A stretch of DNA of 64,000 bases from Lineus longissimus (Eukaryota; Nemertea; Pilidiophora; Heteronemertea; Lineidae), in contig NC_088313.1 in assembly GCF_910592395.1 (NCBI RefSeq), forward strand, positions 6,140,501 to 6,204,500, written 5' to 3'. Positions 1 through 64,000 of this stretch are shown piece after piece. Position numbers and translations under genes: made by a program. Each line of letters opens with the position of its first letter. Position 1 is the first letter of the stretch. The notes beneath the pieces were generated by a model. The model was not told the origin of the DNA. It did no database searches and saw only the letters and a list, made by a program, of their open reading frames with translations.

Positions 1-622
1 AAGGCCTCTAGGTTGTTTGAGGGAGTGTGTGGGAGGGGCAAGGGAGAGGGGGGTTCACTAACATCTAAAAATGTAATTTTATTTGGAAAGCATGTGTATT
101 TCGTCAGTTATCTGAGGGAATGGGCAAAAAATGGGCACCAGTGAGAAGGGCGCGACTCGACCCCCTCACCGGAAAACCGTAAGGGCGGCCGGATTTTTTT
201 CTTTTGCAAATAAAAAAACAGCATTCTGACTTCCTTACCTGGAAGTGGCATCACCTAAAAAACTGCAGTGTTGGAGCTAAAGGAGAGTTAAAATTGCCTT
301 TTTACTGAAATTTGAGATGGCATTGTTTTTGGGACGTACTGTACCTGTCATTGAAATGTACCTGGGGCAAAACAAAAGGCATGAAAAGGTAGCTCAGATC
401 ATGTACTTTCAATTTCAATAGGCGGTGTTTAGTGATAATTCTGTTTGATGCACGAAAATTGACAAAAGACTTAGCCTATTTTGAGGGATAATGCATGTTT
501 TTTTAAAAGGAAAATGAGTAGGAAATGGTTAACAGCCGTACCCCAAAACTGTGGGGTTATTTTCGAAACCAATCCACCAGCCTTCATAGTACCCTAGGAC
601 AGGTCTGTGGTAGAAATTACAA
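1..622. other. non-coding, nothing recognised
   Basis: I see no coding frame, RNA gene or clear repeat here; the stretch is ordinary AT-rich sequence with a purine-rich patch near 30-55. Confidence 0.5.
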
Positions 623-1473
623 CTAGATCTGTTGACCCCCCCACCTTGCCACCATTTGCATGATTCTGCATGGTGGTATCATGGACTGACACTTAAGTTT
701 CATAGCGATGTTCTGATGTATTGTGCATAAGCAGATGTTATGTGATAGAAACTTGGTCAGCTTAATGTTCTTGGGTCGCAGGCGACAAAAATTTGACATA
801 GATATGCGCAGGTCTGGACGTTCTGCTCGAAGCTTCTTGTGAAGATTGGCCAGGTAATCATTGAGAATTTGAACCTGGACCTTCGTAGCATCGATCTTTT
901 CGGCATCATTTTTCCCTGACATGTTTCTGCTGACATCATCTCTCTCAAAGAAGGAAACCACTTCGTCACGCACGTACGCCCTAGCAGAGGCTTCTCACTC
1001 ATTTCTCTTCTTTATTTTTACAAGTGTGTCCCTCCGTATCTTTGTGTTTATGCGCAACATGTTCATCAGTCTGTATTTCTTACAGATTCCACTGCTAAAT
1101 ATAAGGGAAGGGAGCTTCCTACTTGCAGCCTCAGTCCCGATCTTGTGCGTATTTTCAATATTTGAGGTGGCAACATTTACGAATATGAGTTTCTGTCTGA
1201 TTCTCGATGGTACTTCCAATCCGAAGTCAGAAAGCTCAGCATCTGTTTACTTCTTGGCGTCAGGATTGGTTGGTTGTCTTCCTTAGGCCTAACGGTACTT
1301 TCTTCATTCGTATGCATTAGACGCTCCTTCTGTTTTTGCATCTTTCTAATCTTTTTTTCGAGGAGTACGTTTTTCTTGACCAATTCCTTTTCTCGTTTCT
1401 TAGACACTCTTAAGGCTTTTGATGTTTTCCTACCGGTACTTGAGGAATTGCGACTTCGGATTGGTAATTTCAC
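623..1473 (-). pseudogene. decayed gene fragment, unknown basic protein family
   Basis: Three adjoining minus-strand frames read as one protein broken by frameshifts. The first part (1473 to about 1225) is a lysine-rich coiled-coil-like stretch (EKELVKKNVLLEKKIRKMQK). The middle (about 1219 to 995) contains RIRQKLIFVNV and GICKKYRLMNMLR. The last part (about 985 to 640) contains VSFFERDDVSRNMSGKND, ISMSNFCRLRP and CLCTIHQN, a Cys/His pattern. The order resembles an uncharacterised invertebrate family with an F-x-R-D-D-V-S-R-x-x-x-G-K motif that I recall without a name. At least two frame changes (near 1220 and 985) make a functional product unlikely. It could be host-derived or a transposon-carried gene; I cannot tell which. 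Confidence 0.45.
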
Positions 1474-1702
1474 CAGCAGAGGAGCAGTGTTCCCAAGTTG
1501 CCATTACTATTAGGAATTGGTGGTAGGCCCATATAACTACATCCTGCCCATGTTATATGCCATCTCTTTGAAGTGACATAGCACATAAAGATCATCAAGT
1601 ATTTGTCAGTGTGTTGTCTGTGATGCAATAATTCATAAATAATCTCAAAAAATTAGACAAAAATTGGATTTGACCACTCAAAACATGCCTAAATGTAGTG
1701 CA

Positions 1703-2461
1703 TCAGATACGTTGCCACATGGCATCAGATACGTTACCACATGGCCGACGTGTATTCCCGCTCGTGGCACTACAGTTGAGCCACAGATTACTGAAACACG
1801 GCCTGTCATGGCTTAGCGTAGTTGCCTTTAAGGTTTTTAATAAGCTATGTACTCTAAATAATACTCAGGGATATATCCTGCTTCAAATACTGACCTAATA
1901 AATGGGAGAGCAAGGCAGGAAAACACAAGTTAACGCCCCTTTTTTAAATCGGGAAGCTGTTCATTTGCAAAAAGACATATCTTTCATTGTCTTTGGGGTT
2001 AGGCAAACCAAGAACGCAATGACATCATCATTCACACTAATGACGTCATGAAGGAATGCAGTTTTAAACATCATTGGTAACGTATCTGACAGTCACGTAT
2101 CTGATGATCCTTATGCATGAACTGCTTTCACAGTAACACTAATCGACATACCTGTTTTCTTCTGTGTGTGATTGGTCACTTACCTTAGTACCTTTAACCT
2201 CATACAGATGTCCTCGCTGTATGAGGTTGAATTGTCTCCACGTGGTGCAAAGTATAGGTAACGTATCTGACGCGTATTTTGCGTATCACAGGGAATCTGC
2301 GATAATTTTGATCCCATTATTTTTTCTCAATGACGACCATCTAAAGTTGTTGTCTTTGGGTTCTAGTGCTACCTATTACCCTATTATAAACAAACGTTAA
2401 TGATATATTGATCAAATATTTCTATTCTTTTACTAATTTTGAAGTTTGGTAACATATCTGA
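1703..2461. repeat. element-like region bounded by repeated GGTAACGTATCTGA motifs
   Basis: The motif occurs as its complement TCAGATACGTT(G/A)CC at 1703-1716 and 1725-1738, and directly as GGTAACGTATCTGA at 2076-2089 and 2257-2270. There is also a 10-base partial (ACGTATCTGA) at 2095-2104 and a one-mismatch copy at 2448-2461. Inverted copies on the left and direct copies on the right look like multiple transposase-binding sites at the two ends of a non-autonomous DNA transposon. No coding frame is present between them. Confidence 0.35.
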
Positions 2462-2941
2462 CTAGCTTTGCGACAGATGGTTATAGATGTCAGAGAAAAT
2501 TTTGAAGGATCAAATTGGCCCAAACGAGCCATATGTTTATGCTCCACATACCCATGCAAAAAAAAGACCATTTAGTGCCATAAACTCATGAATAATAAGG
2601 TCAGTTTGGTTTACTGCAAACATAACCTCACCGATGACATTGGAAAATGGCAGTTTTCACCACTTTGGCATCAATTTTTTTCAATCTCTATGCATAGGAG
2701 TGTCATATATCGTTGTGTAGCGTGCAAAGCCAACCACTACTAAATATCGGTGTGTGAAACACCAGAATATTCGGTCTGTGGGTGCAGCAAAGCCCCAAAG
2801 ACATGAAAATCAGCGAATTGCACACTTTATCTGAGAATGGGCCCGCAATCAAGACCTCACAAAGGGATGCGTCGTGCGTCGCAATCCTAAATTGCATAAT
2901 AATTTAACATCAGCGAAGGTAGTGTTCTCTTTAAAGGCCAT

Positions 2942-3056
2942 TGTAACGACCTCTGAAGTTAGGACGACGATAAATAATGGCCAACATAAGACACGAGTTG
3001 CGACTGACCCCGGAACTACTTTATTATAATGATGTATCAATACGCAATACACTACA
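2942..3056 (-). repeat. 3' LTR of gypsy-type element
   Basis: Direct-repeat partner of 15357-15471, located downstream of integrase on the minus strand. It is preceded on the plus strand by the TSD copy GCCAT at 2937-2941. Confidence 0.92.
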
Positions 3057-3068
3057 TCTCCCTTTCTT
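3057..3068 (-). promoter_or_regulatory. polypurine tract
   Basis: Immediately upstream of the 3' LTR the minus strand is purine-rich (AAGAAAGGGAGA), as needed for plus-strand priming of an LTR retrotransposon. Confidence 0.6.
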
Positions 3069-3455
3069 CGAAAAAGAAGAAAAAGTTAGAAGACATACAA
3101 TAACAATGATACATGAAGATGGAATAAAGATAAGACCATTAGAGGATTCAAAGGTCTGAAAGTAGATTCAAGAATAAGTCACTTTAACTACAACAAAGTA
3201 ACAAATTTAGAAGGGAAAAAAAAACACACCAAATGTGATAAAAAAATTTAGAAAATTACTGATTTTGCGTTTTGTAAGTTTCTCTAGTTTCCACACTATT
3301 CCAGATTACTCAGTTTTCCAATACCACTATTGAGTAGAAGACTCAAAACTTATACCAACATGAACCAGTCTAGTTAGCACAACACTCTACACAAGTACAC
3401 ATTTACTTGACATAGTCTTTCAGGTGGTTTGGAGCACTTGAGACTCTTCCTGTTC

Positions 3456-5065
3456 TCAACTGTTCTGGAGGTTTAGAAGCAGGAGTAGGAACTGACCTGA
3501 CTGGAGCTGAACCTGGAGGACCAGAAGCAACAGGCCTTGGAGCTGCAATAGCAGGAGTTTCTGGTGGCCTGGGCTGAGTAGCAGCTCAGTTTCCTCATTC
3601 ATCAACAGATGGCGCCTCATGGGCTCATAGATTCCAGATTCTCTCGTTCTCAGAATGTGTCTCCTGTTTCTAACTATGGTCTTGCCAGAGGGTGTGACCA
3701 ACTTGTATGACCTTGGACCATCAGCCTCAGACACAAATTTGGCTGGTGTCCAGGTTTTACCAGTTCTGTACCTCACAGTATTATTTCTAGTCAAGTTTGG
3801 AAGTTGTTTTCACATGCTTGTCATAGTGTACCTTGTTTCTGGCTTTACATTCTTGCAACCTGCCAGTCACTTGCTTTGGGGACAACAATTTAGGCTTCAG
3901 CAGTGACGGATTTGTAGGCAATCTAGTCTGTGTCCTTCGTCCCATACACCTTTGTACAGGGGAACCCAAGACATTGTCTCTAGGGGTGTTCCTATAGTCC
4001 AACAAAGCCAACTGAAAATCTGTGCCATCTTGCCTACACTTCTTCAGCATGTTTTTAGCAATCTGAACTGACTTTTCTGCTAGGCCATTTGCCTGTGGAT
4101 TCTTAGCACTGAATGCCTTGATTTCAAACCCCCACTGGGTACTGAAATCTTTCATATCACGACTAGTGTACTCCGAGCCAGGATCAGAATACAAAGTCCT
4201 GGGGATGCCATGGGTGGCAAAGACTCTTTTCAGTTTGGATATGACAACAGGTGCACTATGATCAGGTTTCAGTTCATCCACTTCAAAATACCCAGAATAG
4301 TGATCTACAGTCACAAGATAGAAATCATCATCTAGTACAAACAAGTCTGATGAAACAGACTGCCATGGTAGAGTTGGCACAGGAGTGCTCATCATAGGCT
4401 CTTTCTGCTGTTGACTTCTACTGGCTTGGCACAATGGACATTTGCTTACAGCTTCTTCAATCTGCTTGTTCATTCCAACCCAAAACAGAACGTCTCGAGC
4501 CAGCTGTTTTGATTTGACAATCCCTTGATGCGAACTATGTATCAACTCTACCATGTCCTTATGCATCTGCTTGGGTACAATGACTCGCTCTCCTTTGAAA
4601 AGGATACCATCATACACAGTGATCTCTGCCCTATAGTCCCAGTATGGCTTCAGAACATTTTCTACCTTGGCTCTGTCATCAGGCCAACCTTTGACAACCT
4701 GGTTTCGCAACTTCTGCAACTCAGCATCATTCTCAGTATTTGTCTTCAACAACTTCAGTTTGGAATCAGAGAAAGCATGTACAGTAGGAATCTCCATAGC
4801 ACAGACTTGGTAGGTGGTAGTCATGCATGTCATCAACTAGGCCTCTGTAGTGACAATCTTTCAATGGAGCTCAGCTCAGACAATCAGCAACAGGAATATC
4901 TTTCCCTGACTTTCCTATCAGTTTGGAACTGTATGGTTGCAATTTCAACCACATCTTCTGTAATCTCAAGGGAACTTGTCCCAAGGGTTTCTCAATGATG
5001 TGGACAAGAGGCAAATGGTCTGTCTCTACTGTGATGTCATTTCTGCCATACAGTAGGTGGTGAAA
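3456..5065 (-). pseudogene. gypsy RNase H end and integrase, 3' part of pol
   Basis: Coding resumes at 5065 with FHHLLYGRNDITVETDH, the rest of RNase H, ending near the ADCLS motif where a TGA stop sits. The integrase frame (4836-3787) has the zinc-binding H100, H103, C133 and C136, and the catalytic triad D164 (SSDLFV), D218 (YSDPGSEY) and E254 (GLAEKS), with 35 residues between the last two as expected. The C-terminal part (3794-3456, with TVRYRTGKTWTPAKFV) is in a third frame. Stops and frameshifts at about 4865, 4830 and 3790 make it non-functional. It is the downstream half of the gene that begins at 15142, displaced by the nested 7.7-kb insertion. Confidence 0.88.
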
Positions 5066-5086
5066 GGGCATGTTCACTTTCGTTTT
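5066..5086. repeat. left terminal inverted repeat of Spy-type element
   Basis: Twenty-one bases match the right end (12775-12795, inverted) with one mismatch (A for C at the fifth base). The core TGTTCACTTTCGTTTT is perfect. Similarity ends after this, so the TIR is short. Confidence 0.85.
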
Positions 5087-7021
5087 GTGACCAAGTTTTG
5101 TGATCCTTGGGAAAACGGAAAAAGCGAGGAATTTGAAAATTGCAGGGATGATACAATGATTAAAATGATTAATATTGGGTGAAATGACAATTCGTTTACT
5201 TGTCATTAACTAAGACAAAAGAACAATTGAACTGATTAGGCCTTGTGAAAATGCCATGATTTTCTAAATATTACTTCAGAAATGGGTTGTGCCGGTCATG
5301 AGAGCTCCAAATAATCCAATAATTTGATTCATAATTATCAGAAACACCCCAAAAAAATGACTTTGAAATTCATCGTTTAAGGGAGAGTTGACCTCAGATG
5401 AACTATTAATTCCTCAAGCCATTTTAAAAATAGCCATTCATTACTTCGAGTTGGGTATTACATGAATCTGTTTGTAACACAGCAGATTGAACCATTCAAC
5501 TGTGGGGGTGTGCACTGCGTGCTGGACAACAATGGCCACAGTGAACAATGAAGGCCTAGGGTTCATAGGCCTATAGAATGGCAGATGTGCTGAGCTGCCA
5601 TCATTTTCCTATTGAAGGACACAAAAAGCCAATTGTTTGAGTTACCTGGGCCTACTGCTGATGAACTTTCTAATAGTTTTCTTTACTTTTAGCTCCTAAA
5701 AATGTCGTAATAAATGTATTGAATCTCAATATGGCCCTACTCTTTCATAAAAATGACTTGTTCTTCATCAAGAGGGCATAATGAGAATGAATGATGTCTA
5801 TAAAAGTGATCAAATCCAAATGGACATCAGAAAGAAAAGAAATGATAATAAAATGAACCATTTCATCGCATTTGCTACAGATAAGAGTTGGGTTTTCCCC
5901 TGGATATCACCAGTCTTCCTGTTGCCTTTTTTTTCTTCAGGGTGTTTCTAACAAATGAAACCAATGGCAAATATGAAAGCGGATACCAGTACCATTTCAT
6001 TTGTGAGAAAAGTATAGTTTGGTGTTCATAAGCCTACTGTCAACACATCTATACTAGGCATGCTTGAAATCCCTCAATTGTGAAGCACCCACCACAATGA
6101 ACTGCATGCAGTGAAAACTACCCAGTGGACTTAGGGGACAGACACACCAATAAGAGGACTTTGTATGGCAATGAATGCTTTAGATGATAAGGGAAAGAGC
6201 AAGCATTTGGCCTTCTGGTTTGATGTTCCCCCCCCCCCCCGATCAGTGTGATATAGCTTATTATTGTAGTTTGTTTTTTCTTCTATGAACAGAACTTGTG
6301 TTGAACCGTGCAAGGCATACATTTTTAGTTCAACAACAAATGGATTTGATTACATGAGGTTGCCAAAATCATCATCAGCGCCACCATAGGAGTAAAGAGA
6401 AACAATCGGACAGAATTTGCAAACCAGGAAAACATCCCAAGTGCGCATGTGCGATCAATCATTTTTGCCTGGGGCGAGGTGGCAGATTATGACCAGTTGT
6501 TTATCTTTTCTCCAATGGTGGCACTGATGTCAAGTGTGGCAAATGAAATGATGATTACCTCTGAGACATACACTGGAAGTGTTATTTGTGACAAATAACC
6601 CCATATCTAATTTAACACATTATTCTTTCAAAATTAAACCCAAACTATTTTAGCATTTGTCATCTGAACATTGTTATTCTTCTAATTGCCCGAGGAATTT
6701 ATTGTCTGGCCATGCTATTGATATACTACTGTGAAGCCTGCAACGCATCTGAAATTGAAAAACGACACTGGTTATTAGAGAATAAAACTTATGGTATAGG
6801 TTGTCCTACCTATCTGCAATCAACTGCCCATAAATGGAATCATCAGTCACATCCCCATCAGTTTATCCACAGTCAGAATCACCAGTAATCCAAAGGAACA
6901 AAAGATAATCCAGGACTTGAATCCAGCTAAAGTATGCTATGAACACAGTCTAGGCCAAAAATTGAACGTCAGAATCATATGAATCATATGAATCTAGTCA
7001 AACTGCTTTTATGAACATAGT
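5087..7021. other. 3' non-coding arm of Spy-type element
   Basis: About 1.9 kb between the left TIR and the end of the USP-like ORF. I see no open frame of note, only a C-tract at 6228-6240. It probably holds the 3' untranslated region and transposase-binding sites. Confidence 0.5.
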
Positions 7022-8272
7022 CTAGGCCAAAAAGAAAACATTCAGGGTAAAGTTGTTCCCTTGTTGGTCCCAAGGTGATGCAGCCACTGGTTGCCTATCA
7101 TCATCCATCCTCCACCAGATGTTGTTGGGGTCTCTTAGATAGGCGAACCAGTGGCCCACATTGCACTGGTCCCCAGAATGGCACATGATGCCTTGAATTA
7201 TCTTGCCATCTAGGGTACCTCCCTCTGGAGGTCTAATCTTGGTCATGCACTTTTGATTGCCTGATCGTCTGTTGACCTCGATTATAGTTATAGGTCCATC
7301 TACAGTGATCTGAAACCCCTGCGAGTGGCGTTCACAGACTCTCCCATTTCGTCCTTGGAATTGACAGTGACCCTGGAGAATACCTGAATTTGCAAAGTGA
7401 TCATGGTAAAGATCGATAAGTGACACTGCTTGGGGGCCACGTGGAACGTTAATCCTTAACACGGTGCCATCCCTCACCAACTGTAAGTCAATGTGCCCCA
7501 GGGGGCAGTGGAATTGCCCTGGCCACGAAGTGAGAACTCCTTCAGGTATACTGAGTTTTTCCAACAAGCTCATTAGAAATTCTCCTGCATCCTGGTATAC
7601 TCCTAGCACATACCCTCTCCCATCAATTGTGGTATTCAGAGTGGTAATGAGTTCCTGGACAGAGAAAGGTGCACCCTGTCCAGCCATCCTGGCACAAATA
7701 TCAAGAAAGGTGTTGTCCACAAGATTTGGTTGATCACCTTGTATGTGCTGGCCAAGATTCACATGATTTAAACACTGGAGCACAGCATTGCTGTAGCAAA
7801 TGTTTGCGTCATTGATCAGTCGTGATCCTGGATATTGGGGCGGCATGGGCTCATCATTCCTGTCCACATCAGCAATGTTGGTCACTTCAGAGTCATGGGT
7901 GTCAGGGATCTCAGATTGTTGGGGACTTGTGCTCTGTTGTGGTGGGCGTTGTCTTTGTGTCCTACGGAAAACTGGTGTGCGACCCCTTGGCGCAGTGTAG
8001 CGAGGCTGAAGGGGTTCTGGCAGCTTTGGGTCGGCTAGATGACATTTTCTTACTACAGGATCCCGAAACCTCTCCTCAGCACACAGTATCATCAGAAGTG
8101 CGGCTACATGGGCATCTGACGTGAGCATACGGGAGCCAAGGTCCCTCTTGGCAGCTGTCCCACAAGTCCAACCACAAAGTCTCTGTAGCGGCCCAGTAAA
8201 TCCTAGATAGTTCTCCAACTCGCTGTTCCTCGGTGAACCACTCTGTGTGAACACTACTAGAGGCCGTTTCAT
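7022..8272 (-). CDS. ubiquitin-specific-protease-like protein (peptidase C19 type) of the transposon
   Basis: A 416-residue frame from the ATG at 8272-8270. USP hallmarks are present in order. The Cys box is LINDANICYSNAVLQCLNHV, with the catalytic Cys near residue 159. A QDAGEF box lies at about 227-232. A Cys-rich middle segment (HCPLGH, GHCQFQGRNGRVCER) could bind zinc. The His box VGHWFAYLRD has its His near 374, followed by WWRMDDD with the Asp near 390. Known USPs remove ubiquitin from proteins with this Cys-His-Asp/Asn triad, so a deubiquitinase role is inferred. The N-terminal 150 residues are Pro/Gln-rich and unrecognised. The frame stays open upstream to a GTG at 8347, so an upstream start or frameshift fusion with the transposase is possible. 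I prefer the ATG because it overlaps the transposase stop. Confidence 0.8.
   Translation of the reverse strand: MKRPLVVFTQSGSPRNSELENYLGFTGPLQRLCGWTCGTAAKRDLGSRMLTSDAHVAALLMILCAEERFRDPVVRKCHLADPKLPEPLQPRYTAPRGRTPVFRRTQRQRPPQQSTSPQQSEIPDTHDSEVTNIADVDRNDEPMPPQYPGSRLINDANICYSNAVLQCLNHVNLGQHIQGDQPNLVDNTFLDICARMAGQGAPFSVQELITTLNTTIDGRGYVLGVYQDAGEFLMSLLEKLSIPEGVLTSWPGQFHCPLGHIDLQLVRDGTVLRINVPRGPQAVSLIDLYHDHFANSGILQGHCQFQGRNGRVCERHSQGFQITVDGPITIIEVNRRSGNQKCMTKIRPPEGGTLDGKIIQGIMCHSGDQCNVGHWFAYLRDPNNIWWRMDDDRQPVAASPWDQQGNNFTLNVFFLA
8269..8272 (-). promoter_or_regulatory. ATGA stop-start overlap between transposase and USP-like ORF
   Basis: On the minus strand the transposase ends in TGA (8271-8269) and the next frame starts with ATG (8272-8270), sharing ATGA. 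In some eukaryotic retroelements this layout supports termination-reinitiation, so one mRNA could give both proteins. The alternative is frameshifting in the 79-base shared open region 8347-8269, or alternative splicing. Confidence 0.55.
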
Positions 8273-11200
8273 GTTCCCGGGTTTCTGTTCGTCCTGTTTG
8301 CCGATGGCATTTTCATCGTTATGATGGTCACTCCTGTCTCGGGCCACTGGAAGTAAGTTTCATTGTTCCAGCCATCCGGAATCTCATCGACATTTGTGAA
8401 GTAAACACGGGTGGTAACTGGAAGTTCACGTGCCATGTCCCAGTATTCAGCAATACTTTCGAATTGGCCCATTTGAGCACCGATTTCGAGTTGCTTACAA
8501 TGGGTAATGTAAGAACAACCCCTACGAACCAAGTACGGTCCAAGAGTGAATTCGTATATCTGCTGTGCACTAAGAGCCGGCAAGTCAAGGCGGTCTCTGA
8601 GTTGACCAATGTCTCCGACTTCAACACTGTTCCACTGAATACTCCTGGCAGAAGGGAACTGCAGCACATGAGGAGGAAGAGTGACTGAGGGGTCATGCAG
8701 GAAGTTACTGATGTTGAGTCGGTGCTTAATCAGCTTCGCCAGGCGAACCTGCTCCTGATCATCCACGAACTTTATGTTGAATTTTGCATGGAACTGATTG
8801 AAATGTGACACTGCAGCTAGCCATATAAGGTAGATACGAGGACAATTCACATAATCATTAGGTATACCATATTTGTTGCAAAATTGTTCTCCAAGTGGTT
8901 GGAGGAACTGATAAGGTATTATGTCCAGGATTTTTTCATCAGCAATAGCTCCATGAAATTGTTCTACTCCGAATCTGAGCTTTCCAACTATGATTTTGCT
9001 GTTTTTTGTGAGAACAGGGTCGCTGGGAGATGCCGTCATCTCAATTTTACCACTTGTTGGATCAACTTGGAGAATATCCTCATCCCCCTCACTAGGCCAT
9101 ATTAGCCTGCAACCATTCTCAGAACACCACTGCTTCAGATTTGTCACATTTTGTTGGCTTACATTATGTGGCACATAGATGTACCCCTTGTCCACAGCGA
9201 GTATCACGAAGTAGTCCGAGGTTCCTTGAAGGAGAGACAGAAGTCCCTGAGGTGCGACCTCACTGTCAGCCTGACTTTCGCATAATTGCAACTCAACACC
9301 ACACAGATTGCTATCACCACACCTTGGGGTGGCTGCTGCAGCCACAGGAAGTGTCAAAACCACATGTCCTGTAGTATCCACCAAAGTAGAAAAGGTTATG
9401 AAATGCCCTCCCTTTTTGGAATAATAACAATCCTTCTGTTGCTCATAATCCATTGAGTTCTGCACCTTCACTTTTTTAGAATCCATGCTTGCAGCAACAG
9501 GCATCCTTGAAGAACCATCTTTTGGATCAGAAAAGTAGGACAGCAACTCACTATGGATGGGGGATTCTCGACCTTTCATATTGGAGTAAACATCATTTTT
9601 CTCAGAGTCACTTAGGTTACCAAACCACTGCAATGGAAGGCTTGAGCTATTGAGAATGTCAGCACACAACTCAGTCCAGAAAATGTCATTGGCAGTTGGC
9701 AGACCTATATCAAAGTACGCAGCCAAATCACGAAACTCTACGTTACTCCGCATTTTGTGCCGATACAACAATACTCTAGCAGAAGGATCCAAACTACGGC
9801 AGGTTGACTTCTGGGTCCTCCCCTGCTGATGCTCCCACACAAGCAGCCAGAACTGTTCCTTTTTCATGCCTGTGAGATTCTCTAGCTTCCAATCTGGCAT
9901 CATCCATGGCTTTCGCATGTGATTCCAGTCCCGTCGTCGGTTCTCAGGCCATTCATGTCTTGGAAACTCAGCATCATAGCAACTGTCTGATACCCCATAA
10001 ACATATGTTCCATCAGTGTTGTTTTCACTGCGGCTGGAGGTTTGGCCAGGCCTATCGTTGGGACTGGCAGTTTCAGAGTCTACGTCGTTGTTAGCAGCAG
10101 TCTCCGGTTCATCATCAGAAGAGGCGGTGTCCATTGGTTCATCATGGCTGGCGGTGTCCATTGGTTCATCATGGCTGGCGGTGCCGATTGGTTCATCATG
10201 GGTGGCAGTATCAGCGTCATCATGTTGACCATCAATTGTCCCATTGCCTTGGACGTCTGGATTACCTTGGTGATATTGAGCCTGTAATAGAACAAGGAAT
10301 TGTTGCAGTTACTAGTGAGTTATACATGACACTTTGCACTTTGCAGGTGGGCTGCTGTAGGCACATGCCTTCCCTATTTAATACCTTTTTTCTCCAGAAT
10401 CAAATGATTTTAGTTTTAATCAGCTGAAGGCTTTGACAAAGTAGTGGTTCATGAACTTACAGCAGTCATCCAATGCATGGCAGTACCAGTCCCAAGTGTG
10501 CAATTTCAGAAACTAGTAGACCAATTCAGAAAGTGCTGATACTTGGTATCAAATGAAAATGTACCATGAATACATTTTAATTGAAATGTTACAATTGCTA
10601 GGTAAAATCATTTTATATCTTTAAAACACTGAAACCTGGCAGAGAAAGAACTGACCACCGGTGTAAACCTTGAGGGTAAAATGATGTTTACATCGTATTT
10701 CTAATCTTTTGCTCTAAAAATCAGGAATCTTCGTTTTAGATACCGTATACGCAAATATTTTTGTGAGGAAAGATTTCGCGATTTGGCCCTGCACTGACTA
10801 TTTCGCGAGGAATAATGTTCGCGATGGGATCCCAAAAATCTTTGTAGAAAATTCCGATATTCTCCTGATCGATGGAATTGGTGCTAATCACTCTGAAAAA
10901 ATCACAGAAATTCGTCACTGTGTGGTTGTTTTCCTAGAATTTTCCTTGTTTTGATTTATGTTCGCGGGGAATAATCTTCGCAATACCGAATTAAATTATT
11001 GTGTATACAGTAAGTAGGCATTTCGTGTGTTACTCAATTTCAAGAGTGCAATAAATCATTGCAATCGACTGATATTTTCTGAAATCGCCCTTGGGACATG
11101 GACTGACCTTACCCCTGCAGCCCCTTATGGAATCTTTGATCTTAAAAAAAGTAAAAACTACCAACCTACGCTATATTTTTTAGTTTTGTTATCAGAAACA

Positions 11201-12220
11201 CAACCTAACAAAAAAGCAGTACACCCGGTAATGGTATTTCTAAGAATCTATGAACGTTTTTGGTAGTTTTCACTTTTTATAAACAATCACTATTCCAAGT
11301 TGTAAAGCCCATTTACAATGTACACAGCATCCTCATCAGAGGAAGCCCTATGCACATTTCATGTACATTTTTTTTGGTTTTCACCCTGGCCCATATTGCT
11401 GGATTGGCAGCCCTTTCTAAACTAGTGGAGATACTGTAAACCCCCTTATTTTCGCTAGTGACTTGATGACCGTATTTCACCCTTTAATCAAATGTCTCCT
11501 ATGGCAATCTAAAAATGCATGATAAGAGTAATACAATTTCGTGCCTTTTACTTGTATTTTTGCGTTTAACGAGAAAAACATTTAAGAGGTTTACAGTACT
11601 CCAGAGGATTTTCAAACATGGTGGCTTTCCCGAATTTGACAATGGCCACCTGTTGGCCTGGGTCGTATGTACACACCCTCTTCAATGAATAGACCTCTTG
11701 CCTTAGTCTGACTCAGGGGCCGATTGGCCGGGGGTAAATTCTAATGGCTTCATGAATTGTGAATCCCTGTATCTCAAAATCAACTTGGCCGATTTTCGCC
11801 AAACATTTTACTGAAAGTCTAGATCAGCAACATACCATTTTTTTACAAATCTCTGTAGAATGTTTATCATGTCTACAAGCAGAAAAAGTTTGGTGAAAAT
11901 CGGTCCAGTAGATTTTAAGATATAGGGATTCACAATGTATAAACGACATTAGAATTAGCCCCCCCCCCCCCCTCCATCAGCCCCTTTATCGGACAAAGGC
12001 AAGAGGTCTATACAAAACCCTCACCAACAGGATGGCAAAGCTGCTCAAATCGGGAAATCGACGATGTTCGAAATGCATTGGTTCACATAGTTCGGAGGAT
12101 AATACTTACAAACAAATCTCTATTTATGCAGTAATGCCGAAGATGTCTTTGTAGATTCGAAATTCGCTGTCCACTCTCATGTATCAATGCCCCACAACCT
12201 TCACATACATGGAGCACCAT
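8269..12220 (-). CDS. Spy-type DDE transposase with N-terminal zinc finger, two exons
   Basis: Exon 1 (12220-12110, 37 codons) encodes a C2H2-like finger (CEGCG with QRHLRHYC) and ends at the donor GTAAGT. Exon 2 (10281-8269) follows the acceptor TTCTATTACAG; both junctions are phase 0, giving about 707 residues. Exon 2 starts with 9-residue acidic repeats (HDEPMDTAS type), then a helix-turn-helix-like region (VEFRDLAAYFDI), then a DDE core. In exon-2 ORF numbering from the ATG at 10161, the proposed catalytic residues are D227 (MDSKKVKVQ), D324 (AVDKGY) and E400 (FGVEQFHG), the DDE_Tnp_4/IS5-like pattern. The enzyme would cut and paste the element using its TIRs. The reading frame has no disruption, so the copy could be active. 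The stop TGA overlaps the ATG of the USP-like ORF. Confidence 0.8.
10741..11012. mobile_element. MITE, TA-flanked, in Spy intron
   Basis: The left end TACCGTATACGCAA and the inverted right end TACTGTATACACAA form short TIRs with TA at both edges. The interior has repeated TTCGCG/TTCGCGA motifs. It is about 270 bp and non-coding; its Tc1/mariner-like class is a guess from the TA. Confidence 0.5.
11432..11598. mobile_element. MITE, 167 bp, TA-flanked, in Spy intron
   Basis: The ends TACTGTAAACCCCCTTA and, inverted, TACTGTAAACCTCTTA form the TIRs. The same insert is present at 63571-63737 in the second copy, so it was in the intron before the family copied itself. Confidence 0.6.
11690..12010. 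mobile_element. fold-back MITE, 321 bp, in Spy intron
   Basis: Two imperfect arms of about 130-150 bp are inverted copies of each other. Both begin TAGACCTCTTGCCTT and include GTGAATCCCT and CCGATTTT(C/A)(G/A)CCAAAC matches. A C-tract lies near 11960-11974. The same element occurs at 63159-63479 in copy 2. Confidence 0.65.
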
Positions 12221-12774
12221 GTCTAAAGCTGGCAGTCTTCATTCAATGCACAAACGTCTAATGTGTTCTGATGGTAGAAAGCATGCTGGAATCTTGACAA
12301 AAGGAACTATTAGGAATGATGATGTAACATCTTATGGTTTCCTTGACCCTATTCAAACACTAGACATTAGACAATATTTTCATGGACAGGGTCCCTGCAG
12401 AAACTCATCTGTTGAATAGATTGTTCTCATTCATGCACAGCTCTATTGTCTGAATGACAGAATACAAAGCAGGTGCTGTCTTTGAATAGCTCAGCACCTA
12501 TTATTGATAAAATCCTCCCTTCCAAAAGACCCTATGATCCGGAAAAGTGTTACATTCTCCAGAGAGTAGGCCTAAAGGCACATTACGCAACCACAAGTAA
12601 TCTCAATCAACAATGCATAACCAATTTATAAAGGGTAACAACACCTTTCACCCCCAGAGAGGAAATGGGGCAGTCTGACTCGAACTTCACTAAGATGGTC
12701 ATGTAATCACCTTATAGGCCTAGTAATGACATAACATTCAGGGTGATCATAACGACCCTATTTCTTAACGTCTT

Positions 12775-12795
12775 AAAACGAAAGTGAACAGGCCC
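12775..12795. repeat. right terminal inverted repeat of Spy-type element
   Basis: AAAACGAAAGTGAACA followed by GGCCC ends the element, directly before TTT. The same terminal sequence begins the second copy at 62374. Confidence 0.85.
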
Positions 12796-15142
12796 TTTCC
12801 TACAAGCAAACACTATGGCCAGAAGCTCTTTTTCAATCTGTGCATATGCTCGTTCAGTCTGAGTCAGGGTTTTAGATGCATATGCTATAGGGTGGTCATG
12901 TTGCATCAAGACCGCACCGAGGCCCCCCAATGAGGCATCGCAAGAAACCACTATCGGCTCAGTCTTGGAGCGACACAGTCACACCTTCATCAGTCAAAAC
13001 ATGACCAGTGTAATCTACCTCTGGCTGCGCGAACATGCACTTACTCAACCTGAACGTCAAGTCGTTTTCACGTGCTGTCTCTAGTGTTTTCCTCAGTACT
13101 CTACAATGGTGCTCAATGTCACCTGTGTGCAACAAAATATCATCGAAGATATTGGCGAAGTTTTCCATCCCAGCGAACATTTCTTCTATAGCCCGCTGGT
13201 ATATCTCTGGAGCAGACTTGACACCCATAGGAAGACGTTTGTACATGTAGTGCCCCCAAGGGGTAGAGAAGCAAGTAAGCAGTTGACTCTCATAGTCCAA
13301 CTGTAGCTGGAAGAAACCTTGATTAGCATCAAGTACTGAAAAGTACTTGCTACCCTGAACCTGAGTGAGTACATCTTCAAGTGTTCTAATAGGATGGGTC
13401 TCTCTGAGCAAAGCCTTATTCAAGAACTTTGGATCTATACACACGCGTACTGACTTGCCATCTTTCTTATGCACTACATGCAGTTGACTACACCAGGGTG
13501 TTGGGACACCGGGTGGTACCTTGGAAATAATGTCATTACCCTCTAGGAAATCTATTTGTTTCTTGGTCATATCTCTCAGAGCTGCTGGTATAGGTCTACT
13601 ACCATATGACACTGGACCATCTTTGTACTCTGGATCAATGGACAGATGAAACTTACCAGGTAGCTTGCCAACCCTTTCATCAGGAAACCTGTCTGGAAAG
13701 TCCCTAAGTACCTTCAAGATAGGTTCTGGTACTTTCTCAACATTTGAAATGCGCTTCAGGAATTTGTCATCAAACAATGGCTGGTCTCTGACATGGAATA
13801 CACACTTCACTAGGCCTAACCTTTCACTATCCTTTGCACCGAGAAGATTTGGCACATTGCCAGGTACAACCTCACACTCAATTGAGTGTGTTTCACCCTT
13901 CATGATGACATCAAATGTTGTTTTGCCAACAGGCACTACAGTAGTGTTACCAAAGGCAGTGATGGTAGATGCTGTGGACTTGAGCTGCAGGTGACCATGC
14001 TGTTGCATTCTGTCAAAAGAGGTTTTGGACATGGTGTTGCAATGAGCCTGTGTATCTATTTTCATTCTAATGGCACCACGTCCATTTTCATAGGGAGTAT
14101 GCAGCAGTACAGTCCAAGTATCACCAGCACTGTCTCTAGTAGTTGATCTAGTCTTGATAGAGTATATGTGGAGGGAGTCCATCTCCTCAGTGGGCTCATA
14201 ATCATATGACCATGACTGTTCTTCATCATAGTCACATTCACCATCGATGAAACACACGTTCTTTTTCAAGCACTTTCTCTCGAAATGACCATACATGTGG
14301 CAATGTCTACACTGTTGATCATAGGCTGGACACTGTCTAGGGGCATGTTGACGACCACACTTTTGGCATGACCCATGATACTGATTTTGGCTGTGGCTGC
14401 GACGTCCACGACCATACCCGCGTTGCTGAGCTACTCTTGGGGTTGAGCGTCCACGTCCATGATGTTGACTCGCAGTGGCACCTCCACGGGGATAGTTTGT
14501 GTACCCGCGACCCCGTGATCTAGATCGACTACCACCACACCCACGATAGGCTGCGTTCACTTCCTTATCACCAGCAGTGTTGTTATGCTTTTTAAACAAC
14601 CCTGCACTTTCAGCACGTAGTTCGAATGTCTGGCACTTTTCAATCGTTTGCTGCAACGTCAGATCCTCGTCCCACAGCTTCTTCCTTAATACTTCGTCTT
14701 TGACACCGTTAGAAATCTGAAGAGACATCATTCGGTCCTCTTTGTCACCGAATTCACACAATTTCGCTAGGCGACGCAGGTCAGTGATATAATCTGAAAT
14801 TGTCTCATTGCTGGCCTGCATCCGCTTTTGAAACTTGGTAATGTGGCTTTTAACCAGTTTCTTTGGTTCAAAGTACTTATCAAACGCTGAGCAGACCTTG
14901 TCGTACTTGTCCTTGTCAGCGTCTGCTTCGAACACCAGTTCATTTTGAAACACTTTCATGTACTGCTTCCCCATTTGATACAGCAAGAGGGACACCTTCT
15001 GTTTCTGTGCTGCTGTTCCTTGCCCACTAGCAAGGAAATATAGATCTAGTTCGTCCTTGTATTCTCTCCATGAAGTGGCGAGCACTCCCATGTCGTGAGA
15101 GGCGGGGGTGAACTTAGGGGGAAGTATTCCCTGAACGGCCAT
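12796..15142 (-). pseudogene. gypsy gag-protease-RT, 5' part of gag-pol
   Basis: From the ATG at 15142 a 727-residue frame runs through a capsid-like region, an RGRG-rich stretch (about 200-250), two CCHC knuckles (C259-C271 and C278-C291), an aspartic-protease-like site (KIDTQA, residues 362-367) and an RT (SVRVCID near 565; FSVLDA, motif A, 601-606; FDDIL, motif C, 666-670). The protease site has Q where family members usually have G, and motif C has F in place of Y. The frame ends at 12959 right after RT. The sequence resumes in another frame with SCDASLGGLGAV, the start of RNase H. The usual connection segment between RT and RNase H is missing, so an internal deletion with frameshift is inferred. 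Coding then stops at the nested Spy insertion after CRK. Confidence 0.9.
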
Positions 15143-15338
15143 TTTGGATTCTGCTGTAGTGAATGTTCAAATGCACTACGAATGTACAACGATCCTGGCA
15201 CTGATCCTGATCAGGCACTGATTCTGCCTCGACTAAAATCAGGCGGCACGCATAAATGTCAATAGGGGAAATCGAGTTTCTCACTTCTATTGATTCACCG
15301 ATACTCTGCCTTTCTTTTCATGTCCTTGATTTGCGAAT

Positions 15339-15356
15339 CCCACTTCTAGGACACCA
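15339..15356 (-). promoter_or_regulatory. primer-binding site, tRNA-Leu-like
   Basis: Directly after the 5' LTR the minus strand reads TGGTGTCCTAGAAGTGGG. This resembles the TGGTGTCAGAAGTGGG-type site that other gypsy elements use with tRNA-Leu as primer for minus-strand DNA synthesis. Assignment to tRNA-Leu is from memory of the pattern. Confidence 0.6.
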
Positions 15357-15471
15357 TGTAACGACCTCTGAAGTTAGGACGACGATAAATAATGGCCAAC
15401 ATAAGACACGAGTTGCGACTGACCCCGGAACTACTTTATTATAATGATGTATCAATACGCAATACACTACA
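15357..15471 (-). repeat. 5' LTR of gypsy-type element
   Basis: This 115-bp repeat matches 2942-3056 throughout by eye. It is upstream of gag on the minus strand, so it acts as the 5' LTR. It is unusually short for a gypsy LTR. The TSD copy GCCAT follows at 15472-15476. Confidence 0.92.
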
Positions 15472-17627
15472 GCCATATATCTAGGTTTGAAACATGCTTG
15501 ATACTCATGAAATATGTTGAGGGTTAAAAAAACAAGATCCCAGACATTAAAAAAATTCTAATAATAAAGTCATTATTTAGTTATTTCAATTTTCAATTTT
15601 AAACTATTTGAATTTCCCACCACACACAACTTTAGATTAGTTCCACATGTGGCCCCTAGGGATTTGTTGATGATGTAGATCAGGCTATTCAGAACAAAGC
15701 AAGATGGCTTCCGCATACAGTTCAGAGAGTGATAGTTCATACAAGAGGCAGTTAGATAAATGTTATCTATATTGAATTATATTATGTGACAGATCACACC
15801 TATCTCATCTCATGACTCTCCCTGATGGAAATAGATACTCCATACAAAATTATGGCTATAAACTTGACTCAGTGGCAAGATAAAACTTAAAATCCCTATG
15901 TTCAATTTCCAACTATCCGTTAGGCAGATGTCATTAGAGGAGACCAGCTAGACTGACTAACAAGAATAATTTATAAGCAGATCATATAAATTATTAACAT
16001 ATGACATCACAGCCTGTTGTTAGCCTATAGATACAAAATTATTAACATTTATACACGAGAGCACAAGTTTTTTGCCAGAGGGCAAGAAAAACCCATGCTT
16101 ACGCAGGAGGGACCAACTTATGGAATGTTTTGAAATATGTAGATATCACAAGAGCAAAAACAGCAAACCAAATTTCATTATCCCATTCAAACCCGTCCAA
16201 AAAAGGAAAAGAAGAGAGAAGTCAACATCAAGAATGAGCATGGTTAATCATAGTTCTCAAACAATGAGAACGGTTCATTCTTATAGTATCCCAAGAAAGA
16301 GCAGGTTTCATTACAATAGTTTTCTGAGAAAGATCATGGTTCATTGATAAAGTTTTCTCAGAAAGATCATGTTTCATTATCCTAGTTCTCCAGGAAAGAG
16401 CATGGTTAATTGTTACATTACTCTAAGAAAGAGCATGGTTCATAGTTCGCCAATAACACTTTCTAGATGTGAGATTTGACTTCTAAAATAAATATTACCG
16501 TTTTTCCAAAAATATTAAAAAATTAGATTAATTACTTTTTGGAATACAATAAACTCATTTATCATGGGCAAAAGTATGCTTTCATACTAGAACATTGAAA
16601 ATGTCAATAAAAAACAGACTTCATATATCAATTTTAAGAGCATTAATTGATATAATTGATATTTGTCCTCCCAAGTAGGGCAATAGCCTGATCTACATCA
16701 CAACTTTGGTGAACCCGCCGCCTGGCTCTAACAAGCCAGTTGCTAGCCTGATTAGGTAATCTAGTTGTCAAACACATAAATGGCTATATCTTCAAAATGG
16801 ATGTAGCAAATTGCATGGGGTTTTCTGTATTGTATAGATTGTTAGGTGCAATTTTGCAATCGTCTTACAGCAGGAAATGGCAAAATACCTTGAGTCATGG
16901 CCTTTAAGCTGTTGCAATAAAATAGAGTTGACTGTACCATTGACAATACCATCGATTTCTAAGCGACAACAGCAACGGTTCATTTTGTTGATTAACAGTT
17001 TTCTTGGAAAACATGTTTTACTATAATGTCTCTTTGAATTGCAGAGGCTACTTTTTCAATGTCTTATGGGTAGTCACATGAAATTAGTCACTTTCTTGAC
17101 CTAAAACTGAAAATTGTGTGCAATAGCTCTCAAATACAAATTCGGTTGCAGTTTTCATAGTCATCAACAATGTTTCTGATACGCTGCTGCACATCACGGT
17201 ACACTCTCCTCTGCGCTGTCCATTCTCACCGGCTTCAGCTTGCACCATCTGCACACGTGTCAGTGACTCTTCTTGTTTTAAAACGTCAAGGAAACGCCAA
17301 AAATTTCGTGGACATGATGTACTTTTTCATTCGCTGACAGATTTTCTCAATCGAATGCCATGACAGAACTGATTTCAAAATCGTATGCCCCGCCTTACTT
17401 AGCTGGTTTCTTTTTGTATATGCCCCAATCTTCCATGTAGGACTCCAAATGCATTCCCCGTTTCTGTTGTGCAAATTCGTCAGAACTACCAAGAACCGTA
17501 TATTGGCTTCTTGGTTGCAACAATAACCATGTCCGTAAATGACTATGATCATTCATTTGCCTCCAATCTCCAGTTCCTGGGTTTACATCAGTTTTCATAT
17601 TAATTATGCATCAATTTCGATGTCTCC
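15472..17627. other. AT-rich non-coding stretch
   Basis: No credible coding frame. It holds a 19-bp perfect inverted pair, TGATGTAGATCAGGCTATT at 15671-15689 and its complement at 16682-16700, about 1 kb apart. Between them lie the degenerate tandem repeats listed separately. Confidence 0.5.
16225..16460. repeat. degenerate tandem repeat, about 45-50 bp unit
   Basis: About five copies of a unit containing AGAAAGA(T/G)CATGGTTCATT and (A/G)TAGTTTTCTC, with drift between copies. It lies inside the 19-bp inverted pair at 15671 and 16682, so it may be internal to a decayed transposon. Confidence 0.5.
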
Positions 17628-17683
17628 TTTTTAGCTCACCTCTTAGCAGAGGTGAGCTTATCCCATACCGTGGCGTCCGTCGT

Positions 17684-17745
<62 letters not shown>

Positions 17746-18786
17746 CGTCGTCCGTTAGCAGGGCACGTTTCGTAACTGTTAGAGCTATTGAGTTGAAACT
17801 TGGTACACATGTACCCTTATGTAATGACACCTTGGAGACCAAGTTTCGGTCCGATTCGTTTCATGGTTTGGCCACCAGGGGGCCAAACGTTAAAAGTGAA
17901 AACATGCAATATCTCCCTTAATAATAGTCGGGAAATTTTGAAAAAAATATGGTAGGTACTTCTAGCAAAGGTGCATCATATATCCTCCGGGTTTTTGATT
18001 TGACCTCCTTTTCAAGGTCACAGAGGTCAAATGGTGTAAATTGGCCGTTAGGATGTAACGATGGCACGTTTCTAAACTGCAATGACTATTGATACCAAAT
18101 TTGGTACACATTTACCCCTTAGTCAGGTGATCTCAGGGACCGAAGTTTGGTCCAATATGATTCACCACTTGACCACCAGGGGGCAAAATCCAAAAACCTT
18201 AAAAATGTGATTATTCCTTAACTTCTTGCCCGATTGCCACCAAATTGATATCATAGGTACATCTAACCACCATACAGTATATGTCACACAGGTTTTTAAT
18301 TTGACCTTCTTGTCAAGGTCACAGAGGTCAAATGGCGTAAATTCGCCGTCGGGCCGTAACTATGGCACGTTTCTTAACTGCAATGACTATTGATCACAAA
18401 TTAAGTACACATGTACCCCTTGGTCAGGTGATCTTAGGTACCGAAGTTTGGTGCGATCTGATTTGCCGTTTGGCCTCCAGGGAGGGGGCCAAATCCTAAA
18501 TTCTTCAAAATGCCATTAATATTCCTAGTAATGACTTGCCCGATTGGCACCAATTTTATATCATAGGTACATCTAATTCTAACAACCATTCAATGAGTCA
18601 CCCGGGTCTTCTTTGATTTGACCTACTTTTCAAGGTCACAGAGGTCGAATGTACTGTAAATTGGCCATTTTGGGGAAATTGTAATTGCTTGGACCTACAT
18701 CAAACCTAACACTACATGACACAATACCATGCTCTTTATCCATCTTTCCACCACATGAGGTGAGCACAATGGCCCTGGCCATTTCA
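17628..18786 (+). mobile_element. Helentron-like non-autonomous repeat with internal tandem units
   Basis: The 5' end TTTTAGCTCACCTCT folds with AGAGGTGAGCT a few bases on. A long (GTC)n tract (about 17675-17757) follows. Then come about three imperfect units of roughly 300 bp, marked by GGCACGTTTC, GGTACACAT, CCACCAGGGGG and TCAAGGTCACAGAGGTC. The 3' end has GAGGTGAGC and the hairpin AATGGCCCTGGCCATT. A 5' motif repeated inverted near the 3' end plus a terminal hairpin is the layout of Helentron-associated elements. Class assignment is inference. Confidence 0.5.
17675..17757. repeat. (GTC)n microsatellite
   Basis: Near-perfect run of GTC with a few CCGTC interruptions, inside the Helentron-like repeat. 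Long Arg or Asp runs in translations of this region are artefacts of it. Confidence 0.95.
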
Positions 18787-20118
18787 TTATGTGGATCAAG
18801 GGATATTTCTGCCGTTTTGAATTTTCAATACACACTGTTGCTGGCATGGAGATGAAGTTAGCAGCGATCCAAAACAAGTAGGATTTGGGTTGCTATTCCT
18901 CCATTTGGTGAATAAAGGGGAAGAATGCCTCATCCAGATAACCAAGCATAACATCAGCCCTCATCCAGCGCGTCGGTGACTCTGCTACTGTTACATTCAG
19001 TGGGAGATTGTGCTGCACCTCTCAATGTGATTTGGGATGTCCGAGCTAGTTTCCTTGATAAGCCACAGGAACAAGTCTTTCAACTTTATTGACGCACGCA
19101 CACATTTGACAATTTAACTTGATGTTTGGTTGATCTGATAGGTCCATTATCATCATACGGCATGCACAGGCTCTTCATTATCTTCTTGTGCTTTTGAGGG
19201 CTAGCAGCCATCTGTGGTAATCCTGGGCACAGTGAACAAAGTTCTCCTATCCCAAATGTTAAAGGCGTTCCACAGCTTTCTGTGATTCGCCCCTAAAATA
19301 AAAAACAAGAACTTATAAAATGAGAAAAACAGACTCATATTGTCGTAAGGTTGCCATTTCATCATCAAGGTGAGGCACTCGCAATAAGTCATGGGTGTGG
19401 GCGGATGAGCTCTTTTAAGGTCAACGGCCAACTAGTTAATCCCTAGTATTGCCTAGAGGGAACTAGTCACTCAGGTGACCAGACATCTAGGTGACTGGTG
19501 GCCTTGGGCGTAGAGAAGTCGTCAGGTAAGACCAACCGGTATGTGGATATGTCCAACAATCAAGCTTCAGCCATGGGTGGGTAAAATAGTTGGACTGAAC
19601 TCTGAAATCTAAACCCGAATAGGAAGAACACGTTAGCCCTGCCTGGTAGGCAATTTTCAAGGAGAAGGCCACTCCAAATTCAAATTACATTCCCAACCCA
19701 ATGAGAATGGTGAGGCATTAACTATCAACGGTATTATAGATCATAAGCTTAATTAACAATTTCTGTGGCGTTCACATGGTAACTATTCACTTTTAGCTCA
19801 CCTCTAGGGAGCTTATACGATACCGTGGCGTCCGTTGTCGTCCATTAGTGGAGCACGTTTCGTCACCGCTAGGACTAGATGTCTAAAACTATGTGTGATG
19901 GTAGCTTTGGGCAATGTGTGTATGTGAAAATAAAACAACTGCAACAATCTTTTTTCTCAGATGTTTCGTGTTCTTGGTACTTTCTCAATGAGTGGCATAA
20001 TAAATTGATCAACCTGGTTATATATTGCTGCGAACAGAGATTGTAGTTTACGCTACGTCCTAACAAAAGCCAACCGCGACCTCATACCATGTTTCGGGTT
20101 TGTTGTTATTTACATTAA
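18787..20118. other. non-coding stretch with one repeat fragment
   Basis: No coding frame of note. At 19791-19905 there is a 5' fragment of the same Helentron-like family as 17628 (TTTTAGCTCACCTCT, then GATACCGTGGCGTCC and AGCACGTTTCGT), cut off after about 110 bp. Confidence 0.55.
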
Positions 20119-20159
20119 TATTGAATAAATGGGGACACCAAAAACAGACGTGAAAACAA

Positions 20160-20195
20160 CCGACGTTTCGCTTTATTTAAAGCTTCTTCAGGGTT
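20160..20195 (-). ncRNA. hammerhead-ribozyme-like motif of Penelope element
   Basis: The minus strand reads CTGAAGA, then a GCTTT/AAAGC stem, then GAAACGTC. This matches the CUGANGA ... GAAA ... GUC core of hammerhead ribozymes, known from Penelope-like element flanks. There is one extra A before the helix II stem and helix III would be minimal, so it may be degenerate. Confidence 0.4.
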
Positions 20196-20539
20196 TCAGT
20201 TACATACGAAATATAATGTCAAAACTATTTTTACAATATATATACTCTAGATATGATGTAACGTCATTAACACTGCAGTGGCGTATCTGTTGTCCGACCG
20301 CGTGTCAATGTTGACAAGCGGACCACGGCCTGGCCAATCATGGACCAGGGCGAGAGGTCAGAAGTCATGAAATGTAAACAAACATTTGCTCTGATGGTAC
20401 CAGGTTTAGCCAATAGGTGGAGTTTTTGTTTACAAGTGCTGAATCACAACCAGTTTGTGATACGGTATGTCTCTGGTAAAAAGATGATAACATCTGAGTT
20501 TTGAGATATATAGAGACAAAACAACACTTAATTAAAGGT

Positions 20540-22352
20540 CTATACCGACAGTAAATTGTCCATAACATTCAGGCCAGTGGGTTTGTTGCTCCTGAGAGTA
20601 TGGATCCAAAATGACTCCCTTTGTAGGAGTTGAGTGTTTAAGTGAACATCTGGTACATTTTTGATTTTTTCAATGCCAGTGACTTTAAAGTTTTTGATTT
20701 TATGGCCTGGAGAATTGAAATGGTTTGCCACTGCAGTGTTCCTGCCGCACCTTATGTTAGAACGATGTTCGTTCATTCTCACTTTGAGTTGCCTTGAGGT
20801 TTGACCTATGTATTGAAGGTTACATTTATCACAAGTTATTAAATAAATGACATTCTTTAAGTTACAGTCCATTTTCTGACGAATGCCATAGCGAGTATTA
20901 GTAATACTGCTTTGAAATTTAGAATCTTTCACCATAGAGGAACAGTTAGTACACTTGTTTTGGAAGCATTTGCCGTTGCCTGGAGGCTGACTTATGGTGA
21001 AAAATGAGTTACTATGACTCCTAGTGGGAGTGTCCTGTTTCACTTCAGCTCTGGTTAGAGTGTCCTTTACACTTTTGCATTTCCTATAGCTAACCAGTGG
21101 AAGTGAATTCCTGAGAACAGATTCCAATCTTTCTGAGCTCAGTGGTACATCCCAATGTTCTTTAATTATTTTGTTGAGATCAGGTAGACTTGGGTTGTAC
21201 GTAGTAACTAGTGGGATAATGTCCTTTTTAGTGTTATCCCTACGATTTGCTTTTGTTGTAAGCAGTGTCTCTCTATCTAACAGTCTAGCTTTCATTATTG
21301 ATTTCTTAATGTCAGTCTTCTTGTGTCCCCTTACTAATAATAGTTCCATTAGTCTATCTGTATGAAAATCAAAGTCCTTGACATTAGAGCATATTCTGCG
21401 TATTCTGATAGCCTGGCTGTAGGCTATTCCCTTCTTAGTATGGCCAGGGTGACAAGAATCAGAATGCAGGTATGTGTGGCAATCAGTGGGTTTAATGAAA
21501 CGATTGGTTGACAGTTTGTTGGATTCATCGAAGTGAGTTTCGACATCCAAAAAAACAATCTCAGTATCACTGTATGTCATAGTAAATTTGATGGTCGGAT
21601 GAAAGTTGTTGAGGTCTTTTATAGTCTCTTCTAGTTGTTCAGGTCCGTGTTCCCATATTAGGTCAATGTTGTCAATGAAGCGGACATAGAAAGTTGGTTG
21701 GAGGGCTCTGTCTTTCCAAAAATTTTGTTCTAGTTGACCTAGGAAAATGTTGGCATAGGAAGGGGCCATTGAGGTGCCCATAGCTGTGCCTGAGGTTTGG
21801 ATATAATTTTTACCATTGAATCCAAAATTGTTTGTGGTCAGAATGATTTCAGTGGCTTCCACTATGGTTTCAGTCGGGATTTTGGTATTTTCCCTGGCGT
21901 CAAGGGCAGTTTTGATGGCTGCAAGTCTGTCGTCGTGCGGGATGTTAGTGTAAAGTGACATCCAGCGTCACCAATAGGGGTTTGTGTCTCGTTTTACATG
22001 GTGGTCTGAGTTAAACTTCTTTAAGTTTGTTGAGAAAGTGGGTGGTGTCTTGAATATAAGAAGGAATGTCTTTGACAAGGGGTCTGAGATAATGATCTAC
22101 AAATTTGGATAGTCCTTCCGAAGGACTGTGGTTACCAGATACTATGGGTCTATCTGGATTGCCGTCCTTGTGGATTTTGGGGAGGGTATAAAACTTTGGG
22201 GTTCGAGATTTATTGGGCATTATGCTACCCGCTGTTTCCTTGTCGATGCAGTCGTTGTCTGCATTTGTCATTAGGAACGTCTGGATCAATTCCTCATGTT
22301 TTTGGGTGAGGTCCTCAGTGGTTTCTCTATAGAAGAGAGGGTCTTCTAGCTG
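20540..22352 (-). pseudogene. Penelope-like RT with GIY-YIG endonuclease
   Basis: The upstream piece (22352-22011) reads KFYTLPKIHKDGNPDRPIVS, a conserved Penelope RT motif. A frameshift near 21960 leads to the 473-residue frame (21961-20540) starting SLYTNIPHDD. It continues with GTAMGTSMAPSYANIFLG and FYVRFIDNIDLIW, where the catalytic Y/F-x-D-D motif reads FIDN, so the second Asp is lost. The GIY-YIG part near the C-terminus reads VIYLITCDKCNLQYIGQTSR with RMNEHR, preceded by a Cys pair (CFQNKCTNC). The enzyme family copies RNA at a nicked target. The changed catalytic residue, the frameshift and the truncation mark this copy as inactive. Confidence 0.88.
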
Positions 22353-22596
22353 TTGTTATTTACATGTAATTCTATTGGCTGAGGTTTGAAGGGGACGTGG
22401 CTTCCTAGAAATATAGTGTGTAATCCCGGCCGATAGGAGGCTCTTGATGTGCGTACTAGAAAGGAAAATGGCGGTTCAAGTAAATGATGCAGCGAGTTAC
22501 AAAGGGATAATTTTACGAATTACATAAAAAATGAAATGAAAGTAACTCATTGCCATGTACAGAGGTAGGTAAAGATGTCAGGCATCCGAGAAATGT

Positions 22597-22922
22597 TCAT
22601 TCGATGACTGATACCAGTTGGTCCATGACATTTGGACCAAGGGGACGAGCGGTTGGCAAGGTATAGATCCAATATGAATCTCTGGCTAGCAGACAATTTT
22701 CTAGTTCATAAGTTCTCTCATTTTTCGCTTAAGGTAACTTTTCAAGTCCATATATACGGAGGTCTTTAATAGAGTGATTACTACTATTAAAATGCGAGCC
22801 AATAGATGTGGGTTTCTTATTGTTTATACCAGAGCGGTGTTCGTTCATTCGGGTTTTGAGTGTCCTTTTTGTCTGACCCACATATTAGTATTTACACTTG
22901 GCATATTCAATGAGTAGGGATG
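22597..22922 (-). pseudogene. fossil GIY-YIG end of a second Penelope lineage
   Basis: Read on the minus strand from 22922, the frame contains LLIEYAKCKY, an in-frame TAA, then YVGQTKRTLKTRMNEHRSG. It continues through GSHFNSSNHSIKDLRIYGLE. After a frameshift near 22720 comes LLARDSYWIYTLPTARPLGP and a stop at 22599-22597. The layout matches the C-terminus of the element at 20540 but is clearly diverged from it, so it is a different and older family. Confidence 0.75.
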
Positions 22923-23263
22923 ACAACAAAAAAATAAAGTTTTCCTGATATCAATTTTGATATATCTGGAAAGAGCTAACAAAAAGCTGCACGATGATAC
23001 TTGAATCACTTTGATAGGACAAATAATAAGGATGTTATGGTCATTTTACTGAATTCGAACATGCCCTTTTTCGTAACGGTAGAAACTATAGAAAATAAAG
23101 GAAATTAGACCGTAATTATTCAAAAATTGGCAAAAAACAAAGGAAACTTGAAAGTCGTATAACTTTTTTATAGTTTCGAATATTGCCACAATACTTTCAG
23201 AACTAATATATATATGCTAGTATTATGTTTTTAAATGATTGGATAAAGGGTTATCTTCATTAA

Positions 23264-23373
23264 CCTATTAACTGCGTAAGATGCCATATGACGTCCTGGC
23301 CTAAAGACAGTGCATTGCGTAAGAGGTCATATGGCGTCCTATGTTTGTGATTAAAAATTACGCGGTTAACAGG
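23264..23373. mobile_element. 110-bp MITE flanked by TTAA
   Basis: TTAA at 23260-23263 and 23374-23377 flank ends that are inverted copies: CCTATTAACTGCGTAA and, inverted, CCTGTTAACCGCGTAA. Internally GTCATATG-type motifs repeat (ATGACGTCCT, ATGGCGTCCT). TTAA with CC ends suggests a piggyBac-type derivative. Confidence 0.6.
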
Positions 23374-23837
23374 TTAATCTTTAAGTATTGTTCATATAAA
23401 TTTTTAGTAGTAAGGCACCCAAATAGAAGCGATGACATTCGGTATCGTCAAGTAACACAACTTGATCAAAATGGAAGGTAACCCCTTAAAGGTTTAAGAA
23501 CTTGCTGATTGTGCATAGGCATACTAGAAAACACACTCTTTCCTCATCTTTTTATCATAGATTAGTATCATGTGCAATGAGAAATCACTAATTCCCATGT
23601 AGTGCTCACTGACGGAATACATGTCAGAGTTCATACAGATATTGGGCCGAATAAATAAAACCTAGCATTTGCTATTTCTAGCCATTTTCTTGAAAAGTCA
23701 TTAATAAAAACGAGCATTTGCCTGGAAGATGAAGCAAGTTCTCAACTAGACGAAGCAAATGCTTGTACGCCGAGCAAGAACTTGGAACTTCAAGAACATG
23801 CTTGAATGTGTATTAATAACAACTATCTTTTTCTTGC

Positions 23838-24959
23838 ATGACAGAGCATTTGCTCACTATTAATGCAAGCTACTCTGGAGGTGCTTGTGCATTTGCTTCG
23901 ACAGGTTTGCAGCAACACTGCACGGATATGTTTATGCGAATTCGACAACAGAAAGTTTACAAAAATCACATAGATCGAGATGAGATCTCACCAGCGACTT
24001 ATCGCAAGTTATTTCGTTTCGAGGAAGAAAACGTGGAATGGCTTGCAGCGACATTTCTGCCCGATACAGTCGAGAGCAGAGGCGGGTGTATGACTCCATT
24101 GGCACGCATGGAGACTACGTTACACTACTTGGCGGATCCTGGTTACCAGACAAGTGTGGCAGAGCTGATGGGCGTTACGCAGCCTACCGTTTCCAACTGC
24201 GTTTCCAGCACTATAAACAGTATTGCTGAGCAACATCCACGATGGATTATTTTCCCATTTTCTGATGCTGATGCCACCCTGGCAAAGGAGCGATGGGCGG
24301 ATAAGCTCGGCTTTCCATTTACGCTGGGAGCGATCGACTGCACTCATGTAAGAATTGACAAGCCTGGTGGTCCGTTTGGCGACGAATTCATCAATCGAAA
24401 GAACTTTGCCTCCTTTAATGTTCAGGCGACATGTGACGAAAAGTAGTCCTTTACAAGTGCCGATGTAGGATGGCCTGGATCAGTGCACGACTCGCGTATA
24501 TTCCAAACATCGGAACTACACGCTCTGGTTTCAAGGAACGTTCATGGCGTTCTTCTTGGTGATTCTGGTTATGGAATTGCACCCTACATGATGACACCGT
24601 TTACTGACCCAAATACTCCAGCTGAACGATACTTCAACCGCGAACATGCGAAAAATAGAGTGGTAATAGAACAAGCTTTTGGACAGTTAAAAAGACGGTT
24701 CCCTATCCTCCGTTATGGCGTCCGACTAAAACTAGACAACGTACCCAAATGTATAATTTCTTGTTTTGTTTTGCACAATATTGCAAAAGTGTTGAACGAT
24801 GCTGATGATTTTGACGATGAAGAGCAGGAACATGAGGTTGACGACCAGGGTCAAGAAGCACCTGCACCCTTGGCGGCTCGGCAACTGCGACTGCAATTGA
24901 ACCAAAAACGCCAAGAGATCACAAACTTCCTGTATGACAGACATCACCAGCGTGTATAA
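23838..24959 (+). pseudogene. Harbinger transposase with a single in-frame stop
   Basis: A frame of 374 codons from the ATG at 23838 has one TAG (24444-24446), where relatives have a sense codon in the strand after NVQATCD. Without it the protein has the HTH-like region (TSVAELMGVTQPTVSN, about 105-120) and a DDE_Tnp_4 core: D167 (GAIDCTH), D242 (LGDSGYG) and E278 (VVIEQAFG). An acidic, Gln-rich tail follows. The family cuts and pastes at 3-bp targets together with a Myb-like partner, here encoded on the opposite strand at 27022-25723. The reading frame is the same on both sides of the stop, so this is a recent point mutation, an assembly error or, less likely, readthrough. Confidence 0.88.
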
Positions 24960-24994
24960 CTGATCAAAGAGAATGTAAAATCTTGCCATGTTAA

Positions 24995-25228
24995 AGGCGT
25001 ACCTCTAGGAAAAATAAACAAACCCCTGTGTTTATATGTTGATCCACAGTTAATAGGCCCTCAAGGGGCAATAGAGTAAATCACATGGTAATTACATGTG
25101 GATCCACTTGATTACGCTATTTGAAGCTTGTTGACGGTATTTCAATAGCGTCAACAAGCGTCAATTAGCATCAAGTGGATCCACACGTAAACAAAGGGGT
25201 TTGTTTATTTTTCCTAGAAGTATCCCCT
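24995..25228. mobile_element. 234-bp MITE with TTAA flanks inside Harbinger
   Basis: TTAA at 24991-24994 and 25229-25232 flank long inverted arms, which share TCTAGGAAAAATAAACAAAC and GTGGATCCAC. The centre repeats GACGCTTG/CAAGCGTC. It lies between the transposase stop and the partner gene. Confidence 0.7.
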
Positions 25229-25313
25229 TTAAGGTAGGTCCACACTACGGAAATGTTTGAAAACATTCGTTTTTGAACATTTGTCTGTAGTGTGTACCTG
25301 CTGTCTGTGACGC

Positions 25314-25579
25314 AATAACCTTATTTGTGTTTTCGCAACATCACGCTGCCATTAACCATCCTATTTTGTCAAACCACATATCAGGCGGTGCCGTATAGTT
25401 TTGGCAATTTTGTGTGAAAATTTTAACAGGATGGATTGAAAAATACATTTTTTGGTAATGCATCGATCATTCAGCATAGGGAATCCCTGTACATTTTTAT
25501 GTACAAACCCGGTATATGCTTTGACGAAATAGGATGGTTAATGGCAGTCTGAGGTTGCAAAAACCCAACAAAGGTTATT
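25314..25579. repeat. fold-back repeat, about 266 bp
   Basis: Arms at 25314-25373 and about 25519-25579 are inverted copies sharing CTGCCATTAACCATCCTATT and AATAACCTT. The loop is non-coding. It may be another MITE or part of the Harbinger element. Confidence 0.55.
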
Positions 25580-25722
25580 CAGAAACAGATAGTAGCTTTA
25601 AGTATACTCAAGGAGTGTTCGCGGCTGTTCTTTATGACATACACAAACAAAATAAATTTGAATAAGACCTGATTTGAATCTATTTTTTCTCTATATTTGC
25701 TTTAGTGCTTACATTTGATAAT

Positions 25723-27022
25723 TTATGGGGTCAAATTGTCGTTCAACAAAGAAAGGTATGAGACTGGAATCTCGGGATCGTCACCTGTCTGCTTCTGCTC
25801 GTTTGGCTGTTCAAAACATCTTATTTTCATCCTCGTAAGCTTCAGTTGCTCCAAAAGCAAGAGTCTCTGTAGCTCAGGTGTTGACAGATTCTTGGTTTCT
25901 TTGGTTTCGGAGTGCAACAGCCTTTTCTTTGGAACCTTCAAAGGAACCGGTGTTGAGCAACGACTTGGTGGAGGTGTCACCACGGTTGAACTGCTTGGAC
26001 TCAATTCAGGAGGAACATAGGAAGCCTGAAAAATCATTTCAACGATAGTTTAGTTTAATTTGAAACTTGATGTTCCCTTTAGACCAACAAGGCCTTTTCA
26101 GAAAGGTGATAAGTTCCTCAATCCGGGTTGGACTAAATACCTCACTGGACCTCACCTGACCTCACCGTGCCTCAACGTACCTCACCGGGACCTCACCGAG
26201 ACTTCACCGGTACCGTATTAAAAAGCATTAAAAAGGTATTAAATTTGGTGCTCCACAAGCTGCAGGAACCCTGATTATGGGACAAATATTCTGAAAACTG
26301 TTAAATGATACCGGCTTTTCACTTTGGATTAATTTTCGGCTTTTCACTGTGGATTAATTTTATTTATGTTTTTATTTCGACCTCCCACTTGCCTTTTTCT
26401 TTGAAAAAATATGTAAACCAAGTAGGCCTAATATAAAAAACGAGATTTTTACCTACTTTTGTCCGGGTATTTTTTTTCATGGGTGGATTTTTTCCTGGGG
26501 GGATTTTTTCCTAGGGGGGATTTTTACTGGAGGGATTTTTACCTACATTCCGGTGGCACTACATACCTTTGATGTTGCAACGGTGGACTGAGGCGACGAC
26601 GGCATATCAACAGGACAACCTGGGCATGATCTCTTGACATGGCTCGCTGGAAAGCCAACCGAAATGGACGAGGCCATCTTCGTCACTGTTGGGTTTTCAT
26701 CTCCATTCAAATTGTCGTAAAGCTGCTTCTCCCAAGGACAAAGAACGATTTTCCGATTTCCGGTTTCCTTCATATCCGTCTTCTTCTTCACGCTGGTTTT
26801 CATGTTCGAGATTTTCTTCAGAATTTGCTTCTCATCCATAGTCTTTCCACAACTGGTAAAGATAGTTGACTTTGCATCCCGTAGTGCCTGAGCTTTTTTC
26901 TCCTTGGTACTTGGTAATTGACTTTTCTCCAGTAAAACTGGATACTTTTTAATAACGGACACCAGAGTTACATTCAACTGAGAATTAGCTGCATTCTCCT
27001 CTGAGTCTGCACACGACGCCAT
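25723..27022 (-). CDS. Myb/SANT-like DNA-binding partner of Harbinger, two exons
   Basis: Exon 1 (27022-26567) starts at ATG (MASCADSEEN) and contains a Myb/SANT- or MADF-like trihelix region (LVSVIKKYPVLLEKSQLPST ... ILKKISNMKTSVKKKTD, roughly residues 18-90). It ends at donor GTATGT. Exon 2 (26025-25723) follows acceptor GATTTTTCAG and encodes a Pro/Ser-rich region and a Leu-rich helix (LQRLLLLEQLKLTRMKI). The junction is phase 0 and gives 252 residues without a stop. In Harbinger elements this protein helps bring the transposase to the nucleus and the TIRs. The exon join is inferred from splice-site consensus. Confidence 0.75.
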
Positions 27023-27296
27023 GGTACAGCAATATGGCTTGCACGTTCTTTGGCCAAACACTATGTTTACATGGGACAATAGGGTTTAGATCGGACAAAT
27101 AGTCTTGCGTAACACATGTGCACCACACCTATTGCTTATCTAACAAGCAAAAGATTGAAGCTGAAGCAGATGGTTATTAATACATTTTCAAGCATTTCCT
27201 TTGGCTTGATCTTCTTCTAGGCGACCTTTTCCTTTTTCTTTTTGCTTGAACTTGTAAGCAAATGCTAGGTTTTATTTATTCGGCCCATTGACCTCA

Positions 27297-27735
27297 TCTT
27301 CTTCTTCTTCTTCTTCTTCTTCAGCGTTCAACCTGCCTAAGTACTATAACCTCAGTCCTGTGGCAGAGATGAAGCGGCTTGTCGCCTGAAGGTCCGGCTG
27401 TGTTCCCCACAGCTTTTCTTCGACCTTCGTGTCCTTAGGCCAGAATCTATTTCGTGAATCCTGGTACAGGGGACAGTCCTGTAGGATGTGCGTTGGTGTT
27501 TGCACTGCTGTCTGGCATTGGCATTCTGCTGTGTCTCTTACTCCTATACGTTTAAGATGCCCACGCAGGCCACAGTGGCCTGTTCTTAGACGGTAGGTGG
27601 TAGTAGCGTCTTTTCGGTCAAGTAGCCACAGCTGATCTGATTGGGGGTGTTGGTTTCCCTTGCTTTTCTTCCAGTCATTTCTGCATTTCTGCTTCAGGAG
27701 TGTTGTTATTTCTCTGTATGGACCTCATCAATATT
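27297..27735 (-). mobile_element. LINE 3' end with (GAA)n tail, 5'-truncated
   Basis: The minus strand encodes about 125 residues: LLKQKCRNDW, LWLLDRKDATTTYRLRTGHC and TPTHILQDCPLYQDSRNRFW. This is a Cys/His pattern found at the C-terminus of many LINE RT proteins. The stop is followed by (GAA)n at 27297-27322, a typical short-repeat tail. Only the extreme 3' end was inserted. The clade is not resolved (I/Jockey/RTE types are possible). Confidence 0.7.
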
Positions 27736-28529
27736 CACCAAGTTCATGTTTACCTTGGAATTAGACCAGGAAAGGAACTGCACATCACCACAGACAAAGT
27801 CAACAGCTAGTGGAATTACATTTAATTTGAAGTCCTCGCCATTTTCATTATATGTTTGATCCTTTCCCCAGTAACCTATTATGTAGATTTTAGTTCTTGA
27901 ATTTTTCGACCTTCCGATAGTAAGCACTATCGGTAAACTGGCTCTCATCGGCCCAAGTGTGGATAATCCTACATTTTACAATAGATCCTCTGAGAATGTC
28001 CTGCAGGTTATCCAAAGATGAACTGTCTAAATCATTAAGTATCACTAAGTATTAATAAAATTCAACAAAAGATTTGATACGTCCAGGGCCATTCTGCCTC
28101 AAGCGATCCTCAAAAGCTTTCAGCGACTTGCCACCCTTATCTCTGGCATTCAGGAACTTTGTCCGAAGATTATGTAGAGCAGCTTTTGGGTACTCTACAC
28201 TGCATGCTACACTATTATGCGTTGCCTATATTTTGCGAGTTCCTGCAATTGATTAGAATTATATTTTTACATTTGAATATCATATGATTCACTGACCATA
28301 TACATTCACTCTCCATGCCATAAAATGCTCCTCTGAAAATTTCCTGTGTAGAAATTGAGGAAACATTGAAATTTGGGTGTGCCACACTATTATGCATGGT
28401 AAGGTAATGATATCAAATAATCTTATTAAAGGTGTTTTAATGGCAATTACCTGACAGAAACCAACTACAAGAGCAAGAGAAAGAGCTAGATGCAGTACAT
28501 CCGTCATTTTGTCTGCTCCTAATGATATA

Positions 28530-29533
28530 CAGTGGAACCCCGGTCGGCGACCACCTCCGTAACGCGACCACCCCGCGAACACGACCAAAATTCTCCGGTC
28601 CCGAATGGTTTTCTCTCTAATTCCCATTAACTGGCCCTCGCTAACACGACCACCCCGGTACCCAGACCGCGACCACCAGCTTGGTCGGTCTCAAACTGCA
28701 AATTAACCCCGCTAACGCGACCATGAGGCCTAATTGCCGTAATCAACCATGACCGCATCGTATCAATTGGCACCTTCTCGCAAATCCGTGTTGATAATTA
28801 GCACCTCGAACACATGGGAATCCATATGAAAATAAATGATGTGTAAGTGAGTTTGATCAAATGTAAGCGCAAATAAAATGAAGAATAAACTTTCTTTTCG
28901 ACTCACGGTTTGTGTTTTCATCATTTAGTATTAAATGATGTCAAGAGGCATGCACACGTAGTTTTTAGGACAAATCAATTATGTTGATTAGTAAGAGTAC
29001 CGATACTCAAAGTAAAGAATGCTTACTACGTCGTAATGTTGATAAAATACGTTATTAATAAGATGATTTAATCAGTACCAGTTCAAATTGGCTGAAGTTA
29101 AAGCAGGAAGACATCAGGAAGAATTCTCAACATCTTCTCACATCACCTCTCTCAATGTTAGCGGGAATATTAGCTTGACATCAAGAAGGGAAGCTGCCGA
29201 TGGTGTGAATTACATGCTTGCTCTAATTAGCATGCTCAAGTTTTAATGTAATGTTTGGTCTAATTAGCTCTCGTCAGTTTATTTACTCATTTACATAAGT
29301 TGCAAATTAAACGCAAAACACTCAAGAAAATGATTTTTTATTCGTAATATACACACAAAATTATCGAATCACCCGGTGGCGTAGTCATTCATGCATGTCA
29401 ATGTACACACAGCAGGACGATGTTTTGGCGGGAAAACCTACTTATGATTCTTAAATTCACTAACGCGACCACCCCGGTAACACGGCCACTTCGGCTTAGT
29501 CCCTTGGGTGGTCGTGTTACCGGGGTTCCACTG
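28530..29533. mobile_element. pogo/Tigger-like MITE, 1004 bp, nested in Tc1 element
   Basis: TA (28528-28529 and 29534-29535) flanks inverted ends beginning CAGTGGAACCCCGGT. Subterminal repeats of ACGCGACCACCCCGG type recur near both ends and at 28636. There is no transposase frame, so it is non-autonomous. The CAGT-type ends with repeated GACCACC motifs resemble pogo-like elements. Confidence 0.75.
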
Positions 29534-29604
29534 TAACCACCTTTCTTACTAATTACAGAGATCAGCCTATCATCCATTCCAGAAGTGAATTTTTCTATCT
29601 CAGC

Positions 29605-30540
29605 TTACGAAAAGCTCTTTGCTGCTTCTTGAAGATCCTTCCAGAGAGTCTCTTTCGTTGAATATTGCCTGCCATTTGCATATAACCTTCTTTTCAGTGG
29701 CGACCAGAAGTTTTCTATCGGATTGAGGTCTGGTGAGGACGCAGGCCAGTCCATCAAAGTGCCGTCTTTGAACCACTGAGCAGCTAGCCAGCCCACCGAG
29801 TACTTGGACGCGTGTGACGGTGCATTATCTTGCATGAACATCAGCTTTTTTCTGGTTGCAGCAGGTTGTCGCTTGATACATGGAAGAAAATGCCGATTGA
29901 GAAATTCACAATAATTCTGCGAATTCATCTTCACACCATCATCGACCTTGAAGGGTCCAATCAAGCGATCCTTTTGAAGAGCAGCCCATATCATGATGCC
30001 TCCTCCTCCTTGCTGGCGTTTGAACCTCACCGGGGCAGTTCCACCTTCCATCAGCCAGCCTCTGGCCCAGCCATCAGGTCCATCAAGGGTTGCGTGCATC
30101 TCGTCAGACCAGATAACCTTGCTAAAATCCTGTTTCAGGTACTTTTTACACCACTCAATGCGTTTTTCCTTGTGTCTCTTGTTCAAAGGGGGCCTCGTTT
30201 TCACTTTCACCATTTTTCCGACGCTCCTGAGGCAACGACATCTTGTTGACCTTGAAACATGTGGCAGTCTAGCCACTTGAAATATTTGAGCGCTTGTACT
30301 AATTGGCTTTCTGGACATTTCTCTCTTCACAGCTGCCAAATCACGACCAGACAACACCCTCCTGGATGGTTTATCGACTCTTGTTCGGACATGTTGGCTG
30401 TCATTCACGAACTTTTTCACTGTCCTATGGTCACGATGAATAATCTTGGAAATTTCGAGTGAAGAGCATCCTTCCGCCAAACACTTGACAATTTTCGCCT
30501 TCTCTGTACTGTCTAGATCCCTTTTCCTAGGCCTAGACTG
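29605..30540 (-). pseudogene. Tc1-type DD34E transposase, start missing
   Basis: The frame is open from about 30540 to the stop at 29605. It includes RPRKRDL, an HTH (SLEISKIIHRDHRTVKKFV), a second HTH region (SRSTRCRCLRSVGKM), and the DDE_3 core: D in VIWSDEMH, D in MFMQDNAPSH and E in SPDLNPIENFWS. These are the expected Tc1 motifs in order. I find no in-frame ATG at the usual N-terminus; the first residues come from a frame without a good start. The start has probably been lost by mutation, but the rest is intact. Confidence 0.85.
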
Positions 30541-30959
30541 AGTAAATGGCCAGTATACACTGCCAAATGTCCCTCAGCCCTTACTTGCACAATAGTGTGG
30601 CACATCCATTATACAATCTTTCCTCAATTTCTATTGTGGTTATTATCCAAGGAGCATTTTATGGCATGAATAATGAATGTATATGGTCAATGAATCATAT
30701 GGTATACATTGTTAAAATATAATCCCAATCAATTGCAGGAACTCGCAAAATATAGGCAATGCATAATAGTGTGGCACGCAGTGTATATTTGAATCACTCT
30801 CGTCTATCGTTACACACTTTGTATCCAAAATTTCCTTTAAGATTTCAATAACATGATGTCTCGTCAACTTCACAGACTTTGTCGATGCTTTGGCTTTGAT
30901 TCTGTCCAGAAGGAATGATCTGAAAAAAAAAAATTTGATTATTAAAATCTTGCAATGAT

Positions 30960-32087
30960 AACAGTGGCCAGCCAACTGCAGGCTTTTTCAAAAGATTTAA
31001 CTCCGGGAGCTACTAATCACACTCCAAACATTAGCACATGGACAGCTCTTTTCACACCCCAGGGAGTACAGATGTGAAGGAAATACTCTAGTCATGGAGA
31101 GTGATCAATAGCTCACCATCTTATCATTTTACAGGAGTCAGTGATGGGGCTCAAGAGCGATCACTCTCGCTTCCTGGAGAAGCCTGCAACTGCAGGTGAT
31201 CAGGATATTTTGAAAATGATGTGCTGGCATGAGAGATGGTTACTGAAAGCCATCGACACCAGTACTTTTTAATGCACTTCAAAAATACAAGTACCGGTAG
31301 GCCTCTTTCAAAATCTGCATCCATCTATGGTTGAGGTAAAGGGCATAGGACAGTATACATGTACTTACTTTTCTAACTTTAGACGAACAACATTATTTGG
31401 TCTATGCTTCTCCATTCTCCAGGGCATTCAACTTCTGTTTCACGAAGGAAACATTTAGTCGGCTGTCTCTTTCAAGATCTTCCCTCCATCCATTGCGGAA
31501 TCTCCGAATCGACTGTGGACGGCGAAACCAAAATCGAACCGACTTCAAAACAATCTAAGCATGGTCTCCTTCCTTGTTTATTACTCTTTTGTACCAATCT
31601 TCCTGGCCAACGAAGTCCCTCAAATGATTGATATGTTCAAGATACTACGTCATTGGCGTGAAATTCAAATGTAACAAAACCACCTGATATTTCACCATAT
31701 GACAGAATTGGGTTTTGAGTTTTAAATTGTTTTGTCAATCATTTGTGAATATTGTTGAGGCCGACATGATATGGAGACTTAGTTTCACTGAGAAACTTAA
31801 CTTTGTAGGAGAGAAGAAAAACAAGTACAACTTCTTTCGTGTGACGACGTTCGGAGAAGGCGCGTAATCTTTTTCCACCCTCCTTTATTAGTATAATCAT
31901 AGAAACAGTACAGGAGAGTTTGATACATGACCTTAGTACAGATGGCAGCACGTTACGGTGCAATTGATGGTATTTAAAGGGACAGTATAGACAGATGAAG
32001 TTTACATTCCAACAAATATAATCACTTCATGCTTCCATAAATCCTATAAAGAAATATGTGACCTTATTTAAACATTCATGTACTAAC
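30960..32087. other. intron of the zinc-cluster gene, no clear exon
   Basis: Lies between the third exon (ends 32088) and the last (starts 30919). A minus-strand open stretch at about 31380-31560 is followed by a GTAAGT near 31370. It did not give a continuous frame with its neighbours, so I leave it uncalled. Confidence 0.4.
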
Positions 32088-32478
32088 CTGTAGCAGTACT
32101 GTAAGTCCGGGGTTATTGCCCTATCAGCACTAATGAAAACATAATCATCGGCGTGTTCGAGCTGAAGGTCATATTTGTGCAGGTCAAGTGTTTTGGAAGG
32201 AGAATAACCATTTCTGAATAACTCCAGGAATTTTTCCTTCACATCTTCATTCACATCCCTATGCTTCGAAGCATCTGCAGCCCTGATAGGATGGTTGTGG
32301 GTACATTTGAGTTTCACGACCATTGGTTGATTGGGCAAGTGAGGATCTGAAGACCTGGAATGTAAGAAAGCAATGCATGATTATGTTACCAGAGTTCTTG
32401 GCTAACAGCTTCCAGCATATTTTTAGCTCAGCTGACAAGCTGAGCTATTCATATGAGTAAATGGTAGAATGAATGTCC

Positions 32479-32521
<43 letters not shown>

Positions 32522-33530
32522 CGTTAAACAGGCGCGTTTCAAAACTATGGCGGATAGGCGATAGATTTTCCCTCTGAGGCGTTGAGACCCTTCAGGACTC
32601 CTGAATAGACCAAATGTGGGTCCGGCAGGATGAGCGGTTTGGCCACTAGGTGGCACCGAGCGAAATTTTCCAAAAACCTTTCCAGCAGCTGATTTCTCCT
32701 AATTCTTTAAGTTGGGGATCATGAATCAAATCTAATCTTATAGAGCAAAGCTTTCTCTTTCATTACCAATAGGCGTGGTTCATGAATTTCCCACCAGGTG
32801 GTGTTACTGGCGCAATTTAGTGAGCACCCCCAAAGAAGAGCATTTTAAATTTCGCGCGAGTTATCCCACGTGCAGCGAACGTCACGTCTCGGAGTCTGCG
32901 CAGTTCAGACGTAAGGAGACCATGCTATGGAATAGATCGCGTTCTGTCAATTCGGATGTAAGTTCTCATTAAATGCACAATTTCATAGGCGATAATATTT
33001 GGCTGCTTGTGTTATTGCATGTTGATGACATTAGGGAAGGCTTGGATTGTTTAATTGGATGTGATTAATTTGAAATAGTTCGTCGACGATCGTTGAAAAA
33101 CGATCTGCGAAATGCAGCTTGGTCGGAGAAACGATGTCAAAGTCCGGCTTTAAATCATGGATTACTCAACAAATAACTCTTGTCACATAGCAGAACTAAT
33201 GTGAATAAACAAGACAATAATAAACATCGTTCTGATATCATCGGGTAAGGTTGCCAATGTACATAAACAGTGTAATTGAGGATCGACTCCGGCGATTTGA
33301 AATGTCAACAAACAATAAATGCGATAGCTGATACACACTGACACATGCACACTGTACATAGCACAATGCTTCAAACGGGGCCGATTCATCACTCTTATCA
33401 CAATTCATTCTCAATGAACTTCCTTGATCATTCGGCCCTAGCGCCTTATCAGTTGTTGTTGGCCTTGTATTTGATATAAAACTTGGTTAGCTATCTATCA
33501 AAATTAAAATGTTATCTCCTCATCATGTTT

Positions 33531-35650
33531 TCATCATCATCATCATCATAGGCGTTTTGGCCCAGAATTGGGCCTTTGCCTTTCGATTTATATTGGCGCA
33601 TGGGTCGTGCAACATATTCTTCATATAGAGAAGAAACAAATAAAGAAAGAACATTTGACACTTATACAGAAAAATACAATTTTTTACAAGAAGCCTAGTA
33701 GCTTAATAGTTTGTGTGGTCAAGACAGAGAGGGTCCTAGATACGATCGATAGGACCACGTTGACCCCACAAAGCATACATGTTTATATTTACAGTTTGGC
33801 GTGAACTCTTGTTAAGAACAGTGCACTATATAATTTTATAATTTTTTAGCCAGAGAAGTTATATTGTTGTTCGCTAATAAGCTGGAACTACCGAAAGACA
33901 TACCTCTTTGATGATATAGTTTTCTCTGTAACTCAGCATACTCCTTTGTTTACAGCGGACTCCCTGCTATCTGTGACATAGCCTAACTTGTCCTGGTATA
34001 TAATGGTGTCACGGGGATGTTAATGCTGGATTCTGTTAACGAACGGACAGTAGGTTAGTTTTGGGTGCTATATAGGACAAGTGAGTGGAGTATAGAGGTC
34101 CCGGCTGATCTGAAAAGTAATATACTGATTTCAGGCCTGGTGAAAAGGAACGTTTATATGTTTAACAGTGCAATGGGTTACATAATACATGGCATGATGA
34201 TGTCATTTGGTTAGGATGACTTATGTACAGCATATTAAGTAGATTATTTATAGGTTACAAACAGCGAGACTATTGTCGGGCGCTGCAAAATGAAGAGTTA
34301 ACCATCGGGTTGGCTAAGAACTACTTTTAGATATGTAGCAAGATATGCATACAGGTTTATGGTAAGATAAGCACGATGAACTAGTATAAGCAGCGAGGCA
34401 GGTTGCCGAGCGCTGGCATGTGATACTAGAGGAAGATGAGATGAGAATGAGACTGAGAGGGGAAGAGAGAGATGGTCAAGTTTTTATAGATGTAGGTTGA
34501 AGATTTGTTCAAGTACGTCGTCTGGGATCAAGGAAAGTAGTCTGGTTAATGTTCTCCAGTGTATTACGGCAATAAGACTATTTGGGGGCGATGGGGTGAA
34601 GGATGAATCCTGATTACGGAAAGGGTTAAACATTATCTCGAAACGACTCATGAAGACCTGTTCTGAGGGATCGAAGGGAGAGTTGTAGGTATTCTGCTGA
34701 GATGATTCAGGGTGCAGGCGGTGACGTCTGACCTGGTCCAGTATCTCGTTCGAGTTTTCTAGTCTCAGTGCCAGGAATATAATCATTAGCATTTGGTGAA
34801 TCAGAGAGGCCCATCGGGAGGGGTCGTCCGCCCTCACCGGGCAGTTTGGATGCCTTATGTTTCTTGCGATGATGGTGCCACATTGAACGTTGCACTGGAA
34901 ACATGCTGACGGGCCCCTAATGAACCACGGAAGGTGGATACATAGGACATGCCTTTTTAATCTGGTGGTGGTATGAGGACAGATTGGGCAGCAGCTTCCG
35001 ACAGAATTTCCCATGGTAACCAGTCTTGCCCCTTGGTCGTGGCTGTCTATGTTGACACCCGATATTATGTTTTCTCCCATGATTACATAGCGTCTGTCTT
35101 CTCCCATTTGGCTCATTTCGGGGCAATCGTTATCATCATCTTCCTCCTCTTCTGGAAACGAATTTGCTGCATTGTAAGTTGTTGGGTCTTGCTCTGCAAC
35201 CTCTATCACTGGAGTCCCCCCTTGTTCTGGAGCAGTATGTAGATTTTCGTCCTCATCAGAGCTTTCTACAGCTGTCGTTCCCTCGTCCTCTGAAGCTGTC
35301 GTTCCTTCAGGAATAGATTCGTCGTCTGACATATCTGAATAGTCCAGGCTGGAGTCCATAATGGGCTGTTTGTCCATCTGGAAATAAAGCTTGCTTAATA
35401 TATGGGGAAAAGAAGGTTATGTCATAATTTTCGGTGATGTTTACGGTCTCGTTTAGAGATTGGTCCTCATTAGTACTCATAGATGTTTTTGCCTTTTTGT
35501 ATCCAGTATTTGTCCAATCTTGACTTAAAGGTGTTCAGACTTGGAGCCATAACTACTGATTCGGGCAATTCATTCCAAGGTTTCACGATCCTGTTGGAAA
35601 AGAAATTGTCCCGATGCTGGTAACGTGCTCTAAGGGGAGCTAACTTTGCA
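33531..35650 (-). mobile_element. 2.1-kb insert with LINE-like coding end and a zinc-finger ORF, unclassified
   Basis: Comparison with copy B (join near 55022) shows this block is an extra insertion in copy A. On the minus strand it starts with about 55 codons of a LINE RT C-terminus (35640-35470: RARYQHRDNFFSNRIVKPWN, SLNTFKSRLDKYW). A 297-codon ORF and about 0.95 kb of non-coding DNA follow, ending in (ATG)n at about 33533-33550. The tail repeat suggests a retrotransposed end. Which family owns the downstream ORF is unclear. Confidence 0.5.
34484..35377 (-). CDS. acidic protein with C2H2-like zinc finger, unknown
   Basis: A 297-residue frame. The first 95 residues are Asp/Glu/Ser/Thr-rich (SEDEGTTAVESSDEDE, EEEEDDDNDCPEM). 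A Cys/His cluster follows at about 130-170 (CCPICPHTTTRLKRHVLCIH, then CFQCNVQCGT), compatible with one C2H2 finger plus a second metal site. The C-terminus is unremarkable. The ATG directly follows a good splice acceptor (CTTTATTTCCAG), so this may be a later exon. I do not recognise a named family. It lies inside the 2.1-kb insert and so may be transposon cargo. Confidence 0.5.
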   Translation of the reverse strand: MDKQPIMDSSLDYSDMSDDESIPEGTTASEDEGTTAVESSDEDENLHTAPEQGGTPVIEVAEQDPTTYNAANSFPEEEEDDDNDCPEMSQMGEDRRYVIMGENIISGVNIDSHDQGARLVTMGNSVGSCCPICPHTTTRLKRHVLCIHLPWFIRGPSACFQCNVQCGTIIARNIRHPNCPVRADDPSRWASLIHQMLMIIFLALRLENSNEILDQVRRHRLHPESSQQNTYNSPFDPSEQVFMSRFEIMFNPFRNQDSSFTPSPPNSLIAVIHWRTLTRLLSLIPDDVLEQIFNLHL

Positions 35651-35980
35651 GGAATGCAGGAATGATCTGCACTACTGCAGCTGCATTTGAACATATTTGG
35701 TGACCACATCACAGATGACCAAGAGAGAGGATCGAGCTATGACTTTGCACATCCCATCGACTTCGGTGTTCACCAGTGCAATCGTCAGAAGAGCCAGTCA
35801 ATTTTAGTATTCAAGTATTTCATTCTGTAATACTTACCTCAAAATTGACTAAATAAAGAAAACCGCATGTGGCAGTTGGTTAAAAAAATCAAGTCTATCT
35901 GTTTAAAGTTTTTACTTGCTATCAACATTTCAATGGTGGCATTCTGCTAAGGTTTGTAAGAGTTTCACTTGACTTATGCA

Positions 35981-36715
35981 GGGTGTACACTAGTAAAATA
36001 TTAGCAACATTTTACCAACATTTTTACAACAATTTTGCAACAAGCCCTTCAAGGCCCTGTGTACACTAGCAACAAAATTGCAACAAATTAGCAACATTTT
36101 TACAACATGTTGGTAAATTGTTGCAAACTTTTTAGTGGGAACAAAGGGAAATAGGTATTTTGGAGGGAAAATGGATGATTCCAAGGAGAGAAGATGTGTT
36201 TTGAGTGCTTCTGCAGCAATTTTAGCTGTCATTGTTGAGAGACGGAAGAGCCGGCGAAATAACCAAAGAGAATATGGACCAGGCCCTGGATCAAAATAAG
36301 GGTGGATCATGGGGCATACCACTGCCTGTTAAAGGAGTTGCAGCTGACTGACAAGCCGTCATACAAAAACTTCCTGCAAATGGATGAAACTTCTAGAAAA
36401 GGTTTCATCACCCTACGAAGCAAGACACTCACTTGAGAGTTGCTATACCTGCTTCTTGTTCAAGTCACATGACCTCAGGTAGATCACATGACGCAAATCC
36501 TATTTCTGATTGGCTGAAGAGTTTGCAACATTTTTACAACATGCAACAAAGAATTGCATTGCATTTAATTTGCAACAATTTTACAACAATTTTACAACAT
36601 GTTGTAAATGTAAGACGCGTTTTGCTCTGTAAACACTACGCAACATTTTTGCAACATTTGTTGCAACTGGAAATGTTGTAAAAATGTTGCTGATATTTTA
36701 CTAGTGTACACAGGC
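35981..36715 (+). mobile_element. Harbinger-like deletion derivative inside copy A
   Basis: Inverted ends share GTGTACACTAGTAAAATAT and AGCAACATTTT. GCAACATTTTTACAACA-like motifs recur on both sides. Between them is a transposase N-terminal remnant on the plus strand: an ATG frame with RRCVLSASAAILAVIVER, then KELQLTDKPSYKNFLQMDE and DTHLRVAIPASC in shifted frames. This resembles the region before the DDE core of Harbinger proteins. There is no catalytic core. The same element is in copy B. Confidence 0.6.
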
Positions 36716-38710
36716 CTTTAGGCAATAATAGAGTTGGGTAGAGCATTTTGTTAATGTTACCCTTTTAGTTAGGGAAACTGGTGCCTTTTGCATTAGGTGG
36801 ACCCTACTTGCTCATCTGTCAGACCGGCCTCACACGTCGGCAGTAGAGTTTAAGGTCCAGTCTGCGAGATTTACCCATTTCTACCCAGCCAAAAGCGGGT
36901 GATTGGGCTAGTCTCTCCATGTGATTCAATTCGCATGGATTCTTGTGTCCTGTGCTGAAAGGCTCCCTCCACAAGGGCAGACTACATCCGGTGGCACTAA
37001 AGTATGGAAGAAAGACAGAAGACGACCAATTTGCGAAAAGGATCATCATCATCATCATCATGGCAACAGCTGAGGATGAATCATGTTGCTGTGTGTAGAA
37101 TTGATGGTCCAATATAGGTTAGGTTATCTGTTTGCGCACACATTGCAAGGGTGGAGCTTGCTTGAAGTAGATTGCGCCAGTCTACCGTAATTCACTGTTA
37201 CACATCCAGAAGCTAATAGCCTTAGGCTTTGAGTCCTTAGTTTAGTAGAGTTTGACGAGTAATGTAATATATACGAACAACGCAGCAACAACTCAGCTGA
37301 GCGCCAGGCCCTTGGGCCTCTTGTTCTTTTCCTTTTTAAACAAACAAGGTGGTTGTATGATACGTTTTTTTTTTTTTCATTCAGGAATGGCTTGCTTCTA
37401 GCAAGACTGTTAAAAAATCTAAAACTATAAAGCAATTTCCAAAAGCACCTTGCAAACACAAGGCCAGGAATTATTATGCTCTGCTCCTCTAAATCCCTTC
37501 AAATAAATTTTTGAAAATCAGAGGTGATATTTCTCTTTTAGGCTACAATTAATGCTGCAGTTTCACAGTCATTCAATATTTCAATCACCTGCACTTCCTT
37601 CTTTTCCCATCAGAATTTTCAAAGGTATTGGTTTTAACAACGATTCTCAGGCCTGCTGGACAATTAGTATTCTTTGTCCTCCTCTGCTGATCGGCTGATT
37701 TGGTTCTTGGTTTAGTTCTGTGTTGGCACCAAAAGTCTGCCTGAAAAGGAAAAAAAAATAATTCAAATTGTACTGATTGATAGGATTGAAATTTTTTTTT
37801 AAAAAACTAAATCTATCTTTAGGTCATACTGTATTTTTAGTGATTGGTAATTAGTCAGTGTCAAGCTCAGGGAATACTAAAGTACCGCATCAATATCATG
37901 CCTCACGGACCATGCTGACATTTTACTGTGATGTGGTAGGAATAGAATATATAGATAAGTTATTCAATTTTTCAGTGCAATTTCATTGGCTTTGTTGACA
38001 TTGAACAAACAGTTCACAATCAGCCCTACCTTATAATGAACCTTTTCACCACTGCATGGGTACGTTCTTTCAACTCGGTAAGTTGTCAAGCTTGATTTCT
38101 CCAAAGACTCTAGCCACTCTTTTGCCCCTTCTTTGGTCGAAATGTCAACTCTCACCGTAACCTTCACATCTCTAACATATTCACAGACTGCCAAGAGGTC
38201 GTACTGGAGGCTTCCTTGAGACAATTGCTTGTGGTCGTACCTGGGCAACCAATTCAAGGGGTCAGGGATCAGGTTTTTCCCCCACCAACATAACATGTTG
38301 CCGAATGGTTAATGCATAAAAAATTGGTTGGAAAGGGTTTTTGCAGGCCAAGAGACTGGAAGACACTTGACTCTTGACGAACACCAAACTGATGAACAAA
38401 GAACCTGAGGAACACAGAACCCTCTTCATACCTGGTACCTGGGAGCATAAAAAGCCTGCTAAAATTTTGATTATTCTTTAGAAAAAATCAGAGTATCTGC
38501 AAAACCAATGGTACCCCATAAAAACAAACATTCCTCCTTAAGGTGTCTTCGGATCCCACCATGGCCCGTGTGGAATTCATTCATTAAGTTTATTGAAATC
38601 TCAAAATACAGTTTTTTTTTGCGAAACGCCTGCCCGTCTTGTGCTTCATTAACCCTTTAACCGGTGAATTTATTTGGCTGATCACAGATTGAAATTATGA
38701 CATGCAGTAT

Positions 38711-39395
38711 ATTGGCTGTAACTCAATAAATTGAAGTATTAACTGTGTATAACTTTACATTTTTATAAAGGTCTTTGTACAGGCTATCTGTTGCTAGAAT
38801 TTTTTTTCAATTTCCTGAAGGTCAAAAATAGGTTGTGACCTTGACCATGACCTATTTGACCATGCGCAAGATTTAGTAATTATCTCACTTCCGGTGAGAA
38901 TGGGGCTGAGGATTCAAAAAAATTCAAACATGGTCCTCTTTCCTTTTTTTTGATAGTCTGAGTTGGTAGTGAGATGATACAAAACAAAATTCCATTCAGG
39001 GAGCAAATGGGGGTTCAGGTTAGGGTGTCTTTGATTCCAGGGGGGAGAATCTGAAAAATCTGAAAATTTGGTACAGGTTCGGAAAAGTGGCTGTAACTCA
39101 ATAATTTGAACTAATAACTCTACAAAAGTATACATTTTCATGAAGGTCTTTGTACAAGCTATCAGGTGTTACAACAACAAAAAATTCTGAAGGTCAAAAA
39201 AAGGTCATGACCTTGACTTTGACATTTTTGAACTGTGCGCGAGATTTAGCAGTTATCTCACATCCGGTCAGAATTGGTTTGAGGATTCAAAACGATTTTA
39301 AAACTTTTTTCAATATTCCTTCTTTGATACTCTGTGTTGGTAGTGAAGTGCTACAGATCCAATAACTACAATGAAATTCCATTCAGAGAGCAATA
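38711..39395. repeat. tandem duplication, about 378-bp unit, in piggyBac 3' arm
   Basis: Two diverged copies start at 38711 and 39089, each with GGCTGTAACTCAATAA, AAGGTCTTTGTACA, CTGAAGGTCAAAAA and AAATTCCATTCAG in order. It is non-coding and lies between the transposase stop and the left end. Confidence 0.75.
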
Positions 39396-39802
39396 CATGG
39401 AATAGGGAACAAGTGTCCAGACTTAAATCTTCATCTGTCAAGGGACGGCACCTTACACACACATGTACATACCGGTACTGTAATCGCTCCTGTAAGCCAG
39501 CTATTCGGACAGCATGTCATTCCTGGCTACAATGACATTTTGCCCCACAACTGAATGGTCTCAAATAATGTGTTCCCTCAGTACCCAGGAATATATTGGA
39601 ATAGGTCTGTGCTACGACCCAAATAAAAGCAGCGGCCTGGATCATAGGATTCTGACATGTCTGATGCCCATTCAATGTACAGTTTAGAAGAGTAATTACA
39701 GTATGTATGACATCATGAAGATGAGGTGAGTAAACATGCTGTTAGTCATAATCATATTTCCACTCACCCAAAGTTCACACCAAGAAATCCACTAGTTCTA
39801 AA

Positions 39803-42361
39803 CTAATGCCAGTACTGTCTCCGAGAGTGCCAATCATGGAAACAGTTTCTTTTATCAGTGATACAAAGGGGAATGCGATTGCATGTAACACAACATGTTA
39901 CTGCTTTGTTTCTGTAATTGCGATGCAAGCCTTGCCTTTTCACTTTCTCAGCACATACATGACAGTCTAACCTCTTCCCCAGGTGCCCAACCTCATGATA
40001 CAGTCCATTCAGTCTCAGTTCCTCAACATCAGTCAGTGGCAAAGAGGGTGGGCGTCCTGCCTTCTCGCGAAAGGAGAGGTTGCGGATGAGACCATGAATG
40101 AGATCCATTTTGAATTCCATATAGTCTCTATCGTTACCATTATTTCTCCTGTGTGGCTGAAAGTGATCTTCCATGATGAAGGCATTGAACACAGCCATCT
40201 CTAGGCCATATGAGAATAGCTTTTTCCATACTTTTCGTGATTTACGGGCAGCATTGTACAGTTTGATCATTTGATCGCCATGGTCAACACCGTTCATGTT
40301 TTCCTGATACGCAAGCATGCCTGGTGGACAAGGGATGATGATCTCTGTGCCATCTGGTCTATGGCGCCTAACTTCCTGAACTGGTATAGGTGGGTGAATA
40401 GTAGAAAGCAGATAAACAGGTCTATTGTCATACCATGACAGAGCACAAAGATTGCCATTCACCCGCCATAAGAGGTCACCTCTCTGCTTTCTTCTTTCAT
40501 CTGCCTTAGCAATTTTGATTGCATCAGGAAGACCATGCCGATTTGATCGTACAGTTCCACAAGAGTACACACCTCTCTCATAAAGAGTGACACACATCTG
40601 GGGATTGGTGTAGAAATTGTCCGTATAAAGATGGTGATATACACCACCAAGGTCCTCTGTCAGATCTGTCACCACTCGATCACCAAGACCAAGTTCAGGA
40701 TTTCCATCCACCCTACCAAGATAAACCTGGAATTTATAAATGTAGCCAGTGTCAGATTCGGCTAACACCCATTGCTTTATCCCCCATTTAGTGGGTTTTG
40801 ATTTGATGTACTGTTTATATGCAACTCTCCCTTTGAATGCTACCATCGATTCATCAATCACAATGTCATGACGAAGCCTGTACTTCTGTGCAAATGAATT
40901 TGACAAAGCATTCAGAAATGTACGGACACGAAAGATCTTGTCAAAGTTGGGTTCACCTCTTGCTGGCATCTGTGTATTGTCTGCTAGATGAAAGTACCTC
41001 CATATCTGCTCAAACCTTACAATGGGGAAAATGTCCGCTATTCCTTTATGATACAGAAATTTGTCAGTCTCAGCCCAATAGTTCTCCAATCGTGGCTCAT
41101 GCACAATGCCCATCAGCAAAAGAACGCCTACGAATGCCTCCATTTCTTCCCTGGTGACAGGAGTCCATGGCCTTTTATGTTTATTTGGTTCAGCCTGGGC
41201 CCGTTGGTCATGATACCTGTTAGTTTCCACTACCATCATATCCCATACAGCGTCTGTGAAGAAAACGTCGAAGTATGATTTTGCTCTGTTATTGGCTGGG
41301 TCTGCAAATCGAACATTTGGCCCCGGATTGGGCACAGTAAAATCATGTCGAACCCAGTCCCTTGCATCAAAGTGATCATCCCATTGTTCATTACGGAATT
41401 GGTCATTATTTTGACGCCCACGTTGACCACCCCTGCCAGCCCTACCTCTACCTCTCACTGGTGCACGGCCTCTGTTCTGACCTCTGCCTCTACCACGCAC
41501 TGGTGCATGTCCACGACCTCTGTCCTGACATCTGCCATGACCAGGCCTCTGACGTGGCCTGCCTCTATTTCTTCGATCACCTTCGGGGGAATTCGAACAG
41601 CCAGGCTGTGGGGACACTGTCCTTGTCCTTAGGCCTTGATGATCTACTGAAATTGGACTACGGCTGGAATTTTGACTACCAGAGGCAGAGTAAACCGAGC
41701 CCTCATCGCCTGAAAAAAAGATAGGAGTGATGAAGGACAAAGGGATATAAAGTGTATGAATTACACAATTCATTTGCAATGTTTTCAATAAAAGCATACA
41801 ATCATACTTTTTTTGCTGTTTCTTTTGATTATCATACTAAAATCACCCCCATAAACCTACAAAACATGAATCAAAGAAAGGTAAACAATGCCAGATGCAC
41901 CTTGTACTTCTGTTTACAAAACAGTAGGCCCTATGCGCATACAATGTGTACTCATCAGCATATCGTATACAGTACACTACTATACACTAGCGCTCATGGA
42001 GTGTATAGAACTCGGAGCCGTTGAAAACTTATCATGAAATTCAATTGTTTGTCTGTTTACCTGATGGAATGAAATCATCATCCCCTTCTGCATTATCGGC
42101 CTCACTTTCTGAGGCCTCCTGGTCACTGTAAGGGTATACATTGTCTGCATTCCCATCATCACTCACATCGTCAGGCCAGCCATCATCATCTGAATCACCT
42201 GGAGCCCCAGCTTCATCCTCAGAATCTGACAAACCACCATCTCTTTTGTTCATAACATCCACCAACACATCAACCAGACTTAGTCTGTTTCGATATCTTG
42301 AAGACATTGGCCGAAAATCACTGAAAACGACCAAACAATTCACCAAATTCCACACTTCCAC
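39803..42361 (-). CDS. piggyBac transposase (PGBD-like), two exons, intact
   Basis: Exon 1 (42361-42061) encodes an acidic N-terminus (SDSEDEAGAPGDSDDDGWPD) and ends at donor GTAAAC. Exon 2 (41709-39803) follows acceptor TTTTTTCAG; the split codon makes Gly, giving 735 residues. An RGRG-rich segment precedes the DDE_Tnp_1_7 domain. Catalytic Asp residues are in VIDESMVAFKGR, YTDNFYTN and NMNGVDHGDQM. A C-terminal Cys/His zinc domain (CHVCAEKVK, CCVTCNRIPLC) follows, as in piggyBac proteins. The enzyme excises and inserts at TTAA. A second in-frame Met (MSSRYRNR, about 42304) could be the true start. Confidence 0.9.
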
Positions 42362-42573
42362 AACTGAAGCAGGACGCCGCCATTTGCATTCCTAGATCAT
42401 AGCAACGGCCTTAGCAACAGCATTGGCAGAGCACGACCACGCCATCTATGAATAGACAGTAGTACCTGGCCAGCAGACGATCTAATTGTATTCAATTAGC
42501 ATGACTTGTGAGTGATTAGTAAAAGGGTTATGCAATTCGTACGAATTCGTACGATCACCGGTTAAAGGGTTAA

Positions 42574-43591
42574 TTCGGGATTATATCCATTTTAAACGAA
42601 AGCCCAGAAGGCTCATTCGACAAAACTCACTTCGACAAACTCACTTCGACAAAACTCACTTCAACAAAAACTTCGACAAAAATGACTTGGACAAAACTCA
42701 CTTCGACAAAACTCACTTCGACAAAATTGACTTCGACAACTTTATATTGACCAATGACAAGCCGTTTTACAACACAATTATATTGACCAATGAAAAGCCA
42801 TTTTATAACACACTAATAGTCTGCTGATCAGATCAACTTCCGCTCTTTTTATCACTGCATTTTCTATTAGCAGATTCTTGCGTTCACATATTTTCCCTTT
42901 TATTGGAGTTTTCGAGATAAAAACGGTAAGTTATTACATGGTATGAAGGTAGGGTTGGGGGTGGGGCATATTTGGTCTCCTCGTTCCTGACTTTAGCAGG
43001 ACTTTAAAAAGCAATCAGTAACACAGACGCCACCTCGCCACCACGTTTTTCCAGGTTGTGTAAACCTCAGACGTCATAGTACGCTGTTAAAATACCAAAT
43101 ATATCGTTGGCGTATTAATAGTCAGGGAGCCCCCATTCCAGCATGGGCGTTCCCAACTGAGACGGTTGGCGATAAAATACGAATTTTGCCTGTGGAATTT
43201 TCAACAGAATGAAGTTTGACTTCTGGTGTAGACGAAATGCAACCCCCTCCCCCCTCATCTTAATCTAAGTCCTGTCCTTTTCCCTAATTTATTATTCCTA
43301 GCCAATACACGGTTATTGTATTGTCTCTGGTCCTTCATTTTTGGATGTGACCTACTTCAAGCTCCCAGAGGTCAATTGTTGTGAGAGTGGTCAACCGGAG
43401 ATGCATGTATTGAAGGGATGCATGTACCACTCAGAAAACCGACTGTACTGTCCTTTAACCGTTGAGGTAAATTACCTGAACACTTGCATCCCTGTGAGAC
43501 AACAATCCGAGGGGTGTTGCCGCAGTTTGCAGTTTAGGATTTCCAGATTCTACCATATCCTGCATCTGTTACCCTTTTCGATAATCTAGCC
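42574..43591. other. non-coding with minisatellite at 42612-42745
   Basis: From 42612 to 42745 a unit of about 16-17 bp (ACTCACTTCGACAAAA) is repeated about eight times with drift. Two 39-bp copies around TATATTGACCAATGA follow (42735-42810). The rest up to 43591 shows no coding frame I trust. Confidence 0.65.
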
Positions 43592-44369
43592 TTGTACCGC
43601 TATTGTAACAAGTTGAAGTTCGCTCGTTTCAGAAAAATGGTCCTGCCACCTTACACCCCAGTGTTAACGACCAATAACGATGTCACCAGGGATGAGCTTA
43701 TTGCTGGGTATTTCAAGCAGACGTTTACCAATAAAGATAAAGGCCCATACTCACGAAGGATGTTTAGCCACCGATTTGCTTAGACATGTCTATCTTCTAA
43801 TCACTGTTTAAAACAGGCTTGTCCACGTCTGTCTAAACACCCCTGATTATTGCATTTCACGAAGGGCGATGATTAGCCGTTTATATGTCCGTGTCTAACT
43901 CAACGATTAGGCCCTGTTTTGGTCAACGCGACGAGCGAAGAATCATGTAATCTGAATACGTAACCGGTCGGACAATAGATCGGCGTGTCCAGAGCTTGTA
44001 GGAGCGTCGCATTTGCGGGAAGATTCTCCACCCAGTCATGTCGAAGAAACTGGCCGATAATTTCACGCTTGAGCAGCGTATGGGTCTCATAGCATGCATA
44101 AAAAAAAGGAAAGCTGTAATGCATTTTCTATCATTGCCCCCCCCCCACAAAGTCATGTTTTACATTTGATAGAACAATGGTCATCAACTTAAAGATATAT
44201 CTACATTTAACACGGCAACCATGATATACAATCGTGTAATACTGGCACAACTCAACAAGCATGATGAAGGCCTCTAGACAATTACAAGGAAAGGGGAATA
44301 CCGTTATGAATTGTTTACATTTATTGCAAATCTGTTCCGTTGATACATTCACCCGCTCTCGTTTGCAGG

Positions 44370-45092
44370 AAAGAAATGATCTGGCCGTTGCCTACAACAA
44401 GGAAGGATATTGGAGGTCAACCTAGTACCACCACTAGTAGTATCAGAAACACTGGAAAAGGCAAAAGTACCTCAAAGGGTGACAAAGTTGAAACGTACGT
44501 ACATATGTGCTCTTACATATTCCTACAATACATGGCACTGTTTCTTAGTATGACGTTCTTAATGTACCCACACTCGACTCTTCGAAAAATGCAAACCGTG
44601 TCATCCATGAACCACATAACAGGAAACGATACGGCACTGAAATTAAAACAGTGCTATCCCTTATGCATTTTGTTCATAAAATAGCAGGAAATGCTACTGG
44701 AATTAAAACAATGGTTTATAGATACCAACCAGTAACAGTGAACGTTACATCAAATCGATTTACGAGTAAATAAGAACCACGTCACTCAAGTCCATGCATT
44801 CATTTTTCAGGCAAGCGAAACCTCCATCTGTCGCGTCTACTGTCTCTCTCCCTACATCCCATTGCTCTCGAAGGCTGATGCTGCACTTGGCTACCTAAAA
44901 GAGGAACATGAGGCAAAAATAAAATTGATCCAATATGAAATCGAATCTGCTGTGGTACAGAAGGAAGTTGCTGTGGAACAGAAGAAAGCCGCTATGATGC
45001 AGCAGACCATCGCAAAATCGAAGAAGGCCGCATATGATGCCAAAGCTGAATTTTACATGGAAAAACGTAGGAGGCTTTGTATTGACCTATGA
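44370..45092 (+). pseudogene. Myb-like partner gene of Harbinger element 2, remnants
   Basis: At 44370-44470 a frame reads ERNDLAVAYNKEGYW, then shifts to GGQPSTTTSSI, a region typical of these partner proteins. At 44862-45092 a charged helix (LKEEHEAKIKLIQYEIESAV, EQKKAAMMQQ) forms the C-terminal coiled region. The parts are not joined by a clear intact frame. Confidence 0.55.
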
Positions 45093-46572
45093 TCACAGCC
45101 AGGGTTTCTCTTGAATAAAAATATCTGAATACACACTGGAAGTGTTCTGTTATGAATCTGTCTCTAAAAAGGTTGCCTCGCATATTTGCCTCGACTTGGT
45201 GAGCCTCCAAATCTGGCTGCTGGTACAGCGCTGCGCGGGGGTCATCATCTTGCGGCGGGACGGCATCATTTCGTTGAATTGCAAGGTTGTGAAGACAAGC
45301 CGTGGCGACAATAATAGCCATGCTTCTCTGCAACTGAATAAGAAAACTGGGTGACATATTTGCTCTCTTGGGTGATTACTGACTTTGCTGGAGCGTTGAG
45401 ATCGACCCTTTTCTTGTTAACAAGAGATTCTTGAATTGTTTATGTATCTCAATGTTACAGAAGTATCTGTTTAGTCTGTAAAATGGCTTACTTGTATCTG
45501 ATCTCATCATAATGTCAAATTAATGCGAACTACAATTATAGCAGGAAACACCACTTCCCTGGCAGCCAAGCACAGTCTGAGTCTGTTTTTTTCCCCATTT
45601 TCAAACAAGTGCTGCCACTTGGAAAGTGGTAATATAGGTGTGATACTTAGCCGACATCGAAGGCAATTGCGTTCGCCGACAGAGTGGAATCGTTTCTTCC
45701 ATATGCCATATGCCCTTTCTATCAGACCTCTTGTCCTCCTTTGCGCTATGTTATAGCTTCTTTGTGCGGGTGTGGTCGGATTGCGAATGGGTGTCAGCAT
45801 GTACGAGCGGCAAGTGTAGGCTGGGTCCCCGAGAAGAATTCCACGATTCTCCCCGTTTTCGAATTTCCTGAACAAGCGGGACTCTTCAAACACTCTTGAA
45901 TCGTGGGCCGATCCATACCATCGTGTAACCACAGATGTGAACATCATCTTGTGGTTACACGTAAACTGGCAGTTGAGGCTGTAATAACGTTTCCTGTTTA
46001 CGTAACGTACGGCGTCCTCACCTCCTGGGCTAACGATTGCAACGTGGGTCCCGTCGATGGCACCGATCACCCCAGGGAATTCGGCAATTTCGTGGAATCC
46101 TTGCATCACTACGCGTCTGTCCTCCTCTTGGGTCGGAAACCGGATGAAATGATCCTTCCTTGCACAGATTGCCTCCGAAACCCGACGCACAACACGACAA
46201 CACGTAGCCTGGGAAACGCCACTCGAATCCCCGAACTCTATTTGAAACGAACCAAATGCATAAAACCAAAGAGCCACAGCGAGTTGCTCTAAAGGAAGTA
46301 GGGCTCGACTTCTATTCGTCGGATGCTCTATCCCTGGGGTCGAATCAGCTCAAGGACATATCGAACGAGTCCTTCGAAATCCTGTACCGCCTAATGAAGG
46401 CCCGATCCGTGTATTCCTCCAGCGGGTTGCTCCGGTCCTTGAAAACCCTCAAAGGTGCACGGGGTGGTTCCTCCTCCATGTCCTCAGCATCTTCGGCCTC
46501 TATTGCAGCCATCTCCATAAGAACCAGAGCGTCCATTCCGCTCTCGACAATTTCCAGGAGAGAAATGATCAA
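44992..46572 (-). pseudogene. Harbinger transposase of element 2, frameshifted
   Basis: The N-terminal part (46572-46345: EEYTDRAFIRRYRISKDSFD) shifts frame twice before QLAVALWFYAFGSFQIEFGD. The DDE_Tnp_4 core (to 45507) has D in VIGAIDGTHVA, D in LLGDPAYTC and E in GLIERAYGIWKKRF. The final helix region (IIVATACLHNLAIQ) lies at 45340-45295, after what looks like a decayed intron with an acceptor TTGCAG near 45340. The frameshifts mean no function. Confidence 0.85.
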
Positions 46573-47879
46573 CTGATCACCTGTTAAACAAGCCCTTTTG
46601 GGCGTACAACTTTTCTTTTGTTATAGAAAAACAGCCGATCATGTTTAGCAACTGTTTAAACATCGGACAGGTTAATCATCCTTCGTGAAATGTGGCCTAA
46701 CTTGGTAGCCTGATTATCGCCTGTTTAACCACTGTTTAAGCAAGACAACCACAGAAAATCAGCCTTTGTGAATATGGGCCAAAGTGTTATCTTTGCTGAC
46801 CATACATGGGATAAGCATAAGCTTGGCCCAGTTTAAACGTGTTTTAAGATGCCTTGGCTTGACACGTCGTCCGAATCCGAATGTTCCAGTGCAGGATATC
46901 ATCGGTGCTATACTAAAGATAATTGAGAACAGTGGGCAATGTCTCGGATATAGGACTATATGGAAACAACTGTTGTCGGATGGTTTTTAAATACAGCGTA
47001 ACACGGTAATGGAGCTGATGAGAGTTATCGATGAAGATGGTGTGACCAGACGAAGGAAAAGGAGGCTATTGCGTCGCCTGTGTTCTTCTCCAGGTCCAAA
47101 TTTCACATGGCACATTGATGGCTACGATAAGCTCAAACCATTCGGATTTGCCATTCATGGGGCTATTGATGACTTTTCGAGGAGGATTTTATGGCTGGAG
47201 GTTGGCCCAAGCAATAACAACACTGCAATTGTCGCAACATATTTCCTAGATACTGTTGAGCAGCTAAAGGGATGTCCGCAGGTTTGCAGATGTGATCTTG
47301 GGACTGAAAATGTGACCATTGAGGACGTACAGACCCTCTTCCATGCATTAAATGGGGATGGAGATGGCTGTTTCATATATGGAAAAAGTACTTCAAACCA
47401 GCGAATCGAGGCATGGTGGAGCATATTATGTCGCCAAGCTGCCGATTGGTGGATCGCATTTTTCAAAGCCATGCGAGATGCCAACATATTCAATGACGGT
47501 GACCCTCTGCATGTTGAGTGTATCCGCTATTGTTTTATGGATGTCTTGCAGGAGGAGCTCAGACAAGTCGCTATCCATATCCAATGGAATCGGCATACCA
47601 TTCAAGTAAAGAAAAATTGTGACAGTCCGAAAGGAAAACCAGATGTTATGTTTTTCATCCTGGCCAAGTACGATACCCGTGATCTTCGAGTTCCGTGTGA
47701 TTCTACAGTGATACAACAATGTAAACATAGCTATGGTCAAGATCGTCCTGTGCATGGATTCTTCCCTAGACTTCATGGAACTTGTGCGTCTCGTCTTACC
47801 GAATGCCACAAGACCAACAGATGTGAATGAAGCTGCAGATCTATATGAAGTCCTTATCAAAAAATTTGATCGCATCTAA

Positions 47880-48741
47880 TATACGATTAGACAAGTACAT
47901 GTGCTTGGATAAGGACGAGGCATACACAATACATACTGTATTAAACATGAATGCCAGTCATCCGTAAACATCGATATTTTTGAGTAAAAAGAAAGTCGTT
48001 TACTGTCAGCGAGTCTAGAACCAGTCTATTGATGAGGGGCTAATTCTGTGTCTGTTATGAAATGGCACATTTTGGCTCGCATGTGAGCCTTTGCGATAGC
48101 GCATCATATGTTTTAGTTGTCGTTGGCAACCGAATCACAAGGCCAAAGGGCAAAGCCCCAGAAGTCAAAATATCAATTGATCGCTCGATACCGAGCTAGA
48201 CTCAATATTCTGAAAGATAACTTTCATGACTCTAGTCCTTGTCAGGTATTCGCTTATCAACTATAGTGACATGCCGATCACATGGATTAGAGCCATCATG
48301 GGATGGCAAAGATTTGTCTATGTTTGAGTGGGTGAAAGTTGAGTGTACATGTACAAGTTGATCTTTGCAGAAGGATGGGCAGTAAATGAAGAAAAAGCAT
48401 GTGTAAAGTAAGAAAAATAGATCGATTTATAGTAGGTGAAGTAATTTTCATGTCCAGCACTGTGAAGTGATTGGAAATATTGTTATATACAGTGATTGAG
48501 ATCATGTACAATGTATAATCAAGATGAATCATGAGTACAAAAGGACTAATAAAGTGATGAAATATTGACATGTACATGTATGGTTGTTGAAATACTTGTA
48601 GATTCCCGACTTGACCATTGCTGTGGAAAATGAGGTTGCTGACAGTAAGGGTCAGTATACTGGTAGTCTGTAGGTGGGCTGGTTGCAGTAAAATTAGTAC
48701 ATACTTGCAGTTGCTTATACCAGCTGATTGTTAAGCATACA
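47880..48741. other. non-coding, nothing recognised
   Basis: AT-rich stretch after the integrase-like gene. No coding frame, RNA gene or clear repeat found. Confidence 0.45.
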
Positions 48742-49070
48742 ATACAAACACAACATGTCATAATATAAAAAGGAAGATGATGAATACATGGTTGCTCACA
48801 CGAGCTGCGTCCAAAATAGTTTTTAGAAAACACGTATGACAAACACAACATGTCATAATATAAAAAGGAAGATGATGAACACATGGTTGCTCACACAAGC
48901 TGCGTCCAAGACAGTTTTTAGGAAACACGTAGGACAGACACAACATGTCATAATATAAAAAGGAAGATGACATAAGGTGATCCCTAAGCATTTTATATTA
49001 CAACATGGCATATGATGAATACATGGTTGCTCACACAAGCTGCATCCAAGAGCGTTTTAAGGATACATGT
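48742..49070. repeat. tandem repeat, 95-bp unit, about 3.5 copies
   Basis: CAACATGTCATAATATAAAA recurs at 48751, 48846 and 48941, exactly 95 bp apart. Each is followed by GGAAGATGA, ATACATGGTTGCTCACAC-type sequence and GCTGCGTCCAA. A fourth, partial and rearranged copy ends near 49070. Confidence 0.85.
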
Positions 49071-49233
49071 AGTTTTACAAAACAAACAAGAAGCTACTGT
49101 CTAAATTACAAGATGAAATGACTGCTAAGTGATTAATACGCATAATTGAAAAATACTTAGCAATACAAACAAGAATCTGAAATACAAGGTGAAGCAGGTG
49201 TCCTAAATAACCTATCCGGCCTAATTAAAGCGA

Positions 49234-50012
49234 ATCCAGGTAAAAAAGTCAATGGTGAAAAAGTCAATGGTAAAAAAGACAGCGGTAAAAAGACGAGGTA
49301 AAAAAGACAATGGTAAAAAAAGACAATGGCAAAAAAGACAACGGTAAAAAAGACAACAAAAAAACTGCTGGGTAGGTAAAAAAGACAAAACCATGAAATA
49401 TCCTAGATACGATGATCACTTATAATATTATCTTCTTGTTTAGCAGTAGGTCTAGGCGCGTGACTTGCAAACGATTTGTATAGTCGTTTCTGGTATGCTC
49501 GATTTAGTTCTTGTTTTAGTCGTTAGATTAGTAGTTAGAAGGTCCCATTACACAGGAGTACATAATGCCAAGTTTCAAGTCAAAAACTCCAGTAGTTACG
49601 AAACGTGCTCTGCTAACAGACTACAACGGACGACAGACGACGGATGCCACACCAAGGCAAAAGCTCACCTCTCTGAGAGATTAGCTGAAAATGCATGCTA
49701 TCCAATACCATTACTTTTTACACCACAAAAGACCAATGAACCAAATATAACTACTAAACAAGAACTAAACTAAGCATTCCTAAAAAAAAAACTATACAAA
49801 TGTGTTTCGGGTCTCTCGCCTAGGCCTACGGTTAAACAAAGAGATAATATTATATGTGATCATCTTATCAAACATCTTTCATGGTTTTGTCTTTTTTACC
49901 TACCCAGCAGTTTTTTGTTGTCTTTTTTACCGTTGTCTTTTTACCATTGTCTTTATTACCATTGTCTTTTTTACCTTGTCTTTTTTACCATTGTCTTTTT
50001 TACCGTATCCCA
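49234..50012. mobile_element. fold-back element with minisatellite arms
   Basis: The left arm (49234-49462) consists of GGTAAAAAAGACAATG-type units, then AAAACCATGAAA, GATGATCACTTATAATATTA and GTAGGTCTAGGCG. The right arm (about 49815-50012) is the inverted copy in reverse order, ending in CTTTTTTACC units. The arms are about 200-230 bp each with a loop of about 350 bp. AATTAAAGC occurs just outside both ends. Long inverted arms built of short tandem units are typical of fold-back elements. Confidence 0.7.
49545..49678 (-). repeat. fragment of Helentron-like family in fold-back loop
   Basis: On the minus strand: GAGGTGAGCTTTTGCC, GTGGCATCCGTCGTC, AGCACGTTTCGTAACT and TTGAAACTTGG, matching the 5' part of the repeat at 17628. 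Confidence 0.6.
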
Positions 50013-50268
50013 ATTAAAGCTGGTCTGAGCGAACAGCAGTATCAGCGCCAAACTGCATATATGAGACCTCCACAGCGCTGCAGCAGGGTATCACACAGAC
50101 AAAGAAAATACAGCAAATACATGTACCCATCAAAATACCTCAGAACTGCCTGCAAATCTGGAGGCGCCATTACTGTTTTCATGGAGACACACTGAGATGA
50201 GGTGCCAAGTGAGCGAGTCTATACCACACGGCATTTACACATCATATCCTACTGGGGCGACCAGCTCT

Positions 50269-51619
50269 TCAAAAAGCTTTCATGAAATCTACAGCACAAG
50301 GTCGGACACCAGGGTTGTAATGCACACACATAGTAATGGTCTTTCTTATCTGGTCCGAACATTGAGTTGCCGAGGGAATATGAGGAATTTCTTCATTCTT
50401 CATTCTTCTCTGTATTGCTAAAACAGCATCAACTTCATCATCAACGGACCATGCGTCTTCCTCAATGAAAAATTCGATCAGCGTTATTGCCAGTGACCTG
50501 ATATCCGTCGCTGCTGTTGCCTTCTTACCGGCCAAGAGGCACTCTGGTGCAATGTAAGCCGGGGTGCCGCCAGGATTTCCTGCACAGGCAGTATTTGCCG
50601 CAGTAAGAGATTTTACTTTACTTATACCTAAGTCACAAAGCTTCGTAGTGAAGCAGTTCTTCCTGATCGAAACATTGGCAGGTTTGATATCCTTGTGGAT
50701 AACCGGCGGAACTAATGTGTGAAGATAAGCTGCTACTGCTTGGACACACTGCTTTGCAACAAACAACTTATCCACGTGACCTATCCCCATTTCCCTCTTT
50801 CTTTCTTCATCGAAAATTGCATCCTCCATATTGCAACCATCAACTAGCTCGCTCACGATGTAAATGCGGCCTGGTTCCTTCGCAACTCCGAGAAACTGAA
50901 CGACATTCGGATGCCGGATGCGAGCGTTTATTTTAGCCTCTCCATCAATCATGGAAGAAACTGCACTGGCTTGCTTCACTCTTTTTGGGATGCTTATTTG
51001 CTTGATCGCAACTGACGTGTGGCCTGGTCCCAAACGCCCCAGTGCCGAGGGTGCACGATCAGTCGATCACTAAATCTTCAACTGCTATTTCAGGTATTCT
51101 GTCTATCTCGATAGTGGTAGTAATCAGCAAATCACGCGGCTCCTCATAAATACGTGCAACTCTGACTGCATCTGAAGTATGTTGAACAGAATCAACTGTC
51201 ACAGAGCAATGATATAAGCCTGGCTCCTTCACCAAAATCAGACATTCGTTTAAATCTTGCCGTATCAATCCACCGTCTTTATACCATTTGTACGACAGCA
51301 GCTGCGCATGCTGGGATCCTGAAACAACGGAGGGATGTATTCCAATGAACAGGTTTCCATTTTCGTATCCCCATACCTCTGTTGGGTGATGGAGAATGCC
51401 AACCTCCACCTTTGCCATTGGAAACTTTACTTCAGGCCCTTCTGCCTCGTCTAATATGGTATCCATTAATGCTTTTCCCTCGATGAAAATCCTGCAAACC
51501 TTGAATCCGTCCTCGAAAGGCGTGCATTTGCTTTCTCTCAATTCATCACTTGCATCATTTGCATCTCCTAATGCATCAATATCTTCTGTGGGTAAATCCT
51601 GATAGTTAGCATGCCACAT
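50269..51619 (-). pseudogene. Ig-domain protein kinase, stop and frameshift at the glycine loop
   Basis: The upstream frame (51619-51059) contains an Ig-like fold (YKWYKDGGLIRQDLNE, GLYHCSVTV). It then has EIAVEDLVID, a TGA, and in the same frame LGTGAFG, a kinase glycine loop. A frameshift near 51035 leads to the kinase frame (51033-50269): VAIKQI (ATP-binding Lys), VIHKDIKPANVSI (catalytic loop with HKD), LCDLGISK (DLG instead of DFG), YIAPECLL and a short C-lobe ending near 50269. The subfamily looks like TKL/RIP-type cytoplasmic Ser/Thr kinases. Either two sequence errors hide an intact gene or this is a recent pseudogene. The upstream exon at 51713-52261 is probably part of it. Confidence 0.7.
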
Positions 51620-51712
51620 CCTATGCTATTTTGATACAGTAGTGCGGACGAATTTCACCTCAAGAGTTTGCATAACTGCCCTGTTGTCCACTATTGGCAG
51701 TAATTTAGAATT

Positions 51713-52261
51713 TCAGTCTGTTCTGTTGGTCTGAACAGACGAAGTCCAACTTAGCGTGGGCTGAGCTGGGGCTCCAAAGGAGGGCAAAGAACTTGTGAAC
51801 TGATCAAAGGGGTCATTAGTTGGCTGAGCTATGCTGTCACTGGTGGGCTTAGCAGAGGCATAAGTGGAGACAGAACTAGTGGCGAGGGCCGAGTCAGTAC
51901 TAGCCAATGCAGACAAGGTTGGCTTTGTTGAAAACAATCCTCTATCCTTCAGGTACGTATCATAGAGACACTTGTTGCCATTACCGTCTGAAAACTGATC
52001 CTGGATACAGCCGTCAGAGCTTCCAATAGCAACCTGCATATCCGCGAGATTCCCCAAAGGAGACCTTCCATTCAGGAAGAACAACTTTTTACCTAGGTCA
52101 ATCATGTTGTGGGTGTATAGACCTAAGGTTGGCACCTCGATTGTGCGTACGCTACCATCCTCTTTTTGATAGACCTGCTTGTATGCACTGAGGTAATGCA
52201 TCCATCCCAGGCGAATCTTGGGAAGCTTTGTTCGAGTGGCCGTCTTGGCGCTGGCATGGCC
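51713..52261 (-). CDS. probable exon upstream of the kinase, unknown domain
   Basis: It starts after acceptor TTTTTTTCAG (52263-52262) with KLPKIRLGWMHYLSAYKQVY and contains LGLYTHNMIDLGKKLFFLNG. A Ser/Ala/Thr-rich tail ends at a stop (51713). The pattern LGW-x-HY ... LFF-x-NG-x-S-x-x-G is one I associate with a domain found in front of kinases in some invertebrate proteins, but I cannot name it. The same strand and short spacing to the Ig/kinase frames suggest one gene, although the stop before 51713 argues for a splice inside this frame. Confidence 0.5.
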   Translation of the reverse strand, partial: GHASAKTATRTKLPKIRLGWMHYLSAYKQVYQKEDGSVRTIEVPTLGLYTHNMIDLGKKLFFLNGRSPLGNLADMQVAIGSSDGCIQDQFSDGNGNKCLYDTYLKDRGLFSTKPTLSALASTDSALATSSVSTYASAKPTSDSIAQPTNDPFDQFTSSLPSFGAPAQPTLSWTSSVQTNRTD

Positions 52262-52391
52262 CTGAAAAAAAGATAGAGATGAAATTCGATATTAAATGCC
52301 TAACAGGCCTGTGTTAAAGTGTATTATGATTACTGCTGCTGCCAACCCCAAAAAACGTGAAACTTAACAATCATGGTTATATGAAAAGACA

Positions 52392-52673
52392 GAATATTGA
52401 ACCCCCAGTTTCAATATTGAAACCAAGGGTTCAATATTGAAATCGCAGGTTCAATATTGAAGTCGATTCGTATTAAGTAATATTCCTGGCTAAAACTGAG
52501 AAAAATAGCTACAAGGTACTAAAGTTGAAAGGTAAACATTTAAAACAACGCGTTAATGCATTCGGCAGCATGTTTTTAATGATATATGTATTATGTCGTT
52601 TTACACTTCAAAATATCCGGGTTCAATATTGAAATCACAGGTTCAATATTGAAATCACGGGTTCAATATTGAA
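52392..52673. repeat. two clusters of a 20-bp repeat with palindrome TTCAATATTGAA
   Basis: Perfect 12-bp palindromes lie at 52410, 52430 and 52450, and again at 52622, 52642 and 52662, exactly 20 bp apart within each cluster. The linker is (A/G)TC(A/G)C(A/G)GG-like. A seventh, degenerate copy is at 52392. It lies in the presumed intron 5' of the exon at 52261. Confidence 0.9.
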
Positions 52674-52837
52674 TTTGAATGATCCTTCTGGGCTTTCGTA
52701 CCATTCAAAATATCAAAATCAGGGAGTCAACGGGTAAAAAAGCATCAATAGTACATAAGTGCTTGACCGTTGCATAATGTAAAACTTGATAAATAGATTT
52801 GATGGTGCATTCGTTTTTCCTTGCCCACCCGATACTC

Positions 52838-52990
52838 TACACACCTCTTCAGACATCTCAGATAGCTTTTGTTTTTTATGCTTCTTCTCGTTTTTGCTTT
52901 GGACTTTTTGATTCAGAATCCTCTTCATTATATCTTAATTTTCTCTGCACTAGCTGATTCCGCGTTACCTTCTTGAGCTACTGCACTCCC
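52838..52990 (-). other. possible short exon, lysine-rich
   Basis: After an acceptor-like CTTTTTCAG (near 52990) the minus strand has frames reading NQLVQRKLRYNEEDSESKSP and QKREEA, and in another frame KVQSKNEKKHKKQKL, with a possible donor GTGTGTAG near 52838. This could be an upstream exon of the kinase gene; support is weak. Confidence 0.25.
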
Positions 52991-53559
52991 GGCTGAAAAA
53001 GCATGGCATGATTGCATTTGAATAATGTGGCATAAAATCGCACGTGGCATCAAATGTGGCTATCATTCGCCATACCCATATCATACATGTACATGTACAT
53101 AACAACTCTAGTGGTCCTACCAAATTGTTCATCAAAATGCTCTTAGTAAAGCAGGGTAGGCAGGCCTATACATGTACCCGTACTAACGACATGTTTTATT
53201 ATTGAATTATCATACTCATGTCAGGGAAGATCAGTAGAGTAATGGTTAAGGGTGCCCTCGATCATGTCTAATACACCAGCACCATAGTAACTCCCCTACC
53301 ACACCGTACACACAAACAGTCAACCCTTTTGCCTGTTCTATACATCTGGGTGTCCAAAGTCAGTTAGGAAAGGGATACATCTGTACCAAGTTTCAAGGCA
53401 ATAGCTCAAACAGGAAACATGTGATTTAAATATGTTTATTGCTGCGCTTGCCGCGTAGCGACGTTCAAGGTCGTCGGGTCACGTTTTAGTCTGATCTGAA
53501 TCTTAGTTTAGCACCAGGTAGCTAAAACCGAAAACGCAAAAAGTGATATATTTGCTGAA
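52991..53559. other. non-coding, nothing recognised
   Basis: AT-rich stretch without a coding frame I would defend. Confidence 0.4.
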
Positions 53560-53748
53560 TTAACGGCTGAAACTTTCTAGAAATGTTACCTTCTGTAAAT
53601 TGAATACTTTTAAAAAGGCTACATCACATCACCTTACAATTATTGATTTGACCTACTTTACAAGGCCACAGAGAGGTAAAATACTAATTAGATCTGATTA
53701 AGCAAGTTTGCTGATGATGAGAGGTAAGCACAGTGGCCCTGGCCATTT
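53560..53748 (+). repeat. 3' fragment of Helentron-like family
   Basis: Carries TTGACCTACTTTACAAGG, CACAGAG, GAGGTAAGCACA and the hairpin AGTGGCCCTGGCCATT, matching the 3' end of the repeat at 17628-18786. The 5' limit is uncertain. Confidence 0.55.
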
Positions 53749-53949
53749 AATCTAAGTCGATTATTCGGCACCTCGAAAATGTGTGAGGTGTTAGAGCCTT
53801 ACCTACCTTTTACTACGAAGTACATTCTTCCATCCTTTTCCCAACCCGATGGTGGGATATTGAACTGTCCGTCCGTTGCAGTCACAACAATTTTTTAGCT
53901 CAGCTGAAAAGCTGAGCTATTCATATGAGTAAATGGTAGAATGAGTGTC

Positions 53950-53984
<35 letters not shown>

Positions 53985-55351
53985 CTGTCTGTCCGTTAAA
54001 CAGGCACGTTTCAAAACTATGGCGGATAGGCGATAGATTTTCCCTCTGAGGCGTTGAGACCCTTCAGGACTCCTGAATAGACCAAATGTGGGTCCGGCAG
54101 GATGAGCGGTTTGGCCACTAGGTGGCACCGAGCGAAATTTTCCAAAAACTTTTCCAGCAGCTGATTTCTCAGTTGGGGATCATGAATCAAATCTAATTTT
54201 ATAGAGCAAAGCTTTCTCTTTCATTATCAATAGGCGTAGTTCATGAATTTCTCACCAGGTGGTGTTACTGGCGCAATTAAGTGAGCACCCTCCAAGAAGA
54301 GCATTTTAAATTTCGCGCGAGTTATCCCACGTCCAATCACACGTGCAGCGAACGTCACGTCTCGAGTCTGCGCAGTTCAGACGTAAGGAGACCATGCTAT
54401 GGAATAGATCGCGTTCTGTCAATTCAGAGGTAAGTTCTCATTAAATTCACAATTTCATAGGCGATAATATTTGGCTGCTTGTGTTATTGCATGTTGATGA
54501 CATTAGGGAAGGCTTGGATTGTTTAATTGGATGTGATTAATTTGAAATAGTTCGTCGACGATCGTTGAAAAACGATCTGCGAAATGCAGCTTGGTTGGTC
54601 TGAGAAACGATGTCAAAGTCCGGCTTTAAATCATGGATTTCTCAACAAATAACTCTTGTCACATAGCAGAACTAATGTGAATAAACAAGACAATAATAAA
54701 CATCGTTCTGATATCATCGGGTAAGGTTGCCAATGTACATAAACAGTGTAATTGAGGATCGACTCCAGCGATTTGAAATGTCAACAAACAATAAATGCGA
54801 TAGCGGATACACACTGACACTTGCACACTGTACATAGCACAATGCTTCAAACGGGGCCGATTCATCACTCTTATCACAATGTATTCCCAATCATATCAAT
54901 GAACTTCCTTGATCATTCGGCCCTAGCGCCTTATCAGTTGTTGTTGGCCTTGTATTTGATATAAAACTTGGCTAGCTTACCTATTCGATCAAAATTAAAA
55001 TGTTATCTCCTCATCATGTTTTGCAGGACAGGAATGATCTGCAGCTGCATTTGAACATATTTGGTGACCACATCTCAAAGATGACCAAGAGAGAGGATCG
55101 AGCTATGACTTTGCACATCCCATCGACTTCGGTGTTCACCAGTGCAATCATCAGAAGAGCCAGGCAATTCTAGTATTCAAGTATTTCATTCTGTAATACT
55201 TACCTCAAAATTTACTAAATAAAGAAAACCGCATGTGGCAGTTGGTTAAAAAAATCAAGTCTATCTGTTTAAAGTTTTTACTTGCTATCATTATTATCGA
55301 CATTTCAATGGTGGCAGCTAAGGTTTGTTAAGAGTTTCACTTGACTTAAGC

Positions 55352-56656
55352 AGGGTGTACACTAGTAAAATATTAGCAACATTTTACCAACATTTTACCA
55401 ACATTTTTACAACAATTTTGCAACAAGCTCTTCAAGGCCCTGTGTTCACTAGCAACAAAATTGCAACAAATTAGCAACATTTTTACGACATGTTGGTTAA
55501 TTGTTGCAAACTTTTTAGTGGGAACAAAGGGAAATAGGTATTTTGGAGGGAAAATGGATGATTCCAAGGAGAGAAGATGTGTTTTGAGTGCTTCTGCAGC
55601 AATTTTAGCTGTCATTGTTGAGAGACGGAAGAGGCGGCGAAATAACCAAAGAGAATATGGACCAGGCCCTGGATCAAAATGAGGGTGGATGATGGGGCAT
55701 ACCACTGCCTGTTAAGGCCGCGTATCCATAGGGTATGCCCTTGTGTAGTGTGACGTTATGGCGTAACAGCCTTGTGACCTGGCACTATGCCCTGCGTCTC
55801 CATTGGATATTCCTTTTTGGTCATGTAGGCCTTTGTAGTCCTCATTTCGCAGCGGTCAATTGCGTTTATCCACACGCTGTCATTATTTCAGAAGACAATT
55901 TCTTATGAATATTGAAAATGAAAATACAAGTAACTTGTATTTTCACTTGCAACATCAAATTGACATGTACATGTATATAAAACCTGACTTTTAAGCAACA
56001 AATAACAGGTTCGTGCTTGTTATGATAATCATCAGTTTCGGGGTCCCAGAGTAGTTCCCGTTGATGAACCTCTTGAATTAATTTCGCCTCAGACATTGCT
56101 TCCATGTTGTTCACTCGCAAAAGAATGGACATGTTCAATCCCAATATGGGCCTATATTCCCAATCCACAGTGCATATATGCCCGCAATGTGACACGGCAT
56201 AACCTATGGGAACGATCAATAACACCAACGAAGGTTCATTGTCCGTGTGGCGCGCCAGGCGGTAAAAAGGGAATGTTGTGCAGGGCACGGAACAGCCTAT
56301 GGATACGCAGCCTAAAGGAGTTGCGGCTGACTGACAAGCCGTCATACAAAAACTTCTAGAAAAGGTTTCATCACCCTACGAAGCAAGACACTCACTTGAG
56401 AGTTGCTATACCTGCTTCTTGTTCAAGTCACATGAACTCCGGTAGATCACATGACGCAAATCCTATTTCTGATTGGCTGAAGAGTTTGCAACATTTTTAC
56501 AACATGCAACAAAGAATTGCATTGCATTTAATTTGCAACAATTTTACAACATGTTGTAAGACGCGTTTTGCTCTGTACACACTACGCAACATTTTTGCAA
56601 CATTTGTTGCAACTGGAAATGTAAAAATGTTGCTAATATTTTACTAGTGTACACAG
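55352..56656 (+). mobile_element. Harbinger-like deletion derivative inside copy B
   Basis: Matches 35981-36715 of copy A with the same GTGTACACTAGTAAAATAT ends and transposase N-terminal remnant. It is enlarged by the nested 597-bp element at 55716-56312. Confidence 0.6.
55716..56312 (-). mobile_element. 597-bp Harbinger-type element with a MADF-like exon remnant
   Basis: Inverted ends GGCCGCGTATCCATAGG and GGCTGCGTATCCATAGG are flanked by TAA (55713-55715 and 56313-56315). Copy A has a single TAA at this site, proving insertion with a 3-bp duplication. On the minus strand a frame includes MSEAKLIQEVHQRELLWDPE followed by TDDYHNK, the start of a MADF/Myb-like domain as found in Harbinger partner proteins. 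It is a deletion derivative that kept this exon. Confidence 0.75.
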
Positions 56657-57270
56657 GCCTTTAGGCAATAATAGAGTTGGGTAGAGCATTTTGTTAATGT
56701 TACCCTTTTAGTTAGGGAAACTGGTGCCTTCTGCATTAGGTGGACCCCACTTACTCATCTGTCAGACCGGCCTCACACGTCGGCAGTAGAGTTTAAGGTC
56801 CAGTCTGCGAGATTTACCCATTTCTACCCAGCCAAAAGCGGGTGATTGGGCTAGTCTCTCCATGTGATTCAATTCGCATGGATTCTTGTGTCCCGGTGCT
56901 GAAAGGATCCCTCCACAAGGGCAGACTACATCCGGTGGCACTGAAGTATGGAAGAAAGACAGAAGACGACCAATTTGCGAAAAGGATCATCATCATCATC
57001 ATCATGGTAACAGCTGAGGATGAATCATGTTGCTGTGTGTAGAATTGATGGTCCAATATAGGTTAGGTTATCTGTTTGCGCACACATTGCAAGGGTGGAG
57101 CTTGCTTGAAGTAGATTGCGCCAGTCTACCGTAATTCACTGTTACACATCCAGAAGCTAATATCCTCAGGCTTTGAGTCCTTAGTTTAGTAGAGTTTGAT
57201 GAGTAATGTAATATATACGAACAACGCAGCAACAACTCAGCTGAGCGCCAGGCCCTTGGGCCTCTTGTTC

Positions 57271-58197
57271 ACTGTCATCAACATAATAGATTGATGTCGC
57301 CCCGGGAAAAACTTGCCCTGAAGTGTAAAAATGTGTTGGTATATTAACGTTCTTTAGCCAGCTATGGACTAACAACCTTTTTATTTCAAAACTGAAATGC
57401 GCAAGCATTACAAATTGTCAACCTACACATACATGTAGATGGACACATCAAAGTATTATTATCTCCTTTTTCTCTGCAAAGAATTGCGTCAGAAGTTGGG
57501 ATCGTCGGCATTATTAGTGAGGTTTCGCAAACTAACGAACTACCATCAGACATGTCGGACTCCCTCACGCCCATCACTATGCAGATACACGTGCTATAGA
57601 CATGACAGAGGAGCAAAAGGGATAGGCCTACGGCATGTACGGTACATTACCATATGTTTAGGTATAGGTCATTCGTGGTCGATGGGCATTTTTTCCCGGT
57701 CCCCCATCCCCCCCCCGCTGGCCATAAAAGTCGCAATAATAATGACTGCGTCCCAGTAAAGGACTATAGACCATAACCAGTGCCACTGGTACCAGCTCTT
57801 CTTCTGCCAGATACAGGACACCGGTATATGCACAGTTTTAGTTCCATACCGCATACTCCACTATTGGACATGTTGGATCAGACAAATAGGATAACGCAAT
57901 GTCAACACTACTGCTGATCATGGGTCATTGTGCAATGCCGCCTGGCTGGGTTGTCCAATGGGCGGCATTCTGAAACCGCGGATATCCGGCGGAGAAAATC
58001 ACCCAATATCCGTGAATAGCATCCCGCGAAGTTACTATTTATAGCCATCGATATTGCGGTGCCGAGCCCAGTATCCCGGATGTCGGACATTATTTTTGTT
58101 TGGATGCAGCTAAATGCACTGCAGGCTCGCGCTGATCGTCGAATAAAGTAATATTTCTTGCAATTTACCCTTCGCAATATCGTCAGGGATACACGGA
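57271..58197. other. non-coding, upstream of THAP exon
   Basis: No coding frame trusted; a C-tract lies near 57706-57717. It may include the 5' end of the THAP-bearing transposon, but I could not define TIRs. Confidence 0.4.
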
Positions 58198-58473
58198 ATG
58201 GTAACTACGAAACATTGCTGCTACGGCAGATGTAATAGTGACTCGAGATATGCAGATAGGCCAGATATGGAAGGGGTTAGATTCATCACATTCCCGAAAC
58301 AAATTATGAATCCAGAAAAGTGTAATAGGTGGGCAAGACTGTGTGGTCGTGTGGGGTTAGATCATACTCGTGTGAAAAAGGATACATACATCTGTACAAA
58401 ACATTTCATCGGCAATGCAGGTCCAACACCGGAGCATCCATATCCTGTTCCTGCGCTTGCTTCTCCAGAAGAG
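58198..58473 (+). CDS. THAP-domain exon, probable N-terminus of an ISL2EU-type transposase
   Basis: The ATG at 58198 opens 92 codons ending at donor GTAAGC in phase 0. The THAP zinc-finger pattern is complete: CCYGRC near the start, RFITFP, CNRWARLCGR with the conserved Trp, and YICTKHF as the C-x2-H pair. THAP domains bind DNA and occur at the N-terminus of several transposases and host factors. No DDE exon follows before the assembly gap at 59400, so the catalytic part may be in the gap or lost. The YqaJ-type gene facing it fits the two-gene ISL2EU layout. Confidence 0.75.
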
Positions 58474-59399
58474 GTAAGCAAAACCATTGTGAATAACCAA
58501 TCGATATCTACGTACTATGCATGCATGTGTACTCATATGTATGTCACTATGTGTATTGCATGTACTGGGGCTAGAACAATTAACACTGACAACAGTTTTA
58601 AAACAACTTTAACAAGATGACATTGTAAATGTCTGATGGTTCCCGATGTGCTGAATGTTCGACCTTGCCCTTGACGTTTGACCTTCAAAGCATCACAGAA
58701 GATATAGATTGGCATGTTGTTCCCGTGTCATAGACTAAACAGTTGAAATATCAGTGGTTTCATTGGCAGGTGATTTGACCTTGACCTTGACCTCTGACCT
58801 TCAAGGTCATTGCATAACCTGAATGGGCAACCTCAATAACCTGGGCATAGGTGAAGGTTCAATGACTCTACTCCTCCCACAGACCGAGATAGTTCAAATT
58901 ATCAAAATTGATATATGAAAATCTCATGATATCTTAATGATCCAAATGCCTGACACTGTACATTTTCATGTCATTTAACTCTTTGGTAACTACACATTAC
59001 CTAGACTTGGTTGCACATTGCTAACTTACTCAGATGTCAAGATATCTCAAAATATCAAATTCGATATATCAATATCACCATGACCCTGATAACTGAGATT
59101 GAATTTGATGCACTCATTGAAATCAGGCACATCAATAACCTAGGGTAGACCTTGTTTCCAAACTTCTAACTTGAATAGGGACAGAGATATTCGCATCTGA
59201 AAAGTGTGACAGACAAAATCTCACATCTCAAAATGTCAATTTCACCATGATCCCCGTGTCGTAAGTTGACAATGATGGGCTCATTAGATTGCTAGTGTCC
59301 ACAAACCTAGGGGTAGGAACTGTTTCTAGACCTCTAACCCTCATTTTAACTGAGCTGTGACAGTCATAAGACTGGACAGACACACACACACACAGACAG
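58474..59399. other. non-coding, rich in GACCTTGACC motifs
   Basis: Contains GACCTTGACCTTGACCTCTG and TTCAAGGTCA-type repeats shared with the Helentron-like families, and a short (CA)n run ending at the gap. No exon was found that would continue the THAP frame. Confidence 0.5.
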
Positions 59400-59499
59400 N
59401 NNNNNNNNNNNNNNNNNNNNNNNNNNNNNNNNNNNNNNNNNNNNNNNNNNNNNNNNNNNNNNNNNNNNNNNNNNNNNNNNNNNNNNNNNNNNNNNNNNN
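59400..59499. other. assembly gap, 100 N
   Basis: Exactly 100 unknown bases, the usual placeholder for a gap of unknown size. It separates the THAP exon from the YqaJ-type gene. Confidence 0.99.
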
Positions 59500-59638
59500 A
59501 ATATAACTCTGAATAGTTTTACACATTCAATTACATGTATTCTTCACCATAGTGGATTCTTTGGGCGTCCTCAAACTGGCACTCAGCATTTGGAGAATGT
59601 GGGTTGTCGCATTCTGGGCAGCAGGTTGCATCACTGTC

Positions 59639-61349
59639 TCAGTTAAAGTTGAGGATGGAGCAACCAGATGAGGGCTCGTGTGGTTTTCCACAATCTGGAG
59701 AGCAGGTTACGTTACTGTCCCAGTTTCTTTCCTGGTGGTCGACAATGGAATCGGGATAACAAGAGGTCGAACTGTCCTGGTCGGATTCAATTTTACTTCC
59801 CTCGCTGCTGTGCCAGAACCACAACGCGTTGCAAGAAGGACATCTGCCGGATGGGAAAGTGGCTGACTTTTCTGATGAAACTGAAATGTCATCCTCATGA
59901 TCATCGTGATCATCATCTGGCATGTCTGTGTTAACCGGGCAATACACACATCTGGAACAGCAAGGAAGGATTTTACTAATAAACCACAACTTCGGCAAAT
60001 CCAAAGTTTATTCTACAGAAAAAATGGCGAAAGCCATACACTACATTACAGTGTATACATACATACCAATAATCAATAACTACTAGAGCAGTACAGCAAA
60101 GTCTCAAGTTCCCTACCACAGAGGACAACTTCACAATGACGTCTCCTGACTGACTCTACAGTACCTAAATCACAACAACAAAGTAGCTACTCATAGTGGC
60201 TCCTAACCTGCTTTACAGTAGCAGACACACTCACAGGGGACCTGCCTCAAGAAACAATTTAATGCAGCTGACAGTGGAACGGACACTGCCAGCCACAGAG
60301 TACCTCTAAGACATACTCCTCCCTAGATTGGTGGAGTGAGGATTGGCCGGGGGCTCCATCTGAACGCAGAGAGTATGAGGTCCCCCGCTGTAGCTCAACC
60401 ATATCACTCAGATAAGCAGGCGCAAGTCCATTGAGTGCCTTGTATGTGAGTAGAAGTATCTTGAACTCTATTCGGGCCTTGACTGGGAGCCAATGGAGTC
60501 GCCTGATTATCGGAGTGATATGATCAAACTTAGGGACAAGGCAGACCACCCTTGCAGCAGCATTGAGAATGAGCTGCAACCTACTCGTCTGATGTTCAGT
60601 TATACCATACAGCAGAGAGTTCCATGACTTTCAGCTGGAATTGTACCTAATAGTAATATTGGTGTGACTTTCTCAGGAGGAGCTTTCCATCATCATTTAG
60701 CTTAAAACATGCTGAATTTAGTTTTTGCTTTTGAATCCGGCCATTATTAAGTGCTGATCTCAAGTCTTTTGGTGCATGGGACTGAAGTAACTTCAATGTT
60801 TTTATTTCTAGAAGCCCATCGGGATGGGTTTCTGATGGGTCATAGACTAGCCCATCCGGGCTACAACCAAGTTCTGGTTATAGCATTGTTCACCCAGAAT
60901 CTAGTGTCTTCCACTCTGTATCCTGGAATGAATCCAAGTTTGACTTTCAAATATTGTTCTCTTGCTGGACCTTCTTTCTCCAAACCTTGCTGCATCCAGA
61001 AACTGGAGTAACCTTTTTTAAACCAGAGTTTCTCTCGAACAAATACTATGTGTTTTTCAGAAAGTTCGCCTAGTTGCAGGCTTTTACCAAGAGAGTATTG
61101 AGCTTTAGCAACTGATGCAGTCAGCCTGAATCGACGCTGCTGGTTCCAGACTGCCGACTCGCTTTGTCGTCGACTTCCTTGTACCATACATACCCTGGTC
61201 GTACCTGAGCTAGGGATGACACAGTTGTCTTTTAATTGCCACACCAGATTGTGAAGTGTTTGTTTTCGGGAGTCAGTCAGCTTGTAGTCTTGGTATGTGT
61301 GTGTCAACAAAGTACTCCACATGCTGCAAGACTCACCTTGACTCCCCAT
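59639..61349 (-). pseudogene. YqaJ-type nuclease gene, broken
   Basis: From 61349 the minus strand encodes ESAVWNQQRRFRLTASVAKA, a conserved YqaJ start, and LEKEGPAREQYLK. After a frameshift near 60865 it reads SPDGLVYD, GLLEIKTL and HQYYY-stop-VQFQL. These are the D ... E-x-K and Q-rich motifs of lambda-exonuclease/YqaJ nucleases, with a TAG inside the last. A LINE fragment then interrupts (60632 to about 60070). A Cys-rich frame resumes at 60004-59639 (FISKILPCCSRC, RCPSCNALWFW), which may be the C-terminus. YqaJ proteins are known second proteins of ISL2EU transposons. The stop and shift make this copy inactive. Confidence 0.75.
60244..60632 (-). mobile_element. CR1/L2-like LINE RT C-terminal fragment
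   Basis: The minus strand reads WNSLLYGITEHQTSRLQLIL, NAAARVV, HITPIIRRLHWLPVKARIEF and KILLLTYKALNGLAPAYLSD, the conserved C-terminal part of CR1/L2-type reverse transcriptases. A frameshift follows toward the end. The 3' untranslated part probably extends to about 60070. It lies inside the YqaJ-type gene. Confidence 0.85.
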
Positions 61350-62373
61350 ACCTAGATTTTTGAGAAATATGTTGACACTTTCACTGGTGATATTTCTTAG
61401 GTGAGTTGGTCGGGGATCATATGTTATTGTATTAAGACGATATTCTGACTGTGCCTTGTGTAACAGGAAAGGGCCACCCGCAATGAAATGGAACGAACTT
61501 AAATGAAAGAATAACCGGATTCACTTCACCTCTGGCGGTGTTTATTTTACTCGAAAGCCTGATACTAAAAGCGATCTAGGTATATACAAGTAGGGAGATG
61601 CACAGACAAATTATCAACTTACGACTGTCCTAGACCGGTACCCGACGATGACATTGGTCCAAAACCGGTGATTAAACGGGTGTACGATATATGATGATAA
61701 ATGAATATTATAAGTATAGCCGATCCTTTCCCTTGTGCTATTCCAACGTGGTCTGACTCACCGCATACTTGACTCTCCGTTATTCCCCCTCAAGACAAAG
61801 AAACGGAAGGCTTATCCCCTCGCCCCCTGACCCTCAGGTGTAAGATGCCCTTCGGCGATGCTGGGAATTGCATGTTTAAGTATATAGAGTGTAGTATAAA
61901 AAGGATGCCTGACCAGGCAAAAAGTAACACGAGAACCAGTCTCGCCACACACAGGTATGTCAGGGGAAGGGATGGTCTTACAATTATGGCAACTTCGCCG
62001 ACAAACAATGTATCACATAAAAGCTATGCGGTACATGGTACAAAAGACTGAATATCAACATGTTAAAGTTTGCCGACCATACACCGTGCCCCTAAGGAAT
62101 AAAAGGTATTTTAATGCCATGAATATTAATGAGTGACAGAGCTGTTTACGTCACGTGATGAAGATGGCCGGTCATGCCAAAAGCTCGGAGATATGACGTG
62201 AATAAAGGATAATTTTGGGATCTTGAAGCCGTGTAGAACTATTCCAATACGTTGGGTTAATTCTACAACATCAGAGGATCATATCACCCGAAAACTGGGG
62301 CCGGACACGGTATACTCTCGACAGGATAAGAAGCGGAAGCGCGAGTCCCGATCCAAAAGAAAGTAAAGCTAAA
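61350..62373. other. non-coding, nothing recognised
   Basis: No coding frame or repeat that I can defend; ends with AAA directly before the second Spy-type copy. Confidence 0.4.
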
Positions 62374-64000
62374 GGGCCTGTTCACTTTCGTTTTAAGACG
62401 TTAAGAAATAGGGTCGTTATGATCACCCTGAATGTTATGTCATTACTAGGCCTATAAGGTGATTACATGACCATCTTAGTGAAGTTCGAGTCAGACTGCC
62501 CCATTTCCTCTCTGGGGGTGAAAGGTGTTGTTACCCTTTATAAATTGGTTATGCATTGTTGATTGAGATTACTTGTGGTTGCGTAATGTGCCTTTAGGCC
62601 TACTCTCTGGAGAATGTAACACTTTTCCGGATCATAGGGTCTTTTGGAAGGGAGGATTTTATCAATAATAGGTGCTGAGCTATTCAAAGACAGCACCTGC
62701 TTTGTATTCTGTCATTCAGACAATAGAGCTGTGCATGAATGAGAACAATCTATTCAACAGATGAGTTTCTGCAGGGACCCTGTCCATGAAAATATTGTCT
62801 AATGTCTAGTGTTTGAATAGGGTCAAGGAAACCATAAGATGTTACATCATCATTCCTAATAGTTCCTTTTGTCAAGATTCCAGCATGCTTTCTACCATCA
62901 GAACACATTAGACGTTTGTGCATTGAATGAAGACTGCCAGCTTTAGACATGGTGCTCCATGTATGTGAAGGTTGTGGGGCATTGATACATGAGAGTGGAC
63001 AGCGAATTTCGAATCTACAAAGACATCTTCGGCATTACTGCATAAATAGAGATTTGTTTGTAAGTATTATCCTCCGAACTATGTGAACCAATGCATTTCG
63101 AACATCGTCGATTTCCCGATTTGAGCAGCTTTGCCATCCTGTTGGTGAGGGTTTTGTATAGACCTCTTGCCTTTGTCCGATAAAGGGGCTGATGGAGGGG
63201 GGGGGGGGGGCTAATTCTAATGTCGTTTATACATTGTGAATCCCTATATCTTAAAATCTACTGGACCGATTTTCACCAAACTTTTTCTGCTTGTAGACAT
63301 GATAAACATTCTACAGAGATTTGTAAAAAAATGGTATGTTGCTGATCTAGACTTTCAGTAAAATGTTTGGCGAAAATCGGCCAAGTTGATTTTGAGATAC
63401 AGGGATTCACAATTCATGAAGCCATTAGAATTTACCCCCGGCCAATCGGCCCCTGAGTCAGACTAAGGCAAGAGGTCTATTCATTGAAGAGGGTGTGTAC
63501 ATACGACCCAGGCCAACAGGTGGCCATTGTCAAATTCGGGAAAGCCACCATGTTTGAAAATCCTCTGGAGTACTGTAAACCTCTTAAATGTTTTTCTCGT
63601 TAAACGCAAAAATACAAGTAAAAGGCACGAAATTGTATTACTCTTATCATGCATTTTTAGATTGCCATAGGAGACATTTGATTAAAGGGTGAAATACGGT
63701 CATCAAGTCACTAGCGAAAATAAGGGGGTTTACAGTATCTCCACTAGTTTAGAAAGGGCTGCCAATCCAGCAATATGGGCCAGGGTGAAAACCAAAAAAA
63801 ATGTACATGAAATGTGCATAGGGCTTCCTCTGATGAGGATGCTGTGTACATTGTAAATGGGCTTTACAACTTGGAATAGTGATTGTTTATAAAAAGTGAA
63901 AACTACCAAAAACGTTCATAGATTCTTAGAAATACCATTACCGGGTGTACTGCTTTTTTGTTAGGTTGTGTTTCTGATAACAAAACTAAAAAATATAGCG
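62374..64000 (+). mobile_element. second Spy-type copy, left arm, cut by window end
   Basis: Begins GGGCCTGTTCACTTTCGTTT directly after AAA (62371-62373). It is the reverse complement of about 12795 to 11170 of the first copy, almost identical by eye, including both intronic MITEs (63159-63479 and 63571-63737). In this orientation the transposase and USP-like ORF should lie to the right of the window. Confidence 0.88.
62949..63059 (+). CDS. zinc-finger first exon of Spy transposase, copy 2
   Basis: ATG at 62949 opens 37 codons with CEGCG and QRHLRHYC (a C2H2-type finger) and ends at donor GTAAGT (63060). It matches exon 1 of copy 1 (12220-12110). The remaining exon is outside the window. Conservation of the frame and splice site in both copies supports the exon model. 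Confidence 0.7.

Follow-up and report, generated by a model that had tools for sequence, protein, structure and literature searches.

A Spy-type transposon lineage of Lineus longissimus with a putative ubiquitin-specific protease fused to its transposase

Insertion into AAATTT without duplication of the target is the described hallmark of Spy transposons (PMC4482050). Described Spy elements also possess short terminal inverted repeats (TIRs) starting with G and one main transposase gene (PMC4482050, PMC11304231). Five of them are reported with a solitary ORF of ~700 aa, Spy elements from insects and an oyster work in human cells, and the words "ubiquitin" and "protease" are absent from the main text of that report (PMC11304231). 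Related DDE transposases are found in the ISL2EU and PIF/Harbinger groups, where an accessory protein is common; however, it is encoded in a separate ORF (YqaJ or Myb/SANT), and the target duplications are AT or TWA (PMC4482050). Here we describe an element from the nemertean Lineus longissimus, located in a stretch of 64,000 nucleotides (hereafter the window), which resembles Spy in its insertion into AAATTT without duplication, its short TIRs starting with G and its single main transposase gene, but whose family frame of 1095 codons is ~400 longer and includes a domain of the ubiquitin-specific protease (USP) type.

Ends, target site and copies of the element

The original prediction had delimited a Spy-type DNA transposon with clear TIRs at positions 5066..12795 of the window, and TIR pairs, AAA|TTT flanks and empty sites show these coordinates to be correct to the base. 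The element is 7730 bp long and carries its genes on the minus strand. Its TIR GGGCATGTTCACTTTCGTTTT begins at 5066 (5066..5086, plus strand, at the gene 3' end) and the inverted partner GGGCCTGTTCACTTTCGTTTT finishes at 12795 (12775..12795, minus strand, at the gene 5' end), both having been located by TIR comparison and a genome pattern search; the inverted repeats at the element ends can be written as GGGC[A/C]TGTTCACTTTCGTTTT. With one mismatch allowed, this 21-nt pattern occurs 21 times in the 391 Mb genome, and 10 elements account for 20 of these sites, one at each end, the last being a stray TIR-like site with a mismatch. Since, in addition, the reversed control pattern has no occurrence in the same 391 Mb, a chance origin of the TIRs is excluded.

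The element, flanked by AAA and TTT, interrupts a pol gene that was identified by eye as Ty3/Gypsy-like, with one half of this gene on either side. When the two 60-base flanks were joined, eight other places in the genome matched the query over all 120 bases (four at 100% and four at 99% identity), and apart from these the only two matches were the separate flanks of the window insertion itself. We take the eight places to be other copies of the split retrotransposon. Because these uninterrupted empty sites match the joined flanks, the insertion must have split an AAATTT without duplicating any bases, as expected from the predicted Spy affiliation.

The window family, designated family A, comprises 10 copies with both TIRs in the 391 Mb genome. 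The left flank is AAA in all 10 and the right flank TTT in 9; for two further families, B and E, AAA was seen at 3 of 5 left ends and TTT at all 6 right ends. Pairwise, the 10 copies differ by 2–14 substitutions over about 7.7–7.8 kb (2–9 when the damaged copy L018 is left out), and by this measure family A is young. A second copy, L011, starts within the window (62374..64000, plus strand) and is ended by the window edge, its 1627 bp being 100% identical and its TIR preceded by AAA; in the genome its frame extends without interruption over 1095 codons, and its right flank, AAG, makes it the sole family-A copy lacking TTT. Such near-identical copies with an open frame suggest that the element has been recently active. 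Judged by these sequence features, the window element is a young member of a Spy-type lineage of cut-and-paste transposons, probably within the PHIS superfamily.

A transposase and a protease in one frame

Two open ORFs are found on the minus strand of the window copy: one of 630 codons for the transposase (8269-10161), which forms part of a longer putative second exon (8269..10281), and one of 416 codons plus stop (7022..8272). The former had been predicted to encode a DDE-type transposase, and this identification stands. The three acidic residues proposed for the DDE triad (D227, D324 and E400 in the 630-codon ORF) are invariant in the five sequences compared, as D178, D275 and E351, and all three align with those of DDE_Tnp_4 proteins when the transposase profile is compared with five such proteins from the same genome (E=1.8e-4, probability 48%). 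Two smaller DDE_Tnp_4 sub-alignments gave no significant match (E=0.32 and 0.062), and the same profile retrieved a single, chance-like match from the PDB (E=0.69). Pfam matches of the transposase remain below cut-off, the best being 5.9e-4 for HTH_Tnp_4 and 0.01 for DDE_Tnp_4. The placement in PHIS therefore rests on the target site, these sub-threshold Pfam matches and the DDE_Tnp_4 profile alignment.

The 416-codon ORF had been described as USP-like, with a Cys and a His box in place, and a search against Pfam, proposed as the check, bears this out: the protein matches UCH (PF00443) in two stretches with E=3.1e-11 and 43.8 bits, the curated cut-off being 23.9. Of five members scanned, four contain the same profile; the remaining one is a fragment from which the USP part is missing. 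With a profile built from seven relatives, 66 sequences of the PDB reached E 0.01 or better; USP36 (1.7e-8) ranked first, and the best 60 of the 66 all bear the name ubiquitin carboxyl-terminal hydrolase. Both boxes align to USP36. Six other lineages share 37–55% identity in the USP domain, and N154, C159, D228, H374 and D391 are invariant in 7/7 USP sequences. From the alignments and the spacing in USP7, we read these residues as putative counterparts of the USP catalytic triad and oxyanion Asn; the proposed catalytic Cys159, His374 and Asp391 are encoded on the minus strand at 7796..7798, 7151..7153 and 7100..7102, respectively. AlphaFold, supplied with 1 and with 7 sequences, returned unusable models (mean pLDDT 35 and 34), and an NCBIfam search gave no match for two fused proteins. 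In one of five fused or partial proteins, a weak match to Josephin, another deubiquitinase family, was also seen (E=0.03).

Taken together, the profile matches and alignments indicate that the C-terminus of the fusion is a ubiquitin-specific protease, presumably endowed with deubiquitinase activity. It could alternatively be imagined that the domain merely binds ubiquitin, its catalysis being dispensable, and so brings the transposase to ubiquitinated chromatin or partners. The USP does diverge faster than the transposase (for example, amino-acid identity between families A and B of 55% vs 65%), but the proposed catalytic residues are all invariant in the seven sequences, and we consider this possibility improbable.

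What did not survive closer analysis is the notion of two separate intact ORFs. A single frame of 1095 codons runs through transposase and USP in 8 of 10 family-A copies. The two exceptions each have one 1-base length difference within the fused frame: L018, in which the frame stops after 940 codons, and the window copy itself, in which it is split into 679 and 445 codons. Families B and E likewise show a continuous frame, which spans 1078 codons in B and 1102 in E, while in family D the start of the transposase lies in a separate piece, followed by one frame of 959 codons. The order of parts in the fused frame is transposase, conserved C-terminal domain, variable linker and USP. The C-terminal domain corresponds to about the first 95 residues of the 416-codon ORF, and family A shares 53–70% identity in it with families B, E, D, F1 and F2; the whole ORF at 7022..8272, comprising this domain, the linker and the USP, is in frame with the transposase in the other copies. 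The stop codon of the transposase (8269-8271) and the ATG of the USP (8270-8272) share bases in the window copy, an ATGA arrangement from which two separate proteins might be made by stop-restart translation. Yet no stop separates the two parts in the eight near-identical copies or in families B and E, where a single frame is open throughout, and the window copy deviates from them by a one-base length difference. We therefore rejected stop-restart translation at this overlap, the sister copies being fused, and regard it as very improbable.

Upstream of the fused frame, an N-terminal zinc-finger-like exon can be proposed. Families B and E each possess an ORF at the 5' end whose motifs resemble zinc fingers (34–36% mutual identity; zinc-finger matches below the Pfam cut-offs), and a splice-donor-like sequence follows it. 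The putative exon 1 of family A (12110..12220, minus strand, 37 codons, zinc-finger-like) resembles the family-B 5' ORF over 31 residues (52%, E=4e-6) and is followed by GTAAGT; a CAG acceptor precedes the long ORF in the same phase as this donor. The putative intron so delimited (10282..12109, minus strand, GTAAGT ... CAG) contains a nested fold-back repeat. Both the two-exon structure and the splice signals were assigned by eye.

Spread, age and constraint of the fusion

The transposase query produced at least 60 matches in the genome, which merge into at least 41 loci, the merging distances being our choice and the counts lower bounds. In 38 of these 41 loci a USP match lies directly downstream; of the other three, one has the C-terminal domain only and two are fragments with neither domain. 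Two USP loci lack an upstream transposase match. It had been recognised at the outset that absence of the USP from other full-length members would speak for a chance capture, and the reverse was observed, 38 of 41 transposase loci carrying it.

Trees of seven transposases and of seven USP domains agree on two groupings with good support, A+B+B2 and D+F1; support for the deeper forks is weak. The simplest interpretation is that the fusion arose once, long ago, and that both parts have since descended together. The fusion would then be old and kept, and it is general in this genome, the one from which the USP-fused lineage is known. No relative was confirmed by tblastn among viral contigs (queried with the USP, the transposase and the A2 and A1 alignments), and a profile scan of prokaryote genomes with the A3 alignment likewise gave no confirmed relative, as is to be expected for a eukaryotic transposon.

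Both ORFs being open had been read as a sign of selection, an argument that is weak for the window copy but is replaced by better evidence between lineages, where dN/dS is 0.13–0.20 in two pairs. For the USP, NG86 values are 0.172 (B vs B2) and 0.134 (A vs B2), and maximum likelihood gives about 0.17 and 0.20 for the same pairs; the B2 sequence is an open piece of a broken locus, and the dS of A-B2 (2.55) is itself close to saturation. Of the 21 USP pairs, 18 were left out as saturated, with no NG86 dS. In 300 neutral simulations per pair (stops disallowed, transition bias 2), dN/dS averaged 0.82 and 0.83 and never fell below 0.47 and 0.50, respectively, both observed NG86 values being lower.

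The predicted purifying selection between copies, by contrast, was not recovered. Among the 10 young family-A copies, the USP ORF shows 8 nonsynonymous and no synonymous changes, one of the former altering a Trp conserved in every aligned sequence, and the transposase shows 2 of each kind; with 12 coding changes in total, dN/dS within the family is not informative. This pattern is what drift after insertion would give, so that constraint on the USP is evident only over long time spans. The lack of constraint in young copies is also what one would expect if a host USP had been captured by chance in the window copy and served no role. Such a capture is nevertheless refuted by the spread of the fusion through the genome, and the between-lineage constraint and the shared groupings of both trees further argue against it; we consider it extremely unlikely.

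Possible role and relation to known systems

That the element is a Spy-type transposon with a transposase-USP fusion, whatever its mechanism, we hold with high confidence. Maintenance of the fusion in several families suggests that ubiquitin removal helps the element to move. The main gene product would consist of a zinc-finger-like N-terminus, a DDE transposase, the C-terminal domain, a linker and the C-terminal USP. Since both enzymes form one chain, the protease would act in cis, taking ubiquitin off the transposase and off proteins at the transposon ends, and the transposition complex might thus be spared by the proteasome for as long as cutting, joining and the passage to repair require. 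The substrate of the USP and its benefit to the element are proposals, and for this fuller account, in which identity is combined with action on the transposition complex, we see an even chance.

The main rival is that the tethered protease targets not the transposase but host substrates at the donor or target DNA, for instance ubiquitinated histones or factors of repair or silencing, the effect being easier repair of the excision site or blunted silencing. It draws on the same sequence evidence, and a role in post-transposition repair has been suggested for the OTU and Ulp1 domains of transposases (PMC2836005), but a target in cis needs fewer assumptions. We regard action on host factors as possible and the less probable of the two. 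The element makes an old idea testable, namely a part for ubiquitin removal in eukaryotic DNA transposition; the single putative catalytic Cys is open to substitution in transposition assays in cells.

The original prediction had named SUMO/Ulp-type proteases and YqaJ nucleases as transposon cargo, but knew of no USP in Spy, PIF or ISL2EU elements. In general terms a protease joined to a transposase was already known, OTU and Ulp1 domains at transposase C-termini having been published and a Trichomonas C19 protein mentioned (PMC2836005); for these three groups of elements, no report of a USP was found among the matches listed from the open-access literature, mostly at title and abstract level. 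Three protease-bearing systems come closest. In Ginger1, a protease domain directed at ubiquitin-like proteins (OTU or Ulp1) is likewise located at the transposase C-terminus, but the transposase is integrase-like and the protease of another class (PMC2836005). In Trichomonas vaginalis, a C19 domain and a transposase are joined in one protein, as a one-sentence mention has it, the transposase being of the transposase_11 type and the host a protist (PMC2836005). Helitrons with VTD or OTU share with the present element a deubiquitinase domain within the main transposon protein, but transpose by a rolling circle, and VTD and OTU are other protease classes (PMC9741609).

In the Lineus longissimus genome itself, a set of Helitron-like ORFs and one ORF that carries a Ulp1 protease also contain USP domains. 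Should these be independent captures, mobile elements would need ubiquitin removal repeatedly, and the present lineage would meet that need with an additional deubiquitinase class. Set beside Ginger1, the Trichomonas protein and the Helitrons, the present element widens the range of protease classes found on transposases, and it probably, if with some reserve, represents an undescribed, old and recently moving Spy-type lineage whose transposase would itself be a deubiquitinase.

Insertion site and nested repeat

The Spy-type element, whose family encodes the transposase-USP fusion, is inserted into a Ty3/Gypsy-like retrotransposon (window 3456-15142) recognised by eye from its ORFs. A 120-base stretch of this retrotransposon, consisting of the joined 60-base flanks of the element, is matched at eight other places in the genome with 99-100% identity. 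The inferred intron of the element contains a fold-back repeat (window 11686-12014), the arms of which are 61 and 49 nt long and 84% and 78% complementary; this repeat is perhaps a small nested element.

USP domains at other loci

Elsewhere in the genome, domain matches at locus L033 (G000:C9:3977400-3984400) fall in ORFs at locus positions 3355-4596 and 4943-7000 on the + strand: the upstream one possesses a replication-factor-A-like domain (E=3.7e-13), while the downstream one combines the USP domain UCH (E=4e-19) with DUF6570 (E=5.3e-9), a domain linked to Helitrons. This locus looks like a USP-carrying Helitron-like element. At locus L034 (G000:C3:11241600-11244200), a + strand ORF (1020-2600) encodes UCH (E=2.4e-25) followed by the Ulp1 protease domain Peptidase_C48 (E=1.9e-11). 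Similar UCH matches were found at C3:11412375 and C3:11417675. The UCH-Peptidase_C48 arrangement occurs at three or more similar places in the genome, and ORFs of this type perhaps represent another mobile element, equipped with two proteases.

DDE_Tnp_4 transposases

The window also contains a DDE_Tnp_4 (PIF/Harbinger-type) transposase match (24333-24779, + strand, E=5.1e-35), interrupted by one TAG; at least 150 matches of this kind are present in the genome. The longest ORF adjoining such a match (locus L038, 2-1039, + strand) looks by eye like a YqaJ-type nuclease with a PHD-like cysteine cluster after it, an arrangement resembling that of ISL2EU elements.
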